A stretch of 64,000 nt of DNA, from positions 32,533-96,532 of the forward strand of contig NZ_QLME01000009.1 of assembly GCF_003259895.1 (NCBI RefSeq). Reading direction: 5' to 3'. Source of the stretch: Halanaerobium saccharolyticum. GTDB taxonomy: Bacteria; Bacillota; Halanaerobiia; Halanaerobiales; Halanaerobiaceae. The notes under the pieces were generated by a model, which saw only the letters and a program-made list of their open reading frames with translations, was not told the DNA's origin and did no database searches. Positions within the stretch are counted from its first letter, which is position 1; the number at the start of each line of letters is the position of its first letter. The translations under genes and the position numbers were made by a program. Positions 1 through 64,000 of the stretch are shown here, piece by piece.

Positions 1-27
1 AATAAAAATTTCAAGGAGGAATAAAAA

Positions 28-1161
28 ATGATTATTAACACAAATGTAGCTGCATTGAATTCATACAATCAGCTAAGTCAAACAAACAACAACATGCAGA
101 AGTCTTTAGAAAGATTGTCATCAGGTTCAAGAATTAATAGAGCTGCTGATGATGCTGCAGGATTAGCAATCAGTGAAAAAATGAACTCACAGACAAGAGG
201 TTTAGCACAGGCACAGAGAAATGCTCAGGATGGTATTTCAATGATTCAAACAGCTGAGGGTGCTTTAAAAGAAACTCACTCTATTTTACAGAGAATGAGA
301 GAATTATCTGTTCAGTCAGCAAACGATACAAACACAGGTGACGATAGAGCAGAAATTCAAAAGGAAATTGACCAGTTAAGTGAAGAAATAACAAGAATTG
401 GTGAAACAACTGAGTTTAACACTAAGGCATTATTAGATGGTGAATTTTCAGGTACTTTCCAGATTGGTGCCAATGAAGGTCAGAATATGGAAGTTTCAGT
501 TAATGATATGAGAGCTAATGAATTAGGAGTTTCTGATAAATCAACACAAACTACTTCAGCAACTATTGCCTTTGAAGATTCTGGGAGTTATGATGTTGAA
601 AAACTTGATACAGCAGTAGCAACTGGAACAATCAATGGTGCTAATTACGTAATGAAAGATGCTGATGGAGATGTTGTAGCATCTAGTACAAATGGTTCTT
701 CATATACAGCTTTAGAGGCTTCTACTTCTTTAAGTGACTTAGAAAGTGGTAGTGGAACTGCATCAACTATCAATTTTGACTTTGGTTCGGAAATTGCAGG
801 AACCGTTTCAGTTGATGTAGAAGGAACTGGGTCTGATACTGAATATATTGCAGAAACTGGATTAAATGTTTCTACTCAAGAAAAAGCAGATGCAGCAATA
901 ACTACTTTAGATGAGGCAATTAAAACTGTTTCAGCAGAAAGATCTAAACTTGGTGCTGTACAGAATAGACTTGATCATACAATCAATAACTTAAGTGCTT
1001 CTGAAGAAAACTTAACAGCTGCTAATAGTCGTATTAAAGATGTAGATATGGCTAAAGAAATGATGAACATGAGTAAGCAGCAGATACTTTCTCAGGCAGG
1101 AACAGCAATGTTAGCTCAGGCTAACCAGATGCCACAGGGAGTATTACAACTCTTAGGTTAA
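28..1161 (+). CDS. fliC: Flagellin A (first of a tandem pair)
   Basis: Major flagellar filament subunit, secreted through the flagellar type III apparatus. The 377-residue protein has the conserved N-terminal D0/D1 helices (opening MIINTNVAALNSYNQLSQ, with the SSGSRINRAADDAAGLAIS segment near residues 32-50) and the matching C-terminal D1/D0 helices ending NQMPQGVLQLLG. Residues of about 165-285 form a Thr/Ser/Gly/Asp-rich variable domain expected to face outward. A strong Shine-Dalgarno (AAGGAGG, about 14-20) sits 8 bases before the ATG. The two ends are almost identical to the next gene at nucleotide level, whereas the core differs. No cysteine is present, as usual for flagellins. Function is secure from the family; its role relative to the second copy is not known. 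Confidence 0.97.
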   Translation: MIINTNVAALNSYNQLSQTNNNMQKSLERLSSGSRINRAADDAAGLAISEKMNSQTRGLAQAQRNAQDGISMIQTAEGALKETHSILQRMRELSVQSANDTNTGDDRAEIQKEIDQLSEEITRIGETTEFNTKALLDGEFSGTFQIGANEGQNMEVSVNDMRANELGVSDKSTQTTSATIAFEDSGSYDVEKLDTAVATGTINGANYVMKDADGDVVASSTNGSSYTALEASTSLSDLESGSGTASTINFDFGSEIAGTVSVDVEGTGSDTEYIAETGLNVSTQEKADAAITTLDEAIKTVSAERSKLGAVQNRLDHTINNLSASEENLTAANSRIKDVDMAKEMMNMSKQQILSQAGTAMLAQANQMPQGVLQLLG

Positions 1162-1197
1162 TAACTTGAAGAGATAGAATATAATATAAATTCATAA

Positions 1198-1225
1198 TAA
1201 GCCGGCCGGTTTTCCGGCTGGCTTA
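1198..1225 (+). terminator. Hairpin after flagellin A
   Basis: Arms TAAGCCGGCCGG (1198-1209) and CCGGCTGGCTTA (1214-1225) form a 12-pair stem with one G-U pair and a TTTT loop. There is no T-run after it, so it may act as a leaky terminator or as an mRNA 3' stabiliser instead of a full stop. Confidence 0.6.
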
Positions 1226-1229
1226 TAAA

Positions 1230-1249
1230 AACCTGCAAGGATGCGGGTT
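1230..1249 (+). promoter_or_regulatory. Leader hairpin upstream of flagellin B
   Basis: AACCTGCA (1230-1237), loop AGGA, TGCGGGTT (1242-1249): an 8-pair stem with one G-U pair, located about 20 bases before the ribosome site of the second flagellin. It has no T-run. A role in mRNA stability or translation control is only an inference. Confidence 0.35.
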
Positions 1250-1289
1250 GGAATAAGAATAACACAAAAATTTCAAGGAGGAATAAAAA

Positions 1290-2435
1290 ATGATTATTAA
1301 CACAAATGTAGCTGCATTGAATTCATACAATCAGCTAAGTCAAACAAACAACAACATGCAGAAGTCTTTAGAGAGATTGTCATCAGGTTCAAGAATTAAT
1401 AGAGCTGCTGATGATGCTGCAGGATTAGCTATCAGTGAAAAAATGAACTCACAGACAAGAGGTCTAGCACAGGCACAGAGAAATGCTCAGGATGGTATTT
1501 CAATGATTCAAACAGCTGAGGGTGCTTTAAAAGAAACACACTCTATTTTACAGAGAATGAGAGAATTATCTGTTCAGTCAGCAAACGATACAAACACAGG
1601 TGACGATAGAGCAGAAATTCAAAAGGAAATTGACCAGTTAAGTGAAGAAATAACAAGAATTGGTGAAACAACTGAGTTTAACACTAAGGCATTATTAGAT
1701 GGTGATTTTGCGGGTACTTTCCAGATTGGTGCTAATGAAGGTCAGAACATGGAAGTTTCAGTTAATGATATGAGAGCTAATGCTCTAGATGTTTCAGATC
1801 AGGCGACTGAAGTAACAGGAGCTACTACTGGTACTGCTATAGCTGGTGGAGGTAAATTTAGTATAGAAGAATTTGATAATTCAGTTGCTACTGGTACTCT
1901 GACATCAGCTGAAACAGTTTTACGTAATGATGAGGGTAAAGTTGTTGGTTATTCAACTGAGACAGAACCTACTTCATTTACTACATTGGATGCTGCTGTT
2001 GAAGATGATGCTGCTGCTTCAACTGGTAACTCCGTTAGTATTGATTTTGGTGCTACTCAAGTTGCAGGAACAATTTCATTAGAAGAAGAATTGAGTGCAA
2101 GTGGAACAACAGCAACATATAATGCAGAAACAGGAATAAATGTATCAACACAGGAAAAAGCAGATGCAGCAATAACAACTTTAGATGAGGCAATTAAAAC
2201 AGTTTCAGCGGAAAGATCTAAACTTGGTGCTGTACAGAACAGACTTGATCACACAATCAACAACTTAAGTGCTTCTGAAGAGAACTTAACAGCTGCTAAT
2301 AGTCGTATTAAAGATGTAGATATGGCTAAAGAAATGATGAATATGAGTAAGCAGCAGATACTTTCTCAGGCAGGAACAGCAATGTTAGCTCAGGCTAATC
2401 AAATGCCACAGGGAGTATTACAACTCTTAGGTTAA
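1290..2435 (+). CDS. fliC: Flagellin B (second of a tandem pair)
   Basis: Second filament subunit of 381 residues. Its first ~138 residues and last ~95 residues match flagellin A almost exactly, including the NQMPQGVLQLLG end. The variable surface domain (about 165-290) has a different sequence but similar length and composition, with a few shared islands such as SVATGTL / AVATGTI and INVSTQEKADAAI. The AAGGAGG ribosome site and spacing are the same as for the first copy. The pattern is what gene duplication followed by homogenisation of the ends and divergence of the core would leave. Whether both subunits enter one filament cannot be told from sequence. Confidence 0.97.
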   Translation: MIINTNVAALNSYNQLSQTNNNMQKSLERLSSGSRINRAADDAAGLAISEKMNSQTRGLAQAQRNAQDGISMIQTAEGALKETHSILQRMRELSVQSANDTNTGDDRAEIQKEIDQLSEEITRIGETTEFNTKALLDGDFAGTFQIGANEGQNMEVSVNDMRANALDVSDQATEVTGATTGTAIAGGGKFSIEEFDNSVATGTLTSAETVLRNDEGKVVGYSTETEPTSFTTLDAAVEDDAAASTGNSVSIDFGATQVAGTISLEEELSASGTTATYNAETGINVSTQEKADAAITTLDEAIKTVSAERSKLGAVQNRLDHTINNLSASEENLTAANSRIKDVDMAKEMMNMSKQQILSQAGTAMLAQANQMPQGVLQLLG

Positions 2436-2471
2436 TAACTTGAAGAGATAAAATATAATATAAATTCATAA

Positions 2472-2503
2472 TAAGCCGGCCGGTTTTCCGGCTGGCTTAT
2501 TTA
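2472..2503 (+). terminator. Hairpin terminator after flagellin B
   Basis: Same 12-pair stem as at 1198-1225 (arms 2472-2483 and 2488-2499) but followed here by TTTATTA, a better T-tract. Likely separates the abundant flagellin transcript from flaG onward. Confidence 0.7.
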
Positions 2504-2524
2504 TTAGAAAGGGTGGAGGCTGTT

Positions 2525-2893
2525 ATGAAAGTAGATAGTTTTGAATCTGTCTCAAAAATAAGCAGACAGAGTTTTGATAATGATAATAAGCGTATGAAAG
2601 AAGTAGATCAAAGCATAAAAAGCCAACCTGAATCTCTTCAAGAAATAAATGAATATAGCCAGGAAGAACTTGAAGATGATGTTAGAGAATCTGTAAAAGA
2701 TATCAATGATATAGTTCAGAAAGTAAAAGAAGATCTATCATTTGAAGTACATGATGAAACAGATAGAATGATGGTTAAAGTAATAGATAGAAGAACAAAA
2801 GAAGTAATAAAAGAACTACCACCAGAAGAGATGCTGGATTTATCAGCAAGGATTCACGAAATGGTCGGCTTATTAATTGACGAGAAAGTTTAG
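2525..2893 (+). CDS. flaG: FlaG family flagellar protein
   Basis: Small (122-residue) cytoplasmic protein of the FlaG family, which in other bacteria influences filament length and usually sits just before fliD, as here. The C-terminal half carries the family core: a beta segment LSFEVHDETDRMMVKVIDR, then TKEVIKELPPEEMLDLSARIHEMVGLLIDEKV. The N-terminal half is charged and probably disordered. The ATG at 2525 is chosen because the GTG at 2513 lies inside the ribosome site GGGTGGAGG. The gene ends 16 bases before fliD and is surely co-transcribed with it. Confidence 0.9.
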   Translation: MKVDSFESVSKISRQSFDNDNKRMKEVDQSIKSQPESLQEINEYSQEELEDDVRESVKDINDIVQKVKEDLSFEVHDETDRMMVKVIDRRTKEVIKELPPEEMLDLSARIHEMVGLLIDEKV

Positions 2894-2909
2894 AAAGTAG
2901 GTGGTTTAA

Positions 2910-4328
2910 ATGGCAATGAGTTTAGGTGGTTTAGCAAGTGGAATGGATACAGAATCGATTATACAGCAGTTAATGTCGTTTGAGAGACAGCCTCTTTATA
3001 GGTATGAAGCAGAAAAAACTGAATTAAATACAGCAAAGAGTGCCTGGAGAGATGTCAATAGTCGCATAAATAATCTTGAAAAAAAGTTATCTCCTTTAAA
3101 GTTATCATCTACATTTAATTCAAATAAAGCTTCATCTGATGCTAAGGAAGTTGCTAATGCAACTGTTAGTAGTGAGGCGGATAAAGGAATTTATGATGTT
3201 ACCGTAAAGCAAACAGCTCAAAGTAATCGCCTGGGTAGTACTCAAAAATTGAATAAAGATAATCTTTTAACAGATGAGTTAACAAATCTTGCTGATGTAA
3301 GTGGAGATATAATACTTAATGAATCTAAAGATAACGAAGCAGTTATTTCTGTTACAAATGATGATACTCTATCATCTTTAGCGGATAAAATAAATGAAGC
3401 TGAGGCAGGAGTTAACGCCTCGATTGTAGATGGCCATCTTGTTTTAGAAAGTGCTGAGACCGGTTTAGAAAATGCACTCTCAATAACCGATAATGCTAAT
3501 GGGCTAATGACAGAACTAGGTTTTTCTGGTGATTTGAATGATATTAGTAATGCAGCAGTTCTTCAGACAGCAAATGATGCTGAAATAGAAATTAATGGGA
3601 TTACCAATATAACCAGCTCAAGCAATAGTTTTAGTGAAGCTGTTGAAGGTGTTACTTTTAATATAGATAAAGATGCAGAAGTTGATTCGACTGCAACAAT
3701 TACAGTCGAACAGGATACTGGTAAAGCAACAAAAGCAGTACAAGCCTTTGTTGATCAATACAATAGTACTATGAATTTTATTGATTCTAAGTCATATTAT
3801 GATTCTGATAGTGAGGATGCAGGTACTCTACAGGGTGATAGTACTTTAATGAGAGTTCAAATGCGTTTGCGTAACCTTGCTACAGATAGAATTAATACAA
3901 CTGGTGATTATCGTAGTCTTTCTGCAGTTGGAATAAGTGTTGATCGTGAGGGAGTAATGAGTTTAGATAGTGAAAAATTCACTTCAGCTCTTCAGGAATC
4001 ACCAGAACAAGTTATGAATTTGTTTAAAGCATCATCTGATGAAGAAGGATATGATGGTGTTGCTAATAAACTGGATGGATATGTAGATCAATTAATTCAG
4101 TCAAATACTGGTGTGATTCCAAGAAGATTAGATTATTTTGATAATCAAATTAGTAGAATTGATGATGATATTACATCACTTGAAGATAGTTTAGAGAGAA
4201 CTAGAGAAAGATATGAAAGTCAATTTACAGCTATGGAAACTGCTTTAGCAGAGATGCAGCAGCAGTCAAGCTGGATGACAAGTCAAATAAATTCTCTAAA
4301 TAGCTCCAGTATTAGCAGTATGATGTAG
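2910..4328 (+). CDS. fliD: Flagellar filament capping protein FliD (HAP2)
   Basis: Cap protein at the filament tip that folds incoming flagellin. The 472-residue protein opens with the family hallmark LGGLASGMDTESIIQQLMS, followed by a coiled-coil segment (about 25-60), a central beta-rich region containing a flagellin_IN-like stretch (about 95-230), and a C-terminal FliD_C domain with QAFVDQYNSTMNFI near residue 273 and a long coiled coil up to the end (about 400-460). Length is usual for Firmicutes. It follows flaG in the normal order, but fliS, which normally comes next, is not here; glycosylation genes take its place. Confidence 0.96.
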   Translation: MAMSLGGLASGMDTESIIQQLMSFERQPLYRYEAEKTELNTAKSAWRDVNSRINNLEKKLSPLKLSSTFNSNKASSDAKEVANATVSSEADKGIYDVTVKQTAQSNRLGSTQKLNKDNLLTDELTNLADVSGDIILNESKDNEAVISVTNDDTLSSLADKINEAEAGVNASIVDGHLVLESAETGLENALSITDNANGLMTELGFSGDLNDISNAAVLQTANDAEIEINGITNITSSSNSFSEAVEGVTFNIDKDAEVDSTATITVEQDTGKATKAVQAFVDQYNSTMNFIDSKSYYDSDSEDAGTLQGDSTLMRVQMRLRNLATDRINTTGDYRSLSAVGISVDREGVMSLDSEKFTSALQESPEQVMNLFKASSDEEGYDGVANKLDGYVDQLIQSNTGVIPRRLDYFDNQISRIDDDITSLEDSLERTRERYESQFTAMETALAEMQQQSSWMTSQINSLNSSSISSMM

Positions 4329-4352
4329 ATTTAATAGGAGGTAAACATTAAG

Positions 4353-7300
4353 ATGTTACTTACAATAGGAATGATGGTAAAAAATGAAGAAAAACACTTA
4401 GCAGAATGTCTTAGTAGTTTAGAAAGTATTAGAGAAGAACTTGATTCAGAGCTGGTTATTGTTGATACCGGCTCTGATGATAATACAGTAGAAATAGCAA
4501 AAGAATATACCGATAAAGTTTACTTTCATGAATGGAATGATAATTTTTCTGAGATGAGAAATACTGTAATTGATTATGCGAATGGTGATTGGTTTTTCAC
4601 TTTAGATGGTGATGAAGTTGTTTCTAATCCTAAAACAATAATTGATTTTTTTAAGAGTGGTAATTATAAGGAATATAAAACTGTATTTGTTACACAGAAA
4701 AACTATACTAACTTAGAAGAAAATAGATTTTCAAAGATATTACAGGCAAGACTTTTTGAAACTAAAGATTTTCATTATAAAGGTGCAGTACACAACCAAC
4801 CCCAATACAAAAAGCCTGTCTATGAATTAGATACTATCCTAGAACATTATGGCTATGTATCTTCTGATGAAGATTTGATTGAAAAAAAATTCAAGAGAAC
4901 TTCTAATATTTTAAAACAAGAATTAGAAAAAGATCCAACCAACGTTTATTATTGGTTTCAGTTATCTAAAAGTTATAACATGCATAAAGATCAGGAAGAT
5001 GCCCTGGATGCTATTGAAGAGGCTTATAAAGTAGCTCAAGAAAATGATCTTGATTTATCAATTAGAATGTATGTTTTGATTCAATTAGCTAAGATGTATT
5101 TAATTAATAATCGTTATAAAATGGCAGAAAAAATTGTTGAAAATGCGCTTGATATTAAAGATGGTTATGTAGATTTATATTATTATTTAGCCAGGGCACA
5201 ATTATTACAGGGAAAAAAAGAAGAAGGATTAAGTAATTTTAAGGAATATATTAAATTAATAAATAATTATGATCAAACTAACAGTAAAATCGATACATCT
5301 GTTGATGATGAGACAATGGGAAATTATAATATAGCCTATCGTTTTATTATTGCTTTAGCTGCAGATTTAGAAATTGAAACAGATTATGCGATTGAAGCAG
5401 CTTTTAAAATAGATGTTAATTCACAATTACAACATGCTATTCATCCCTTTATTTCTATTTGTTTAAATAATCGGAGACATATGGAGCTTAAAAAGTTTTA
5501 TCTTGAACAATTAGAAAATAAAAATTTAAAAACTAAATTCATTAATCTTTTAGAAAAATTAAAATCTAATTTAATTATTGAAGAAAAAGAGAAAGTTAAT
5601 TCACTTTTTACTGATTTAGAAGATAATAGAGAATATAGTTTATTAAATAAGGTTAGAGAAAATATTTATCAAAAAAGTTATCAGGTTAATATTGAGCAAT
5701 TGGTAGATATTAATTATAATACTAACCCTGACTATTATGGGGATATTTTTTATTATTTATTAAAAATGAAAAATAATGACACTACTTATAAATTACTAAC
5801 TAATATTAGGGAAGAAAATTTAAACAGATTTATTAGTTATTTAAATGATAAGTATGATGATTTATCTGATGTTATGATGTCTTTTGTTGATTTGGATGTT
5901 AAAGGAATTGCTGAGGCAAGAGTTAATAAATCTCTAAGTCGTTATCTATTAGCTTTAGATAATGAAGTTGAGAAAACTAATAAAACTATTATTGAAAATT
6001 ATTTAAGTGCTGGGAAAAAATATATAGAAAAATTATATACTAAGGAAATTATTAAAAATGAGCTAATATATGAATTGAAAAGTGAAGAAGAAGCATTTTT
6101 ACTTTATATGTATAAAGCTTTTGAGGTTAAAGAAGATGACTTAAAGATTTATATTCAATATTTACGTAAAGCAATCGATATTTATCCTTTAATGAAAAAA
6201 GTTGTTGAGACTTTGATGTTAGAGGTTAAAGAAGAGCAAGGTAAGATTAATAAAATGGAAGAGATCAAAGATGATATTAAATCTAAGGTAGAAACAATGA
6301 TATCTAATAATAATTTAATAGGGGCTGAAAAAACACTAACAGAATATCAACAAAGATTTAAAATTGATGAAGATATATATTCTATGAAATCAATTATTTT
6401 AATTAATAAGGGTTTTTTAGAAGAAGCTAAAGAAGTTTTAATTAAAGGATTAGAAATCTATCCTAATAATTTTGATTTGAACTTTAACTTATCTTTTGTT
6501 TATGAAAACTTAGATAAATTAGAAAGAAGTATTGTTCAATATCATCGAGCAGAAGAGTTAGCTAAAAATAAGGTAGAAATCCAAGAAGTTGAAAAATCTT
6601 TAAATCGTATTAAAACTAATAATAAAAGTGCTGATATTAGCAAAAAAGAAAAAGTTGTTTTCTTTTGTAAAAAAGGCTTAGACAATTTTATTGATGATCT
6701 CATTAAAGGTCTATCTGATTTTTATGAAACTAAAAAAGTAATTGTAAATAAATATGATCAAATCGATAAATGGATTGAATGGTCAGATATAGTGTGGTTT
6801 GAATGGTGTGATGAATTAGTTATCTATGGTAGCAAATTAGATTTAGCTAGAGACAAGAAAATGGTTTGTAGGTTGCATAGTTATGAAGCTTTTACTAATT
6901 ATATAAGTAAAGTTAATTGGTCAAATATTGATAGAATAATTTTTGTAGCAGAACATATTAGAGAATTTGTTTTAAATCAGTTACAGGGAATAAATATTAA
7001 GAATAAATCTGTTATTATTCCGAATGGGTTAAATGCTAATAAATTTAATTACAGAAGAAGAAAACATGGATATAATTTAGCATATGTAGGATTAATAAAT
7101 TATAAAAAAGGTCCAATGCTTGCATTGCAACTTATTAAAGCATTAGCAGATATTAATAAAAAGTATAAGTTATTCATTGCTGGTAAATTTGAACAAGCAA
7201 GGTATTCATTATATTTTAAGCAAATGATAAAAGATATGAATCTTCAGGAAAATGTTTATTTTGAAGGTTGGCAGGATGATATTGATAAGTGGTTAGAAAA

Positions 7301-8570
7301 TAAAAATTATATAATTTCTAGTAGTGTGTTAGAAAGTCAACATTTATCTATTATGGAGGCTATGAGTAAAGGAATAAAACCAATTGTTCATAACTTTGTT
7401 GGAGCAAAAAATATTTATCCTGAAAAATATATTTGGAATTCTATTAATCAGGGTATAGAATTGATTAGAAATTCTGATTATAGTTCAATGGAATACAAGA
7501 AATTCATTCAAAACAATTACTCTTTAAAAAAACAAATATCAAAGACTAAATCATTACTGGAAAAAATTAATAAGGAAAATTCAAAACATGAATTCGATTA
7601 TAATTCATATTGGAATATGAGGTTGAATAATAAATTTGACATAGAAGGTGTTGGATATATTGGATTAGGTAAAATCTATAACAAATATCTGTATAATATA
7701 AGATTTGATATATTAAAACACATAGTAAACAAATCATTTATCAGTTTAAAAAACAAAGATATTTTAGAATTAGGACCTGGGATAGGAATATTTACAGATT
7801 ATTTTTTCAAGTCAAATGTTGGTAAATATCGGGGAATCGACATAGCAAAAAAATCTATAGTTGAATTATCTAAAAAATATAAAGAGTTTAATTTTATTCA
7901 TGGAGATATATCTAACCCAGATAATTTTGGTGATAGCAAGTATGATTTGATATTTGCAGCAGATGTTTTATTACATCAAACTAATGAAAAAAAATATAAT
8001 GCTACAATAAAAAACATTTATAGTAGTTTAAAAGATAATGGAATTGTTATTCTCTTTGATCCAATATCAGTCATCGGTACAAAAAGTAAATCCGAACATG
8101 TTATTATAAGAGATATTGAGTATATAAAAAAGATATTGAATAAAAATGGATTGGATTTATTTGCTTTATTACCTACATCTTTTTTTATGAATAATCCATT
8201 TGATGCAAATTTATTGGAGGAGAATAAAGCGGATGTTATTAATTTATTTAAATATATTAATAATATTTTTGGTGGATCGAACTTGCCTTTGAAATCAAAA
8301 GAAATTTTAGCTAAATGGTTGTCTATGTTAGAAAGAAAATGTTTAGTTTCAAAAGGTTTTGGTTTATCTCAGAAAGTATTAATAATAACCAAAAATGGGA
8401 AAGATGATATTTTTAAAGAACAAAATATAAATATAGAAAATATTTGGGACATAAATAATATAGAAGCGAATATCATAAAAAACAAAAATATACTTGCTAA
8501 TGATAATTATATTAATAAAGATAATTTGATACTTAAATTTGAGAAATTAATTAACCCAATCATTACTTAG
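4353..8570 (+). CDS. Multidomain glycosyltransferase (GT2 - TPR - GT4) with C-terminal SAM methyltransferase
   Basis: A 1405-residue fusion directly behind fliD. Residues 1 to about 230 are a family 2 glycosyltransferase: IGMMVKNEEKHLAECLSSLE, a VDTGSDDNTVE nucleotide-sugar motif and a TLDGDE metal site near residue 84. A long helical middle with TPR-like units (about 170-330 and 640-750) follows. About 760-1045 is a GT-B (GT4-type) transferase with VIIPNGLNANKF, LAYVGLINYKKGP and the SSSVLESQHLSIMEAMSKG donor-site segment. About 1130-1220 is a class I methyltransferase with ILELGPGIGIFTD and a later YDLIFAADVLLHQ. Position between filament genes and amino-sugar genes suggests it assembles and O-methylates a flagellin glycan. 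The acceptor and sugars are unknown. It is richer in A+T than the flanking genes. Confidence 0.88.
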   Translation: MLLTIGMMVKNEEKHLAECLSSLESIREELDSELVIVDTGSDDNTVEIAKEYTDKVYFHEWNDNFSEMRNTVIDYANGDWFFTLDGDEVVSNPKTIIDFFKSGNYKEYKTVFVTQKNYTNLEENRFSKILQARLFETKDFHYKGAVHNQPQYKKPVYELDTILEHYGYVSSDEDLIEKKFKRTSNILKQELEKDPTNVYYWFQLSKSYNMHKDQEDALDAIEEAYKVAQENDLDLSIRMYVLIQLAKMYLINNRYKMAEKIVENALDIKDGYVDLYYYLARAQLLQGKKEEGLSNFKEYIKLINNYDQTNSKIDTSVDDETMGNYNIAYRFIIALAADLEIETDYAIEAAFKIDVNSQLQHAIHPFISICLNNRRHMELKKFYLEQLENKNLKTKFINLLEKLKSNLIIEEKEKVNSLFTDLEDNREYSLLNKVRENIYQKSYQVNIEQLVDINYNTNPDYYGDIFYYLLKMKNNDTTYKLLTNIREENLNRFISYLNDKYDDLSDVMMSFVDLDVKGIAEARVNKSLSRYLLALDNEVEKTNKTIIENYLSAGKKYIEKLYTKEIIKNELIYELKSEEEAFLLYMYKAFEVKEDDLKIYIQYLRKAIDIYPLMKKVVETLMLEVKEEQGKINKMEEIKDDIKSKVETMISNNNLIGAEKTLTEYQQRFKIDEDIYSMKSIILINKGFLEEAKEVLIKGLEIYPNNFDLNFNLSFVYENLDKLERSIVQYHRAEELAKNKVEIQEVEKSLNRIKTNNKSADISKKEKVVFFCKKGLDNFIDDLIKGLSDFYETKKVIVNKYDQIDKWIEWSDIVWFEWCDELVIYGSKLDLARDKKMVCRLHSYEAFTNYISKVNWSNIDRIIFVAEHIREFVLNQLQGINIKNKSVIIPNGLNANKFNYRRRKHGYNLAYVGLINYKKGPMLALQLIKALADINKKYKLFIAGKFEQARYSLYFKQMIKDMNLQENVYFEGWQDDIDKWLENKNYIISSSVLESQHLSIMEAMSKGIKPIVHNFVGAKNIYPEKYIWNSINQGIELIRNSDYSSMEYKKFIQNNYSLKKQISKTKSLLEKINKENSKHEFDYNSYWNMRLNNKFDIEGVGYIGLGKIYNKYLYNIRFDILKHIVNKSFISLKNKDILELGPGIGIFTDYFFKSNVGKYRGIDIAKKSIVELSKKYKEFNFIHGDISNPDNFGDSKYDLIFAADVLLHQTNEKKYNATIKNIYSSLKDNGIVILFDPISVIGTKSKSEHVIIRDIEYIKKILNKNGLDLFALLPTSFFMNNPFDANLLEENKADVINLFKYINNIFGGSNLPLKSKEILAKWLSMLERKCLVSKGFGLSQKVLIITKNGKDDIFKEQNINIENIWDINNIEANIIKNKNILANDNYINKDNLILKFEKLINPIIT

Positions 8571-8594
8571 TTATTTATGGAGGAATAGAATATC

Positions 8595-9662
8595 ATGACA
8601 AAACTCAAATTTGCATTAGTTGGTTGTGGAAGAATAGCCAAAAAACATACAGAAGCATTAAATGAACTTGAGGAAGCAAAATTAGTCTCTGTTTGTGATC
8701 TTAAAGAAGATAAAGCAAAAGAATATGGAGAAAAATTCAATATTCCATATTATACAAGTTATGATGAAATGCTACAGAATGAAGATGTTGATATAGTTAA
8801 TATTTTAACTCCAAGTGGTTTACATGCTGAACATACAATAGATATCGTAAGCAAATATCAAAAAAATATAATTGTAGAAAAACCGATGGCTTTAAAATTA
8901 GATGATGCAGATGAAATGATAAGAACCTGTGATGAAAATGGAGTTAGATTATTTGTAGTTAAACAGAATAGATACAATTTACCTGTAATGAAATTGAGAG
9001 AAGCGGTAGAAGAAGGTCGCTTTGGGAAGATGGTTATGGGAACTGTTAGAGTAAGATGGTCTAGGCATCAGCATTACTATGATATGGATGACTGGAGAGG
9101 TACTTGGTCTATGGATGGTGGTGCTTTAACAAATCAGGCATCTCATCATATTGATCTTTTAGAATGGATGATGGGGGAACCTGTTGAAGTGTCAGCTCAA
9201 ACTGCAACTAGATTAGTAGATATTGAGGTTGAAGATACAGGAGCTGTAATCATTAAATTTGCTAATGGATCTATTGGAATAATAGAGGCTACAACAGCAA
9301 CTCGCCCCAGTGATCTAGAAGGTTCTTTATCTGTAATGGGAGAAAAGGGTGCTGTAGTAATTGGTGGTTATGCAGTCAACAAAATGGAAACCTGGCAGTT
9401 TGAAGATGAAAGAGAAAGTGACAAAACTGTGATGGGAGAATATAAAGAAAATCCGCCTAATGTTTATGGTTTCGGTCATAAACGATATATTGCTGATGTC
9501 ATTGATGCAGTTAAAAATGATAAAAAAGCACTTGTTGATGGTTTGGAAGGAAGAAAGTCTCTAGAACTTATTAATGCCATCTACGAAGCTGCTGAAACAG
9601 GGGAGACTGTAAAACTTAGGTTTGAGCCCAAGAAAAGCAAGTTGGGGATAAGGGAGAAATAA
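8595..9662 (+). CDS. Gfo/Idh/MocA oxidoreductase, WlbA-like (UDP-sugar 3-dehydrogenase type)
   Basis: NAD-dependent sugar oxidoreductase of 355 residues. The N-terminal Rossmann fold shows LVGCGRIAKKHTEAL; the catalytic EKP motif (VEKPMAL) is near residue 97, and RVRWSRHQHYYDMDDWRGTW followed by DGGALTNQASHHIDLLEWM carries the active-site histidine and substrate contacts. This pattern matches WlbA/WbpB enzymes, which oxidise C3 of UDP-GlcNAc uronic acid before transamination. A DegT-type aminotransferase and a formyltransferase follow with 3 and 4 base gaps, which supports a 3-amino sugar route. Assignment to WlbA is from remembered family features, not from a search; a different nucleotide-sugar dehydrogenase is the main alternative. 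Confidence 0.87.
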   Translation: MTKLKFALVGCGRIAKKHTEALNELEEAKLVSVCDLKEDKAKEYGEKFNIPYYTSYDEMLQNEDVDIVNILTPSGLHAEHTIDIVSKYQKNIIVEKPMALKLDDADEMIRTCDENGVRLFVVKQNRYNLPVMKLREAVEEGRFGKMVMGTVRVRWSRHQHYYDMDDWRGTWSMDGGALTNQASHHIDLLEWMMGEPVEVSAQTATRLVDIEVEDTGAVIIKFANGSIGIIEATTATRPSDLEGSLSVMGEKGAVVIGGYAVNKMETWQFEDERESDKTVMGEYKENPPNVYGFGHKRYIADVIDAVKNDKKALVDGLEGRKSLELINAIYEAAETGETVKLRFEPKKSKLGIREK

Positions 9663-9665
9663 ACG

Positions 9666-10409
9666 ATGAAAAAAGTTATTTTTATGGGAAATAAACCAAT
9701 TGGATATAAATGTCTAAGTAGTTTAATAGAAAATTGTAATATTAAAGTATTAGGAGTATTAACTAAGAAATTAAGCCAAGATGTTTGGTGGAATGATAAA
9801 TATAGAGTTGCTTTATTAGCAAATGATAATAATATTCCTATCTTAAATTTAGATGATTTAGATAGTTTAGATTTTGACTTCATTTTCTCTGTTCAGTATC
9901 ATAAAATATTAAAGCGAGAAATATTAAATTTACCTAAGTATGAAGCTATTAATTTACATATGGCTCCTTTACCGGATTATAGAGGGTGTAACCAATTTAC
10001 TTTTGCAATTATTAATAAAGAAAGAGAATTTGGGACTACCCTTCATATTATGGATGAAGGCGTGGACTCAGGAGATATTTTATATGAAAAAAGATTTAAA
10101 ATTGACTCAAATATAGTAGTTGGAGATTTATATAAATTAACAGAAAAGAAGTCAGTTGAATTATTTAAAGAAAATATAGACAATATAATTAATTTAGATT
10201 ATAAACCAATTTCACAAGATAAACTAATAGAATCTAGGTCGCTACATTATTATGAAAGAAAAGATATTTATGATATAAAGGAATTAAATCTATCATGGTC
10301 AAAAGAAAAGATACATAGATATGTTCGGGCATTATATTTTCCACCTTTTGAGCCCCCTTATATAAAATTTAACGAACAAAAAATATTTTTAACATTAGAT
10401 TGGAAGTGA
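9666..10409 (+). CDS. Formyltransferase, probable sugar N-formyltransferase
   Basis: A 247-residue protein of the formyl_trans_N fold, which uses N10-formyltetrahydrofolate. The catalytic triad context is visible: AINLHMAPLPDYRGCNQF (Asn and His) around residues 97-114 and DEGVDSGDILYEKRF (Asp) near 134. It is shorter than methionyl-tRNA formyltransferase (about 310) and starts differently (VIFMGNKPIGYKCLSSLI), so a housekeeping Fmt role is unlikely. Lying between a WlbA-like dehydrogenase and a DegT aminotransferase, it most likely formylates the new amino group, taking the place that the acetyltransferase WbpD/WlbB has in related pathways. That pathway role is inferred from context. Confidence 0.85.
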   Translation: MKKVIFMGNKPIGYKCLSSLIENCNIKVLGVLTKKLSQDVWWNDKYRVALLANDNNIPILNLDDLDSLDFDFIFSVQYHKILKREILNLPKYEAINLHMAPLPDYRGCNQFTFAIINKEREFGTTLHIMDEGVDSGDILYEKRFKIDSNIVVGDLYKLTEKKSVELFKENIDNIINLDYKPISQDKLIESRSLHYYERKDIYDIKELNLSWSKEKIHRYVRALYFPPFEPPYIKFNEQKIFLTLDWK

Positions 10410-10413
10410 TTTT

Positions 10414-11535
10414 GTGTCTATACCTTTTATGGAATTATCTGATTCATATGACTTAATTTATGATGAGGTAATGGAGAAAATAAAAAAGATAATAGATAAT
10501 ACCAGATTTATTGGTGGAAAAGAGATAATAAAATTTGAAAAAGAATTTTCAGATTATTGTAATGTAAAAAATGCAGTGGCCTGTGGTAATGGTACTGATG
10601 CTATAATGATAGCCTTAAAAGCTTTAGACATTGGTCCAGGAGATACAGTTATTACAGTGCCACATACTTTTATTGCAACAGCTGAAGCAGTAACAGCTGT
10701 TGGAGCAGAGGTTGATTTTGTAGATATAGATGAAAAAACTTATACTATGTCTCCAGAAAAACTGGAAGAATACATAGAGAAAAATATAGATGAAAAAAAC
10801 ATTAAAGCAATAATACCAGTGCATTTATATGGCCAGATGGCGGATATGCCAGCAGTAATGGAAATAGCGGATAAGTATGATCTGAAAGTAATCGAAGATT
10901 CAGCCCAGGGGCATGGAGCCCAAATTGATGGTATGGGTCCCGGAGAATACGGAGACTTTGCTACTTTTTCTTTTTATCCAGGTAAAAACTTAGGTGCTTT
11001 TGGCGATGCTGGAGCCCTGGTAACAAATGATGATGGGCTTGCTAAAAAAGCAAAGATGCTTAGTAATCATGGCCGATATAATGAAAAGTATACTCACCAA
11101 ATAGAGGGATATAACAGCAGAATGGATTCTATTCAGGCTGCAGTCTTAAGAATAAAATTAAAATATTTAGATCAGTGGACAGAGATGAGAATTAAGAATG
11201 CTGAAAAATATGATGAGTTTCTAAAAGATAAAGATATTGTAACTCCCTTTGTTAGAGATGATTCTAAACATGTTTATCATCTTTATGTAGTAAGGGTTAA
11301 TGATAGAGATGAATTAAAAAGCAAATTAAAAGATAATAATATTTCAGCTGGGATTCATTACCCAATACCACTACATTTGCAGCCTGCATATAACTATTTG
11401 GGTTATAAAAAAGGAGATTTCCCTGTAACTGAACAGGTAAGTGAAGAGATATTATCTTTACCTATGTGGCCAGAATTAACATCAAAAGAACAAACTGAAA
11501 TTGTGGATAAAATATTATCATTACAGAAAGGATAA
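10414..11535 (+). CDS. DegT/DnrJ/EryC1/StrS sugar aminotransferase (WbpE-like)
   Basis: PLP-dependent nucleotide-sugar aminotransferase, 373 residues. Motifs: CGNGTDAIMIALKAL near residue 49 (phosphate binding), VPHTFIATAEAV, PVHLYGQMADM, EDSAQGHGA and the PLP lysine in FSFYPGKNLGAFGDAGAL near residue 190; the C-terminal HYPIPLHLQPAY loop contacts substrate. Start is GTG at 10414, four bases after the preceding stop. With the WlbA-like dehydrogenase it would convert a 3-keto sugar to a 3-amino sugar, which the intervening formyltransferase could cap. Glutamate is the usual amino donor in this family. Confidence 0.92.
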   Translation: MSIPFMELSDSYDLIYDEVMEKIKKIIDNTRFIGGKEIIKFEKEFSDYCNVKNAVACGNGTDAIMIALKALDIGPGDTVITVPHTFIATAEAVTAVGAEVDFVDIDEKTYTMSPEKLEEYIEKNIDEKNIKAIIPVHLYGQMADMPAVMEIADKYDLKVIEDSAQGHGAQIDGMGPGEYGDFATFSFYPGKNLGAFGDAGALVTNDDGLAKKAKMLSNHGRYNEKYTHQIEGYNSRMDSIQAAVLRIKLKYLDQWTEMRIKNAEKYDEFLKDKDIVTPFVRDDSKHVYHLYVVRVNDRDELKSKLKDNNISAGIHYPIPLHLQPAYNYLGYKKGDFPVTEQVSEEILSLPMWPELTSKEQTEIVDKILSLQKG

Positions 11536-11537
11536 TT

Positions 11538-12116
11538 ATGAATATATATTTGAATGAAGAATTATTAGAAATAAATAGTATTAACAAACTAGAAATAGCT
11601 GAAAATATCAATTTAGAGTTAGAAAAAGAAATAATAGAAAAAATATATTTAGACGAAATTGAAGTTACTTTAGATTATTTTCTTAATAATGACTTAGATT
11701 TAGAAAGATTTGATAAGATTAAATTTATAAGCAAAGATGTTAATCAATTAATAGCAGAAAGTCTTCGGGAAGCTGAAAAATATTTACCAAAATTAAAACA
11801 GGGTTTAAAAGATACTGCAGAAGAGTTAAGAACAGGTAGTATTGATCAGGCTTCTGAACTATTGAATCATAGTATTGATGGTTTAGAATGGTATTTAAAT
11901 ATTTTAAATAGTATTCTTGATTTAAGAGAAGAAGATACATTGTCCAAAAATTTAAAGAACTACATTGAAAAGTTTAATCTTGCTTTAAATCGTACCATGA
12001 TTTCTTTAAAAAAAGAAGAGTATAATGACCTGGCTGATCTACTAGAAGCTGAAATCATTTCATATCTGGAAACATTAAGTGAGTTTAATAAACAGTTATT
12101 AGAAGAAACAAACTAA
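11538..12116 (+). CDS. Hypothetical helical protein in the flagellar/glycan operon
   Basis: Unrecognised 192-residue acidic protein beginning two bases after the aminotransferase stop, so in the same operon. The first 75 residues are Leu/Glu/Ile-rich with repeated NLELEKEI-like helices; the rest (about 78-190) looks like a four-helix bundle with amphipathic segments such as SLREAEKYLPKLKQGLKDTA and LLNHSIDGLEWYLNILNSI. There is no signal peptide or membrane span. The helical bundle and position in the place usually held by fliS allow the guess of an export chaperone for filament proteins, but no FliS motif is visible. Confidence 0.7.
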   Translation: MNIYLNEELLEINSINKLEIAENINLELEKEIIEKIYLDEIEVTLDYFLNNDLDLERFDKIKFISKDVNQLIAESLREAEKYLPKLKQGLKDTAEELRTGSIDQASELLNHSIDGLEWYLNILNSILDLREEDTLSKNLKNYIEKFNLALNRTMISLKKEEYNDLADLLEAEIISYLETLSEFNKQLLEETN

Positions 12117-12142
12117 TAAAATATTATAAAGAGGTGAATAAA

Positions 12143-12568
12143 ATGTCTGCTGTAGAAAAAACTAATTCTGTCTTAACTCAAATTAAAAATTTACTTATTC
12201 AAAAGTTAAATCAGCCTGAAAAAAATGAAAATAAACTAGAAAAAGGTGACAGATTTACTAAATCACAGCAGCTAGAAAAAGTCACCTATGATCTGGAAGA
12301 CTTTGCAGCTTCTAATGCAATTAAAAGGCCAATAAGAATTAATGACAGCAATAATATCTTTTTTATTAACCATAATAATCGTAATAAAGCTGTGAAAATA
12401 GAGCCTGGGGAGTATAATTTAACAGAGCTTCAGTCTGCTATACATCAGCAGGTTAACGAAGAATTTGGAATCGGTAAAGTAAGCCTTAAAATAACAGCTT
12501 CAGGTAGGGATCGTTTTATCTATGCTGAAGACAGCAGCAGTCAGAAATTGCTGGATGAAAAGGTATAG
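12143..12568 (+). CDS. Small protein with flagellin/FlgL insert-like C-terminal segment
   Basis: 141 residues, starting at the ATG at 12143; the in-frame GTG at 12134 overlaps the ribosome site GAGGTG. The N-terminal third is charged and helical. The C-terminal half (about 70-135) reads FINHNNRNKAVKIEPGEYNLTELQSAIHQQV and then a beta strand, closely resembling the small beta/alpha insert (typically v-l-x-G-x-Y-x-x-x-x-L-a-x-x-I) found in the variable parts of flagellins and hook-associated proteins. It has no D0/D1 helices, so it is not itself a filament subunit. It could be a relic of a filament protein or a partner of one. Confidence 0.62.
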   Translation: MSAVEKTNSVLTQIKNLLIQKLNQPEKNENKLEKGDRFTKSQQLEKVTYDLEDFAASNAIKRPIRINDSNNIFFINHNNRNKAVKIEPGEYNLTELQSAIHQQVNEEFGIGKVSLKITASGRDRFIYAEDSSSQKLLDEKV

Positions 12569-13012
12569 AATTTTCATTTTTGACCTTTTATTTGTTTTGT
12601 GTAATACTTAAATCAGAATTATTATTATATAAAACAAAAAAAGTGTGATATTATTCCTAAAATATATGTAGCTACTGATAAGGATACAAAAAACAAAAGG
12701 TCATCATTTAAGAGTCACAGTTTTAAATTTTAAAATCATATATTGAAAACACCTCAGAAATATCCATAGAAAAAGAAGAAAAATTAAAAGCTCCACTATT
12801 AGAGAAGTGTAATGTAGGAAGATTAAATCCAGATGGAGTACGTCATCTATATATAGCAGAGTGTTTACCGAAAGAAAGATTGATTATCAAATTGAGTAAT
12901 CTAAAAGGTGGTATTCTCTTAACATAAATTTCAATAAAATAAAGGAAAAATTCCTTCTATGTTTAATTATTAATATAGGGATTATATTTTTTTAGATGAA
13001 CGGAGGACAATT
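12569..13012 (+). other. Intergenic, AT-rich, with a possible gene remnant at 12727-12927
   Basis: A 444-base gap at the left border of the three-gene cassette. An open frame without ATG runs 12727-12927 and would encode a peptide containing LLEKCNVGRLNPDGVRHLY and then ECLPKERLIIKLSN, plausible protein-like sequence that may be the tail of a lost gene. TGACCTTTT at 12581-12589 is repeated inverted as AAAAGGTCA at 12695-12703. GGAGGA at 13001-13006 is the ribosome site for the next gene. No clear terminator or promoter. Confidence 0.4.
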
Positions 13013-13738
13013 ATGACTGAGGTATATCCAAATTCATTTTTGGCAGAAGTCTTATTTGAAGTCAATTTTGAGAGTAATGAGGATTGGGATTGGACTATTC
13101 CATCTGAGTATTATAATGAAATTAAAGAAGTTTTTTCAAAAAAGAAACAGGAAAAAGGATTAATATTCAACATTGAAAATAAAGATGAAGATTTTTATTT
13201 AAATAATCCCGCAACGGAAGAGACCAATAAATTAATTTTTATTAATGAAGAGGAACAGATTTTTATTCAGATAACTCCACAAACTTTCACTATCAATTTT
13301 TTAGAATATAATAAGTGGGTTAATTTTAGGAGTAAAGTTAAAAAATATTTTGATAAATACAAAAAAATGCTTCCCGAAGTAAAGATACTGGATATGAAAC
13401 TTAGATATATTAATAAATTTGAAAAACAAAGTTTTAGTTCGGATTACAGCAACTATTTTAAGATAGCGCCTAAACTACCCATTGATAAAAAATCAAATAA
13501 ATTTCTTATTAAAAATGAGCTAGAATATAGCGAATTAGACTCAAAATTATATTTAACGGTTGGTAACCCATTAACTGATGTGAATTTTATTGTTTTAGAT
13601 TTTAATTTTATGACCACTAATCCGGAAAATATAAAAGAATATAATAATTGGCTTGATAAAGCTCATGAGAGTATTAAAACTGCCTTTGAGTCCTGTATAA
13701 CTGATAAAACTCGTGAAATATTGAATAAGGAGGTATAA
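13013..13738 (+). CDS. TIGR04255-like family protein
   Basis: A 241-residue soluble protein. The opening (SFLAEVLFEVNF) followed later by EVKILDMKLRYINKFE near residue 120 is the arrangement I know from TIGR04255 proteins, a family of unknown function often found in accessory islands next to short unknown genes. A beta-rich middle (IFIQITPQTFTINFLEY) and the end, with DKAHESIKTAFESCITD, fit the same family. Ribosome site GGAGGA lies 6 bases before ATG. It heads a three-gene cassette with 5-base and overlapping junctions. The family call is by eye and moderate; the molecular function is unknown. Confidence 0.68.
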   Translation: MTEVYPNSFLAEVLFEVNFESNEDWDWTIPSEYYNEIKEVFSKKKQEKGLIFNIENKDEDFYLNNPATEETNKLIFINEEEQIFIQITPQTFTINFLEYNKWVNFRSKVKKYFDKYKKMLPEVKILDMKLRYINKFEKQSFSSDYSNYFKIAPKLPIDKKSNKFLIKNELEYSELDSKLYLTVGNPLTDVNFIVLDFNFMTTNPENIKEYNNWLDKAHESIKTAFESCITDKTREILNKEV

Positions 13739-13743
13739 TAAGT

Positions 13744-14094
13744 ATGCCAGCTATTACAGCTCCTCTAAATGACTTTGGTCCTTCTTCTTTATCTTTAACA
13801 ATAATCAGGAAAGATAAGGATAATAAAAAAGAAAAAGAATTCCAATCTATTGAAGCAGAATATATTTGTGATTCTGATTTAAAAAAAGCAATAAATATAA
13901 TGAATAATATCAATCGTGGATATAGCAGCGCTTTATCTATTGGCAAAATAATTGATAACGAAATAAATTCTAAAAAGATTATTTTAGATATCTTTAAGGA
14001 GAGTAGAGACTTTACTAAGAAAGAAGCACAGTTATATAAAGAATCAATTGATGAACTATTTAATAATACCGGAAGGAAGTTATATGATATATGA
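13744..14094 (+). CDS. Hypothetical protein, middle gene of the three-gene cassette
   Basis: A 116-residue protein I do not recognise. It starts with a short hydrophobic/proline segment (MPAITAPLNDFGPSSLSL), then a charged region (RKDKDNKKEKEF) and a mainly helical C-terminal half rich in Lys, Asp and Ile. No Cys cluster, HTH or membrane span is seen. Ribosome site AAGGAGG (13728-13734) is well placed. The gene follows the TIGR04255-like gene by five bases and its stop overlaps the next start (ATGA), so the three are translationally coupled. Confidence 0.72.
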   Translation: MPAITAPLNDFGPSSLSLTIIRKDKDNKKEKEFQSIEAEYICDSDLKKAINIMNNINRGYSSALSIGKIIDNEINSKKIILDIFKESRDFTKKEAQLYKESIDELFNNTGRKLYDI

Positions 14095-14657
14095 TGCCGG
14101 AATTTATAGATTTCACAAAATCTTTATTTCCTTCAATAGACCCTTATATAGCTGATGAAGTAAAAGAATCTCTCAAACAGTTTGAGGAAAATGGTGGTCG
14201 CTATAAGTGTTTTACTAACCATTCTTTTTCTTTTTTAAGTCAGGGAGATATTCTTGATAAACTTAAATTCATCAAAATTAGTGAAGGTGGTCAAATAATT
14301 GAAAAAGAATTAAAAGCATTATTACTTTCTAATACTTGTGATGCTGAAAATGATGATGTTCTGTTATTTGCCCCTTTAATCCCACTAGCAAACTTAAAAG
14401 TAAATCATGATACTTTAAAGAAAAATAGAATCTATAAATTGTTATATTTTCCCGGCCATAGATATGATGACTATGTTGTAGATTTAAGTTTAGTTAGTAG
14501 TTTTTCTAAAGGGTTAATCAATAAACTCTTAAATAATGAAATCATTCAAAAAGAAGCATCATTAAGTGATTTTGGTTATTATTTATTTTTGGCCAAATTA
14601 ACTGTTCATTTTATGAGACCGGAAGATACTGAAGTTCAAGAAATGCGAGAAGTTTAA
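14091..14657 (+). CDS. Hypothetical protein with SNTCD motif, last gene of the cassette
   Basis: 188 residues. The most distinctive segment is LLLSNTCDAENDDVLLFAPLIPL near residues 79-101: a strand followed by a Ser/Asn-Thr-Cys-Asp turn, then LYFPGHRYDDYVVDLSLV (about 128-145). I recall this layout (S-x-T-C-D-I then F-A-P-L, then a P-x-x-x-x-D-L-S segment) from uncharacterised proteins in phage-defence and accessory islands, sometimes beside TIGR04255 genes. ATG at 14091 overlaps the preceding TGA; a second ATG follows directly, so the start may be one codon later. Catalytic role unknown; the conserved Cys-Asp is the residue pair worth testing. Confidence 0.7.
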   Translation: MMPEFIDFTKSLFPSIDPYIADEVKESLKQFEENGGRYKCFTNHSFSFLSQGDILDKLKFIKISEGGQIIEKELKALLLSNTCDAENDDVLLFAPLIPLANLKVNHDTLKKNRIYKLLYFPGHRYDDYVVDLSLVSSFSKGLINKLLNNEIIQKEASLSDFGYYLFLAKLTVHFMRPEDTEVQEMREV

Positions 14658-14989
14658 TATGAAATTTAAGTTTTCTCTGGTGTCTTAAGGAATGGTATTA
14701 TTTTAATTATTTTTGTGAAAAAAATAACAATAAAGCGAGGTATTTCTGATAGCGGTTTTAATATATAGATAGTTTTTAAAAAAAGACATATTAACATCGA
14801 TAAATTGCTACTTTTATTTAATAATTAATATGCTAAAATTATAGTAAATAAATTAAAAAGAGTAAAATATGATCAAAGATATTAAAACCCTTAATTTGTT
14901 AATTAAAAATTGCAATTAGTGGATTTTTAACCTCAAATTTGTTAAAATAAAGATATAATCCAATAAAAAGATAATGGAGGACATAAAAT
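14658..14989 (+). other. Intergenic, very AT-rich, right border of the cassette
   Basis: 332 bases with no convincing gene. It contains several poly-A/T runs, a TATAAT at 14954-14959 without a good -35 at the right distance, and the words ATTTGTTAA at 14894-14902 and 14937-14945 in direct repeat. The ribosome site for yvyF (TGGAGG, 14974-14979) is at the end. No terminator was found after 14657, so yvyF could be partly transcribed from the cassette. Confidence 0.5.
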
Positions 14990-15229
14990 ATGGTTAAAAA
15001 CTGCTACATCTGCGGTGATTTAACTAAAAATGACTCCGGCCTCTGTGATGATTGTCAGGAAAAAAATCAGTACAAACTTCGTCAGATTAAAGATTATCTC
15101 TGGGACCATCCCAATTCTACAGTCAAAAAAATACACAAAGAGACCGGTGTTGATGAAAAGTTAATCCGCAAATATATTCGAGAGGATAAATTTATTATCA
15201 GCAACACAATAGAATATGATCAGGACTAA
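14990..15229 (+). CDS. yvyF: YvyF-like flagellar operon protein (TIGR03826 type)
   Basis: A 79-residue protein with an N-terminal treble-clef-like zinc site (CYICGD and CDDCQE, near residues 5-23) followed by a winged or HTH-like segment, IKDYLWDHPNSTVKKIHKE then TGVDEKLIRKYIRED. This is the usual arrangement of the flagellar operon protein TIGR03826 / YvyF, which in Bacillus lies by flgM and the filament genes. A regulatory or assembly function is likely but not proven for the family. It is followed at once by a strong terminator, so it is the last gene of its transcript. Confidence 0.85.
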   Translation: MVKNCYICGDLTKNDSGLCDDCQEKNQYKLRQIKDYLWDHPNSTVKKIHKETGVDEKLIRKYIREDKFIISNTIEYDQD

Positions 15230-15233
15230 TGAG

Positions 15234-15256
15234 CCACCTTGCAGAAGGTGGTTTTT
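15234..15256 (+). terminator. Terminator after yvyF
   Basis: CCACCTT (15234-15240), loop GCAG, AAGGTGG (15245-15251), then TTTTTC. Perfect 7-pair stem with a T-run: a textbook intrinsic terminator. Confidence 0.9.
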
Positions 15257-15477
15257 CTGATGTTTAATGATATTTTTCGACATAAAATTACAAAATAAAA
15301 GGAATTATATTATAATTACCCTTTTATAATATTTTTAAACTTAATTGTATAAACATGTAAATAAGGTTTAATTTAAGTTCTGGTGATTTTATTCACTCAC
15401 AGCAGAGCTGAGAGTATTTAAGAAAATAACAACTCTAAACGATTATAATAACGAAGGATATAATTGGCAGAAAAGAG

Positions 15478-16695
15478 GTGAAAATAATTAGGAGCGCTTT
15501 ATTAAGAATAATGATTATTTTAATTTTAATTATAGTGATTTCACCATTAACTCGGGCTGAAGAGGTAACAGTTAGCACTGAAGCAGATATTACTGCAGGA
15601 GCAGAATTGGCCCGCAGAGAAGCACTACAAAATGCATTTTTAGAAGCAGTTCAAAAAGCAGCTGGGAATTATATTAATAAATCGATACTGGTAGAAAATT
15701 CTCAACTGATCAGCCGTCGGATTTTCTCTAAGGCTGAAGGCTATGTCAGCAGTTATCAGATTTTAGAAGAATCAGCTGCAGAGGGAATCTATCAGTTAAA
15801 AATAAAGGCAGAAGTAACTTCTAAACTTTTTTCCGATTTAGAAGAATTAAAGATGATCATTAAAACTCAAACTAGTAATCCCCGTATTTTGCTGTTGATG
15901 GATGATGCTCAGATAGAAACTTTAACCAGAACTTCGGTTAACGAATTTCAGGCAGAGGTAGCTGCTATAGAAAGATCTCTGGGAGCGATCTCAGGAGTTA
16001 ATCCCAATGCAGCAAGAATACAGCAGTTTTTAAAAAATGAGCTGCAGCAGCTTGGTTTTGAATTAGCTGCTGGCGATATAGAAAATATTTTTTTAAACTC
16101 ACTGGGAAGCTCAGAGCAGTGGCAGCAGAATGCTCCAAAACTGCTCACAAGTTCTAAGCGAAAATGGCCTTTTGAGCTTCTAATTACTGGTAAACATGAT
16201 TCAGTCAGACTGGGGGAAAAAGAATTTTCTTTTGGACCTTTAATCATTCAGGGAGTAGAAAGTTCATTTTCTGTTTATAGTGCTCAGACAGGAGAAAAGC
16301 TAAAGGAAATTAAATTTACTGAAAAAGCCTATGCAGAAGATCCCAATAGAGCTTTAGAAATTGCTGTAGAAAAGGTAGGCAGCTCAGGAGCTGTAAGACT
16401 GACAGAAGAACTTATGCCGTTAATTAATCTAAACAGCGGCCAGAAAAGTTTAAAGTTAAAAGTAAATAATTTAGCCTCCTATGGAGATTTAACTTCTCTG
16501 GAGAAAGTAATAAAAAAACTTGAAGGAATAAAAAGCTTTAAGCTTCACAGTTTTGCTGATAACTCAGCTTCCTACATTCTAAATGTAATGCAGAGTACAG
16601 ATGTACTGGCAGAGCGTTTCAACAATGAAGAAGAATTCCCTTTAAAGATTATGGAGCTGGGACCCGATTATTTAGAACTTACTGCCAATTTATAA
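15478..16695 (+). CDS. flgT: FlgT-like flagellar outer-membrane ring protein
   Basis: Exported protein of up to 405 residues. A hydrophobic signal segment (about 5-22, ending TRAEE) precedes a domain with AELARREALQNAFLEAVQKAA and ISRRIFSKAEGYVSSYQIL, the FlgT N-terminal (LPP20-like) pattern. A middle domain begins at PRILLLMDDAQ (about 137), and there is a C-terminal domain (about 330-405). Vibrio FlgT has a similar length and forms the H ring around the flagellar basal body at the outer membrane. The start is uncertain: GTG at 15478 overlaps GAGGTG, the best ribosome-like motif, and ATG at 15511 would shorten the signal peptide and remove its positive charges. It heads an operon with FlgP-like and FlgO-like genes. 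Confidence 0.75.
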   Translation: MKIIRSALLRIMIILILIIVISPLTRAEEVTVSTEADITAGAELARREALQNAFLEAVQKAAGNYINKSILVENSQLISRRIFSKAEGYVSSYQILEESAAEGIYQLKIKAEVTSKLFSDLEELKMIIKTQTSNPRILLLMDDAQIETLTRTSVNEFQAEVAAIERSLGAISGVNPNAARIQQFLKNELQQLGFELAAGDIENIFLNSLGSSEQWQQNAPKLLTSSKRKWPFELLITGKHDSVRLGEKEFSFGPLIIQGVESSFSVYSAQTGEKLKEIKFTEKAYAEDPNRALEIAVEKVGSSGAVRLTEELMPLINLNSGQKSLKLKVNNLASYGDLTSLEKVIKKLEGIKSFKLHSFADNSASYILNVMQSTDVLAERFNNEEEFPLKIMELGPDYLELTANL

Positions 16696-16729
16696 AAACA
16701 ATTTAACTATCAAACAGGAGATGATACTA

Positions 16730-17539
16730 ATGAAAAAATTACTAACAGCAGTATTGATTACAGCATTCTTTCTTTTAACAATTTCATCTGCAGTCAGTGC
16801 CGACGAAGATTTGATTTCTAATGTAATGGTTAAGTATTTTAAAGGATCAGTAGAAACAACTGGGATGGCAGTTGCTCCAGATAATATGTCTAATGCAGCT
16901 CAGGCTAAGGTTTTAGCTAGAGAAGGGGCAATTGTTGATGCTCGAGCCAAAATGCTGGAATATATCAAAGGAGTACATATTACTAAAGATGTAACTGTGG
17001 TTAATGCAATGGCCAATTCTAAAATCAATCAAACTCTGGAAGGATTTATTGATGGTACATATGTTGTAGAGGGCAGCGAAAAATGGGAAGAAGGAATATA
17101 TCAGGTCACAATGCGCAAAGATATTGATGAATTTAACCGTGTTTTCTACGAAGAACAGAGTACAGAATTTGCCACAGAGCCTGCTGCGAGAGAAACAAAT
17201 TATACCGGACTTGTAATTGATGCCCGGAATGTTAATTTAAATCCACAGGTAATGTTTAGAATTGAAGCTGAGAATGGAACAGTGGTTTATGATAATACAA
17301 AAGCACTTTTTGAACCAGCTGTAGATAAAGGTCTGGTCGGATTTGCTCCTTCTATAGAAAGAGCTTCGGAATTACCACGTGTTGGTGAGACCCCTTTAAT
17401 TGTAGAGGCAGTTGAGGTTAATGGCGAAGATGGTACTGTTGTAGTTATCAGCAACGAAGATGCAGTAAAAATAAATAAAGAATTAGAAAGTACAAAAGTA
17501 TTTAGACAGGCTAATGTAGTAGCCGTTATTGATGAATAG
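16730..17539 (+). CDS. flgP: LPP20/FlgP-like exported protein
   Basis: A 269-residue secreted protein: MKKLLTAVLITAFFLLTISS signal segment with a likely signal peptidase I site at AVSA-DE and no lipobox cysteine. Residues of about 55-150 carry the LPP20-type core, AKVLAREGAIVDARAKMLEY, then TLEGFIDGTYVVEG and GIYQVTMRKDI. A C-terminal domain of about 110 residues, beginning TNYTGLVIDARNVNLNP, is extra compared with Vibrio FlgP (a short lipoprotein). The ATG at 16730 has AGGAG nine bases before it; the upstream ATG at 16721 touches that site. Lying between FlgT-like and FlgO-like genes, it probably belongs to a flagellar ring at the outer membrane. Confidence 0.74.
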   Translation: MKKLLTAVLITAFFLLTISSAVSADEDLISNVMVKYFKGSVETTGMAVAPDNMSNAAQAKVLAREGAIVDARAKMLEYIKGVHITKDVTVVNAMANSKINQTLEGFIDGTYVVEGSEKWEEGIYQVTMRKDIDEFNRVFYEEQSTEFATEPAARETNYTGLVIDARNVNLNPQVMFRIEAENGTVVYDNTKALFEPAVDKGLVGFAPSIERASELPRVGETPLIVEAVEVNGEDGTVVVISNEDAVKINKELESTKVFRQANVVAVIDE

Positions 17540-17549
17540 AGGTCAAGTG

Positions 17550-18107
17550 ATGACTAAATTATTTGATAAAAAAATACTGTTTCTGACTGTTATTATTTTA
17601 ATTTTAACAACGCTTCCGGCAGCAGCTGACAGCCTTGGAGATGCTGTAAATACAATAGTCTCTGAGTTGACATCTGATCTTTTTATGACAATTCCGGGAG
17701 ATGAAGATTATAAAATAGCGGTTGCTGATTTTTTAAATCAAAACAATCAAAAAACCCAGCTCAGTAACTTTATTAGTGAAAACATAACCATAACTTTAAT
17801 TAATGAGAGTGACCAGAATATTAGAGTTTTAGAACGTCAGCGTTTAAATTCTGTTTTAGAAGAACAGGATCGAATGACATCTGGAGTTTTAAAACAGGAT
17901 ACATCGGAAAAAATTGGAGAACTGCTGGGTGCAGATAGTATAATAATTGGTAAATATTATAATATAAAAAAGGAAATTCATTTAATTGCTAAATTAGTTT
18001 CTATAGAAACCGGATATATTCACTCTGCAGTCAAGCTGATTTTGGAAAAAGATGAGATTATTCATTCTATGCTTGGTGAAAACTATATTCAGAGGACGAT
18101 GAATTAG
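17550..18107 (+). CDS. flgO: FlgO/CsgG-like exported protein
   Basis: A 185-residue secreted protein: a hydrophobic leader ends near LPAAADS without a lipobox. The mature part reads YKIAVADFLNQNNQ, then NIRVLERQRLNSVLEEQDR, IGELLGADSIIIGKYYNI and LVSIETGYIHSAV. This is the fold signature shared by FlgO and the N-terminal part of CsgG (strand, V-x-E-R-x-x-x-x-x-x-L, G-A-D-x-I-I-x-G-x-Y). Start at the ATG at 17550 (AGAGGT seven bases upstream); TTG/ATG at 17529/17532 are less likely. It overlaps no gene but starts 10 bases after flgP. Vibrio FlgO is an outer-membrane flagellar protein. Confidence 0.75.
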   Translation: MTKLFDKKILFLTVIILILTTLPAAADSLGDAVNTIVSELTSDLFMTIPGDEDYKIAVADFLNQNNQKTQLSNFISENITITLINESDQNIRVLERQRLNSVLEEQDRMTSGVLKQDTSEKIGELLGADSIIIGKYYNIKKEIHLIAKLVSIETGYIHSAVKLILEKDEIIHSMLGENYIQRTMN

Positions 18108-18162
18108 AGATATGGTTACTAGATATCATTCGACATTTTAATAATTAGTTTGATAATAAGAC

Positions 18163-18197
18163 TCCTGCTGTGTCAATTTTGATGCAGCAGGATTTTT
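18163..18197 (+). terminator. Terminator after the flgT-flgP-flgO operon
   Basis: TCCTGCTG (18163-18170) pairs with CAGCAGGA (18185-18192), 14-base loop, then TTTTTCT. Good intrinsic terminator. Confidence 0.87.
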
Positions 18198-18305
18198 CTA
18201 TTTTGATTTTATTTAGTTGATATTGTTCTACATGATATCGATGATAAACAGTATAATAAGTCAGGATGAGAGAGATAAATCAATGTAATCTCTTTTAATC
18301 AGATT

Positions 18306-18333
18306 TAATATTTGATATTTATTTACCGATTAT
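18306..18333 (+). promoter_or_regulatory. Possible sigma-28 (SigD) promoter for the third flagellin
   Basis: TAAT at 18306-18309 and CCGATTAT at 18326-18333 are spaced by 16 bases, close to the flagellar sigma consensus (TAAA, 15 bases, CCGATAT). The start codon is 39 bases downstream. No comparable site is visible between the twin flagellins. Confidence 0.5.
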
Positions 18334-18371
18334 TGTTATTAGATAGAATATCAAGGAGGTGAGGTATTAAG

Positions 18372-19196
18372 GTGATTATCAATACAAATATCGCAGCACT
18401 TAAGGCTTATAATAACTTAACTCATAACTACAACAGTTTAATTAAATCATTTGAACGCCTCTCTTCAGGCAAAAGAATCAATAGTGCAGCTGATGATGCA
18501 GCAGGACTGGCAATTAGTGAAAAAATGAAGGCTCAGATTAATGGACTCAGTCAGGCTCAGAGGAATGCCCAGGATGCTGTTTCTTTAGTCCAGACAGCAG
18601 AAGGTGGACTCAAAGAAAGCCATTCCATACTCCAGCGGATGCGGGAACTGGCTGTTCAAGCTTCCAATGACACTTATAGTGAAACGGATCGCGGAGAAAT
18701 TCAGAAAGAGATTGCAGAATTAGCTGAGGAATTAAGCTCAATTGGAGAATACACTCAATTTAACACCAAAAGCCTGCTGGATGGAAGCTTTGATGGTATT
18801 TTTCAAATTGGAGCCAATCAGGGACAGACCCTGGGGCTTCAGATTTCTGATATGCGAGCTCAAGCTCTGGGAGTAGTCGACGGCAGTGGAGAGGTTATTA
18901 AACTGACCGATCACGAGTCAGCAGCTGATGCTATTTCTATTTTTGATGAGGCTATCTCAAAAGTCTCTTCTGAAAGAGCAAAATTGGGAGCGGTTCAAAA
19001 TAGACTGGGCCACACAATTAATAATTTAAGTACCACAGAAACCAATTTAATTGCTGCTGAATCCAGAATTTCTAATGTTGATATGGCCAAAGAGATAATG
19101 AATATGGTCCGCTATCAGATTCTAGTGCAGGCAGGGATTGCAGTTTTAGCTCAGGCCAATCAGATGCCCCAGGGAATCCTGCAGCTTCTGGGTTAA
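18372..19196 (+). CDS. fliC: Flagellin C (short form, no variable domain)
   Basis: A 274-residue flagellin with complete D0/D1 helices (MIINTNIAALKAYNNLTHNY at the start, NQMPQGILQLLG at the end) but only a short linker (about 170-190) in place of the outer domain, so filaments made from it would be smooth. It differs from flagellins A and B throughout and uses more CTG/CAG codons, so it is not a recent copy. Start is GTG at 18372 with AAGGAGGTGA (18353-18362) upstream. The final helix has MVRYQILVQAGIAVLAQ where A and B have MSKQQILSQAGTAMLAQ, a departure in a normally conserved stretch that hints at a special role, such as a minor or basal segment subunit. Confidence 0.95.
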   Translation: MIINTNIAALKAYNNLTHNYNSLIKSFERLSSGKRINSAADDAAGLAISEKMKAQINGLSQAQRNAQDAVSLVQTAEGGLKESHSILQRMRELAVQASNDTYSETDRGEIQKEIAELAEELSSIGEYTQFNTKSLLDGSFDGIFQIGANQGQTLGLQISDMRAQALGVVDGSGEVIKLTDHESAADAISIFDEAISKVSSERAKLGAVQNRLGHTINNLSTTETNLIAAESRISNVDMAKEIMNMVRYQILVQAGIAVLAQANQMPQGILQLLG

Positions 19197-19225
19197 AATA
19201 GTTTAGTCAAATACTTAAAACATTC

Positions 19226-19275
19226 AACCGTCTATTCTGGAAGTATCATAACATTCCTCTGACGGTTTTCTTTTT
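19226..19275 (+). terminator. Probable terminator after flagellin C
   Basis: AACCGTC (19226-19232) and GACGGTT (19261-19267) form the outer stem, with GGAA/TTCC able to pair inside the long loop; TTCTTTTT follows. Plausible but with a large loop. Confidence 0.6.
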
Positions 19276-19292
19276 ATGTAAGCAGTTTTATA

Positions 19293-19301
19293 TGGTATAA
19301 T
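19293..19301 (+). promoter_or_regulatory. Extended -10 promoter for the AAA/nuclease gene
   Basis: TGGTATAAT, a full extended -10 element, lies 33 bases before the ATG at 19335. No good -35 box is present at 17 bases, as is common with extended -10 promoters. Confidence 0.55.
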
Positions 19302-19334
19302 AGACTTAATAGAAGCTTAAGGGTGGTGGCATTA

Positions 19335-20912
19335 ATGGAAAAGCTGAGTACAAGCATCTCTGATTTTGAAGAGTTGAGACAAAATAATTATCTTTATATA
19401 GATAAGACAGAATTTTTAGCTAAAATAATCAGCAGTGATAAATATTATTTTTTGTCTCGACCGCGGCGATTTGGTAAAACACTTTTCATTGATACCCTGG
19501 AGAAGTTTTATCAGGGCAAAAAAGAGCTCTTTAAGGGTTTATTTATTTATGATAAAGATTGGAGCTGGGAAGAGTATCCTATTATCAGACTGGACTTTAA
19601 TCGATTAGAACACAGTACAACAGAAAATTTAAAAATTGAGATGGAAGAATTTTTAAATGGTTATGCGCAAGAATATGATTTAAAACTTAATTCGACTCTT
19701 ATCAGTTCTAAATTTGAAGAGCTGATAATTAAGATCAGCGAAAAAGAAAATAAAAGAGTCGTTCTATTGATTGATGAATATGATAAAGCAATAATTTCTC
19801 ATTTGAGTCAGGATCCAGAGGAGATTAAAATAGCAAAGTCTAATCAAAACTTCTTAAAAACTATCTATGACAACTTAAAACCACTGGTAAAACATCTCGA
19901 ATTAGTTTTCATTACTGGTATTTCTAAATTTAGTAAACTTTCAATTTTTTCAACTTTAAATAACCTGAAAGAACTTGATATGCATCCTGGATTTTCACAT
20001 ATGCTGGGTTACACTGAAAAAGAACTTCATCATAATTTTGAACCATATTTTAAAGAGTTTGCGGCTGAAACAGAAATAAGCAAAGAAGAATTATATGCTG
20101 AATTTAAGAGGATGTACAATGGTTTTCGCTTCAGTGATGAAGATATTAGAGTTTATAATCCCTACTCGATAGCAAAAGCACTTGCTGCAAAAAAAATAGA
20201 TAATTACTGGTTTGAAAGCGGGACTCCCAGTTTTTTAATTGAACTTTTAAAAGACGAACAGTATGAGATTCCAAAACTGTCTGATCTGGAAGTATTCAAA
20301 AGTCAGCTCAAAGCTTATGATATTACCAGGTTGCAGTTAATCCCACTTCTATTTCAGACTGGATACCTAACTATTAAAGAAAAACTTGGCCGTGATTTTT
20401 TAAGATTAGGTTATCCCAATCAGGAAGTAGAAACAGCTTTTTCTCAGAATTTAATTAGTGAGTTGAGTAATTATGAGGCTGATCTTTCTCTGATAAGAAA
20501 ATTGAGGCTTGCTATTAATAATTTTGATTTAGAAGCATTTATCGTCAATATAAGATATTTGTTTGAAAGCATCGCTAATATAAATATCCCTGCAGCTGCT
20601 TCTGAACGAGAAAGCTATTATCACACTATGTTTTATCTGATCGCAGAACTTTTAGCTGATAGAGAACTTAAAATTGATTCGGAGTTATTAACCGCCAGAG
20701 GTAGAATTGATATGGTGGTAGAGAGTAAAGATAAAGTCTTTATAATTGAATTTAAGGCAAATCAGAGTGCAGAGCGGGCAATTAAACAAATTAAGGAAAA
20801 GGGATATGCAGATAAGTATAAGCTAAAGGATAAAGAAATAATACTGATTGGAATCAATTTTTCAACAGATCAGAAAAATATTTCTGAGCATTTAATCGAG
20901 ACAATTAATTAA
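19335..20912 (+). CDS. AAA-ATPase-like protein with C-terminal PD-(D/E)XK nuclease domain
   Basis: A 525-residue protein of the pair AAA-ATPase_like (PF09820) plus DUF1703 nuclease (PF08011), a lineage-expanded family of unknown role. N-terminal motifs: SISDFEELRQNNYLYIDKTE, then the Walker A-like loop SRPRRFGKTLFIDTL (about 42-56) and Walker B-like VVLLIDEYDKA (about 143-153). The C-terminal nuclease core is visible as ARGRIDMVVESKDKVFIIEFK (D, then E-x-K near residue 475). ATG at 19335 is preferred to GTG 19323, which sits in the ribosome site. A broken relative follows directly. Genes of this type behave like mobile or selfish accessory genes in many anaerobes. Confidence 0.87.
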   Translation: MEKLSTSISDFEELRQNNYLYIDKTEFLAKIISSDKYYFLSRPRRFGKTLFIDTLEKFYQGKKELFKGLFIYDKDWSWEEYPIIRLDFNRLEHSTTENLKIEMEEFLNGYAQEYDLKLNSTLISSKFEELIIKISEKENKRVVLLIDEYDKAIISHLSQDPEEIKIAKSNQNFLKTIYDNLKPLVKHLELVFITGISKFSKLSIFSTLNNLKELDMHPGFSHMLGYTEKELHHNFEPYFKEFAAETEISKEELYAEFKRMYNGFRFSDEDIRVYNPYSIAKALAAKKIDNYWFESGTPSFLIELLKDEQYEIPKLSDLEVFKSQLKAYDITRLQLIPLLFQTGYLTIKEKLGRDFLRLGYPNQEVETAFSQNLISELSNYEADLSLIRKLRLAINNFDLEAFIVNIRYLFESIANINIPAAASERESYYHTMFYLIAELLADRELKIDSELLTARGRIDMVVESKDKVFIIEFKANQSAERAIKQIKEKGYADKYKLKDKEIILIGINFSTDQKNISEHLIETIN

Positions 20913-20924
20913 TGAGGTGGCATT

Positions 20925-21334
20925 AATGAAAAAATTACCCCTTGGAATCAGTGATTTTAAAGAACTGCAGCAGAATATCAAAAACATGACTATTTGCTGG
21001 AAAAGAATGTTTTAAGTGAGGCAGAAAAAAATCTATCAACAAATTTTAAATTTAGAAGCTGATCAGGTGAATTATCAAAAGTCTCTGCAGCGTTTAACAG
21101 AATATCTGCAGCTGCTTTGGAGAGAAAAGAGGGGCTGAACTGGAAATTCCAAATCGGGAAATAAACTATATTTACGAAGAAATTATATTGGACTGGTTTG
21201 AAGAAAATATCAGCAGTAAAAAATTAGCTCTAATGCTTAAAGCTCTAATTGAAGCGGATATAGATACTTTTGCTCAAATTGTGAAACTGGGGATTGCTTT
21301 TTCTGGTAAGGAAATAGAAATCAAGGCAAGATAA
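20925..21334 (+). pseudogene. Decayed copy of the AAA-ATPase-like/nuclease family
   Basis: The stretch opens like its neighbour (ribosome site GAGGTGG, then MKKLPLGISDFKELQQN) but the frame breaks after about 30 codons with a stop at 21012-21014. Later fragments in other frames still resemble family segments, for example PNREINYIYEEIILDWFEEN and LIEADIDTFAQIV, which correspond to the region around the P-N-x-E-V-x-x-x-F motif and the following helical domain. The ATPase core and the nuclease are deleted. It fills the gap between the intact gene and the convergent PEBP gene. Confidence 0.75.
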
Positions 21335-21340
21335 ATAAAA

Positions 21341-21364
21341 AACCAGTCCTGAATAGGACTGGTT
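21341..21364. terminator. Bidirectional terminator
   Basis: AACCAGTCCT (21341-21350), loop GAAT, AGGACTGGTT (21355-21364): perfect 10-pair stem flanked by A-run on the left and TAATTA on the right. It serves the pseudogene side and, with a T-run on the minus strand, the convergent PEBP gene. Confidence 0.85.
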
Positions 21365-21372
21365 AATTACTA

Positions 21373-21840
21373 TCAGCGGGTATATTCACCTTTTAAAACA
21401 GCTTTCTGCAGGATATGGCCTTCCATTGCTTCCAGCAGAGTTTCTTTGTCAGCTCCCACTTCTAAATCAAGCTTATCCTCCAGAGCGTAGACATAAAATC
21501 TGTAGGTGTGAACTCCACCGGGAGGGGCAGGACCCTTATAACCTAATTCATTAAAGTCATTTTTCCCCTGCAGTGCTCCTTTGAGACCTTTAACTTCACC
21601 TTTTGGCTCAATATTTTTGGATATTTCACTAATATCTGCAGGTATATTCCAGAGCAGCCAGTGGGTAAAAGCTCCTCCTGGAGCATCTGGATCATCGACA
21701 ATAACTGCCAGAGTTTCAGCTTCAGCGGGAACATTTTCAAAGATCAGGGGTGGAGAAATATCCCTTCCATCAGCCGTATACTCTTCAGGAATAAAACCAC
21801 CATCTTCAAAGGCAGATTTAACAATCAGATCTTCTCCCAT
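21373..21840 (-). CDS. YbhB/YbcL family Raf kinase inhibitor-like (PEBP) protein
   Basis: A 155-residue cytoplasmic protein of the phosphatidylethanolamine-binding family; bacterial members have no firm function. Hallmarks: DGRDISPPLIFENVP, VDDPDAPGGAFTHWLLWNIP with the ligand-site Asp and His, GYKGPAPPGGVHTYRFYVYAL, and the terminal HILQKAVLKGEYTR. The start is set at the ATG at 21840 because AGGAGGCC lies just upstream; a longer frame to 21891 adds residues unlike the family. It is transcribed towards the pseudogene, alone. Confidence 0.92.
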   Translation of the reverse strand: MGEDLIVKSAFEDGGFIPEEYTADGRDISPPLIFENVPAEAETLAVIVDDPDAPGGAFTHWLLWNIPADISEISKNIEPKGEVKGLKGALQGKNDFNELGYKGPAPPGGVHTYRFYVYALEDKLDLEVGADKETLLEAMEGHILQKAVLKGEYTR

Positions 21841-22007
21841 AAGTTTGGCCTCCTTTCTTGTTTCGACTTGCTTCGAAAAGCTATCCATCACTTTTAGTCT
21901 TTACATTTATCCAACTTCAGTCCTTTTTCTTTCAATTATATAATAACAGAAAGTATTCAGAAAATAAAGGATATTCATTTTGCAGATATTAAATTAAAAA
22001 AATACTT

Positions 22008-22034
22008 TTGCTTGCTAAAGGATTGTGATATAAT
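22008..22034 (+). promoter_or_regulatory. Promoter for the amino-acid binding protein
   Basis: TTGCTT (22008-22013) and TATAAT (22029-22034) with TG one base before the -10 (TGATATAAT). The spacer is 15 bases, so recognition probably depends on the extended -10. It lies about 100 bases before the gene. Confidence 0.5.
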
Positions 22035-22132
22035 AAATTTTAAGATAAATTTCTACTTATTTTAATACTGTTATTTAAAAAATTGGGTAGAAGCGAGAAG
22101 AGAGAGCACAAATTTAAAGGAGGAAAATATTT

Positions 22133-22873
22133 ATGAAATTTAAGCAGAGTTTAGTTTTTATTTTTGTTGTGGCGGCTGTCTTAGTTTTAAGTTCAGGTGT
22201 AATGGCCCAGACCTATGTGGTTGGTACTAATGCCAGTTTCCCACCGTTTGAATATGTAGAAGATGGTGAAATTGTAGGTTTTGATATTGAATTGATTAAA
22301 GAAATTGCTGAACTGCAGGGTTTTGAGGTAGAGGTCAGAGATATCAGTTTTGACTCCTTGATACCGGGACTGGCTTCAGGTAGTCTGGATATTGTGGCTG
22401 CTGGAATGACAATTACTGCAGCTAGAGAAGAAGTTGTTGATTTTTCTGATCCCTATTATTCTGCCAATCAGTCTGTACTGGTTCACGAGGAATCTGATGC
22501 TAATCTGACTGTTCTTTTTGGTAATCAAGATGTTGGTGTCCAGACAGGTACCACTGGAGATACCTGGGTCAGAGATAACCTGCTGGAGGATGAGGTTCTG
22601 ACAGGTGAGCTCAGAAATTATGATTCCTATGTCTTTGTAATTAGAGATTTAGCTAATCAAAATATCGATGCAGCTGTACTGGATAAGCCGGTTGCCGAAA
22701 CTTACAGCCAGAATAATCCGGTAAAAGTAGTAGCCGAAATTATTACAGGTGAAGAATACGGTATTGCTGTTGGAGAAGGAAATGAAGAACTGCTGGCAGA
22801 AATTAATGCTGGTCTGGAAAAGATAAAAAACAATGGTACCATGGAAGAACTGATCCAGAAGTATTTTGAATAA
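22133..22873 (+). CDS. Polar amino-acid ABC transporter, periplasmic binding protein
   Basis: A 246-residue family 3 solute-binding protein. A signal peptide ends at VMAQ-TYVV with no lipobox cysteine, so the protein is predicted to be soluble, which makes sense only if a periplasm exists. Typical motifs: VVGTNASFPPFEYVEDGEIV, GFDIELIKEIAE, FDSLIPGLASGSLDIVAAGMT and VDFSDPYYSANQS, then the lobe-2 region VGVQTGTTGDTWV and DAAVLDKPVAE. The DFSDPYY and arginine (AREE) features suit glutamine/arginine/cystine-type ligands, but the exact ligand cannot be read. Permease and ATPase genes follow after a terminator and a large inverted repeat. Confidence 0.93.
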   Translation: MKFKQSLVFIFVVAAVLVLSSGVMAQTYVVGTNASFPPFEYVEDGEIVGFDIELIKEIAELQGFEVEVRDISFDSLIPGLASGSLDIVAAGMTITAAREEVVDFSDPYYSANQSVLVHEESDANLTVLFGNQDVGVQTGTTGDTWVRDNLLEDEVLTGELRNYDSYVFVIRDLANQNIDAAVLDKPVAETYSQNNPVKVVAEIITGEEYGIAVGEGNEELLAEINAGLEKIKNNGTMEELIQKYFE

Positions 22874-22907
22874 AATTGACCGAAAATAGATTAGCATAAT
22901 AATATCA

Positions 22908-22972
22908 GGACTTTTCCCGCCTTTATAATTAATGGAATTAAAACTTAATTGTTGGCGGGAAAGGTCCTTTTT
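22908..22972 (+). terminator. Strong (probably partial) terminator after the binding-protein gene
   Basis: GGACTTTTCCCGCC (22908-22921) and GGCGGGAAAGGTCC (22954-22967) form a 14-pair stem with one G-U pair and a 32-base loop, then TTTTT. In such operons an intercistronic hairpin commonly lets the binding protein be made in excess over the permeases. Confidence 0.82.
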
Positions 22973-23029
22973 AAAATTTATGCTGCCCGGGTTTGATTTA
23001 TTTAAACTAAGTAGATATAATATTATTTG

Positions 23030-23107
23030 GATTATAAGTTAAAAAGGTAAATTGTAACCTTATTTTTAAGCAGATTTAGAAAGGGATTTACCTTTTCAGC
23101 TTATAAT
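23030..23107 (+). repeat. Long inverted repeat upstream of the permease gene
   Basis: Arms 23030-23052 (GATTATAAGTT..AAGGTAAAT) and 23085-23107 match at 21 of 23 positions, loop 32 bases. ATTTGG at 23025-23030 and CCAAAT at 23112-23117, then ACTAAG (about 23006-23011) and CTTAG (23123-23127), could extend the stem. No T-run follows, so it is not a simple terminator. Confidence 0.72.
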
Positions 23108-23179
23108 CTAAGCCAAATTAACTTAGGTTGAGCTTAGAAATCAAATTCTGACAATAATTATTTTTAGAAAGGACAGATT

Positions 23180-23866
23180 ATGGATAAATTAGAATTAATT
23201 ATAGACGCACTCCCCTATCTTTTAGAGGGAACCCTGGTAACAATTCAGCTTACTTTCTGGAGTCTTTTAATCGGGATAGTAGTTGGTTTGCCAATTGCCT
23301 TTGCTCAGGTTTACGGCAACAAAGTGCTGCAGGGAATTGTTGTAGTTTATGAGCGCCTGGCCCGCAGTATTCCACTGCTGGTAATGCTTTTGCTGATCAA
23401 TTATGGCCTGCCTCGATTGGGATTAAGAATTCCAATTTTTAGAGCAGCAGTAATCGGAATTGGTCTCCGTTCTGCAGCCTATCAGTCCCAGATTTATCGA
23501 GGTGCAATTCAGTCAGTGGGTGGCTCTCAGATGAAGGCAGCTCGTTCTTTAGGAATGGGTAAATTAAAGGCCTTTTTTTATATTATTGCTCCCCAGGCGA
23601 TTAGAATTGCAATTCCACCTGTGGCCAATGAGTCTGCAATTGTACTAAAAGATACCTCGCTGGCTTTTACCATTGGAGTGGTAGAGCTTTTAAGACAGGG
23701 AGAGTATTTTATTGCAACCTCAAATGAGCCGATGGTAATTTATCTAACCATTGCGGCAATTTATTTTATACTTACTACTATCGTCAACGGCGGTCTATCC
23801 CTGTTTGAGAAAAAATATCAGATTCCGGGGATAGGTATTGAAGGAGGACATTCAGATGCCTACTAA
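23180..23866 (+). CDS. Polar amino-acid ABC transporter permease (first)
   Basis: A 228-residue inner-membrane permease of the His/Glu/Gln family. Segments: LLEGTLVTIQLTFWSLLIGI at the start (typical G-T-L-x-T-I-x-L), ARSIPLLVMLLLINYGLPRL, then the ATPase-coupling EAA-type loop GAIQSVGGSQMKAARSLGMG and FFYIIAPQAIRIAIPP, and about five transmembrane helices. It is followed by an overlapping ATPase gene and a second, different permease, so the transporter is likely a heterodimeric-permease type. Confidence 0.93.
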   Translation: MDKLELIIDALPYLLEGTLVTIQLTFWSLLIGIVVGLPIAFAQVYGNKVLQGIVVVYERLARSIPLLVMLLLINYGLPRLGLRIPIFRAAVIGIGLRSAAYQSQIYRGAIQSVGGSQMKAARSLGMGKLKAFFYIIAPQAIRIAIPPVANESAIVLKDTSLAFTIGVVELLRQGEYFIATSNEPMVIYLTIAAIYFILTTIVNGGLSLFEKKYQIPGIGIEGGHSDAY

Positions 23867-24614
23867 GCATTTATTAAAAATAGAGGATTTACACCACAGT
23901 TTTGAAAATGAAGAAGTTTTAAAAGGAATTTCCTTTTCTCTTGATAAGGGGGAAACCAAGGTTATCGTTGGTCCCAGTGGAACCGGTAAGAGTACAATCT
24001 TAAATAATATCATCCGACTGGTGCCACCAACCAGAGGTAAAATCTATCTCGAAGATACCGAAATTACTTCAGCTAAAAAAATAAATGAGATCAGACAGCA
24101 GATTGGTTTTGTTTTCCAGGATTTTGGTCTATTTAATCACCTGACCGCAAAGGGAAATATTATGATAGGTTTGACCAAAGTTAAAAAAATGAATAAAAAA
24201 GAGGCAGAAGAATTAGCCATGCTGGAGCTGGATCGGGTTGGACTCAAAGAATATGCGGCTTCCTATCCTTCACAGCTCTCAGGAGGTCAGAAACAGCGGG
24301 TTGGAATTGCCAGAGCCCTGGCCATGCAGCCCAAATTAATTTTGTTTGATGAGCCTACTTCTTCGCTGGATCCGGAACTTACCGGAGAGGTGCTTAAAGT
24401 TATGCGCAACCTGGCCGAAGAGGGAATGACTATGCTGGTTGTGACTCATGAGATGGGATTTGCCCGCAGTGTTGCTGATGAGTTAATTTTTATGGAAGCT
24501 GGTAATATTGTTGAACAGGGAAATCCGGAAAAACTATTTACCGATCCCGATCATCAAAGAACCAAAGAATTCCTTTTTCAGCTGACTGATTTATATGGTG
24601 AGGGTGAGAACTAA
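23856..24614 (+). CDS. Amino-acid ABC transporter ATP-binding protein
   Basis: A 252-residue ABC ATPase. Walker A GPSGTGKST near residue 39, Q-loop VFQDFGLFNHLTA, signature LSGGQKQRVGIARAL near 140, Walker B LILFDEPTSSLDPE, D-loop and switch histidine in VVTHEMGFAR. It belongs to the GlnQ/ArtP subgroup by the QDFGLF and EMGFAR motifs. ATG at 23856 has GAAGGAGGA 8 bases before it and overlaps the permease end by 11 bases; the following permease starts at its stop codon (TAATG). All three are translationally coupled. Confidence 0.95.
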   Translation: MPTKHLLKIEDLHHSFENEEVLKGISFSLDKGETKVIVGPSGTGKSTILNNIIRLVPPTRGKIYLEDTEITSAKKINEIRQQIGFVFQDFGLFNHLTAKGNIMIGLTKVKKMNKKEAEELAMLELDRVGLKEYAASYPSQLSGGQKQRVGIARALAMQPKLILFDEPTSSLDPELTGEVLKVMRNLAEEGMTMLVVTHEMGFARSVADELIFMEAGNIVEQGNPEKLFTDPDHQRTKEFLFQLTDLYGEGEN

Positions 24615-25258
24615 TGCTGGATATTTTTATGGAATATTACCCTCTCTTTTTAAGCGGACTGGGGGTCACAGTTTTTGTAACAATAATTTCCTGTTTTTCG
24701 GGAACAGTTCTGGGAACCTTTTTAGCACTCGGGAAAATTTATGGAAATAAATTTGTTTCGGCTGTAGTCAGAACTATTATTTCAGTTATCAGGGGTACAC
24801 CACTTTTAGTTCAGCTTTTTATAATTTATTATGGGCTTCCTTCCTGGGGGATAAATATGAGTCCAATTACAGCTGCCATTATTAGTTTTATTATTAACAG
24901 TGGCGTCTATCAGGCTGAATACCTCAGGGGTTCAATTCAGTCGATCAGCGGCAGTCAGCTTAAAGCAGCACAGTCAATTGGAATGACTAAATGGCAGGGA
25001 ATCAGACATATTATTTTGCCCCAGGCTTTACGTCGGGTAATTCCCTCCTGGACCAACGAATTTATTTATATGATTAAATATTCTTCTCTGGCCTATGTAA
25101 TTGGAGCCCGGGAGTTAATGACAGAAGGAAAATTAATTGCCAGCCGCAACTATCAATTTTTTGATGTTTACCTTGTAGTTGCTCTGATTTACTTAATTGT
25201 AATCATCTTCTTTGTGGCAATCTTTAATCGAATCGAGAAAAAGGTTACCATACCTTAA
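24614..25258 (+). CDS. Polar amino-acid ABC transporter permease (second)
   Basis: A 214-residue permease paralogous to the first one (LFLSGLGVTVFVTIISCFSG, IRGTPLLVQLFIIYYGLPSW, GSIQSISGSQLKAAQSIGMT, HIILPQALRRVIPSW). The R-G-T-P-L-L-V-Q and E-Y-x-R-G motifs are canonical for this family, while the first permease has variants (RSIPLLVM, QIYRGAIQ). One ATPase between two permeases suggests a heterodimeric membrane part, as in HisQM. Start ATG overlaps the ATPase stop. Confidence 0.93.
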   Translation: MLDIFMEYYPLFLSGLGVTVFVTIISCFSGTVLGTFLALGKIYGNKFVSAVVRTIISVIRGTPLLVQLFIIYYGLPSWGINMSPITAAIISFIINSGVYQAEYLRGSIQSISGSQLKAAQSIGMTKWQGIRHIILPQALRRVIPSWTNEFIYMIKYSSLAYVIGARELMTEGKLIASRNYQFFDVYLVVALIYLIVIIFFVAIFNRIEKKVTIP

Positions 25259-25453
25259 AATTTAATGTACATGTACCGGGTACCACCCGATATATGTCGA
25301 TAATTGTCGAAGTTGAGGCTTGCTAATTATTTATTTAATTAGTAGGTCTTTTTGCTTTATAAAGCTCCAAAAAAGTGATAAACTATAATTACTCAATATT
25401 TGTAAAATTATTCTTGCAGGGGAGAAAATATCAGGGGAGTGAACTATTAAAAA

Positions 25454-27439
25454 ATGTTTAAAAGTATTAAAACAAAAATGATTATTTTAGTAAGTTTGAT
25501 GCTGTTTTTATTAATTGCGGGAAGTTCTTTTTATGCCTTTAGACAGTCAGAGAATATTTTAAGTAATACACTACAGTCAGAAGCGGAAAATTCCGCCGGG
25601 AAATCAGTTGAAACAATCAGACTCTGGACTGAAGAAAAGGGTAAGATAATTCAAAATTTAAATTATTTAGATAGTATAAGAAGTATGGACTGGGAACGGC
25701 AGTATAATAATTTAAAGCCTATTTCAGATGATGATCCACAGATTGAATCTTTATTTATTGTTGAGCCAGATGGAAATATGAGAGATACAAACCAGTTTGA
25801 AACAAGTGTAGCCAGTCAGAGCTATTTTCAGCAGGTAACAGAAAATAGAGAACAGGTTTTTTCTGAACCAACTGAAAGCTTTGAGACAGGACGTCCGATC
25901 ACAATTATTGCCAGTCCGATATTTAGGGATGATGAATTTGTCGGAATAGTGGGAGCCGTTGTAGCTCTTGATATTCTACAGGAAATGGCAGTTGAAATGG
26001 ACATCAATGGTAATGGCTATGGAATGATTTTAGATCAGGATGGCAATATTCTGGCTCATCCAAATGATGATTATCTTGGTAATCAGGATATTTTAGCAGA
26101 TCAGGGCCAGGGTTTTGAAAATACATATAACAATTTTTTGACAAATGAAAGTGGGTATGAGCAGTATCAATTAGAAGGAGAAAACTGGCAGGCAGCTTAT
26201 GCAACAGTTGATAGAGTAAATTGGACAGTCGCCTTAACAGCCAGAGAAGCAGAGCTTTTTGCTCCCCTGGATATTCTTCGAAATAGTAGTTTTTTTGCCG
26301 CTGCAGCAGCGATTTTAATTGGTATTATAGTTAGTTATTTGATTGCCCGCTCAATTGTTAATCCGATAAGAAGTGTAGCAAAAGTTGCAGATAAGGTTGC
26401 AGATGGAGATCTAACACAGCGTCTGGCAGTAGAAGATTTTAATGTCAATCAGAATGATGAGCTGGGTCAGTTATTACAATCCATTAACTCAATGGTTGCA
26501 GGTTTCCAGCAGATTATAGATAAGGTGAAGACTACGGCAGGAGAACTTGCAGCTTCCAGTGAAGAACTTTCAGCTTCTGGTTCTCAGGTTGAAAAAAATG
26601 CAGAAGAAGTTGGAAATTCGATTGAGAGTGTTGCTGCCGGCGCAGAAGAACAGTCGGCTCAGATTGAAGAAATTTCAAGTAGTATCTCCACTCTCAATAA
26701 AATAATTGCAAATAATGCACAAAAATCAGATAAAATGATTGATGAAGCAGAAAGCGTAAAAGAAAATATTGAGCAGGGAACTCAGTACATTCAGGGCTCA
26801 ATAAATCAGAGTAATCAGGTTCAGGAATCGAACAAGCTTGTAGCATCAAATGTTGAAGAACTTGGTGATAAATCAAGAGAAATTGGAGAAATTGTTGATC
26901 TAATTAATCAAATTGCAGATCAGACTAACCTTCTGGCATTAAACGCAGCAATAGAGGCAGCACGAGCTGGAGAAGCAGGACGTGGTTTTTCTGTAGTTGC
27001 TGATGAGATTAGAGAATTAGCTGAAGAATCAGCAGATGCAACTGAGAGAATAAATAAACTTATCCATGCCATTCAAAATAGTGTTGATCAGGTAATTGAG
27101 AATAATGAGCGTGGTCAGGAAAATATTGAAGAAAATGTCGAAATGGTAGAAGAGACTGGCCAGGTATTTATTAAGATAGAAAGTTCTGCTGAAGATTTGT
27201 TAAACTTAATCAATCAGGTAGCAGATAATTCTAATAAAATGAAGGAAAACAGTGATTATGTAGAAAGTGGAATTACTGATATAGCAGCAGTTAGTGAGAC
27301 TTCTGCCAGTAATTCTGAGGAGGTTGCAGCAGCTAGTGAGGAACAGATTGCAGCAACGGAAGAAATCGTTTCATCTGCAAAAAAACTATCAGAATATGCT
27401 GAAGAACTAAAAACTGCTGTAAATCAGTTTAAGATTTAA
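25454..27439 (+). CDS. Methyl-accepting chemotaxis protein, double-Cache type
   Basis: A 661-residue chemoreceptor. TM1 is about residues 9-29; the periplasmic part (30-275) has a dCache pattern ([60 protein letters not shown]), as in amino-acid and small-acid receptors. TM2 is about 277-297, followed by a HAMP domain ([20 protein letters not shown]) and a long methylation helix pair. The hairpin tip that contacts CheA/CheW is intact: [19 protein letters not shown], then [18 protein letters not shown]. No C-terminal NWETF-type CheR/CheB tether is present. The adjacent amino-acid transporter makes an amino-acid ligand conceivable, but that is inference. Confidence 0.95.
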
Positions 27440-27500
27440 TGACTTAAAATCTAAAATTAACTTTAAAATTCTGACAAACAATAATTCAATTTATTTATTC

Positions 27501-27529
27501 TTGTAATCAAAGGTCCATAATGCTATAAT
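27501..27529 (+). promoter_or_regulatory. Sigma-A promoter
   Basis: TTGTAA (27501-27506), 17-base spacer, TATAAT (27524-27529) with TG at 27521-27522 (extended -10). Drives the repeat coiled-coil gene. Confidence 0.72.
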
Positions 27530-27610
27530 TAATTAAAGGAAATATATGTAATCTAATTCTACCAGTAATTCTAGTTCATGGAAACTATTAAGAGCAGGGT
27601 GGTGAGAATT

Positions 27611-27976
27611 TTGGATCAGGAGCTTCTTGATGCGATGAGAGACATTATTGTTAAAGAGACGAAGAAGATAGTTCAGTCTGAAACCAGAAAGATTGTTCAG
27701 GAAGAAACGAAGAAGATAGTCCAGTCTGAGACTAGAAAAATAGTGCAGGAAGAGACGGCAAAACTAAGTGCTCAGGTTGAAGAAAACACCCAGATTCTTA
27801 GAGCATTAGAGTCAAATAAAGATATACAAAATGCCAGGATGGACAGAATGGAACATGATCTGGCTCAACTGCTTGGCAGTAATAAGAAGGTTGAGGATCT
27901 GGAGGATAGATATATTCATCACAGTCATCGAATAGTAATTGACACCAGTGAAGCGGTAGAAAAAGATGCAAGTTAA
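27611..27976 (+). CDS. Coiled-coil protein with eight-residue repeats
   Basis: About 121 residues, entirely helical and highly charged. Residues near 10-52 consist of repeated octads of the form [K/R]K-I-V-Q-[S/E]-E-T, two of them forming a 16-residue unit that is itself duplicated at DNA level (27662-27709 and 27710-27757). A more ordinary coiled coil follows (KLSAQVEENTQILRALESNK and MDRMEHDLAQLLGS). The TTG at 27611 is chosen because GGGTGGTG precedes it by 7 bases; an ATG at 27578 in frame has no ribosome site but would also work. No signal peptide. Function unknown; similar short repeat proteins of Halanaerobium-like genomes appear to be orphan coiled coils. Confidence 0.75.
   Translation: MDQELLDAMRDIIVKETKKIVQSETRKIVQEETKKIVQSETRKIVQEETAKLSAQVEENTQILRALESNKDIQNARMDRMEHDLAQLLGSNKKVEDLEDRYIHHSHRIVIDTSEAVEKDAS
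27662..27757 (+). repeat. Tandem 48-bp repeat inside the coiled-coil gene
   Basis: Two adjacent 48-base units (27662-27709, 27710-27757) differ at only a few, mostly third-codon positions, and each is two related 24-base halves. The silent differences imply selection on the protein repeat after duplication. Confidence 0.85.
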
Positions 27977-27990
27977 ATAGATTTGATAAA

Positions 27991-28018
27991 GGCAGTTTCT
28001 GGTCAGGGGCTGTCTTTT
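27991..28018 (+). terminator. Weak terminator
   Basis: GGCAG (27991-27995) and CTGTC (28010-28014) pair (one G-U), with inner CTG/CAG pairs and a trailing TTTTTC. Low-stability stem. Confidence 0.45.
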
Positions 28019-28094
28019 TCTGATAGGTTCTTCCAGCCCAATTACCATAAATTGGTTCAGTAAACGGTAGGTGCACTTGTAAAGGAGTGATTAG

Positions 28095-28634
28095 ATGAAA
28101 ATTTATACTAAAAGTGGAGATAAGGGAACAACCAGTCTTTTTGATAATTCAAGAGTAGCAAAAGATTCTCTGCGGGTTGAAAGTTACGGAACAATTGATG
28201 AACTTAATTCTTCCCTGGGCTTTGCCAAAAATTTTGTTGAGGAGCAGGAAGTTTATGATATTTTGCGTTCTGTGCAGCGGCAGCTTTTTAATCTGGCAGG
28301 TGAGCTGGCAACTCCTGACTGGGAAAGCTTTCCCGAAAAAATCACTGAGGAAGATATAGAATTTTTAGAAGCAAAAATTGATCATTATTTAGCTCAAATG
28401 AACAAAAAAGAAAAATCAATGTTTATTATTCCCGGCAGCTCGAAGGCAAGTGGGGCTCTACATCAGGCAAGAACCATCTGCAGAAGAGCCGAACGCAGAA
28501 TTACTACTCTGGCAGCAGAGGCAGATATCAGTCAGGATTTACAAAAATATATAAATCGTCTTTCGGATTTGATTTATACGCTGGCCCGCTATTCTGAATC
28601 AGAATTAGATTATGTGGAGTTTAAAAAACAGTGA
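28095..28634 (+). CDS. PduO-type cob(I)alamin adenosyltransferase
   Basis: Transfers the adenosyl group of ATP to cob(I)alamin, giving coenzyme B12. The 179-residue protein starts with the ATP-binding signature KIYTKSGDKGTTSLFDNSRV, then VESYGTIDELNSSLGFAK, and has the C-terminal FIIPGSSKASGALHQARTICRRAERR motif of ATP contacts. Length is usual for the single-domain enzyme. It overlaps the DUF188 gene by four bases (GTGA). No cobalamin riboswitch is seen upstream and no B12-dependent enzyme lies in the window, so it presumably serves a distant mutase or diol/glycerol dehydratase. Confidence 0.94.
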   Translation: MKIYTKSGDKGTTSLFDNSRVAKDSLRVESYGTIDELNSSLGFAKNFVEEQEVYDILRSVQRQLFNLAGELATPDWESFPEKITEEDIEFLEAKIDHYLAQMNKKEKSMFIIPGSSKASGALHQARTICRRAERRITTLAAEADISQDLQKYINRLSDLIYTLARYSESELDYVEFKKQ

Positions 28635-29062
28635 GGATTTTAGTTGATGGAGATGGCTGTCCTGTAATTTCTATTATTACAAAAGCTGCTGCCAAACAGG
28701 AGCTAGAATTGATTGTTTATACTGATTTAAATCACCAGCATCAGCTTGATTATGGGACTTTAAAAGTAGTTGATCAGGGATTTCAGTCTGTGGATATGGT
28801 ACTCTGCAATAATATTGAGCCGGGAGATCTTGTTATTACCTCTGACTATGGACTGGCCGCTCTCTCTTTAAGTCGGGGAGCCAGAGTGCTGGGTTTTTCA
28901 GGCCGAGAATTTACCAATCAGAATATAGAAAGACTTCTGGCCAGTAGACACCGCCAGTTTAAAGAAAGAAAACGTACCGGCCGCCACACAAGCCATAAAA
29001 AAAGAACTGAAGCTGATGATCAGCGCTTTAAAAAAGAACTGCTTAAATTAATAAATGATTAA
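28631..29062 (+). CDS. YaiI/YqxD family (DUF188) protein
   Basis: A 143-residue PIN-like protein. Family motifs: RILVDGDGCPVISIITKAA at the start, VDQGFQSVDMVLCNNIEPGD in the middle, VITSDYGLAALSLSRGA with acidic residues of the putative metal site, and a basic tail (RKRTGRHTSHKKRTEAD). Start is GTG at 28631 overlapping the previous stop. No function is established for the family; a nuclease role is inferred from the fold. Confidence 0.9.
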   Translation: MRILVDGDGCPVISIITKAAAKQELELIVYTDLNHQHQLDYGTLKVVDQGFQSVDMVLCNNIEPGDLVITSDYGLAALSLSRGARVLGFSGREFTNQNIERLLASRHRQFKERKRTGRHTSHKKRTEADDQRFKKELLKLIND

Positions 29063-29105
29063 CTGCTGATCTAGATTAGTAAAAATTAGCAAGGAAGGTG
29101 AACCA

Positions 29106-30374
29106 ATGGATAAACAGAAAAAAACAGTTTACGCCTGGGCTATGTATGACTGGGCTAATTCCGCCTTTGCCACAGTAATTCTGGCAACAGTGCTTCCTAT
29201 ATTTTATAAAGATGTTGCAGGTGTCAATCTCCCGGGAAATCTGGCTACTTCCTACTGGGGTTATACTCAGACTATTGCCATGATTATTATTGCTGCAATC
29301 TCTCCAATTATGGGAGCAGCTGCTGATTATTCGGATTCCAAAAAATCTTTTCTCAAGTTTTTTGTGATGCTCGGTGTCACAGGGACAGCTCTTTTGTTTT
29401 TTGTTAATGAAGGTAATTATCTGCTGGCCTCTTTCTTTTTTATCATTGCCAATATAGGTTTTTCTGGAGGTAATGTATTTTACGATGGTTTTTTAACAGA
29501 TATTAGTGAATCTGAGTCCATAGATTATATCTCCAGTCTGGGCTATGCAGCCGGTTATCTGGGCGGAGGTCTGCTGCTGGCAGTTAACCTTTTGATGATT
29601 TCCAGCCCTGGTTTATTTGGAATCAGCTCAGTCACTGCTGCTACTCAGATTTCTTTTATTACAGTTGCGGTCTGGTGGCTGGTATTTTCTTTACCGGCTT
29701 TTAAATATTTACCAGAGCCGGAGAAAAGGGTTGATAAAGTTCCTTTAGGAAAATATACGAAAATGGCTTTTGGCCGGCTGAAGTCTACCTTTATTCATAT
29801 TCGAAAATACAGAGAGTTATGGAAATTTCTGCTGGCTTTCTGGCTTTACAATGATGGAATTGGAACCATTATTAGAATGGCCACAATTTATGGAAGAGAA
29901 GTAGGGATTGGTCAGACAGATTTAATTGGTGCCCTGCTGCTGACTCAATTTGTAGGTATTCCTTTTGCTCTGATTTTTGCCAAAATAGCAGGTCAGATTA
30001 CTGCCAAAAAGGGAATTTATCTGGCTTTAATTATCTATACCGGAATTACCATTTATGGTTTTTTTCTTGATTCTGCCCTTGATTTCTGGATTTTAGCCGG
30101 GATTGTAGGGATGGTTCAGGGAGGAGCTCAGGCCTTAAGCAGATCTCTATATGGGGCGATGGTACCGGAATCCAAATCAGCAGAGTTTTTTGGTTTTTTT
30201 GGAGTTTCCAGTAAGTTTGCAGCAATTATTGGACCTACTATTTTTGCTTACACAGGTCAGCTGACCGGATCCAGCCGCTATGGAATTCTTGCAGTTGCTT
30301 CCTTTTTTATTCTGGGAATGTTCTTTTTAAGCAGAGTTGATGTAGAAAAAGGTAAATTGGAGGCTAAAAGTTAA
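29106..30374 (+). CDS. MFS transporter, UMF1/Atg22-like family
   Basis: A 422-residue inner-membrane protein with about 12 hydrophobic segments. The N-terminus AWAMYDWANSAFATVILATV is the hallmark of the UMF1 (Vacuole effluxer Atg22-like, PF11700) branch of the MFS. Further family features are MGAAADYSDSKKSFLKFF (the MFS loop 2-3 region) and GMVQGGAQALSRSLYGAMVP with SAEFFGFFGVSSKFAAIIGP. Eukaryotic Atg22 exports amino acids; for bacterial members the substrate is unknown. Good ribosome site AAGGAAGGTG upstream. Confidence 0.9.
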   Translation: MDKQKKTVYAWAMYDWANSAFATVILATVLPIFYKDVAGVNLPGNLATSYWGYTQTIAMIIIAAISPIMGAAADYSDSKKSFLKFFVMLGVTGTALLFFVNEGNYLLASFFFIIANIGFSGGNVFYDGFLTDISESESIDYISSLGYAAGYLGGGLLLAVNLLMISSPGLFGISSVTAATQISFITVAVWWLVFSLPAFKYLPEPEKRVDKVPLGKYTKMAFGRLKSTFIHIRKYRELWKFLLAFWLYNDGIGTIIRMATIYGREVGIGQTDLIGALLLTQFVGIPFALIFAKIAGQITAKKGIYLALIIYTGITIYGFFLDSALDFWILAGIVGMVQGGAQALSRSLYGAMVPESKSAEFFGFFGVSSKFAAIIGPTIFAYTGQLTGSSRYGILAVASFFILGMFFLSRVDVEKGKLEAKS

Positions 30375-30469
30375 TTTATTTTTAAATAATGGGTGGATAT
30401 TGTTTACTTTAAGTGCACTGCAGTTAATTTTACTGCAGTAAAAAATGAGACTTTGCAGGAGGTAGAAAA

Positions 30470-31375
30470 ATGCCCGATTTTTGGACTCACTTGATTGCCG
30501 GAGAAGAAATAGCAGCAGGAATTGATAATAAGGAGCTTAAATCACTGCTGGATCAAAATTATCAGCTTTTTAATTATGGATGTCAGGGTGCAGATTTTTT
30601 CTTTTATAAAGATTTCCTGCCCTGGCAGAGATCTAAAAGAGGCCCTGAAAAAGGAGAAATGGTTCATTCTCTCAGCGGCAGAAAATTATTTTCCAAACTT
30701 TTAACAGCTTATAAAAAAAGAGGAGTTTATATTCAGTCTCAGCTGCCTGACTCCAGGCTCTGGCAGTATAATCTGGTTTATCTGCTGGGGTTTATCTCTC
30801 ATTATGCTCTTGATCGGGAGTGCCATCCTTTTATTATCAACAATGGTGGTAGAGATGAAAAACATAAATTAATTGAGGCCAGCATCGATATTTATATGAT
30901 GAGGCAGAAGTGGGATCAGAGCCCGGCAGCAGTTAATCCGCTGCCCTATTATCAGCTGCAGGAGGACCATTTTATGTCTCTCAATTATTATTATAAGTTA
31001 ATTTTTAGCAGTATTTTTGGAGAAGAGTTAGAAAAGCAGTTGATCTGGGAATCCTATCTGGACTTAAGAAAATATCACAAAATATTTTTTGCAAAAGATG
31101 CAAAAAAATATTATTTACTGAAATTTTTAAATTTAGTTTTGCCTCAAAATTTGAGCCAGCACAGCTATGCCCTGAACGAAAAAGAGGAGGTCTGGCCGGC
31201 AGAAAATTATCAGCAATTTGAAAAATGTTATACTAGTGGAATAAAGTCTGCCCAAAAATTAATTGTGCAGACCTTAAATTACCTGCAGTCGGAAGTATCG
31301 CTGACTGAGCTTCTGGCATTATTTAGCGCAAAGAACTTTCTGGGAGAAGAAAGTTCTGAACGAGAAAAAGATTAA
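30470..31375 (+). CDS. Zinc-dependent phospholipase C family protein
   Basis: A 301-residue protein of the PF00882-type fold. Metal-binding histidines and aspartates are suggested by PDFWTHLIAGEEI at the start (W-x-H), NYGCQGADFFFYKD (G-x-D), MVHSLSGRKLF, and LLGFISHYALDRECHPFI (H-x-x-x-D-x-x-x-H), spaced as in the alpha-toxin/phospholipase C family. It has no signal peptide, so unlike clostridial toxin it is presumably cytoplasmic; many anaerobes carry such a housekeeping-like version. Substrate not known. Ribosome site GGAGG is eight bases upstream of ATG. Confidence 0.85.
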   Translation: MPDFWTHLIAGEEIAAGIDNKELKSLLDQNYQLFNYGCQGADFFFYKDFLPWQRSKRGPEKGEMVHSLSGRKLFSKLLTAYKKRGVYIQSQLPDSRLWQYNLVYLLGFISHYALDRECHPFIINNGGRDEKHKLIEASIDIYMMRQKWDQSPAAVNPLPYYQLQEDHFMSLNYYYKLIFSSIFGEELEKQLIWESYLDLRKYHKIFFAKDAKKYYLLKFLNLVLPQNLSQHSYALNEKEEVWPAENYQQFEKCYTSGIKSAQKLIVQTLNYLQSEVSLTELLALFSAKNFLGEESSEREKD

Positions 31376-31395
31376 ACTGTCTTTTTTATAAATAC

Positions 31396-32313
31396 TTAAT
31401 TCATTTCCACCGGCAGATCACTGCGGTTACTCCAGCCGACCCAGGATTCATCGTATAATTTTACATTTTCATAGCCCAGAACCTGGAGAGTAAAAAAGGT
31501 ATGAGCTGCTCTGACTCCATTGTGAGAAAGCACAGCAATAGTCTCTTTTTCCTTACTGATTCCTGCCTCCTGAAAAAGATCAGTAATTTCTGCAGCTGAT
31601 TTATAATTTCCTACTTCATCTAAAACTGCTGTCCACTCGAGATGGATTGAACCCGGAATTCTTCCTTTGCGGGGGGCAGCAGTGTTTGTCTCTTCTCCTT
31701 TGTATTCCGCCTCTGTTCTTATATCTAAAATAAGAAAGTTATCATTGTTCATATTTTCTGCAATAGTATCAGAATTGACAAGCCATTCATTCTTGACATC
31801 TCTTACCTCAAAATCACCCTCTTTGGGATTGTGGGGTAGTATTTCAGTCTCATAGTCTGCTTCATTCCAGGCCTGATAGCCTCCCTCAAGTATCCGCACA
31901 TCCTGATGAGCATAGACTTTAAAAATAAACCAGAGTCTGGCCGCCCAGGGACTATCCTCTTCACCATAAATTACAATTTCCGAATCATTATTAATTCCTT
32001 TTGCCTGAGCGAGATTACTAAAGTCAGGAGCATCAGGGATCAGCTCCGGGACCCAGCCCTGAACAGCACTGAGATCATCACCCCACATATGTACTGCATC
32101 CGGCAGATGGCCCAGAAGATAGCGGGCACTGTTGCGGACATCGATTATTTTTAGATTTTTATTTCCGGCTTCTAATTTTTGATTTAATTCTGCAGTGGAA
32201 ATTAAAAGTTCTGGAGCAGCGAAGTCTGCTTGGGCTGCTGCTGGTAGAGAAGCGAGCAGCAGCAAAGAAATTAAAATAATTAATAATAAGTTAAATTTAT
32301 AATAATTGTGCAT
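31396..32313 (-). CDS. Exported tandem rhodanese without catalytic cysteine
   Basis: A 305-residue protein with a signal peptide (hydrophobic 8-22, cleavage near AAAQA-DF) and two rhodanese domains: about 38-160 (KIIDVRNSARYLLGHLPDAV) and 185-300 (LILDIRTEAEYKGEE, GRIPGSIHLEWTAVLD). In thiosulfate:cyanide sulfurtransferases the second domain carries C-x-x-G-x-R; here the loop reads VLSHNGVRAAH, with Ser in the place of Cys. I find no cysteine anywhere in the protein, so persulfide chemistry is impossible. It may bind a sulfur compound or act as a scaffold for the catalytic paralogue at 39400-40338. Good ribosome site (AGGAGGCAG) upstream; start ATG at 32313. Confidence 0.9.
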   Translation of the reverse strand: MHNYYKFNLLLIILISLLLLASLPAAAQADFAAPELLISTAELNQKLEAGNKNLKIIDVRNSARYLLGHLPDAVHMWGDDLSAVQGWVPELIPDAPDFSNLAQAKGINNDSEIVIYGEEDSPWAARLWFIFKVYAHQDVRILEGGYQAWNEADYETEILPHNPKEGDFEVRDVKNEWLVNSDTIAENMNNDNFLILDIRTEAEYKGEETNTAAPRKGRIPGSIHLEWTAVLDEVGNYKSAAEITDLFQEAGISKEKETIAVLSHNGVRAAHTFFTLQVLGYENVKLYDESWVGWSNRSDLPVEMN

Positions 32314-32494
32314 GGATCTGCCTCCTTGAAATTTTTAGCTTTAGTCTTCATTAACTATTATATACCTTCAACGAAAAATTTTCATTATTATTACAGAAAT
32401 TATTCAGAAAATCTCTGAAAGGCAGGATTTTGTGGAGTTTTGTTGAAATTAAATTAAGAGAGCTTAGAAAAAAATTGACTCTTAGGAGGATAAA

Positions 32495-33409
32495 ATGAAA
32501 AAGGTAATTTTAGATTGTGATAATACAATTGGACTGGAAAAGAAAGACGTAGATGATGGTCTTGCTTTTTTATTTCTGCTGGGCCGGGAAGATATTGATT
32601 TAATGGGTGTGACCAGTGTCTTTGGCAACAGCAGTTTAGAAGACACATATCGGACTACCGAAGGTATGCTCAAGGATTTTAAATTAAAAGATAAAATCAA
32701 ACATTTTAAAGGGGCAGCAGAAGCTGGTGATCATCAGACAAAAGCAGCAGAATATCTTGCTCAAACCGCTGCTGAAAACAAAAATGAGATAACCTTAATT
32801 GCAATTGGACCCCTGACAAACCTCTATGCTGCCTGGAAAATTGATTCTGACTTCTTTAAAAATCTAAAAGAAATCATAATCATGGGTGGAGTAACTGAGC
32901 TGCTGCAGTTTGGCGAAGACACTATTGATGAGCTTAACTTTTCCAGTGATCCGGAAGCAGCAGAAAGGGTGCTTAAAGCTGAGGTTCCTGTTGCCTTAAT
33001 GTCCGGTAACCTTTGTTTAGCAGCTCGCTTTGGCGAAAAGTCGTGGCGTCGGGTCAATAGATCAAAAAACAAAGCTGTGCGGGCCTATATTAGCGATAAA
33101 ATTGAACACTGGTATGAATATTCTTCTGAGATGATTGGCCTAACAGGTTTTTATATGTGGGATGTAGTGGCTGTAGTTTATATGAATGCACCCGAGATAT
33201 TTCCCTATAATAAAAGAAAATTCGTTTCCACTGTTGAGGATTTAAAGATCGGCCAGATTAAAACCGAAAAAGCCGATGGCCGTCTGCAGGAGGCGGGAGT
33301 AATCAATTTACCTTCCACTATCCTGGATACCAAAAGATTTAAAGATACTGCCTTTGCAGCCTGGGATAATATAGAAATAGTGCCGGAAGGTTATAACAAT
33401 GCTGAATAA
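32495..33409 (+). CDS. Inosine/uridine-preferring nucleoside hydrolase family protein
   Basis: A 304-residue nucleoside N-ribohydrolase, cleaving ribonucleosides to base and ribose. The calcium site is recognisable but slightly atypical: ILDCDNTIGLEKKDVDDGLA at the start (D-x-D and D-D), later IAIGPLTNLYAAW, IIIMGGVTELLQFG, LNFSSDPEAAERVL and GFYMWDVVAVVY. In canonical enzymes the first motif is D-x-D-x-G-x-D-D without the extra residues, so substrate choice may differ. The stop overlaps the next gene by 11 bases, coupling it to a PucR-type regulator. Confidence 0.88.
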   Translation: MKKVILDCDNTIGLEKKDVDDGLAFLFLLGREDIDLMGVTSVFGNSSLEDTYRTTEGMLKDFKLKDKIKHFKGAAEAGDHQTKAAEYLAQTAAENKNEITLIAIGPLTNLYAAWKIDSDFFKNLKEIIIMGGVTELLQFGEDTIDELNFSSDPEAAERVLKAEVPVALMSGNLCLAARFGEKSWRRVNRSKNKAVRAYISDKIEHWYEYSSEMIGLTGFYMWDVVAVVYMNAPEIFPYNKRKFVSTVEDLKIGQIKTEKADGRLQEAGVINLPSTILDTKRFKDTAFAAWDNIEIVPEGYNNAE

Positions 33410-34673
33410 GGATGAACTGCAGGACTTATTTTTTATTCAACATCAGTTGACCGATCTACTTTTAAATGATTCCGGACTTCGAAGCTTTGCTGAAGTTTTA
33501 AATAAAAATCTGTCCGCAGATGTTTATATTTTCGATCGTTTTCAGGATGATTTAATTTATGCAGATCAAAAAATAAAAAAAGATAAGCAGTTTGATGATT
33601 ATCTCAGCAAGAGAGAGTTGAAACGTAAAGATTCAGCTTTTAAATGCTGCCGCAATGAAATTTTTGAGTATCAGTATCAGTGGCAGCAAGAAGATTATAC
33701 TGAACTTCAGCTTGAGTTAGGCAGGGAAGAAAAGGTTGGAGTTCTGACAGTCAGTAATTATCAGGAACTGAATGAATATGAGTACAGAATTTTAATTATA
33801 GTAGCTCAATCTCTGGCTTTAAAGCTGCATCAGAATAAACTGGTATCTGAGCTGGCCCAGAAGTGCAGCAGTGAGTTAATTGAAGATATTTTGAATAATA
33901 GAATTGACGACAAATCGGAACTTATTCAGCGTGGTCAGCTGGCCAACTGGGATTTAGATTTGAATTATCAGCTTTATTTATTTTCTATTAAGCCTGAGAA
34001 AAACATTCAGACAGAAGATGCCTATTATTTTTATGAAATTAAGGAAAGAGTTATGCAGCGGCTGCACAGCCTGCTGCAAAATGAAATTTCTCGAAAATAT
34101 ATTTTGTTTTCCTATAAAAAAGATATAGTGCTTTTAATTAATTACAATTCAGAATCCAGAATAAGTGAAGCTGATATTGATTTAATTCAGGAAGAACTTA
34201 TAGAAAAAATTAATAAATTTTATTTTAATATTGGAGCAGGTAGTTTTATAACTGAAGTTACTCAAATTGCTGATAGCTATCAGCAGGCTTCTTATGTACT
34301 TGATTTTCTGGAGGCAACAGAAAGAAAGAATGTGGTCTACAATTATAGTCAGCTGGGAATAATGAGGCTGCTCTGGCAGATTAATCAGGAAGAGTTAAAA
34401 GAATTTACTACTGAGTATCTTGCCAAGTTAATCAAATATGATAAGGGTAACAGCACAGAATGGCTTGATACACTTGGAGTATATTTAGAAGAGGGCGGAA
34501 GTATTCAGCAGGCAGCTAAAAGGCTGTTTATTCATCCAAATACGATGAGTTATCGGGTTAAGAGGATCAAAGAAATACTGGGAATTGATCTTCAGGAACA
34601 GGAAGTACAGCTCAACCTTCTTGCTGCTTATAAGATCTGCAGGTATATTTTAGAGGATGATCTTGATCTTTAA
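33399..34673 (+). CDS. PucR/CdaR-type transcriptional regulator
   Basis: A 424-residue regulator. The N-terminal two thirds are a sensory region (GAF-like, about 1-150, then a GGDEF-like domain of CdaR type, about 160-290). The C-terminal PucR helix-turn-helix is clear: GVYLEEGGSIQQAAKRLFIH followed by PNTMSYRVKRIKEILGIDL (about 360-405). Family members activate purine, sugar-acid or amino-acid catabolic genes in response to a ligand. Position just upstream of tusA and the YnjB-like transporter, and overlapping the nucleoside hydrolase gene, makes it the best candidate regulator for this region. Confidence 0.88.
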   Translation: MLNKDELQDLFFIQHQLTDLLLNDSGLRSFAEVLNKNLSADVYIFDRFQDDLIYADQKIKKDKQFDDYLSKRELKRKDSAFKCCRNEIFEYQYQWQQEDYTELQLELGREEKVGVLTVSNYQELNEYEYRILIIVAQSLALKLHQNKLVSELAQKCSSELIEDILNNRIDDKSELIQRGQLANWDLDLNYQLYLFSIKPEKNIQTEDAYYFYEIKERVMQRLHSLLQNEISRKYILFSYKKDIVLLINYNSESRISEADIDLIQEELIEKINKFYFNIGAGSFITEVTQIADSYQQASYVLDFLEATERKNVVYNYSQLGIMRLLWQINQEELKEFTTEYLAKLIKYDKGNSTEWLDTLGVYLEEGGSIQQAAKRLFIHPNTMSYRVKRIKEILGIDLQEQEVQLNLLAAYKICRYILEDDLDL

Positions 34674-34728
34674 ATATCAAGATTTTTCTAAAACTTTGTT
34701 AAATAATTATCAAAATGGAGGTTTCAAA

Positions 34729-35001
34729 ATGACAATAGTAATTGATTGTATCGGTGATCCCTGTCCTCTTCCCTTAATTAAAACCGAAAGGCGTTTGCGA
34801 AAACTTAATTCAGGTGAGCAAATTTGTCTGCAGATTGACCATAATTGCGCCTTAAATATTATTCCTGAGTGGGCTCGCAAAAAAGGTTTTCAGGTAAAAG
34901 TAGAAAAAACCCCTTATCTGGAATGGAATATATATATCAAAAAAGTTCAGAAAAAACAGGTTCAAGAAGAAGTTGTGCTGAAAGAACAAAAAAATCAGTA
35001 G
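34729..35001 (+). CDS. tusA: TusA family sulfur carrier protein
   Basis: A 90-residue cytoplasmic sulfurtransferase carrier. The catalytic motif CPxP is present in IDCIGDPCPLPLIKTERRL (Cys near residue 12), followed by the two-layer alpha/beta core up to about residue 72 (LEWNIYIKK) and a Lys/Glu/Gln tail. Additional Cys residues (7, 33, 40) are not conserved features. TusA takes persulfide sulfur from rhodaneses or desulfurases and hands it on. Its place before a YnjB-type transporter and a rhodanese suggests a dedicated sulfur relay. ATG at 34729 has TGGAGG 8 bases upstream; a longer in-frame extension to 34657 lacks a ribosome site. Confidence 0.9.
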   Translation: MTIVIDCIGDPCPLPLIKTERRLRKLNSGEQICLQIDHNCALNIIPEWARKKGFQVKVEKTPYLEWNIYIKKVQKKQVQEEVVLKEQKNQ

Positions 35002-35101
35002 AAATTTGTTGGTGAATCTAAAGACAAAAACTTCTTTTAACTATATAATTATGATAGTTGCTAAAAATATCACAAAGTATATATTTTATGTTTGCTTAAA
35101 G

Positions 35102-35121
35102 ATGCCCCGGAGGGTATTTTT
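35102..35121 (+). terminator. Terminator after tusA
   Basis: ATGCCC (35102-35107), loop CGGA, GGGTAT (35112-35117), then TTTT. Short but GC-rich stem. The transporter operon thus likely has its own promoter; TATAAT occurs a few bases later at about 35125-35130. Confidence 0.6.
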
Positions 35122-35204
35122 CTATTATAATTGGAATTTATATATTTTTTACAAAATTATTAATGTCAGATAAAATACGAGGATTATACCAGGAGGTAGA
35201 AAAA

Positions 35205-36407
35205 ATGAAAAAAATAATAACAGCTTTAATAATCACTCTGCTTTTACTTTCTTTACCAGCAGCTGCGGCTGAGGTTTTAGATAAAAGCTGGGAGGAAATT
35301 GTAAATGAAGCTGAAGGTGAAACAGTTAATTTCTATATGTTTGGTGGAGATAGAAGAATCAATAACTGGGTAGATACTTTTGTTGCAGATAATTTAAAAG
35401 AAGAGTATAATATACATGTGCATCGGGTTCCAATGGGTCCTGATGATTATTTAAATAAACTGCTGGGAGAAAAGCAGATTGGACGTCAGCAGGGGAGTAT
35501 TGATTTACTCTGGATTAATGGAGAAAACTTTAAAGTAGCCAGGGAAAACGAATTACTTTTTGGATCTTTTACAGAAAAACTGCCAAATTTTAATAAATAT
35601 ATTGATCAAAATGCTGAAGGTGTAACCCATGATTTTGGTTATCCAACCGAAGGTTATGAAGCACCATATGGTAAAGCACAGTTTAGCTTTGTTTATGATT
35701 CTGCAAAAACAGAGGCTCCAGCCACTTTTGCTGAGCTGACAGCATGGATTAAAGATAACCCAGGTAAATTTACCTATGCTGCCTTACCAGATTTTACAGG
35801 ATCAGCTTTTGTCAGACATGTTATTTATAATACCTGTGGTGGTTATCAAAAATTTTATGAGATGCAGGAAGAAGAGTTTGTTAAAGCAATCCAGCCAGCA
35901 GTGGATTATTTAAAAGAAATTGAGCCCTACCTCTGGCGTGAAGGTGAGAGTTATCCTGCAACTCAGGCTCAGCTTGATAATTTATATGCTGATGGTGAGG
36001 TCTGGATGACAATGGGTTATCACCCCACTAAAGCAGCGGGAGAAATTGAAAAAGGTAACTTCCCTGCCAGCTCTCGTTCTTTTGTAATTGAAGAGGGAAC
36101 AATTTCGAATACTCATTTTTTAGCAGTTCCTTTTAATGCTCCCCAGCCAGAAGCTGCTCTGGTAGCAGCCAATTTTCTTCTGAGCTTTGAAGCACAGTAT
36201 AATAAGATGATCCCTGCCAACTGGGGAGATTTTACTGTTCTAGATTTTGATAAATTAAGCGAGCAGGAACGGCGAAAATTTGAGAATATTGACCTGGGAG
36301 AAGCAACAGTTCCTCTAGCAGAATTGGAGGCTCATCGAGTTCCAGAAATTCCTGCTAAATGGGTTCCCATGATTGAGGAAGTCTGGTCAGCAGAGGTGGC
36401 CCGATAA
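35205..36407 (+). CDS. ynjB: YnjB-like ABC transporter substrate-binding protein
   Basis: A 400-residue periplasmic binding protein. Signal peptide MKKIITALIITLLLLSLPAA with cleavage at AAA-EVL and no lipobox. Mature motifs are close to E. coli YnjB as I remember it: SWEEIVNEAEGETVNFYMFG then GDRRINNWVDTF, GSIDLLWINGENFKVARENE, and APYGKAQFSFVYD. Start set at ATG 35205 (AGGAGG at 35191-35196), not at the ATG 42 bases earlier. YnjB's substrate is unknown; the link with rhodanese (YnjE) in E. coli and here, plus TusA, points to an oxidised or organic sulfur compound. Two permeases and an ATPase follow. Confidence 0.9.
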   Translation: MKKIITALIITLLLLSLPAAAAEVLDKSWEEIVNEAEGETVNFYMFGGDRRINNWVDTFVADNLKEEYNIHVHRVPMGPDDYLNKLLGEKQIGRQQGSIDLLWINGENFKVARENELLFGSFTEKLPNFNKYIDQNAEGVTHDFGYPTEGYEAPYGKAQFSFVYDSAKTEAPATFAELTAWIKDNPGKFTYAALPDFTGSAFVRHVIYNTCGGYQKFYEMQEEEFVKAIQPAVDYLKEIEPYLWREGESYPATQAQLDNLYADGEVWMTMGYHPTKAAGEIEKGNFPASSRSFVIEEGTISNTHFLAVPFNAPQPEAALVAANFLLSFEAQYNKMIPANWGDFTVLDFDKLSEQERRKFENIDLGEATVPLAELEAHRVPEIPAKWVPMIEEVWSAEVAR

Positions 36408-36446
36408 TTTTTTGCAGATTCGACAAATTTAAGGAATGATAAAATT

Positions 36447-37322
36447 ATGTTCAAATTCCGTTTTAATAAATGGTATCCATATTTATTATTAAGCCCGGCT
36501 TTAATAGTACTTTTTCTATTATTTCTGGGAGGGGTCATTCTGGGCCTCTCTCAGAGCCTGGGCTATTTTCCTGTTTTAGGACTGGAAGAACCAACTTTTA
36601 AATATTATCTGGAGGTCTGGAGCAGTACTGAGTTTCTGAATTCTTTAGTTTTCAGTCTTTTTATTTCTTTTACTTCTGCTATTTTAACTACAATTATTGG
36701 TGTCTTTTTTGCCTATCAGCTTTTAAAAATAAAAAATAAAAATAGGATTATCAACTTTTTGTATAAACTGCCGATTATTGTTCCTCATATTATAGCTTCC
36801 CTGATGGTATTTTTAATTTTAACCCAGAGTGGTATACTATCCCGTTTTGCCTATCATTTAGGATTGATAGAAGAAATTGCAGAATTTCCGCGTCTTGTCT
36901 TTGATAAAAATGGATTTGGAATTATTGCAGCTTATCTCTGGAAACAGATTCCCTTTGTAGTCTTAATGGTTTATACTGTTTTAAAACAAATTAACGGTTC
37001 TTTTGAAGCAGCGGCAAAAAATCTGGGTGCTTCGAATTCTCAGGTTTTTAGAGAAATTTATTTACCGCTGACTGCTCCCAGTATTGGTTCGGCTTTTATT
37101 ATCATCTTTGCTTTCTCATTGGGTTCATTTGAGATACCATATCTGTTAGGGCCCACTTATCCTCAAACACTTTCGGTACTTGCTTATAAAAAATATATCA
37201 GCCTTGATTTAACTCAGAGACCTTATACAATGGTAATTGCAACATCACTGACAATGATAACGGTCATTTTAATTATGATTTACAGAAAGATTCTTTCTTT
37301 AATCAGCCGTTACCATCTTTAA
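36447..37322 (+). CDS. ABC transporter permease, YnjC N-terminal half-like
   Basis: A 291-residue inner-membrane permease with six predicted helices. Typical binding-protein-dependent permease motif near residue 190: NGSFEAAAKNLGASNSQVF followed by IYLPLTAPSIGSA. In E. coli the two permease domains are fused in YnjC; here they are separate consecutive genes. The gene starts 39 bases after the binding protein, with AAGGAATG as ribosome site. Confidence 0.9.
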   Translation: MFKFRFNKWYPYLLLSPALIVLFLLFLGGVILGLSQSLGYFPVLGLEEPTFKYYLEVWSSTEFLNSLVFSLFISFTSAILTTIIGVFFAYQLLKIKNKNRIINFLYKLPIIVPHIIASLMVFLILTQSGILSRFAYHLGLIEEIAEFPRLVFDKNGFGIIAAYLWKQIPFVVLMVYTVLKQINGSFEAAAKNLGASNSQVFREIYLPLTAPSIGSAFIIIFAFSLGSFEIPYLLGPTYPQTLSVLAYKKYISLDLTQRPYTMVIATSLTMITVILIMIYRKILSLISRYHL

Positions 37323-37343
37323 TAAACAGGCAGGAGAGATTTT

Positions 37344-38150
37344 ATGTTTAAAAAAAATATTTATCGGAAAATAATTTTATATGCTCTGATTTTTCTATTT
37401 GCTTTTCCCCTGCTGCTTTTACTGGTATGGGCTTTTTCCGGGCGCTGGCCCTGGCCCAATTTGATTGCAGAAAGCTTTAGTCTGGAAGGATGGCGTTATT
37501 TTATTGATCCGGCTAATGGAGCTGTAGAGTCACTGGCAACTTCGGTTATTATTGGGGTTGCTGTAACTTTTATTACTCTTTTGATTAGTATCCCGGCCGG
37601 GAAGGCGATGGGACTTTATGATTTTCCGGGCAAGGGAGCGGTAAAAATTCTGGTTCTGGCCCCTCTAATTGTTCCACCACTTGCAGTTACAATGGGGATT
37701 CACATTAATTTTATGCTCCTCGGGCTGGCTGATAAATTTATTGGAGTAATTCTCGTCCATCTGATTCCCACTCTTCCTTATTCGATCAGGATTATGACCC
37801 ATACTTTCGAAGGACTTGGTGATAAGTTTGAAGCACAGGCAAGAGTCTTAGGTGCTGGTCCTCTGCAGCGCTTTATTCATATTACCTTACCCTTAATCTC
37901 TCCGGGATTGTTTTCAGCCGGGATTCTAGTTTTTATAATTTCTTTCAGTCAGTATTTACTTACATTTTTAATTGGCGGGGGACGGATTATTACTTTTACC
38001 ATGCTCTTATTTCCTTTAGTTAACAGTGGTGACCGCATGCTTGCTGCAGTTTATAGTCTGGTTTTTATTGCTGCTGCTTTAATATTTACTCTGTTGATGG
38101 AAAGAGTCCTGGTAAATCCAGCCGAAAAAAGAGATCATTTTTACATTTAA
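37344..38150 (+). CDS. ABC transporter permease, YnjC C-terminal half-like
   Basis: A 268-residue permease: six hydrophobic segments and the coupling loop LGDKFEAQARVLGAGPLQRF then HITLPLISPGLFSAGILV near residue 170. The first helix is followed by an extracytoplasmic loop (AFSGRWPWPNLIAESFSLEG). It partners with the permease just upstream. Ribosome site CAGGAGAG lies seven bases before ATG. Confidence 0.9.
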   Translation: MFKKNIYRKIILYALIFLFAFPLLLLLVWAFSGRWPWPNLIAESFSLEGWRYFIDPANGAVESLATSVIIGVAVTFITLLISIPAGKAMGLYDFPGKGAVKILVLAPLIVPPLAVTMGIHINFMLLGLADKFIGVILVHLIPTLPYSIRIMTHTFEGLGDKFEAQARVLGAGPLQRFIHITLPLISPGLFSAGILVFIISFSQYLLTFLIGGGRIITFTMLLFPLVNSGDRMLAAVYSLVFIAAALIFTLLMERVLVNPAEKRDHFYI

Positions 38151-38199
38151 ATTAATTTTAACAATTATATTCCAAGTATATTCTTTGAGGAGTTAAAAT

Positions 38200-39246
38200 A
38201 TGTCTAGAATAACAATTGAAAATCTCAGTAAAAAATTTGACCAGAAAGAGGTTCTCAAAAACTTAAATCTGGAAGTAAGGGCCGAAGAAATGGTAGCACT
38301 TCTTGGTCCTTCTGGCTGTGGAAAGACTACAACCTTAAAATTGATTTCTGGCCTTTTAGCAGCAGATACCGGTGATATTAAATTTGATGGTAATTCAGTT
38401 ATTGAGCTGCCTACAGAAAAAAGAGGAGCAGTTTTAGTTTTCCAGGAAAATTTGCTTTTCCCTCATTTAAATATTGAAGAAAATATTGCCTTTGGCCTTA
38501 AAATGTCAGGGGTTGAGAAAAAAATTAGAACCAGCAGAGTTACAGAACTTTTAGAACTTGTAAATCTGCCTGGATATCAAAAAAGAATGCCGGGTGAACT
38601 TTCCGGGGGGCAGCAGCAGCGAATTGCTCTGGCCAGAGCTCTGGCAGTTAACCCCAGGGTTCTGCTCCTGGATGAGCCGATTTCGAATCTTGACGCCAAT
38701 TTGAGAGAAGAAATGCGGGAGTTAATTAGAAAAATCCATGAAGAAGAAAATATGACAACAATTTTTGTCACCCATGACCGTGAGGAAGCTTTACTTGTTG
38801 CTGATAGAATTGCAGTTATGAAAAATGGTAGTTTAGAACAAATCGGAACTCCCGAAGAACTCTACCGCAGTCCAGTTAATAGATATGTTGCTAACTTCTT
38901 TGGCCAGGCTAATTATATCAGAGGTTGTAAACTGGGAGATGAGTTTTATCCAGACTGTCAGAATACTGAGTTAAAACATGACCAAGAGGCAGAGAAGAAA
39001 TTGGTGATGATTAGACCGGAGTTTTTGCATCTGACTAAGGAAGAATTTTCTGATTCAGATTTAATGGTTTTAAAGTCAAAAATAATTAAAAGAAGTTATG
39101 CCGGAGAGAGAATTTATTATCAGGTTGAGGCAGATAAGCTGCAGGATCCACTCCGGGTAATAGATTATAATTTAAGCAACTTTGAAGCTGGCGAAGAAGT
39201 TTTTCTGCATATTCCGCTGGCTAAGGCTGCTTATCTAAAAGAATAA
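38200..39246 (+). CDS. ABC transporter ATP-binding protein with TOBE-like C-terminus (YnjD-like)
   Basis: A 348-residue ATPase: Walker A GPSGCGKTT near residue 36, Q-loop VFQENLLFPHLNIEENIAFG, signature LSGGQQQRIALARAL (about 131), Walker B LLLDEPISNLDANL, and H-loop FVTHDREEALLVADR. Residues of about 235-348 form a regulatory TOBE-type domain (MIRPEFLHLTKEEF, SYAGERIYYQVEAD), absent from the short E. coli YnjD and more like PotA/FbpC subunits. Completes the transporter with the binding protein and two permeases. Confidence 0.92.
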   Translation: MSRITIENLSKKFDQKEVLKNLNLEVRAEEMVALLGPSGCGKTTTLKLISGLLAADTGDIKFDGNSVIELPTEKRGAVLVFQENLLFPHLNIEENIAFGLKMSGVEKKIRTSRVTELLELVNLPGYQKRMPGELSGGQQQRIALARALAVNPRVLLLDEPISNLDANLREEMRELIRKIHEEENMTTIFVTHDREEALLVADRIAVMKNGSLEQIGTPEELYRSPVNRYVANFFGQANYIRGCKLGDEFYPDCQNTELKHDQEAEKKLVMIRPEFLHLTKEEFSDSDLMVLKSKIIKRSYAGERIYYQVEADKLQDPLRVIDYNLSNFEAGEEVFLHIPLAKAAYLKE

Positions 39247-39399
39247 TTTTGCAGTATTATTTTCTGATTCTGCTTTGGTTGAGGACAACAAAAATAAAGT
39301 TAATATTTAGCTATTAACCATAATGACAATGTGATATATTTAACTATATAATTAAATTGTGAAATTTAAAACATTATTAAATCACAGGGAGGAATTATT

Positions 39400-40338
39400 T
39401 TGTTAAAAAGTAGAAAAAATTTATTAGTCCTGGCAATGATTCTAGTTTTTGTTCTTAGTTTTTCTTTAATGGCAGCAGCACAATTTGTTCCAATTGAAGA
39501 CCGGGGTTATGCAAACCCAGAAGTTTTGATTAGTGCAGAAGAATTAACCGAAATTATGGAGAGAGATGATGTTAAAATAGTCGATTTTCGTAATATGGCG
39601 ATGTATATGACCGGTCATGTTCCAGGTGCAACTAATGTCTGGCGTTCTGATCAGGAAAATACTGATGCTGATTATGGTGGTATAAGAGCTACCCCAGAAC
39701 AAATGGCTGCAATGCTCAGCGAAAAAGGTATTGCCGAAGATGATTTAATTGTAATTTATGATGCTAAAGGTGATTATGATGCCTCAAGAATGTGGTGGAT
39801 TTTAACAATGTACGGCCACGATAAAGTTAGACTCCTAGATGGCGGCCTTGAGAGATGGAAAGCTTTAGGTAAAGATACAGCTATTTTACCAAGCAATTAT
39901 GATGAAACAGATTATAGTTTTGATGAATCTGAATTTGATTTTTCAATGCTGGCTACCACTGAAGATGTTGAAGCGGCAATTGATAATGAGACTGCTTTAG
40001 TTTTAGATACAAGATCTGAAGGTGAACATACCGGTGCAGATCTGAAAAGTGGTGCCGCAAGAAAAGGGTGTATTCCTGGAAGTGTCTGGATTGAATGGAC
40101 TGAGGCTTTAAATGATGATTTAACATTTAAATCTGCTGAAGATTTAAGAGCAGTTTATGGTGAAGCTATTGAAGGTAAAGATGTTATAGTTCCTTACTGT
40201 CAGTCAGCTGTTAGATCTTCACATACAACCTTTGTTTTAACCCAGCTGCTGGGTGTAGATGCTAAAGTTCAAAATTATGATGGATCCTGGATAGAGTGGA
40301 GTGCCAGAGAAGATTTACCAGTTGAAAATGGTGAGTAA
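39400..40338 (+). CDS. ynjE: Exported tandem rhodanese (thiosulfate sulfurtransferase, YnjE-like)
   Basis: A 312-residue sulfurtransferase. Signal peptide (hydrophobic 8-25, cleavage near MAAA-QF), then two rhodanese domains: about 45-165 (KIVDFRNMAMYMTGHVPGAT) and 190-305 (ALVLDTRSEGEHTGAD). The active loop IVPYCQSAVRSSH near residue 267 has the catalytic Cys and the C-x-x-x-x-R arrangement; a second Cys is in RKGCIPGSVW. The start is TTG at 39400 with GGGAGGA nine bases upstream. As with E. coli ynjE it follows the ynjBCD-type genes and ends at a strong terminator. It probably works in the periplasm on the substrate or product of the transporter. Confidence 0.92.
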   Translation: MLKSRKNLLVLAMILVFVLSFSLMAAAQFVPIEDRGYANPEVLISAEELTEIMERDDVKIVDFRNMAMYMTGHVPGATNVWRSDQENTDADYGGIRATPEQMAAMLSEKGIAEDDLIVIYDAKGDYDASRMWWILTMYGHDKVRLLDGGLERWKALGKDTAILPSNYDETDYSFDESEFDFSMLATTEDVEAAIDNETALVLDTRSEGEHTGADLKSGAARKGCIPGSVWIEWTEALNDDLTFKSAEDLRAVYGEAIEGKDVIVPYCQSAVRSSHTTFVLTQLLGVDAKVQNYDGSWIEWSAREDLPVENGE

Positions 40339-40376
40339 TAAAACTGAGAAAAGAATAGTAAAATAAGAAGATAATT

Positions 40377-40403
40377 GAGAGAGGGAATTCCCTCTCTCTT
40401 TTT
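40377..40403 (+). terminator. Terminator after the Ynj-type operon
   Basis: GAGAGAGGG (40377-40385), loop AATT, CCCTCTCTC (40390-40398), then TTTTT. Perfect 9-pair stem: very strong. Confidence 0.93.
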
Positions 40404-40445
40404 GCTGTAGAAAAGTGAAAACTATTTTATGAATTGGTCATCTTG

Positions 40446-40454
40446 TGCTATAAT
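40446..40454 (+). promoter_or_regulatory. Extended -10 promoter for the transferase operon
   Basis: TGCTATAAT (40446-40454), 42 bases before the ATG at 40496. No clear -35. It follows the strong terminator, so the next four genes form a separate transcription unit. Confidence 0.6.
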
Positions 40455-40495
40455 ATAGTCAGGTTTTATTTTGTGAAAGGCGGAAAATAAAAATT

Positions 40496-41188
40496 ATGGA
40501 AGTACAACTTTCAGTTGTTATCCCCACCCTGAATGAAGAAAAGAATATTGCAGATCTGATTGATTATCTAAAAAATGAAAAAGTTAAAACTGAAATTATT
40601 ATTTCTGATGCTGACAGCAGTGATCAGACCAGAGAAATTGCAGCCTCCAGGGGAGCGAAAGTAGTTAATTCCAGGCAGGGTAATCGTGGGCTGCAGTTAA
40701 ATAAGGGAGCCGAAATTGCATCTGCTCCACTCATCTTATTTTTACATGCTGATTCTACTTTAGAGAACTCAGCTTTAAATTCTTTAGTAAAAAAAATGAA
40801 GCGGAAGCCCGATAAAATTGGCGGCTGCTTTAGTCTTAAAATTGAATCTGAACATCCACTTCTAAAATTCATCAGCTGGTCTTCTAATTTAAGAGCCAGA
40901 TATTTAAATTTGATTTTTGGAGATCAGGGAATGTTCATCAAAAAAGAAATTTTTAAAAAGCTGGGAGGATTTCCTGAAATAGAACTGATGGAAGACTGGG
41001 AGTTTTCCAGAAAAATGGCAGAGGCGGGAGAACTGCTTTTTTTAGATAAAAAAATTTATACATCTGCCAGACGCTGGGAAGAATATGGTGTATTAAAGAC
41101 TATTCTTTTGATGCATAAAATAAAATTTTTACATATGCTGGGATACAGTCCCCAGAAGCTTAAAAAAATTTACCATGATGCGCGTTAG
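40496..41188 (+). CDS. Family 2 glycosyltransferase, TIGR04283 type (rSAM/selenodomain- or arsenosugar-associated)
   Basis: A 230-residue GT-A enzyme. Motifs: LSVVIPTLNEEKNIADLIDY, IIISDADSSDQTREIAAS, then the family-specific RQGNRGLQLNKGAEIASAPL and LFLHADSTLE, with the D-x-D like metal site in HAD, and FGDQGMFIKKEIFKKLGGFP. The G-R/N-R-G-x-Q-x-N-x-G-A segment is the trait I know from TIGR04283 (transferase 2, rSAM/selenodomain-associated; also called arsenosugar biosynthesis-associated glycosyltransferase). No radical SAM partner (ArsS) is in the window. It forms an operon with the TIGR04282-like gene. Confidence 0.85.
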   Translation: MEVQLSVVIPTLNEEKNIADLIDYLKNEKVKTEIIISDADSSDQTREIAASRGAKVVNSRQGNRGLQLNKGAEIASAPLILFLHADSTLENSALNSLVKKMKRKPDKIGGCFSLKIESEHPLLKFISWSSNLRARYLNLIFGDQGMFIKKEIFKKLGGFPEIELMEDWEFSRKMAEAGELLFLDKKIYTSARRWEEYGVLKTILLMHKIKFLHMLGYSPQKLKKIYHDAR

Positions 41189-41214
41189 CTAAAATTAGAC
41201 AGGAGGAGATTATT

Positions 41215-41898
41215 TTGCAGGCTGCAGTTGTATTAATGAGTAGAGCTCCAATCCCAGGAAAAACTAAAACAAGACTGGAAAGTCATCTAAAAAAAGAAGA
41301 ATGTGCTGAACTGCATCAGGCTTTTCTAAAGGATATAAATACTAAGTTTTTAAATTTAAAAAAAGTATATTCCCGGCTTGACTTATATCTGAGTTATACT
41401 CCAACAGATACTTCTTTTCAGTTTGCAGAAGTAATTGATAAACAATTTGTGAGAATACCACAGCGGGGGAAAAATTTAGGAGAAAAAATGTATTATGCAC
41501 TCTCTGATGCCTATCAGGAAAGCAATCTGCCTGTGCTTATTACCGGTTCTGATCTGCCGCTTCTGGATCTTGATATTTTTACAGAAGCCCTGGCTGGTTT
41601 AAAAGAAAGAGATTTAGTTATTGGTCCTTCTCAGGATGGAGGCTATTATCTGATCGGGATGAAAAAACCGGAAAAATTTCTCTTTGATTTTGAAAACTGG
41701 GGAAATTTTTCAGTTTTAGAAAAGACTATCAGAGAGGCCAGCAGGCACAACTTGAAGAGTCATTTTTTGCCTGAGGCATCAGATGTAGATACTTTTAAAG
41801 AACTGCTGCAGTTAAGATCGGAACTTAGAGAGAGAGAAGTTGACTCGAATTATCCTCAAAACACCCAGAAAATAATCCAAAAAGTTTTTAACTATTAA
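41215..41898 (+). CDS. TIGR04282/DUF2064 family transferase (rSAM/selenodomain- or arsenosugar-associated)
   Basis: A 227-residue nucleotidyl/glycosyl transferase-like protein. It starts AAVVLMSRAPIPGKTKTRLE (the P-x-P-G-x-x-K-T-R-L nucleotide-binding signature), continues with LPVLITGSDLPLLDLDIF (G-S-D-x-P metal motif) and DLVIGPSQDGGYYLIGMKKP. These define DUF2064 (TIGR04282). Family members are proposed to act with TIGR04283 transferases on a modified sugar. Start is TTG at 41215 with AGGAGGAG nine bases before it. Function in this context is inferred from pairing only. Confidence 0.87.
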   Translation: MQAAVVLMSRAPIPGKTKTRLESHLKKEECAELHQAFLKDINTKFLNLKKVYSRLDLYLSYTPTDTSFQFAEVIDKQFVRIPQRGKNLGEKMYYALSDAYQESNLPVLITGSDLPLLDLDIFTEALAGLKERDLVIGPSQDGGYYLIGMKKPEKFLFDFENWGNFSVLEKTIREASRHNLKSHFLPEASDVDTFKELLQLRSELREREVDSNYPQNTQKIIQKVFNY

Positions 41899-41914
41899 TT
41901 ATGGAGGTAGTATT

Positions 41915-42928
41915 ATGTCTTTTCAGGAAGAGTTAGTACAGAAGTTGAAGGATTATATTAGAGATAGAAGTTTTATGAGAGCAACAGGTATTAGCCCTCA
42001 GGCTGAATTAGAATTTTTGGCTCAGGGTGAGTATAATATTAATTATCTGATTAAGGATCAGGAAGAAAAATATGTGCTGCGGGTCAATCTGGGCAGCCAG
42101 ATGAATCTTGATGATCAGATTGGTTATGAGTTCTCTGCCCTGGAAGCACTGGCTCCATCTGGTGTTACTCCAAGACCTTTTTTTCTTGATAATTCTAGAG
42201 AAAAAATAGATTATGGGATACTGCTGATGGAATATTTATCTGGCCGGCCTCTCGATTATCAAAAAGATTTAAAAGCTGCTGCCAAAGTACTGGCTAAAAT
42301 TCATAAATTAGATGTGGGTAGAGCGGACAGGTTAATCAGAGAAGAAAAACCATTAACAGCTATCTGGAATGAATGTTCTTCCCTGCTGGACAAATATTTT
42401 GATTCTGAACTGGGAAAGCCGGAAATAAAAACTTTCTTAAAAAAGATGAAAGCAGATCTGGCAGCAAAGCGGGAAAAGGAAGTAGAATTAATGGATATTT
42501 TTCCTCTATCTATAGTCAACACCGAGGTCAACTCCAATAATTTTATTATTAATGATAAGTTTAATCTTGCTTATCTGGTTGACTGGGAAAAACCTTTAGT
42601 TACCACACCACTGCAGGATCTAAGTCATTTTATGGTGCCGACTACCACTCTCTGGAAGACAAATTTTATTTTTAATCAGGGAGAAGAGGAAGAGTTTTTG
42701 CATCACTACCTCAAAGAAAGAGGAAGAGATTCGCAGTATCGCGAAGTAAAAAGTGCTCTCAAACTTTTTAATCAGTTTTCTGCAATGCGTGGTGTTTCCT
42801 GGTCGGCGATGGCCTGGGTTGAATATCAGGCTGCTGATCGCGAAATAAAAAACCAGGATACTTTTGAAACAATGGATAGTTATTTACGCTTGGATTTTCT
42901 GGAAATGCTTTTCCCAGCTGTTAAGTGA
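41915..42928 (+). CDS. APH/choline kinase-like phosphotransferase with altered catalytic loop
   Basis: A 337-residue protein of the aminoglycoside phosphotransferase (PF01636) fold. N-lobe: YNINYLIKDQEEKYVLRVNL (ATP-site Lys/Arg region), hinge LLMEYLSGRPLDY. In the catalytic loop, where kinases have H-x-D-x-x-x-x-N, this protein reads IVNTEVNSNNFII (about 208), so His is Asn and the base Asp is Glu, while the metal-binding Asn is kept. The later D-x-E site is YLVDWEKPL, with Asp retained. Activity could be retained with Glu, as a family trait, or lost. It starts 16 bases after the TIGR04282-like gene and may phosphorylate a sugar or alcohol in the same pathway. Confidence 0.83.
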   Translation: MSFQEELVQKLKDYIRDRSFMRATGISPQAELEFLAQGEYNINYLIKDQEEKYVLRVNLGSQMNLDDQIGYEFSALEALAPSGVTPRPFFLDNSREKIDYGILLMEYLSGRPLDYQKDLKAAAKVLAKIHKLDVGRADRLIREEKPLTAIWNECSSLLDKYFDSELGKPEIKTFLKKMKADLAAKREKEVELMDIFPLSIVNTEVNSNNFIINDKFNLAYLVDWEKPLVTTPLQDLSHFMVPTTTLWKTNFIFNQGEEEEFLHHYLKERGRDSQYREVKSALKLFNQFSAMRGVSWSAMAWVEYQAADREIKNQDTFETMDSYLRLDFLEMLFPAVK

Positions 42929-42941
42929 TTAGGAGGTTTAT

Positions 42942-43700
42942 ATGCTTGCCTTAGAGAAAATTGTGGCCTCTTTGATAATGCCACCGGGTTTATTTATATT
43001 ATTGTTGCTTTTGCTCACCATTTATTTATTCAAAAAATCAGATTCAGGTCTGATAAAACTGACATCTTTATTTTTACTGCTCTTTTTCTTCCTTCTTTCC
43101 ACAGCCTTTGGCGTTCAGTTCCTGCTCCATCCCCTCGAGAATTATGCCGAAGAAATTTCAGTTAATGCTTTCGAAAGGCATCCAATTGTTGTGCTTGGAG
43201 GCGGTCTCAATTATTACTCAAAAGCAGAAGCAAAACCATCTGTCCACAGTCTGCAGCGGCTGGTAAAAGGATATCAGCTGCACCGAAGATTGAAGACACC
43301 TTTGATTTATTCAGGAGGGATTGCACTCGGACAGGACAGAATATCAGAAGCTGATGCGGCTGGCGAATTATTAGAGTCCCTGGGAATGAATTTAGAGTTT
43401 TATATCAGTGAAAATCAGGCACAGACTACATTTGAAAATGCTGCTTATTTGAAAAAATGGCTTGAGGAAAACGGAGTAGAGAAAGTTTATCTTGTAACTT
43501 CGGCCTATCACATTTTGCGCTCAGCGGCTGTATTCGAGGCTCAAAACATTGATTTTTTAGCCGTCCACTCCGGCTTTATTTCTGACCATCAGTTTAGCTG
43601 GCTTGATTATCTGCCAAATAGAGGGGCCCTAACTTCCAATCTTTCTGCTCTCCATGAATGGGTTGGTCTGGCCTGGTATTATCTCCGGGGGCGGATTTGA
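42942..43700 (+). CDS. YdcF/ElyC-like (DUF218) membrane protein
   Basis: A 252-residue protein with two N-terminal membrane helices (about 8-28 and 36-58) and an outward DUF218 domain: HPIVVLGGGLNYYSKAEAKP, PLIYSGGIALGQDRISEADA with conserved Gly/Glu, ENQAQTTFENAAYLKKWLEE and VYLVTSAYHILRSAAVFEAQ. ElyC of E. coli acts in envelope carbohydrate (ECA/peptidoglycan) metabolism; no precise reaction is proven. It starts 13 bases after the kinase-like gene, so an envelope link for this operon is possible. Confidence 0.9.
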   Translation: MLALEKIVASLIMPPGLFILLLLLLTIYLFKKSDSGLIKLTSLFLLLFFFLLSTAFGVQFLLHPLENYAEEISVNAFERHPIVVLGGGLNYYSKAEAKPSVHSLQRLVKGYQLHRRLKTPLIYSGGIALGQDRISEADAAGELLESLGMNLEFYISENQAQTTFENAAYLKKWLEENGVEKVYLVTSAYHILRSAAVFEAQNIDFLAVHSGFISDHQFSWLDYLPNRGALTSNLSALHEWVGLAWYYLRGRI

Positions 43701-43862
43701 ATTGGGCTGGATATGATCTTTTTATTTGTGTTTCAGGCTCTGTTAATTGAAGCTGATTATTAAGTTGAGTAAATTATTTTAGATTAATTTCTAAACTTTA
43801 ATGATTTTTTAAACTTTTTCTGATAAACTATAAGTGTAGCTTAGAGAGAGTATTTAAAACAA

Positions 43863-43923
43863 AAGAGTAGAGAGTATCAAATCTCTTTTTAAGAAAATTT
43901 AAGTAAAAAACTACTCTTAAGGA
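43863..43923 (+). promoter_or_regulatory. Attenuator-like leader before the PHP gene
   Basis: AAGAGTAG (43863-43870) can pair with CTACTCTT (43911-43918) just before the ribosome site AAGGAG (43918-43923). A competing inner hairpin AGAGA (43869-43873) / TCTCT (43882-43886) is followed by TTTTT, as in a terminator. The two overlap by two bases, so they cannot both form fully. Confidence 0.4.
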
Positions 43924-43935
43924 GCTTGATATTTT

Positions 43936-44802
43936 ATGTCTAAAGATATGTTTAAGCAGAGAAAGAAAATTGATCTACACATGCATACAACTGCCTCTGA
44001 TGGTGCTTCAACCCCGGAGGAACTTGTAGAAAAATGTATAGAATTAGGTTTAGAGACTATTGCCGTAACTGACCACGATAATCTAACCTCAGTTGAAAAA
44101 GTACAGCGGCTGGGCCAGGAAAAAGGCCTAAATGTTGTATCTGGTATTGAAATTTCTACTTACAGAGGAGATGCAGAATATCATATATTGGGATATTTTG
44201 TTGATCTGGAAAATGATGCATTACTTGGTTTAACAGAAACAATTCTGGATTCCCGGGTCGAAAGGACCCACAAAATGATAGAAAAGTTAACTGAAATGGG
44301 TTATCCGCTGGAATTTGAAGATGTCAAGAAATTTGCTACCGGTGTTAGCCTGGGCCGCCCCCATGTGGCCAGAGCTATGATCGAAAAAGGCTATATTGAG
44401 GAAATAGGAGATGCCTTTACGGAAGAATTTATTGCCGGTGGTGGGAAAGCCTATGTGGAAAAGAAAAATATACTTCCAGCTGAAGCGATAGAAGTTATTT
44501 TAAAAGCAGGTGGAATCCCGGTAATTGCCCATCCCTATATTATTAATCACGGTCAGGCACTTGATAAAGAAGAAATTGCTCGTTTAAAAAGTGTGGGCCT
44601 GAGAGGTGTGGAAGTTTATCAGACCAAACATAACGAAAAAATTACAAAGAAATATAAAAAAATAGCAGAGGAACTGGATCTTTTAGTTACAGGTGGATCT
44701 GATTATCATGGTGAGAACTCACCCGGAATTTTACCCGGAGATAAAGGTATGACAGAGGCAGAATTTGCGGAGCTGGAAAGTTATGCCCATTCTATGCTAT
44801 AA
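43936..44802 (+). CDS. PHP domain phosphoesterase (RNase AM / YciV-like)
   Basis: A 288-residue metal-dependent phosphoesterase. PHP motifs in order: DLHMHTTASDGASTPEEL (motif I), AVTDHDNLTSVEKVQ (II), VVSGIEISTYRGDAEYHILG (III), GGIPVIAHPYIINHG and the final TGGSDYHGENSPG (IV). This is the arrangement in E. coli RNase AM (YciV), which trims 5' ends of RNA and hydrolyses 3',5'-bisphosphonucleotides. Length agrees (about 285-295). Alone between terminators. Confidence 0.92.
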   Translation: MSKDMFKQRKKIDLHMHTTASDGASTPEELVEKCIELGLETIAVTDHDNLTSVEKVQRLGQEKGLNVVSGIEISTYRGDAEYHILGYFVDLENDALLGLTETILDSRVERTHKMIEKLTEMGYPLEFEDVKKFATGVSLGRPHVARAMIEKGYIEEIGDAFTEEFIAGGGKAYVEKKNILPAEAIEVILKAGGIPVIAHPYIINHGQALDKEEIARLKSVGLRGVEVYQTKHNEKITKKYKKIAEELDLLVTGGSDYHGENSPGILPGDKGMTEAEFAELESYAHSML

Positions 44803-44845
44803 TATATGTCAGTCAGTAAGAGCAGGCTGATTGAATTTTAAGCTG

Positions 44846-44872
44846 AAGCCGGAGTAAAATCCGGCTTTTTTA
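44846..44872 (+). terminator. Terminator after the PHP gene
   Basis: AAGCCGG (44846-44852), loop AGTAAAAT, CCGGCTT (44861-44867), then a T-run. Perfect 7-pair stem. Confidence 0.9.
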
Positions 44873-45020
44873 AAGTTAATTTATTAAAATGCTGGAGTTG
44901 ATAAAACTTTGCTAGTAATTCAATTTAAGATTGTAAATTAAAGTTTTTGATTTAGAATAAGTTTTTCAAAATATAATTTGGATGAATTTAAAACTTAAAA
45001 AGGAGTAGTGAGTAAAGAGA

Positions 45021-46028
45021 ATGCATAAGGTAACGATGATTGCTGGAGATGGAATTGGACCTGAAATATCAGATGCTGTAGCAGAAATAATTGCAGCTGC
45101 TGGAGTTGAGATTAACTGGGATAAGGTGGAAGCCGGGGCTGGAGTGATGGAGAAATATGGAACTCCCCTGCCGGAAGAGGTTTTTAAGTCAATCAGGAAA
45201 AATAGGGTGGCTTTAAAAGGACCGATCACAACCCCGGTAGGCAGTGGATTTAGAAGTGTTAATGTTGCTATCCGCAAAGAATTAAATTTATATGCTAATG
45301 TCCGTCCGCTTAAGGTTCATGCGAAACAATTTGCTAAAGATGAAAATATTGATATGGTTGTTTTTAGAGAAAATACTGAGGGGCTTTATGTGGGAATTGA
45401 ACACTATGTTGGTGATCAGGCAGCAGAAAGTATTAAGATTATCACTCGGAAGGCTTCCCGCAAGATCACCGAAAGAGCTTTTGAATATGCAGTCCGGGAA
45501 GGGCGCAAAAAAGTAACAGCTGTCCATAAAGCAAATATTTTAAAATTCAGTGACGGCCTCTTTTTAGAAGAAGCTCGCAAGGTCGCTGCAAAATATAAAG
45601 AGACCCATCCTGAAATAGAATTTGATGATAAAATTGTTGATAATATGTGTATGCAGATGGTGCAGTATCCGGAACAGTACGATGTTTTGGTGATGCCCAA
45701 TTTATACGGAGATATTGTTTCTGACCTGGGTGCAGGATTAATTGGTGGTCTAGGCCTGGCTCCGGGAATGAATCTTGGTGATGATCTGGCAGTATTTGAA
45801 GCAGTTCACGGAAGTGCACCTGACATTGCCGGTCAGAACAAAGCCAATCCAGTGGCTCTGCTTTTCTCAGCAGTTTTAATGCTTAAACATTTGGGAGAAA
45901 CTAAGGCAGCAGATAGAATTGAAACTGCAGTTTCTACAGTTCTAAATCAGGGAGAGGTTTTAACTGGAGATTTAGGAGGTACTGCTTCCACTGATCAGAT
46001 TACTGCAGCAATTATTTCTGAACTATAA
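45021..46028 (+). CDS. Isocitrate dehydrogenase, NAD-type (isocitrate/isopropylmalate family)
   Basis: A 335-residue oxidative decarboxylase converting isocitrate to 2-oxoglutarate. [15 protein letters not shown] at the start, [20 protein letters not shown] near residue 66 (the Ser-containing isocitrate loop, with NVAIR in place of the leucine pocket of LeuB), [47 protein letters not shown] with metal-binding Asp, and [19 protein letters not shown] in the coenzyme site. The Asp/Ile-Ala loop suggests NAD rather than NADP. Next to aconitase B, it supplies 2-oxoglutarate for glutamate. Homoisocitrate or isopropylmalate dehydrogenase are less likely. Confidence 0.92.
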
Positions 46029-46055
46029 TTAAGATAAGAGAGGAGAGATTAAGTA

Positions 46056-48617
46056 ATGGAAGCTAAATTGAAAACTTTATTGGATTATTTAAAAGAATAT
46101 AAAAAGAAGGCAGTAGAGAGAAAAAATGCTTATGGACTTGATCCCAGACCCCTGGAGGCGGAAGAGGTAGAAGCCCTTTTTGCCGGTTTAAAAGTTGAGG
46201 GTTTAGAAAATAAGACTTTTGCAATATTTGAGGAAGAGAGACTGGATCAGCTGGTTTTAAGATTAATTGCGGAAGAAGTAAAAAGGGGTACATTTCCCGC
46301 CTCTCATGCTAAGGCTGAAGGTCTGGTTGAGATTATTAAGGAAGCAAAAATTAGAGAAGAAGAAAATCCTTATTTGAGATCCGGGGATGCATTAGAGCTG
46401 CTGGCAGATATGAAGGGCGGGGCAGCTACCTCACGTTTAATTGATTTATTTGCTAAAGAAATCTATCGGGATCAGATTACCGAGATTTTAAAAGAAACTG
46501 TACTGGTCACAAAGGCAGACTTTGAAAAGTTAAAGGAGCTGGCAGCAGAAAATTCTTATTTCAAAAAGAAGATTGATGAGCTGATGCTGAGCTGGGCTTA
46601 CAGAGATTTTGCTGAAAACTGGAAGCTGGAGGATCAATATCAGGGTCTATCTTTAAGAGTTGGTGACAATATTACAACCGGACATTTAAGTCCTTCTAAA
46701 AATGCCAACAGCAGAACTGACCAGCCCCGCCATGCACAATTTGTAATGGATGGTCGTGATGATGAAGAAGATCTCTGGGGTAGATTAGAACAGCTCAAAG
46801 ACCAGAAAGCTGAGGCTGAGACCATTTTCTTTACCGCTGGTAAGGCTCTGGGAGAAGGTTCATCTCGTAAGTCTGCAACCTATACCATGCAGCAGCTCCT
46901 GGGTCAGCCTGTAGCCGGTGAACCAGAAAAGAAAAAAGGTGGAGTAGTAGTTGCCAAAAGTTTTGCCCCTATTTTTAAGGAATCATTAGTTGCCTCAGGA
47001 ATTCTACCTTTAGAGGCAGATACAACAGAGATTGAAGAGGGCGATAGCCTCAAAGTTGATCTGAAGTCTAAAAAGCTTTTAGTTAATGATCAGCTTGAAC
47101 TTAAGATTGAATTACCAATTGATTATAAGTTGAAAAAAATTGCAGCAGGTGGGATGACCTATTTTGATGCCGGTAATCAACTGCAGGCAATGGCTTTAGA
47201 CTATTGTCAAGAAAATGGAATTGAAACTGGAGAGGTTAAAACTCCAGCTGAGCAGAATGTTATTAAGGAAGATTCCAGACCTCCACAGACTCTGGCTCAG
47301 AAAATTGTAGCTCATAATCGTCTTGATGGTAAGGATACAATTTTGCCGGGAGAGACTGCTCAGGTCAAAATGAGAGGTGCTTTTTCTCAGGATACAACTG
47401 GGCCAATGACCATGGATGAATATCAGTCCATGGCAGGAGAAGATTTTGGAGCTGAATTTGTAGTTCAGTCTTTATGTCATACGGGTGAGTGTCCTTCCAG
47501 TGCAGAAAGAGATACCCATAAATTTTTGCATGATTTTGTTACCGAGCGCGGGGGTGTCTGTCTGCAGACAGGAGAAGGAATTATTCATACTATAGGTAAC
47601 CGCTTTGTTCTGCCAACTGATGTAATTGTTGGTGGGGATTCTCATACCAGAACACCAAGAGGGATTTCTTTTCCAGCAGCTTCAGATATTGTAGCCGGAG
47701 TAATGAAATATGGTAAACAGGATTTAACTATGGACGAATCGGTCAAAGTTAAATTTACCGGTCAGCCGCCCGAAGGTATTACGGCCCGTGATTTAGTATC
47801 TGCTCTGGTTGTTTATGCAGATAAAACTGTTGGTAAAGATATTTATAATGGTAGAATTATTGAGATGGAAGGTGTAGATTTCTTAACTTCTGATGAACGT
47901 TATATTTTAACAAATGCTGTAGCAGAAAGAAGTGCTTCTGCAGGAGTTGTACCTTCTGACGAGACTACTGTAGAAACTATAAAGGAAAATCTGGAATATT
48001 TAAAATCTCGTCCTGATGCAGATTCTTCTCCCTCAGTTAAAAATACTATTCAGGCTGTTGAGGAGTATCTGGAGGATCCTGTCTTATTTACAGCTGATGA
48101 AGATGCAGAATATGCAGCTGAAATTATAATTCCGCTGGAGGAACTTTCCGAACCTCTGGTTGCCAAACCACATCATCCGGATAATGTAGCTCCTTTAAGT
48201 GAAGTTGAGGGAGAGCAAATTGATGAGGTTTATATTGGCAGCTGTGTTGGAGGAGACCTCAAAAGTATTCAGGAAGCAGCAGCAGTAATTTCCGGCCATC
48301 AGATTCCACAGGATTTGAATGTGGTAGTTGGACCTGCCTCCCGTGATATTTACGAAGAATTGATTGTAGATGGAACTATGGAAAGACTTACTAGAGCTGG
48401 TGCAACAGTGATTATGCCAGGCTGTGGTTTATGTATGGGAAATAAGCGCCGCATCGGTTCAGGTGCCACTGCCTTTACCACCACCACCCGTAATTATCAG
48501 TCGCGGATTGGACCATCAGATTCTCGTACCTATCTTGGCAGTGCCCAGGTAGCAGGCTGTGTGGCAGTTTTAGGGCATATCCCGAGTCCTGAGGAGTATT
48601 TTAAGTTATATAAATAA
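46056..48617 (+). CDS. acnB: Aconitate hydratase B (bifunctional aconitase / 2-methylisocitrate dehydratase type)
   Basis: An 853-residue [4Fe-4S] aconitase of the B type, interconverting citrate and isocitrate. The N-terminal HEAT-like domain (KRGTFPASHAKAEGLVEIIK, then GGAATSRLIDLF), the swivelling domain 4 placed before the catalytic core (LRVGDNITTGHLSPSKNANS) and the core GGDSHTRTPRGISFPAASD are all in AcnB order. Cluster ligands are the Cys in IGSCVGGDLKSIQ (about 728) and both in MPGCGLCMGNKRR (about 789 and 792). It lies 27 bases behind the isocitrate dehydrogenase gene and forms an operon with it; no citrate synthase is in the window. Confidence 0.95.
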   Translation: MEAKLKTLLDYLKEYKKKAVERKNAYGLDPRPLEAEEVEALFAGLKVEGLENKTFAIFEEERLDQLVLRLIAEEVKRGTFPASHAKAEGLVEIIKEAKIREEENPYLRSGDALELLADMKGGAATSRLIDLFAKEIYRDQITEILKETVLVTKADFEKLKELAAENSYFKKKIDELMLSWAYRDFAENWKLEDQYQGLSLRVGDNITTGHLSPSKNANSRTDQPRHAQFVMDGRDDEEDLWGRLEQLKDQKAEAETIFFTAGKALGEGSSRKSATYTMQQLLGQPVAGEPEKKKGGVVVAKSFAPIFKESLVASGILPLEADTTEIEEGDSLKVDLKSKKLLVNDQLELKIELPIDYKLKKIAAGGMTYFDAGNQLQAMALDYCQENGIETGEVKTPAEQNVIKEDSRPPQTLAQKIVAHNRLDGKDTILPGETAQVKMRGAFSQDTTGPMTMDEYQSMAGEDFGAEFVVQSLCHTGECPSSAERDTHKFLHDFVTERGGVCLQTGEGIIHTIGNRFVLPTDVIVGGDSHTRTPRGISFPAASDIVAGVMKYGKQDLTMDESVKVKFTGQPPEGITARDLVSALVVYADKTVGKDIYNGRIIEMEGVDFLTSDERYILTNAVAERSASAGVVPSDETTVETIKENLEYLKSRPDADSSPSVKNTIQAVEEYLEDPVLFTADEDAEYAAEIIIPLEELSEPLVAKPHHPDNVAPLSEVEGEQIDEVYIGSCVGGDLKSIQEAAAVISGHQIPQDLNVVVGPASRDIYEELIVDGTMERLTRAGATVIMPGCGLCMGNKRRIGSGATAFTTTTRNYQSRIGPSDSRTYLGSAQVAGCVAVLGHIPSPEEYFKLYK

Positions 48618-48678
48618 ACGTGCAGGCACCGTTTACAGGACCAATTATTCCCAATTTATTAAGAGTGAATTTAATTAG

Positions 48679-48710
48679 CAGCAGCCTGATTATTTGGGGC
48701 TGCTGTTTTA
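48679..48710 (+). terminator. Terminator after acnB
   Basis: CAGCAGCC (48679-48686), loop TGATTATTTGG, GGCTGCTG (48698-48705), then TTTTA. Perfect 8-pair stem. Confidence 0.88.
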
Positions 48711-48742
48711 CTTAAGAAATATTTTAGATAATTATAGGCCTG

Positions 48743-48751
48743 TGATATAAT
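48743..48751 (+). promoter_or_regulatory. Extended -10 promoter
   Basis: TGATATAAT at 48743-48751, 36 bases before the ATG at 48787. No good -35. Confidence 0.5.
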
Positions 48752-48786
48752 TAATGTAACTTGAAGTTAAAAATGAGGTGTATTTA

Positions 48787-50355
48787 ATGAAAAAATTTAA
48801 CAGTACGGGTGTCTGTATTCCAGAAAAACATTATATGGCTGATGTAAGGAAAAAGATTGATAAAATAAAAAAGATGGTGGAAGCAGGAAAGTACTTTACT
48901 ATTAATAAACCTCGCCAATTTGGAAAGACAACAATTTTTCATTTATTAAAAAAAGAGCTTGATCAATCAAATTATCTTGTTTTAAAATTAAGTTTTGAAA
49001 TAATGAGTACCGAAGTATTCAAGTCCGAAAAAGTTTTTGTAGAAAATTTTTTAAAGGCTATTAAAAGAATTATACGGTTTTCTAATAGTCAAAATAAAAA
49101 ACTTTTGCTTGAGTTGATTGAAAGAAATAAAAAAGAATTAAATAATTTAACAGATTTAAATTATTTTTTAACAGATTTTATAGAGATTTCAGAAGAAGAA
49201 GTTGTATTAATGATAGATGAAGTCGATAAAAGCAGTAATAATCAGCTTTTTTTAGATTTTTTAGGTTTACTGCGCAGCAAATATTTATTACAGGCTGAAG
49301 GACAGGATTTCAGTTTTAAAAGTGTGATATTAGCAGGTGTTCATGATGTTAAAAATTTAAAGCTCAAATTAAGAGCTGATGAAGAGCATAAATATAATAG
49401 TCCCTGGAATATTGCCAGTGAATTTAGTGTTGATTTTGAGCTGGAAGTAGCAGAAATTGCTTCAATGCTAAAGGATTATTCAGGAGAAAGAAATATTAAC
49501 CTTGATTTAGAATATTTTTCGGAAAAAATTCATTATTATACTTCAGGTCATCCATTTTTGGTTAGTAAACTTGCCGAAATAATTGATAGTGAAATACTTG
49601 CAGCAAATGAAGAAAGCTGGCATAAAGATTATCTTGAACAGGCAGTGAAATTGATTTTACAGAAGAACCTGCCTAATTTTGATACCTTAATTAAAAATAT
49701 AGAGAATAATAATGATTTAGAGAAGCTCTGTACTGACTTAATTGTTGATGGTAGAAAAATAAGTTATAATCAGGATAATCCAACAATAGAAAAAGGTGAA
49801 TTATATGGTATATTTAAAAAAGAAAATGGAAGATTAAGTGTCCATAATAAAATTTATGAACAAAGAATATATAACTATTTAATCTCAAAAATAGAAAATG
49901 AACTAAAAACTGATGCATTTGATTTCAGATATAATTTTATAGATGAAGGTAATTTAAATTTAAAAGCTGTATTAGAACGTTTTCAAACTTTCATCAAAGA
50001 ACAGTACAGCTGCAGGGATAGAGAATTTTTAGAGAGAAATGGTCGTCTTATCTTTCTTGCTTTCTTAAAACCAATTATTAATGGTAAAGGATTTGATTTC
50101 AAAGAAGTTCAGATTTCTCAAGAAAAGCGGTTAGATGTTGTTGTGACCTATCTGGATCAGAAATATATTTTGGAATTAAAGATCTGGAGAGGGGAAGAAT
50201 ATCATAAGCAGGGATTAAAACAGCTTGCTGACTATCTAGAGAGTCAGGGAATGGAAGAAGGATATCTTTTGAGTTTTAACTTTAATCAAAATAAAGAATA
50301 TAAAAACAGAGAACTGACGGTCGATGATAAGAAAATTTATGCTTACTGGGTTTAA
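48787..50355 (+). CDS. AAA ATPase-like protein with C-terminal PD-(D/E)XK-like domain
   Basis: A 522-residue protein. N-terminal ATPase: FNSTGVCIPEKHYMADVRKK, Walker A-like INKPRQFGKTTIFHLLKK (about 38-55), Walker B VVLMIDEVDKSSNNQLFLDF (about 138). This resembles AAA-like (PF14516) proteins. The C-terminal segment EKRLDVVVTYLDQKYILELK, with D then E-x-K, is a nuclease-type core as in the gene at 19335. The two proteins share the overall plan but not close sequence. The ATG at 48787 follows GAGGTG by seven bases. Biological role unknown; defence or mobile-element function is often suspected for this group. Confidence 0.82.
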   Translation: MKKFNSTGVCIPEKHYMADVRKKIDKIKKMVEAGKYFTINKPRQFGKTTIFHLLKKELDQSNYLVLKLSFEIMSTEVFKSEKVFVENFLKAIKRIIRFSNSQNKKLLLELIERNKKELNNLTDLNYFLTDFIEISEEEVVLMIDEVDKSSNNQLFLDFLGLLRSKYLLQAEGQDFSFKSVILAGVHDVKNLKLKLRADEEHKYNSPWNIASEFSVDFELEVAEIASMLKDYSGERNINLDLEYFSEKIHYYTSGHPFLVSKLAEIIDSEILAANEESWHKDYLEQAVKLILQKNLPNFDTLIKNIENNNDLEKLCTDLIVDGRKISYNQDNPTIEKGELYGIFKKENGRLSVHNKIYEQRIYNYLISKIENELKTDAFDFRYNFIDEGNLNLKAVLERFQTFIKEQYSCRDREFLERNGRLIFLAFLKPIINGKGFDFKEVQISQEKRLDVVVTYLDQKYILELKIWRGEEYHKQGLKQLADYLESQGMEEGYLLSFNFNQNKEYKNRELTVDDKKIYAYWV

Positions 50356-50471
50356 TTATTACTATAATTTTTAGTCTGAATATCTATTAATTTGTAACTT
50401 GCTTTCTGAAATTAACCTTGTAATTTTAACCAAAGTTCTATATAATTATATATCGCTGCACCAGAAATATT

Positions 50472-50518
50472 AGCTGTCTGCTGATTATCAATTTTAATTA
50501 GCAGGCGGCTTTCTTTTG
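50472..50518 (+). terminator. Terminator after the AAA gene
   Basis: AGCTGTCTGCT (50472-50482) and AGCAGGCGGCT (50500-50510) pair over 11 positions with two G-U pairs, then TTCTTTTG. Good intrinsic terminator. Confidence 0.8.
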
Positions 50519-50557
50519 TTTTAAATTATAGAATTCTGACAATTGAAGGAGCATAAA

Positions 50558-52591
50558 ATGAGCCATTTATTAAATGATCTAAATCCAAAACAGAAAATTG
50601 CTGCTCAGACTTTAAAAGGGGCAGTTTTAGTTCTTGCTGGGGCCGGAAGTGGAAAGACTAGAACTTTAACCTATAGAACAGCGAATCTGATTAATAATGG
50701 TGTCAGTCCTAATGATATACTGACAGTAACTTTTACCAATAGAGCGGCTGATGATATGAAAGCTAAAATAAGCAAATTAATTGGATCAGAGATTATTGAT
50801 GAGATGAACCTGGGTACTTTTCACAGTATCTGTCTTAAAATATTGCGAGAAAATTTAAAGAAGGTTAACCGATCAGAAGGTTGTTTGATTTATGATACTA
50901 AAGACTCGATTGCTATCGTGGAAGATATAATATTTGATTTTGGTCTGGAGGAGACAGAATATGACCCCAAAATGGTTTTTAATATTGTCTCAAAGGCCAA
51001 AATGGAACTGGTTCTGCCAGCTGCTCTGGTAGAAGAGTATGCTCAGCCTGATAATCAGGGCTCTGAACATTTTTATCAAATTGTGAGCACAATTTATAAA
51101 GAATATGAGCGGGTGCTGGCAAATAATAACTGTTTTGATTTTAATGATCTGATCAAAAAGACAATAGAACTCCTGGAATCGGATCAGGAAATTTTAAATA
51201 AATATCAAAATCAATTTAAGTATATTCAGGTTGATGAGTATCAGGATGTAAACCACTCTCAGTACCATTTGATTTCTCTGCTGGCCAGACCGCAGAATAA
51301 TATATTTGTGGTTGGTGATGACTGGCAGGGGATTTATGGTTTCCGGGGAGCTGATATCAGCAATATTCTGGAATTTGAACATGACTATCCTGAGGCTGAG
51401 GTGATTAAACTTGAGCGAAATTACCGCAGTTCAAATAATATTATTTCTGCATCAAATCAGCTGATTAATAATAACAGTCAAAATAAGGTTAAAGAGGCCT
51501 GGACTGAAGCAGATGATGGGGCTCCAATCTTTGTGGCCCGGGCAGAAAGTCCTCTGCTGGAAGCAAAATATGTCTGTAAACGGATCAATAATTTAGTTGA
51601 TTTTTATAATTATAAGCTGAGTGATATTGCAATTTTATGCCGGAGCCATTTTCAATCAATGCAGCTGCAGAATCAGCTGCCAAAATTTAAAATCCCTCAC
51701 CAGCTGGTAGGAGGAGTAAGTTTTTTTGATCGGCAGGAAATCCGCTATTTCGTTAATTATCTCAAACTACTGGTAAATCCCAATGACAGGCTGGCCTTAA
51801 AACGGTTGTTTAGAATTGAGGTTCATGGGGTTGGAGAAATCCTGCTGAGTGAAATCACTAAATATGCTCGCGAAAATAAGATGAAAATTACTGATGTTTT
51901 TGAAAGCCCAACTGTGGTTAAAGGGATTGGCAACAACAAGGCGGCCAATATTATTGAATTTCAGCGGCGGGTAATTGACAGCATTTTTGATCTGAGAGAA
52001 GAAAAGCTGCCAATGCATAAGAAGGCAATGGAGCTTTATGAACGGGTTGATTTTGATCAGAATGTGCTGGCAGAACTTGATGATCCTGAGGGAAGAAAAA
52101 AATATATGAATATGTTTTTAGAAGATATGGCCGACTTTCAGAAAAATAACCCCGGGCGTGGACTTTATGATTATCTGTTAATTAATAAACTGATTGCAGA
52201 TAAGGATATTACTGAAGATACTCAGGAAAAGGTAAAGGTGATGACAGCTCATTCGGCTAAAGGACTGGAGTTCCCGGTAGTTTTTATTATCGGAGCCGAG
52301 GAAGAGGTTTTTCCACATCTTAAAAGTCTGGAAGAAAAAGCAGCAGGGTTGAACCCCTATGCAGTTGAAGAAGAACGGCGTTTATTTTATGTGGCAATGA
52401 CCCGGGCAGAAAAATTACTATTTATTTCCTTTGCCAACCGCAAGGTTTCTGGAGATCAGGGCCAGTATAAACAGATTGTCCCTTCCAGGTTTTTATATGA
52501 ACTGCCGGAACAGCGGCTTGATTTTACCAGTGTGGAATCTAAAAAGGGTGGATCCGGGATTCAGATGCGAAAAAATGTAGAAGTTATTTGA
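50558..52591 (+). CDS. UvrD/PcrA-type superfamily I DNA helicase
   Basis: A 677-residue 3'-5' helicase. Motifs: LNPKQKIAAQTLKGAVLVLA then GAGSGKTRTL (Q motif and I), TVTFTNRAADDMKAKI (Ia), FKYIQVDEYQDVNHSQYHL (II), VVGDDWQGIYGFRGAD (III), LERNYRSSNNI (IV), VMTAHSAKGLEFPVVFIIG (V) and EEERRLFYVAMTRAEKLL (VI). It is about 50 residues shorter than PcrA, the C-terminal RNA-polymerase-binding tail being absent, so it may be an accessory relative rather than the housekeeping PcrA. ATG at 50558 with GAAGGAG upstream is preferred over TTG 50543, which lies inside that site. Confidence 0.92.
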   Translation: MSHLLNDLNPKQKIAAQTLKGAVLVLAGAGSGKTRTLTYRTANLINNGVSPNDILTVTFTNRAADDMKAKISKLIGSEIIDEMNLGTFHSICLKILRENLKKVNRSEGCLIYDTKDSIAIVEDIIFDFGLEETEYDPKMVFNIVSKAKMELVLPAALVEEYAQPDNQGSEHFYQIVSTIYKEYERVLANNNCFDFNDLIKKTIELLESDQEILNKYQNQFKYIQVDEYQDVNHSQYHLISLLARPQNNIFVVGDDWQGIYGFRGADISNILEFEHDYPEAEVIKLERNYRSSNNIISASNQLINNNSQNKVKEAWTEADDGAPIFVARAESPLLEAKYVCKRINNLVDFYNYKLSDIAILCRSHFQSMQLQNQLPKFKIPHQLVGGVSFFDRQEIRYFVNYLKLLVNPNDRLALKRLFRIEVHGVGEILLSEITKYARENKMKITDVFESPTVVKGIGNNKAANIIEFQRRVIDSIFDLREEKLPMHKKAMELYERVDFDQNVLAELDDPEGRKKYMNMFLEDMADFQKNNPGRGLYDYLLINKLIADKDITEDTQEKVKVMTAHSAKGLEFPVVFIIGAEEEVFPHLKSLEEKAAGLNPYAVEEERRLFYVAMTRAEKLLFISFANRKVSGDQGQYKQIVPSRFLYELPEQRLDFTSVESKKGGSGIQMRKNVEVI

Positions 52592-52593
52592 TA

Positions 52594-52636
52594 TAGTACC
52601 GGGTACTTGGGAAAATTTTCCAAGTACCCGGTACTA
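52594..52636. terminator. Large perfect palindrome after the helicase gene
   Basis: TAGTACCGGGTACTTGG (52594-52610) and CCAAGTACCCGGTACTA (52620-52636) are exact reverse complements around GAAAATTTT. A run of A follows on this strand (and T before it on the other is weak), so termination in the plus direction is not classical; it may be a bidirectional block, a protein-binding site or an RNA-stability element. Confidence 0.6.
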
Positions 52637-52652
52637 AAAATCAAAAAAATCC

Positions 52653-52681
52653 TTGACAGAACTAAAATTGAGTGATAAACT
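52653..52681 (+). promoter_or_regulatory. Promoter for the metNIQ riboswitch transcript
   Basis: TTGACA (52653-52658), 17-base spacer, TAAACT (52676-52681). The aptamer begins about 29 bases downstream, as usual for S-box leaders. Confidence 0.7.
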
Positions 52682-52709
52682 TTTATATAACTTAAAAAGA
52701 AAATAAAAA

Positions 52710-52846
52710 TCATCAAGAGCGGTGGAGGGACTGGCCCTTTGATACCCGGCAACCTACTTAAAATCTTTAGTAAGGTGCTAATTCCAGCATTTCCAGAAGG
52801 GAATGATAGATGAGAGGCAATTAAATCCTCTCAGGGGGATTTTTTT
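52710..52846 (+). ncRNA. SAM-I (S-box) riboswitch with expression platform
   Basis: The aptamer shows the S-box core: ATCAAGAGCGGTGGAGGGAC at 52712-52731, TGGCCCTTTGATACCCGGCA following, then AACCTAC and the P3/P4 hairpins, closing with GATAGATGAGAGG. P1 pairs TCATC (52710-52714) with GATGA (52809-52813). The 3' P1 strand TGAGAGG (52811-52817) can instead pair with CCTCTCA (52827-52833) as an antiterminator. The terminator is AAATCC (52823-52828) with GGATTT (52837-52842) and a T-run. With SAM bound, P1 forms and transcription stops; when SAM is low, metNIQ is made. Confidence 0.95.
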
Positions 52847-52853
52847 CATTTCT

Positions 52854-52890
52854 AACTGCTCTTGATATTTGGAGCAGTTTTACTATTTTT
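52854..52890 (+). terminator. Second terminator-like hairpin before metN
   Basis: AACTGCTC (52854-52861), loop of 10, GAGCAGTT (52872-52879), then TTACTATTTTTT. It lies between the riboswitch terminator and the metN ribosome site and would add a second block on read-through transcription. Confidence 0.62.
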
Positions 52891-52906
52891 TAGAGGGTGA
52901 TGAGTA

Positions 52907-53929
52907 TTGATTAAAATTGAAAATTTAACTAAACATTATTATGCAGTCCAGGGGAGAGTTGAAGCAATCAATGGACTCAACCTGGAAGTTGATGATGGTG
53001 AGATATTTGGCATGATTGGCCCCAGTGGAGCCGGAAAAAGCACCCTGATTCGAATGCTTAATTTACTGGAAGAACCAACTTCAGGGACTATAAATATTAA
53101 TGGAACAGATTTAACAGAACTCAGTTCTCAGAATTTAAGAGGTGCCAGACAGAAAATAGGTATGATTTTTCAGCATTTTAACCTTTTAACTTCCCGCACT
53201 GTTCTGGGTAATGTGGCTTTTCCTCTGGAAATTGCAGGAGTAGCCAAAAAGAAAAGAAGAAAAAAGGCAAAAGAATTAATAGAACTTGTGGGCTTGTCAG
53301 ATCGCGCAGATCATTATCCAGCTCAGCTTTCCGGAGGTCAGAAGCAGAGAGTTGGTATTGCCAGGGCTCTGGCAAACGATCCGGACCTGCTTTTATCGGA
53401 TGAGGCAACTTCTTCTCTGGATCCGGAAAGTACAAAATCTGTACTTGAACTTTTAGGGAAAATTAGAGATGAGATGAATCTGACAATTATTCTAATTACT
53501 CATGAGATGGGAGTAATAAAAGATATCTGTGATCGAGTTGCTGTTTTAGAAGCCGGCCAGATAATTGAAGAAGGTTCAATAATTGATATTTTTTCTAAGC
53601 CGCAAAAGCCTTTGACCAAAAAGTTTATCAGTTCAGTTATTGATTTTGACCTACCAGAGCGGATAATTAAATATGTTAAAACTGAAAGACCGGGAGAACT
53701 AATCAGGATTTCTTTTGTTGGCGAAAAGACCCATGATCCCTATATTTCTGATCTGGTAAAACATTATTCAGTTGATGCAAACATTTTATATGGAAATATT
53801 GATGAGATTCAGGGAGTACCCTTTGGCACTCTGGTTTTAGATCTGGAAGGACAGTTAACTAATATTGAGGAAAGTATTGCCTATCTAAAAAGCCAGGGTT
53901 TGAGAGTTGAGGTGTTAGACAATGTTTAA
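52907..53929 (+). CDS. metN: Methionine ABC transporter ATP-binding protein MetN
   Basis: A 340-residue ATPase: Walker A GPSGAGKST near residue 39, Q-loop IFQHFNLLTSRTV, signature LSGGQKQRVGIARAL near 141, Walker B LLLSDEATSSLDPE, H-loop LITHEMGVIKDICD. The DEATSSLDP variant and the C-terminal NIL regulatory domain (about 262-340, GELIRISFVGEKTHDPYISD) are hallmarks of MetN; the NIL domain binds methionine and inhibits transport. The start is TTG at 52907, because the ATG at 52900 is in another frame and stops after four codons. It overlaps metI by eight bases and is controlled by the SAM riboswitch. Confidence 0.96.
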   Translation: MIKIENLTKHYYAVQGRVEAINGLNLEVDDGEIFGMIGPSGAGKSTLIRMLNLLEEPTSGTININGTDLTELSSQNLRGARQKIGMIFQHFNLLTSRTVLGNVAFPLEIAGVAKKKRRKKAKELIELVGLSDRADHYPAQLSGGQKQRVGIARALANDPDLLLSDEATSSLDPESTKSVLELLGKIRDEMNLTIILITHEMGVIKDICDRVAVLEAGQIIEEGSIIDIFSKPQKPLTKKFISSVIDFDLPERIIKYVKTERPGELIRISFVGEKTHDPYISDLVKHYSVDANILYGNIDEIQGVPFGTLVLDLEGQLTNIEESIAYLKSQGLRVEVLDNV

Positions 53930-54596
53930 TTTAATTACAGATTTAGCCCGCTACAATGATTTAATGATCAGCGGTTCCTTAGAAACTTTATATATGGTAG
54001 CAATGTCATTATTTTTTGCGATTGTGGGAGGGATTCCACTCGGAGTTTTAACTACTATTACTCGACCAGGTCATATACTGCCTAATAAGCCATTAAATTT
54101 TATTCTGGATGGAATAATTAATATTGGGCGCTCGATTCCCTTTATTATTTTAATGGTTGCTGTTATTCCGTTTACCAGAATGATCGTTGGTACTTCTATT
54201 GGAACTAACGCTGCGGTTGTACCGCTTTCCCTGGCAGCTATTCCTTTTATGGGGCGGGTTACAGATAATGCAATTCTGGAAATTGACCAGGGAGTTGTGG
54301 AATCAGCTCAGTCAATGGGAGCCAGTCCTTTACAGATTGTGTTTAAAGTCTTATTACCAGAATCACTGCCGGCAATTATTCTTGGTTTAACTCTGACTTC
54401 TATTAGTTTAGTCAGTTATTCAGCGATGGCAGGAGCAGTTGGTGGTGGTGGTCTCGGCGATATTGCAATCCGTTATGGATATCAGCGTTTTCAGCTGGCT
54501 GTTATGCTGGAGACTATAGTTATCCTGGTCATTATGGTCCAGCTGATTCAGTTTGCCGGTAATCAGATAGCTTCATTTTTTGATCACAGAGCTTAA
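53922..54596 (+). CDS. metI: Methionine ABC transporter permease MetI
   Basis: A 224-residue permease with five helices. Family features: SGSLETLYMVAMSLFFAIVG near the start, INIGRSIPFIILMVAVIPFT, then the coupling loop DQGVVESAQSMGASPLQIV and LLPESLPAIILGLTLTSISL and SAMAGAVGGGGLGDIAIRYG, which are diagnostic for MetI. It overlaps metN by eight bases, so the two are translationally coupled. Confidence 0.96.
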   Translation: MFNLITDLARYNDLMISGSLETLYMVAMSLFFAIVGGIPLGVLTTITRPGHILPNKPLNFILDGIINIGRSIPFIILMVAVIPFTRMIVGTSIGTNAAVVPLSLAAIPFMGRVTDNAILEIDQGVVESAQSMGASPLQIVFKVLLPESLPAIILGLTLTSISLVSYSAMAGAVGGGGLGDIAIRYGYQRFQLAVMLETIVILVIMVQLIQFAGNQIASFFDHRA

Positions 54597-54732
54597 GTAG
54601 TTAAATAATTACTATTTTCAAGTTATGATTTAATATATTATTGAGTAGGATTAAGGGATTATTTCTGGCAAAAATATACAGAGTCAGAATTAATTTAATA
54701 AATTTATAACAAGCAGAAGAGGAGAGATAATT

Positions 54733-55521
54733 ATGTTAAAGAAAACAATTTTAATTTTAGCGATTTTAACTTTCGTATTTGCTGGTGCTGTTCAGGCTGA
54801 TAATCATGTACTTAGTGTTGGTGCAACTCCTGTACCTCACTCTGAAATTTTAGATTTTATTAGAGATGATCTGGCAGAAGCAGGGATTGAATTAGAAATA
54901 GTTGAGTTTACAGATTATGTAACTCCTAATATTTCTCTGGATGACGGCAGTATTGATGCCAACTTTTTTCAGCATGTGCCTTATTTAGAGCAGTTTAATG
55001 CGGATCGCGGTCTGGATTTAGTTTCTGCAATTAAAGTTCATGTAGAACCAATCGGCTTATATTCTGATAAATATACAAGTCTAGAAGAAATTCCAGAAGG
55101 AGCCTCGATTGCTATTCCAAATGATCCGTCTAATGAAGGTCGAGCTTTGATTTTACTGCACAATAATGATGTGATCACTTTAGATGATCCAACAAACTTA
55201 AGTGCAACTCCAATTGATATCGCAGAAAATCCTAAAAATTTAAAATTTGAAGAACTGGAAGCTGCTCAATTACCAAGAGTTTTACCAGATGTTGCCGGGG
55301 CAGTTATCAATACCAATTATGCACTGGAAGCAGATTTAAATCCTCTGGATGATGCACTGATTATGGAAGGCAGTGACTCACCTTATGTTAATATTGTTGC
55401 TGTGAGAAGTGGAGATCAGGACAGCGAAAAAATCCAGACTTTAAAAGAAATTATTCAGTCTGAGAAAGTTAAAGAATTTATACTGGAAGAATACGAAGGT
55501 GCTGTAGTACCAGCATTTTAA
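54733..55521 (+). CDS. metQ: Methionine-binding protein MetQ (non-lipidated)
   Basis: A 262-residue NlpA/MetQ family binding protein. Signal peptide MLKKTILILAILTFVFAGAV with cleavage at VQA-DN; the usual lipobox Cys is missing, so it is predicted to be free in the periplasm. Mature motifs: VGATPVPHSEILDFIRDDLA, FTDYVTPNISLDDGSIDANF, FFQHVPYLEQFNADRG, IAIPNDPSNEGRALILLHNN and AGAVINTNYALEADLNP. The gap of 136 bases after metI has no terminator, and a terminator follows metQ, so it closes the operon. Confidence 0.95.
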   Translation: MLKKTILILAILTFVFAGAVQADNHVLSVGATPVPHSEILDFIRDDLAEAGIELEIVEFTDYVTPNISLDDGSIDANFFQHVPYLEQFNADRGLDLVSAIKVHVEPIGLYSDKYTSLEEIPEGASIAIPNDPSNEGRALILLHNNDVITLDDPTNLSATPIDIAENPKNLKFEELEAAQLPRVLPDVAGAVINTNYALEADLNPLDDALIMEGSDSPYVNIVAVRSGDQDSEKIQTLKEIIQSEKVKEFILEEYEGAVVPAF

Positions 55522-55562
55522 TTTAAATTTATAATCTTAATTTTAATATTGATTAAGCAGGG

Positions 55563-55591
55563 GGAGCAGTTATTATAACTGTTCCTTTTTT
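55563..55591 (+). terminator. Terminator after metQ
   Basis: GGAGCAGTT (55563-55571), loop, AACTGTTCC (55577-55585) with one G-U pair, then TTTTTT. Its T-run overlaps the -35 of the next promoter. Confidence 0.88.
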
Positions 55592-55618
55592 GTTATTCAT
55601 TTAAAAATGGTGTATAAT
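55590..55618 (+). promoter_or_regulatory. Sigma-A promoter for the DUF1232 gene
   Basis: TTGTTA (55590-55595), 17-base spacer, TATAAT (55613-55618); start codon 36 bases downstream. Confidence 0.72.
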
Positions 55619-55653
55619 AATTAATAGAAAGCAGAAAAAATGAGGTGGAAATT

Positions 55654-55947
55654 ATGAGTAAAAGCCTGGCAGCTGTTGTAAATATAATTCGTCTTATGAA
55701 AGACTCGGATGTTAAGATAAGCAAAAAGGCACTATTTTTAGTACCTGTTGCCTACCTTATTTTTCCTTTTGACCTGGTGGGAGATTTTTTTCCAATTCTG
55801 GGTCAAATTGATGATATTGCAGTCTTTGTAGTAATGTGGCCTGTTTTAAAAAATATTTTAAGAAAGTATCAGTCTGGTGATCCAGAGGTTGAAAAAGAAA
55901 AAAAGGATCCGGACGCTATAGATATTAATGACTATACAGTTGAATAA
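55654..55947 (+). CDS. YkvA family (DUF1232) protein
   Basis: A 97-residue protein with two hydrophobic helices. The family core is plain: ALFLVPVAYLIFPFDLVGDF followed by FPILGQIDDIAVFVVMWPVL (P-x-D-L-x-x-D then G-x-I-D-D). The tail is acidic and Lys-rich. ATG at 55654 is chosen because GTG 55645 sits within the ribosome site GAGGTGG. No function is established for the family. Confidence 0.9.
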   Translation: MSKSLAAVVNIIRLMKDSDVKISKKALFLVPVAYLIFPFDLVGDFFPILGQIDDIAVFVVMWPVLKNILRKYQSGDPEVEKEKKDPDAIDINDYTVE

Positions 55948-55956
55948 TGAATAGCT

Positions 55957-55993
55957 AACTCTACAGCCCAAAATAAGGTTGTAGAGTTTTTTT
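55957..55993 (+). terminator. Terminator after the DUF1232 gene
   Basis: AACTCTACA (55957-55965), 14-base loop, TGTAGAGTT (55980-55988), then TTTTT. Perfect 9-pair stem. Confidence 0.9.
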
Positions 55994-56093
55994 ATTTGCT
56001 AGAGAATATCGCAGCTAAAGAAATATTAATTAACTGAGATAGTCGTAGCTGCACACCAGAAATATTGTTTTGAAATAAATTCTTTTAAACACC

Positions 56094-56149
56094 TTGACAA
56101 AATAAATTAATAGGATTACAATAACAGTGTACCAGTTAACTAGTGCACT
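56094..56149 (+). promoter_or_regulatory. Promoter and GntR (YtrA-type) operator
   Basis: TTGACA (56094-56099), 17-base spacer, TACAAT (56117-56122). Immediately downstream lies AGTGTACCAGTTAACTAGTG continuing to CACT at 56149: a 24-base palindrome with 20 symmetric positions (56126-56149), centred on AGTTAACT. It covers the likely transcription start, so the GntR product should repress its own operon from here. Confidence 0.8.
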
Positions 56150-56173
56150 AATAAATAAGAGAGGAGGAAGCAG

Positions 56174-56551
56174 ATGGATATTGATTTCAATGCCGCCTAT
56201 CCGATCTACGAACAGGTAATTGACGAAATAAAGAAAGAAATAGTAAGAGGAGAATTAAATTCAGGTGATAAACTTCCATCACAGCGAAAATTGGCCCGGA
56301 AAATTGAGGTTAACCCCAATACAGTTCAGAGAGCATATAGAGAGATGGAACAACGGGGTCTTGTAGAAACTAAAAGAGGTAGAGGCACATTTATAAAGGA
56401 TGATGATCAGGTAATGGTAGAAATAAAAAAAGAGATGGCTGAAACAGCAGTTTTAAATTTTATAGAAGAAATGATTTCCCTTGGATTTGAAAAAGAAAAT
56501 ATATTGAAAAAAGTTGAGTCTAATCTTAAGAGGAGGGAAGATAATGAATGA
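56174..56551 (+). CDS. GntR family regulator, YtrA subfamily
   Basis: A 125-residue repressor: winged helix (PIYEQVIDEIKKEIVRGELN, SGDKLPSQRKLARKIEVNPN, TVQRAYREMEQRGLVETKRG, RGTFI) and only a short C-terminal dimerisation segment (about 75-125), as in the YtrA subfamily that controls ABC exporters responding to envelope stress or antibiotics. It has its own operator upstream and overlaps the ABC ATPase gene by eight bases. Ribosome site GAGGAGG. Confidence 0.95.
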   Translation: MDIDFNAAYPIYEQVIDEIKKEIVRGELNSGDKLPSQRKLARKIEVNPNTVQRAYREMEQRGLVETKRGRGTFIKDDDQVMVEIKKEMAETAVLNFIEEMISLGFEKENILKKVESNLKRREDNE

Positions 56552-57245
56552 AAATATAATTGAGGTCAGCAATTTAAAGAAGAAATTTCCCGGAGTTCAG
56601 GCTCTTAAGGGTATAAATCTAAATATACCTGAAGGAATGATAACCGGAATTGTAGGACCCAATGGAAGTGGTAAGTCAACCCTGTTAAAAATTATTAGTG
56701 GATTGATCATCAAAGATGAAGGACAGGTAAATATTAATCGAAAAAATAAGCAGAGACATTTAATGCAGGATATTGCTTTTTTGCCGGAAATTAACCATCT
56801 TTACCGCTGGATGAGAATTTCGGAAATGGTAAAATTTCATGAAGATCAGTTTTCAGATTTTTCCACTAAAAAAGCAGAAGAATTGCTGGATTTTATGAAT
56901 CTAAAACTTGAACAAAAAATAGATAATCTCTCCAAAGGTATGGTGGCCAGACTTAAATTGATCCTGGTTTTAAGCCGTTCGACAAAAATTTTAATTCTGG
57001 ATGAGCCACTGGCAGGTATTGATCCTGCTTCGCGTGAGAGAATTTTAGAAAGTTTAATTGGCGAATTTGATTCAGCCAATCAGAGTATAATCCTGGCTAC
57101 TCATGAGATAATAGAAGCAGAAAGATTTTTAGACCATGTAATTTTTATGGAAGCAGGAGAGATTTTACTAGATGGTAATGCTGATGATTTAAGAGCGGAA
57201 AAAGGAAAATCGATTAGAGAATTAATCGGGGAGGTATTTGAATGA
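56544..57245 (+). CDS. ABC exporter ATP-binding protein (YtrB/BcrA-like)
   Basis: A 233-residue ATPase: VSNLKKKFPGVQALKGINLN, Walker A GPNGSGKSTLLKI near residue 42, Walker B LILDEPLAGIDPASRE and H-loop ILATHEIIEAERFLDHV. The signature is NLSKGMVARLKLILVLSRS, with Lys where LSGGQ has Gly, common in this exporter subgroup. ATG at 56544 with AGGAGGG before it overlaps the regulator's end. With the following membrane protein it forms an exporter. Confidence 0.93.
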   Translation: MNENIIEVSNLKKKFPGVQALKGINLNIPEGMITGIVGPNGSGKSTLLKIISGLIIKDEGQVNINRKNKQRHLMQDIAFLPEINHLYRWMRISEMVKFHEDQFSDFSTKKAEELLDFMNLKLEQKIDNLSKGMVARLKLILVLSRSTKILILDEPLAGIDPASRERILESLIGEFDSANQSIILATHEIIEAERFLDHVIFMEAGEILLDGNADDLRAEKGKSIRELIGEVFE

Positions 57246-58003
57246 GAAGTTTAATATCATTAATCAAAAATGAATTTAAGCAGTTAAATATTTTAATTAT
57301 AGTTTCGACATTGATTATTGCAGTCTGGGAATGGTTTTTGATTACAAGAACAGAGCACTGGCCTCCAGGCTTAAGCTTTGGGCTGGGATTTATTCCATTG
57401 TTTTTCCTGCCGCTGATTATGATTTTTCTGGCCTATAATTCATACCGCAGTGAATGGGGTAATAATACCATTTATTTATTAAAAATTCTGCCCCGTAAAG
57501 GTTACGAAATAAATCTGGCAAAATTCATACCAGCATTTAGCTATTATCTATTTTTAAGCCTGCTTTTAATTGCAGCTAATCTATATTTTAATCAGGAACT
57601 AATTGCTCGAATTTTAACTGAAATACCAGATATGACGGGGAGGCAGTTTTCCAGACAGTTTTTTATATTAAGTTATTCAGCTTATTTAATTACAGGAATT
57701 CAGTTGTATTTAATTACTCAGTTTTCGTATATCATTGCTTCCTTTTATAATCGTTTCCGACTTCTGATTAGTATTATAGTCTTTATTTTGAGTCATTATT
57801 TAATTCTGCGAGTTGGAGGCTTTTTCAATTATTTATTTAACTGGCTTCCAGATTTTCCGGTTACTGTTTTTATGGAAAGTCCAGCCGGAGTCACAGAATC
57901 TACAATTTATATTGGTTCAGCTCCCTTTGTTGTGATTATGCTGATCATGACCGGCTTGTTCTTTTTAAATTCCCGTTTAATTGCTTCTGATGTCGATGTA
58001 TAA
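57242..58003 (+). CDS. ABC exporter membrane subunit
   Basis: A 253-residue protein with six hydrophobic helices (first about 15-33, last about 228-246). It starts with a short cytosolic segment (RSLISLIKNEFKQLNILIIV) as in ABC-2-type permeases and has no binding-protein coupling loop. ATG overlaps the ATPase stop by four bases (ATGA). Substrate unknown; GntR(YtrA)-linked exporters often remove antimicrobial peptides or affect the envelope. Confidence 0.85.
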   Translation: MRSLISLIKNEFKQLNILIIVSTLIIAVWEWFLITRTEHWPPGLSFGLGFIPLFFLPLIMIFLAYNSYRSEWGNNTIYLLKILPRKGYEINLAKFIPAFSYYLFLSLLLIAANLYFNQELIARILTEIPDMTGRQFSRQFFILSYSAYLITGIQLYLITQFSYIIASFYNRFRLLISIIVFILSHYLILRVGGFFNYLFNWLPDFPVTVFMESPAGVTESTIYIGSAPFVVIMLIMTGLFFLNSRLIASDVDV

Positions 58004-58015
58004 AAGGAGGATAAA

Positions 58016-59152
58016 ATGAGTAGAAAAAAATTGATTACCTATCTATTAATTATTTTAACTTTAGTGATGATTATAGATGTTAGATATGTTCGATCGGATA
58101 ATAATTTATTTGAAGGCCTGATAACAGAATCAATTCAGGAAATGATAGAAGATGAAAATAATTTCTTTCAATTTAATTATAGTCAGGAAAGTATCAAGTC
58201 TCAAAAAGATGGAGATTTAAGGCTGGGAGCAGATTTTTTAAGAGAAAACGAAAAAATCAACAGCTTTAACCTCGAAAATGAGTTTGGCATTATTCAGCTT
58301 CAGGGAAGTCAGAATCAGGAAATAAATATCGATTACACTCTTAAAGTTCATGCAGAAGATCAGGATGCAGCAGAAGAATTTATTCAGGATTTAGAAGTTA
58401 TCTATAATCTTGAGGGAGATAATTTAGAAATCAGCTTAAATCGAAGCCAGACAGATACTCCTGAACTGATTAAAGTAGTTGAGATTGACTATAGAATTAC
58501 TATTCCAGAGGATCTTCAGACAGAATTGATTAATAATTACGGTGAACTTCAGGTTCAAAAATTAAAAGCAGAAGTAAATGCATCTAATCGTTATGGCAGT
58601 ACCCGGGTCAATAATATAGAAAGTCCAGTAATTTTGGAGCTGGCTTATGGTGAATCCAATATTGATAATCTGGGTTCGACTTTAGAATTTGATTCATCCT
58701 ATGCAGAAAATACCATAAATAATGTAGCAGGTAATTTCAATTTGGAAAGTGCCTATGGTTTTAATAAAATTTCTAATTTAGAGTCTGACTTAGAAATGAA
58801 CAGCCGCTACGGTGGAGCAGAAATAAGCGCCGCTGCAAATATCGAGATCAACAGCAGATATACTGGCTTTACAATTAGTGATATTGAAGGCAAAATAACA
58901 GCTGATTCGGAATATGGCGAATTTCAATTAAGCCAAATTGAGGATCTTGACTTTGAACTGAGATATGCTGATGTTAATATCACTTCACTTCCGGATTATG
59001 AGCTTTACAGTTATGATCTGAGAACAGAACACGGGAATATTGAAACAAATTTTGACGATTTAGAAAATCAAGAAGAACTAAATTACCAGGGTCAGCGGGC
59101 AAAATACGAAATAATAATAAATTCTGAGTATGGAGATATAAATATTGAATAG
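58016..59152 (+). CDS. Exported beta-solenoid (DUF4097-like) protein
   Basis: A 378-residue protein. An N-terminal hydrophobic helix (about 6-22) serves as signal anchor; the rest is outside. From about residue 85 the protein is strand-rich, and from about 175 to the end it is built of roughly 20-residue rungs with the pattern x-[Y]-[G/A]-x-x-x-[I/V]-x-x-[L/I], for example NNYGELQVQKL, NRYGSTRVNNI, LAYGESNIDNL, SAYGFNKISNL, SEYGEFQLSQI, SEYGDINIE; I count about eleven. This is the plan of DUF4097 putative adhesins. It starts 12 bases behind the exporter, with AAGGAGG, as last gene of the GntR operon. Confidence 0.82.
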   Translation: MSRKKLITYLLIILTLVMIIDVRYVRSDNNLFEGLITESIQEMIEDENNFFQFNYSQESIKSQKDGDLRLGADFLRENEKINSFNLENEFGIIQLQGSQNQEINIDYTLKVHAEDQDAAEEFIQDLEVIYNLEGDNLEISLNRSQTDTPELIKVVEIDYRITIPEDLQTELINNYGELQVQKLKAEVNASNRYGSTRVNNIESPVILELAYGESNIDNLGSTLEFDSSYAENTINNVAGNFNLESAYGFNKISNLESDLEMNSRYGGAEISAAANIEINSRYTGFTISDIEGKITADSEYGEFQLSQIEDLDFELRYADVNITSLPDYELYSYDLRTEHGNIETNFDDLENQEELNYQGQRAKYEIIINSEYGDINIE

Positions 59153-59185
59153 ATTTCTCTTTTAAATTACTCTAATCAAATTCTA

Positions 59186-59246
59186 ATCGACCGAACGGTT
59201 GACAAAAAATAAATTTAGAGTTATAATAACTACTGACCGGTTAGTC
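59186..59246 (+). promoter_or_regulatory. Promoter with two TetR-type operators
   Basis: TTGACA (59199-59204), 17-base spacer, TATAAT (59222-59227): a near-perfect promoter. The half-sites ACCG and CGGT occur as GACCGAACGGTTGA overlapping the -35 and as TGACCGGTTAGTCGA (59234-59248) just after the -10. Binding of the TetR product at either would block transcription. Confidence 0.82.
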
Positions 59247-59277
59247 GAGAAAATTAAATTTTGTTAGGGAGGTTTTT

Positions 59278-59868
59278 ATGGCCGAAGATACTAGAAGTAA
59301 AATACTAAAGTCAGCTGTTAAGCTTTTTTCTAAAAACAACTATCATGCTGTTTCTATGACAGAGATAGCAAATGGTGCAGGTATTAGTAAAGGAACTCTT
59401 TACTGGCATTTTGATAGTAAGGAGGAATTATTTAGAGAAATTGCGGTTGGTGGAATTAACCACTTTAATAATCTTTTTGAAGCTATCGCTCAGAAAGATG
59501 GCAGCAGTGATGAAAAGATTAGGGAAATAGTTAAATGTGTGTTGGAAACTCTGATCAAACACTTGGGTATAATGGATGTCTTTAAGAATAATGTTGAATT
59601 GATTAGCAGGGATTTTAAAGACACACTTGAAGCAAAACACAAAAAAAATAGAGAAATACTGACCCAGATTGTTGAACAGGGTATTGAAGAAGGATTAATA
59701 AAAGGTGAGAACCCAACTGATGTTTCGACAATGATTTTATCAGTTTTGTTCACTCCACATACTAAGGAGTTATTAGATGGTGCAGAAAAAGTAGATAAAA
59801 AGATTGACTTTATATATGATTTTATAATGAATGGTATTAGTAGAAAGGAGTATCAAGATGAAAAATAA
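59278..59868 (+). CDS. TetR/AcrR family repressor
   Basis: A 196-residue regulator. The N-terminal HTH is canonical: TRSKILKSAVKLFSKNNYHA, VSMTEIANGAGISKGTLYWH, FDSKEELFREIAVGG. The helical ligand domain follows (about 60-195). It heads the efflux operon and overlaps tolC by 11 bases, so it almost surely controls the pump through the twin operators upstream. Ribosome site GGGAGG lies seven bases before the ATG. Confidence 0.95.
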   Translation: MAEDTRSKILKSAVKLFSKNNYHAVSMTEIANGAGISKGTLYWHFDSKEELFREIAVGGINHFNNLFEAIAQKDGSSDEKIREIVKCVLETLIKHLGIMDVFKNNVELISRDFKDTLEAKHKKNREILTQIVEQGIEEGLIKGENPTDVSTMILSVLFTPHTKELLDGAEKVDKKIDFIYDFIMNGISRKEYQDEK

Positions 59869-61177
59869 AATGAAAGTTATTACAATAATCCTGGTTGCTT
59901 TGATTTTTTTATCCACTCCTGCTGCCATGGCAGCAGAGGATATTAATTTAGAAGAGGCAGTAAAGATTTTAATTGAAGAAAATAGGAATTTAGAAAATGC
60001 TCGTAAAGATATTGAGAAAGCAGAAAGTGATATAGAACTGGCTCAAAGATCATATTTTCCGACTTTAGATCTGCAGACTTCCTATACTAAAATGGATGAA
60101 GGACAGCAGAGTTTTGACTTTCAAACATTAAGTATGGTTGAAGGTCCTGATGAAAATTACAGCACATCCCTTTCTTTAACTCAACCAATCTGGTTGGGGG
60201 GAAAGGTTTCTATGCAGAAAGAAATTGCCAATTATAGTCTGGAGATTGCAAGAACTGAATACGAACAGACTGTAGAAGATCAGCTCTTTTCTCTAATTCA
60301 GGCCTATTATGGGGTGTTACAGGCTCAGGGTATGGTCGAAATTAGAGAAGAAGCCTTAGATACTGTAAATGAACATCTAAGAATAGTAAAAAATAATTTA
60401 GATGCCGGGATTGCAATTCGAAGGGATTTACTGCAGAGTCAGATAGAACAGAGAAATGCAGAAGAAGAACTGACCGCAGCCAGAAATGATTTAAGAATTG
60501 CTCAGAGACGCCTGACTCAGCTTTTAACTACCGATCAAATATATGACCCCAGTGATCCAGAAATTGATTTTGAGCTGGATTTAGAACAACAGCAACTATT
60601 TAATACGGCAGTGGAAAATGATCCACAGCTTATGATTTTAGAATTAAATAGAGAAATAATAAAGTTAAATCAGAAACTGGAAGGTCAGTATTATCGTCCC
60701 AGTGTTTCTCTCAATGGTTCTTACGACTGGCAGGGAGAGGAATTTATGGATGAGAAAAGCTGGTCAATGACCCTGGGAGTTAATGTTCCCCTTTATGATG
60801 GTGGTAAGGGTAATCTTAATGCCGAGAAACAGGAAAAAGAATTAGAAAAAGTAGCTAATAATCGTCAGGATTTATTAGAGAATATAGATATAGAAGTAGA
60901 AGACTCAATTTTAACTGTAGAAGAGACTAAAGAAGCAATTGAATTAGAACAGCTTTCTTTAGAAAATGCTGCAGAAAACTTAGAGATTGCTAATAAAAGT
61001 TATGAAGCTGGAGTAGCAAGCAATACAGATGTTATTGATGCTCAAACAACCTATAATCAGTCTCAAACTGCTCTTTTACAGGCAGAATATGAATATGAAA
61101 TAGAATTATTTAGAACTATCTATAAAAGTGGTCGTTTAAAAGAATATTTTGAGGATGTGATAAACAATGAAAAATAG
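59858..61177 (+). CDS. TolC family outer-membrane efflux protein
   Basis: A 439-residue outer-membrane factor. Signal peptide MKNKMKVITIILVALIFLST with cleavage near AAMAA-ED; then two structural repeats of about 200 residues with long coiled-coil helices (NLEEAVKILIEENRNLENAR at the start, LTQPIWLGGKVSMQKEIANY and NVPLYDGGKGNLNAEKQEKE as the strand-turn-helix in each repeat, YEAGVASNTDVIDAQTTYNQ near the end). TolC trimers cross the outer membrane, so this gene is direct evidence for a diderm cell. ATG at 59858 has AAGGAG upstream and overlaps tetR; the end overlaps the adaptor gene by 11 bases. Confidence 0.93.
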   Translation: MKNKMKVITIILVALIFLSTPAAMAAEDINLEEAVKILIEENRNLENARKDIEKAESDIELAQRSYFPTLDLQTSYTKMDEGQQSFDFQTLSMVEGPDENYSTSLSLTQPIWLGGKVSMQKEIANYSLEIARTEYEQTVEDQLFSLIQAYYGVLQAQGMVEIREEALDTVNEHLRIVKNNLDAGIAIRRDLLQSQIEQRNAEEELTAARNDLRIAQRRLTQLLTTDQIYDPSDPEIDFELDLEQQQLFNTAVENDPQLMILELNREIIKLNQKLEGQYYRPSVSLNGSYDWQGEEFMDEKSWSMTLGVNVPLYDGGKGNLNAEKQEKELEKVANNRQDLLENIDIEVEDSILTVEETKEAIELEQLSLENAAENLEIANKSYEAGVASNTDVIDAQTTYNQSQTALLQAEYEYEIELFRTIYKSGRLKEYFEDVINNEK

Positions 61178-62690
61178 ATATAAAGTCATTTGTTTGCTAA
61201 TTATTTTACTTGCTGTTAGTTCACCGGTACTGGCTCAGGAATCACAAATTGTTGAAACAACCCAATCAGTTACCGATGATATAAGTCTGGATGAATTGAT
61301 TACAGGTACCTTAACCCCGATTCAGGATGTTAATATTCCTGCCCAAATTGGAGGAATCGCTGATCTGGTAAATATAGAGATTGGGGAACAGGTGAAAAAG
61401 GATGCAGAATTAATAAAAATCGATGATGAGACACTTATGATCCAGAAGAGTCAGGCTGAAGCAGCTTTAGATAGTGCTCGTGCTAATTATCAAGAACTAA
61501 AAAATGGTGTAACAGAAGAAGAAATGAAGAGAATACAGGCTAATTATGAAAATGCTAAAGCAAGTTTAGAAAGTGCAGAAACAAATTTAGAATTGATGCA
61601 GGAACTATATAATGAACGTCGCACACTGGAACAGCAGCTGGTTAATGCAGAACAGCAGCTTAATAGTGCTAAACAGCAGCTTCAGACTTCAAAGCAAAAT
61701 CTGAATCAGGCTGAAGTTAATTATAACCAGGCAAAAAGAGAGTATGAAAGATCAAAAAAATTATATGAAGATAATGTGATTTCGGAAAGAGAATATGAAA
61801 ACGCGGAAAATTCTTATGAAAATGCAGAATCATCATATAAAAACGCCCAAATTTCGGTAAAACAGGCTGAAACTTCACTGGCTGCAGCCGAGAAAAATTA
61901 TCAGCTTACAAAGGCAACTTATAATAATCCTACAGAATTAAAACAGCAGCTGGAAAACGCACGCAGCCAGGTAAATAGTGCTCGTACAAATTTAAAAGTT
62001 GCTGAATCAAATTTAGAAGAAGCTAAAACAGGTCCCAGAGAAGAAAGAATAAGAGCCAGTCTGGCCTCAGTTAAACAGGCAGAGGCAAGACTGGACGAAA
62101 TTAAGAATCAAATTACTAAAACTCAGATTACTGCTCCTTTTTCAGGATTGATAAATCAGGTTAATTTTGATGAAGGCGAAATGATTCCTTCAGGCCAGAC
62201 GGTTCTTAATTTAATAAATATTGATCAGTTATATGCAGAAATTAAGGTAACTGCAGCTACTGCTTCTGCTGTCAAGAATGGTGATACTGTTGAGGTTAGA
62301 GCTGAAACAATGCAGCATTATATTCAGGGAGAAGTAACAAATATTGCTCCTGCTGCAGACGAAGCCAGCAGGACATTTTTGGTTAAGATTAAGGTACCCA
62401 ATCAGGATCATAGATTAAGGGCCGGGATGTTTGCTGATGTAAGACTGACCAAAGGAAAAGCTGGTTCTGCTGTTGTAATTCCAATCGAAAGTGTTGTTAA
62501 TCTTAATAGTGATAATCCACATGTCTTTGTTGTGGAAGCTGGAACAGCTGTAAGAAAAGATATAAAAATAGGAATTAGAACTGACAGCAGAGTTGAAATC
62601 CTGGAAGGCTTAAATGCAGATCAGGATGTTATAATTAGAGGTCAAAGCAATTTAGAAGCTGGCCAGGAAGTTGAGGTGAGAAATCAATGA
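61167..62690 (+). CDS. RND/HlyD-type periplasmic adaptor with long coiled-coil hairpin
   Basis: A 507-residue membrane fusion protein with a signal peptide (cleavage near VLAQ-ES, no lipobox). Order: first lipoyl half (IPAQIGGIADLVNIEIGEQV, about 68), an alpha-hairpin of about 220 residues (90-310) with repeated ESAETNLEL/AEQQLNSAKQQL-type coiled coil, second lipoyl half (KTQITAPFSGLINQVNFDEG, about 318), beta-barrel (NGDTVEVRAE, EASRTFLVKIKVPNQDHRLR) and membrane-proximal domain. The hairpin is much longer than in AcrA/MexA (about 60-70 residues), which would suit a wide periplasm or a shorter TolC. Overlaps tolC by 11 bases and the RND gene by four. Confidence 0.93.
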   Translation: MKNRYKVICLLIILLAVSSPVLAQESQIVETTQSVTDDISLDELITGTLTPIQDVNIPAQIGGIADLVNIEIGEQVKKDAELIKIDDETLMIQKSQAEAALDSARANYQELKNGVTEEEMKRIQANYENAKASLESAETNLELMQELYNERRTLEQQLVNAEQQLNSAKQQLQTSKQNLNQAEVNYNQAKREYERSKKLYEDNVISEREYENAENSYENAESSYKNAQISVKQAETSLAAAEKNYQLTKATYNNPTELKQQLENARSQVNSARTNLKVAESNLEEAKTGPREERIRASLASVKQAEARLDEIKNQITKTQITAPFSGLINQVNFDEGEMIPSGQTVLNLINIDQLYAEIKVTAATASAVKNGDTVEVRAETMQHYIQGEVTNIAPAADEASRTFLVKIKVPNQDHRLRAGMFADVRLTKGKAGSAVVIPIESVVNLNSDNPHVFVVEAGTAVRKDIKIGIRTDSRVEILEGLNADQDVIIRGQSNLEAGQEVEVRNQ

Positions 62691-64000
62691 AGTTATCCGA
62701 TTTCTCGATAAAGAGATCAGTAACAACGGCAATGATAATTTTGATGGTGCTTTTGATTGGATCAGTAGCACTTTCCAGATTAAGCCTTGATCTTTTTCCC
62801 GATATTACCTTTCCTGGTGCAGCAATAATTACAACGTATGAAGGTGTTGGCTCAGAAGAAATAGAGAATTTAATCACCAAACAGATAGAGAGCTCAGTCG
62901 CTACTGTTGAGGGAGTTGAAGGTATTACTTCGACTTCCTCAATGGGTTCGTCAACAGTTGTTGTAGAATTTAACTGGGGTCGAGATATGGATTTTGCTGT
63001 TCAGGATTTAAGAGAACAGGTGGATTTAATTAGCAGTATGTCTTTACCTGAAAATGCTGACAGCCCAATGATCTTCAAATTCGATCCTTCCATGATACCG
63101 ATTATGAATTATGGTGTTTCGGTTCAGGGCTTAGAAATTGATGAATTAAAAGAAGAGGTTGATGATGAATTGATTCCCCGCCTGGAACGAATTTCGGGTG
63201 TTGCCCAGGTAAATATGCAGGGAGGGTTGACAAGAGAAATAATTGTCTCTCTTAAGCGAGATAGACTTAATCATTACAATCTTGACTTTGATACAATTAC
63301 TAATATTGTGCGAGCTGAAAATGTAAATGTTTCCGCAGGTGATGTACTGCAGGGTGATAAAGAGTTTTTAGTTAGAACAGTTGGTAAATTTTCTAATTTA
63401 GATGAAATTAGAAACATTAATGTTCCGGTTGGAAATGGCCAGATTAAATTATCTGATGTAGCAGAAGTTAGGGATGGCTTTGCTGATCTAACAACTTTAT
63501 CCAGAACTAATGGAGAGCGGAGTTTATCACTTTCAATCCAGAAGCAGACTGATGCAAATACCGTTGAAGTAGCGAGTGCTGTTAGAGAAGAAATAGACCA
63601 GATACGAAATGATTATCCTAATTATAGTTTTTCAATTGCGATGGATCAGTCTGAATTTATAGAAAATTCTATTGCCAGTGTAAGTCAAAATGCTGTCCTT
63701 GGTGGACTTTTAGCTGTAATTATACTTTTCTTATTCTTAAGAAACATCCGCAGTACAATAATTATTGCAACAGCAATGCCAATTTCCATCATTGGTACTT
63801 TTATCTTAATGTATTTTGCTGGTGTTAATTTAAATGTTATCTCTCTTGGGGGACTTGCTCTTGGGGTCGGTATGCTGGTCGATAATGGGGTAGTTGTATT
63901 AGAAAATATATACCGTTATCGAAGTATGGGAGAAGGCAAAATCGAAGCTGCTCGCGAAGGAGCCTCTGAGGTTGGAATGGCTATTGCTGCCTCCACAGTT
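62687..64000 (+). CDS. RND efflux transporter (AcrB/HAE1 family), 5' part
   Basis: The frame starts with ATG at 62687 (ATGA overlap with the adaptor stop) and is open to the window end, 438 codons. It begins KLSDFSIKRSVTTAMIILMV (TM1), then LSRLSLDLFPDITFPGAAII, the porter-domain segment EGVEGITSTSSMGSSTVVVE, and, near the right edge, GGLLAVIILFLFLRNIRST (TM2) and ISLGGLALGVGMLVDNGVVV with LENIYRYRSMG of TM4, carrying the proton-relay Asp in MLVDNG. A full protein would be about 1000-1050 residues, so the rest lies outside. Confidence 0.94.
   Translation, partial: MKLSDFSIKRSVTTAMIILMVLLIGSVALSRLSLDLFPDITFPGAAIITTYEGVGSEEIENLITKQIESSVATVEGVEGITSTSSMGSSTVVVEFNWGRDMDFAVQDLREQVDLISSMSLPENADSPMIFKFDPSMIPIMNYGVSVQGLEIDELKEEVDDELIPRLERISGVAQVNMQGGLTREIIVSLKRDRLNHYNLDFDTITNIVRAENVNVSAGDVLQGDKEFLVRTVGKFSNLDEIRNINVPVGNGQIKLSDVAEVRDGFADLTTLSRTNGERSLSLSIQKQTDANTVEVASAVREEIDQIRNDYPNYSFSIAMDQSEFIENSIASVSQNAVLGGLLAVIILFLFLRNIRSTIIIATAMPISIIGTFILMYFAGVNLNVISLGGLALGVGMLVDNGVVVLENIYRYRSMGEGKIEAAREGASEVGMAIAASTV

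What the first reader, a model, noticed from the sequence alone, without database searches (positions are those of the whole stretch)
15478..18107. FlgT-FlgP-FlgO-like operon in a Firmicute: a possible outer-membrane flagellar ring
Three adjacent genes encode secreted proteins with FlgT N-terminal, LPP20/FlgP and FlgO/CsgG-like patterns, between yvyF and a flagellin gene and closed by their own terminator. In Vibrio, FlgO, FlgP and FlgT form rings where the flagellum passes the outer membrane. Finding the trio in a low-GC Firmicute with TolC and RND genes suggests that diderm Firmicutes also build a ring of this kind. The FlgP-like protein has an extra C-terminal domain and lacks lipidation, so the structure may differ from the Vibrio one.
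Basis: partly seen in the sequence, partly recalled or inferred. Interest (0 to 1): 0.78.

Follow-up and report, generated by a model that had tools for sequence, protein, structure and literature searches.

The report
FlgT/FlgP/FlgO-like trio with flagellar-type promoter
Three neighbouring genes in an outer-membrane-bearing relative of Bacillus resemble proteins that build extra rings around the flagellum in Vibrio and carry a flagellar-type promoter, but related gene sets also occur in a bacterium in which no flagellin was found, so a flagellar ring is plausible here but not proven.

Summary
The trio is real: three intact secreted-protein genes (T, P, O), with their own promoter-like site and terminator, beside a yvyF-like and a flagellin gene. 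T has a FlgT_N domain; its model (modest confidence) has Vibrio FlgT as the best two PDB matches. P has an LPP20 domain related to FlgP plus a second domain; over its full length it matches Treponema Tp0624 domains 1-2, not FlgP. O belongs to the CsgG/LpoB/FlgO superfamily; CsgG scores best. In all three Halanaerobium genomes with the trio, a promoter-like element of the flgM/chemoreceptor type (sigma-28-like) lies at the same place before T. This favours a motility role. But the trio is in only 3 of 38 genomes of the order, while 26 have the L-ring gene flgH. Related T-P-O clusters occur across diderm Firmicutes, mostly without flagellar neighbours, and once in a complete genome without a detected flagellin. 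Best reading: an outer-membrane T-P-O module that a few Halanaerobium species placed in the motility regulon, perhaps as a collar at the L-ring. Ring formation is inferred only.

The parts
15417..15446 (+). Promoter-like element TTTAAG-N16-ACGATTAT (flgM/MCP type, sigma-28-like)
   Evidence: Conserved at the same distance from the T start in G000, G005, G010; same boxes at flgM of two species and before an MCP gene; 1 match in the window, 0.01 expected
15478..16695 (+). Gene T: FlgT-like secreted protein, 405 aa (FlgT_N domain, CsgG/TolB-like middle, C-terminal alpha/beta domain)
   Evidence: Pfam FlgT_N; Foldseek best two PDB hits are Vibrio FlgT, 3w1e and 8z5n; model pLDDT 64
16730..17539 (+). 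Gene P: LPP20/FlgP-like domain plus second domain, 269 aa, secreted, no lipobox
   Evidence: FlgP 9hmf_C E 7.8e-7; profile hits Tp0624 E 4e-27 and Vibrio FlgP E 4e-8; model pLDDT 82, Tp0624 Z 21.1 over 230 residues
17550..18107 (+). Gene O: CsgG/LpoB/FlgO-superfamily secreted protein, 185 aa, no lipobox
   Evidence: Pfam CsgG 41, LpoB 28.4, FlgO 26.3 bits, all over cut-off
18163..18192 (+). Intrinsic terminator closing the trio
   Evidence: 13-pair stem followed by a T run
14990..15229 (+). YvyF-like gene (N-terminal half, 79 aa) upstream of the trio
   Evidence: TIGR03826, 53 bits, below its cut-off of 124; a like gene lies about 7.4 kb from the trio in G005
18304..18332 (+). Similar promoter-like element before the next flagellin gene (TTTAAT-N14-TACCGATTA)
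18372..19196 (+). Flagellin gene, 274 aa
   Evidence: NCBIfam flagellin models; Flagellin_N

Best explanation
T, P and O form a small transcription unit of secreted, non-lipidated proteins that probably work in the periplasm close to the outer membrane. In the few Halanaerobium species that have it, it is read from a sigma-28-type promoter with the late flagellar and chemotaxis genes, and it probably assembles as a collar or ring next to the L-ring where the rod leaves the cell, bracing the outer membrane or the LP ring. It belongs to a wider T-P-O envelope module of diderm Firmicutes that is not tied to flagella. Shown: gene identity, domain relations, a promoter-like element conserved in three species, presence of FlgH and Omp85. 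Inferred: use of that element by sigma-28, location, ring assembly, contact with the L-ring, function.
For: Families: FlgT_N over cut-off; the T model has Vibrio FlgT 3w1e (E 7e-11, 404 columns) and the FlgT of the LPHT ring 8z5n (E 7e-10) as its two best PDB hits. P: FlgP 9hmf_C E 7.8e-7 with only small gaps over 92 residues, so the stretch that makes the ring-forming hairpin in FlgP is present in similar length (PMC12222027). Regulation: TTTAAK-N15/16-ACGATWAT occurs once in 64 kb (0.01 expected), at the trio, in G005 and G010 at the same place, and closely like sites stand before flgM in two species and before an MCP gene. Location beside a yvyF-like gene and a flagellin, with a flgN-flgK-flgL-flagellin-flaG-fliD cluster less than 20 kb upstream. 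FlgH, Omp85. All three trio holders have FlgH.
Against: Most FlgH-bearing relatives lack the trio (7 of 10 FlgH-positive genomes of the genus). Related T-P-O clusters occur in genomes and contexts without flagellar genes. In G005 the trio is 7.4 kb from the yvyF-like gene, and in G010 no flagellar gene was seen on its 10.9-kb contig. P matches Tp0624 far better than FlgP. The promoter pattern was drawn after seeing the sites; a looser N16 form is no commoner genome-wide than its reversed control, and flgM sites use N15. T has no FlgT_M or FlgT_C match and its model is of modest confidence.
Confidence: 0.5

Rival explanations
1. A general outer-membrane or periplasm module (T-P-O) with no part in the flagellum; its place near flagellar genes in Halanaerobium is incidental.
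For: Related clusters across diderm Firmicutes without flagellar neighbours; in Orenia and Halanaerobacter they sit with a DUF5723 protein and secreted proteins, one with carboxypeptidase-regulatory-like domains; G282, a single-contig genome, has T-P-O but no detected flagellin; P-family proteins in candidate division WOR-3 and spirochaetes; all 43 genomes tested have Omp85.
Against: The flgM/MCP-type promoter-like element before the trio in three species and the neighbouring yvyF-like and flagellin genes are not expected. The Halanaerobium branch is long and may have taken a new role.
Confidence: 0.33
2. A CsgG-type export system: O, or an O complex, forms an outer-membrane channel or gate for a secreted surface protein, with T and P as periplasmic helpers.
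For: CsgG is the best Pfam match of O; the middle of T resembles CsgG and TolB; many related clusters carry two CsgG-like genes.
Against: The CsgG match of O covers only model positions 10-97 of 210; O is 185 aa with no lipobox; no substrate or CsgE/F-like gene was seen in the trio.
Confidence: 0.1

Closest known systems
Vibrio H-ring proteins FlgO, FlgP, FlgT (PMC6375700; PDB 3w1e, 8z5n)
   Same: Three neighbouring genes of the same superfamilies; T is FlgT-like by domain and by best fold match; P has the FlgP/LPP20 domain; O matches the FlgO profile over almost its whole length.
   Different: P has a second domain and no lipobox; O scores better to CsgG; FlgT_M and FlgT_C not found by profile; present in few flagellated relatives; related sets without flagellar context.
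Treponema pallidum Tp0624 domains D1-D2 (PDB 5jir, PMC5104382)
   Same: Full-length match of P: profile E 4e-27, Z 21.1 over 230 residues at 3.2 A.
   Different: Tp0624 adds an OmpA-like third domain; its function is unknown.
Campylobacter FlgP basal disk and Helicobacter Lpp20 (PDB 9hmf, 5ok8)
   Same: LPP20/SHS2-like domain of P, with the FlgP insert region in similar length.
   Different: Those proteins have the LPP20 domain without the D2-like domain that P carries.
Diderm-type P and L rings of Halanaerobiales and Negativicutes (PMC5007114)
   Same: The same lineage has FlgH, FlgI and FlgA.
   Different: That paper's main text, searched for CsgG and LPP20, does not mention them.

Membership tests
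FlgT | FlgT N-terminal domain (PF16548) | tested here: met
   30.7 bits, cut-off 28.8
FlgT | Middle and C-terminal domains as in FlgT (PF16539, PF16538) | tested here: inconclusive
   No Pfam match up to E 5; but the fold of residues 28-328 aligns to FlgT 3w1e, Z 10.8 (219 residues, rmsd 19.2, so domain by domain at best), Foldseek E 7e-11; model pLDDT 64
FlgP | LPP20/SHS2 domain related to solved FlgP | tested here: met
   P0002 to 9hmf_C E 7.8e-7; profile to 8z5n_2 E 4e-8; Pfam LPP20 itself is below cut-off
FlgP | LPP20 domain only, no further domain | tested here: not met
   P has a second domain, about 158-269, matching Tp0624 D2
FlgP | Lipoprotein signal | tested here: not met
   No lipobox in P of any of the three species by a simple pattern; PMC11756786 reports that FlgP homologues of Helicobacter species without a sheath also lack it
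FlgO | FlgO domain (PF17680) over cut-off | tested here: met
   26.3 bits, cut-off 22.6, positions 2-127 of 130; CsgG scores higher
Vibrio-type H-ring | Trio found only with flagella | tested here: not met
   The three Halanaerobium genomes all have FlgH, but the wider cluster is in G282, where no flagellin was found
Vibrio-type H-ring | Ring around the L-ring in the motor | not testable with these tools
   Needs cryo-electron tomography
Vibrio-type H-ring | MotX/MotY T-ring partners and sodium stator | not tested
   No search was run for MotX, MotY or stator type

The most novel reading that the evidence does not exclude
Diderm Firmicutes carry a T-P-O outer-membrane ring or collar module that is independent of flagella; some Halanaerobium species recruited it to the flagellum, as may have happened separately in the ancestors of Vibrio-type H-rings and Campylobacter-type disks.
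Probability: 0.3. Interest if true: 0.75.

Novelty: new variant of a known kind. Interest (0 to 1): 0.55.

Why it matters
Diderm Firmicutes have monoderm-like flagella with added P and L rings (PMC5007114). If a few of them add an H-ring-like collar drawn from a general envelope module, the origin of such rings becomes testable by comparing species of one genus with and without the trio. The wider T-P-O cluster, found in genomes that all have Omp85, is a candidate outer-membrane system of unknown use.

Tried and rejected
Generic sigma-28 consensus scoring (TAAA-N14-16-GCCGATAA) did not discriminate: the trio scored 9 of 12, a score shared by many upstream regions. A strict N16 pattern and a looser one found few sites genome-wide; of the four strict sites in the own genome, two precede the trio and the flagellin, and the other two lie inside ORFs by my reading. 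O against the PDB: P0003 alone and its three-row profile A3 gave no relevant hit. A wide profile of the P family had no stretch conserved enough for a collection scan, so a five-row one was used. G186 looked like a second case of a P-T pair near flgM/flgN/flgK/flgL, but its 'T' is FlgT_N fused to a BamB-like propeller, and no flgM-type site was found before it. Family trees have weak deep nodes and long branches and were not used for ancestry claims. A Pfam tally of 88 neighbours at eleven related loci showed no flagellar family among the 25 commonest of 135; rarer ones were not listed. The background rate of Omp85 and flagellin in the 398-genome sample was not measured, so no enrichment is claimed. 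The literature library gave no paper joining FlgT with diderm Firmicutes.

Full report
Observation. The three ORFs at 15478-16695 (T), 16730-17539 (P) and 17550-18107 (O) are intact, on one strand, and start with signal-sequence-like stretches without a lipobox. Pfam gives FlgT_N for T (30.7 bits, cut-off 28.8), LPP20 for P (18.3, below cut-off 25.9) and CsgG 41.0, LpoB 28.4 and FlgO 26.3 for O, all over cut-off. A terminator follows at 18163-18192. A short YvyF-like gene lies before and a flagellin gene after.

What T is. Sequence searches of the PDB give only weak hits, but a model built on four sequences (mean pLDDT 64, pTM 0.43) has Vibrio FlgT as its two best Foldseek matches (3w1e E 7e-11; 8z5n E 7e-10, over about 400 columns). 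TM-scores are low (0.26-0.37), so the arrangement of domains is not settled. The middle domain is of the widespread CsgG/TolB/LptE type. FlgT_M and FlgT_C were not found by Pfam.

What P is. P alone matches C. jejuni FlgP (9hmf_C, E 7.8e-7, residues 42-133 with small gaps; 9HMF is the C. jejuni motor scaffold; that chain C is FlgP is my reading of its length, name and match). The P-family profile matches Treponema Tp0624 over its whole length (E 4e-27) and Vibrio FlgP (E 4e-8). The model (mean pLDDT 82) aligns to Tp0624 at Z 21.1, 230 residues, 3.2 A, then Lpp20 at Z 8.9, with FlgT at Z 5.6. Thus the 'extra C-terminal domain' corresponds to Tp0624 domain D2 (PMC5104382, which already reports D1-D2 tandems in other bacteria).

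What O is. A CsgG/LpoB/FlgO-superfamily protein; FlgO covers it almost fully but is not its best match. No solved relative was found by sequence.

Promoter. Upstream alignments of the three trio-bearing genomes show two conserved boxes, TTTAAG and ACGATWATA, around a diverged spacer, at the same distance from the T start. Closely like boxes stand before flgM in G005 and G003 and before chemoreceptor genes in G005 (with TTCAAA) and G006; the own genome has one where its flgM should start. TTTAAK-N15/16-ACGATWAT occurs once in the window, at the trio, against 0.01 expected. Caveats: the pattern was drawn after seeing the sites; flgM sites have a spacer of 15 and the trio 16; a related N16 pattern is no commoner genome-wide than its reversed control; a generic sigma-28 score does not single out the trio. 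I take this as moderate evidence for membership of the late flagellar and chemotaxis regulon. That the type is sigma-28-like rests on general knowledge of the consensus TAAA-N15-GCCGATAA.

Distribution. Within the order (38 genomes) T and P are both found at high identity only in G000, G005 and G010, and FlgO over cut-off only in the same three, while FlgH is found in 26. In the genus, 10 of 12 genomes have FlgH and 3 of these have the trio. A P profile found matches in 38 of 398 genomes of the phylum. In the loci fetched T-, P- and O-like genes stand together in several families. Of 43 genomes then tested (those with a P or T match plus three Halanaerobium without the trio), all have Omp85 and 37 have a flagellin. 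G282, a single-contig genome of 99% completeness, has O-T-P together but no flagellin match; G322 has T-P-O and none either, but is in many contigs. Orenia and Halanaerobacter have T-P-O beside a DUF5723 protein and lipoprotein-like secreted proteins (by eye). Named relatives of P include Selenomonadaceae, Smithella, spirochaetes and candidate division WOR-3. In the P tree the Halanaerobium branch is long and joins G186 with moderate support (94/92); in the T tree it is long too.

Judgement. Homology to H-ring proteins is real at superfamily level, and the regulation points to motility in this genus. But the wider family is not bound to flagella, and most flagellated relatives manage without it. 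I give 0.5 to a flagellar collar role in the trio-bearing Halanaerobium, 0.33 to a general envelope module and 0.1 to an export system. Genus and order names rest on the named record of the G010 contig (Halanaerobium sp. 5-U2) and on the kinship given by the genome searches.

Noticed in passing
L095:5219-14876 and L097:1551-8935 (Orenia, Halanaerobacter); L056 (G213): A recurring gene set of T, P, CsgG-like O genes, a DUF5723 protein and secreted CarboxypepD_reg/PD40 proteins; a candidate outer-membrane system of diderm Firmicutes.
   Followed up: partly
L018:3-4287 (G028): A T homologue between two CsgG/LpoB-like genes and an ABC transporter of the MacB/FtsX (LolCDE-like) type, in a genome where neither FlgH nor flagellin was found (76% complete).
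   Followed up: partly
L054:8662-10062 (G186): FlgT_N domain fused to a BamB-like beta-propeller, next to a P gene and about 3 kb from a flgM/flgN/flgK/flgL-like cluster.
   Followed up: partly
L080:10210-11058 (G282): A CsgG/LpoB-like protein that carries a FlgT_C domain over its cut-off (31.1 bits), in the genome without a detected flagellin.
   Followed up: no
window 4353-8570: A 1405-aa protein with two glycosyltransferase domains, TPR and a methyltransferase domain, directly after fliD; perhaps for flagellin glycosylation, with PseC-like and formyltransferase-like genes nearby.
   Followed up: no
window 17201-17536 (residues 158-269 of P): The D2-like domain gave no Pfam match over cut-off in P or in four relatives, though it is conserved in many diderm bacteria.
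   Followed up: partly
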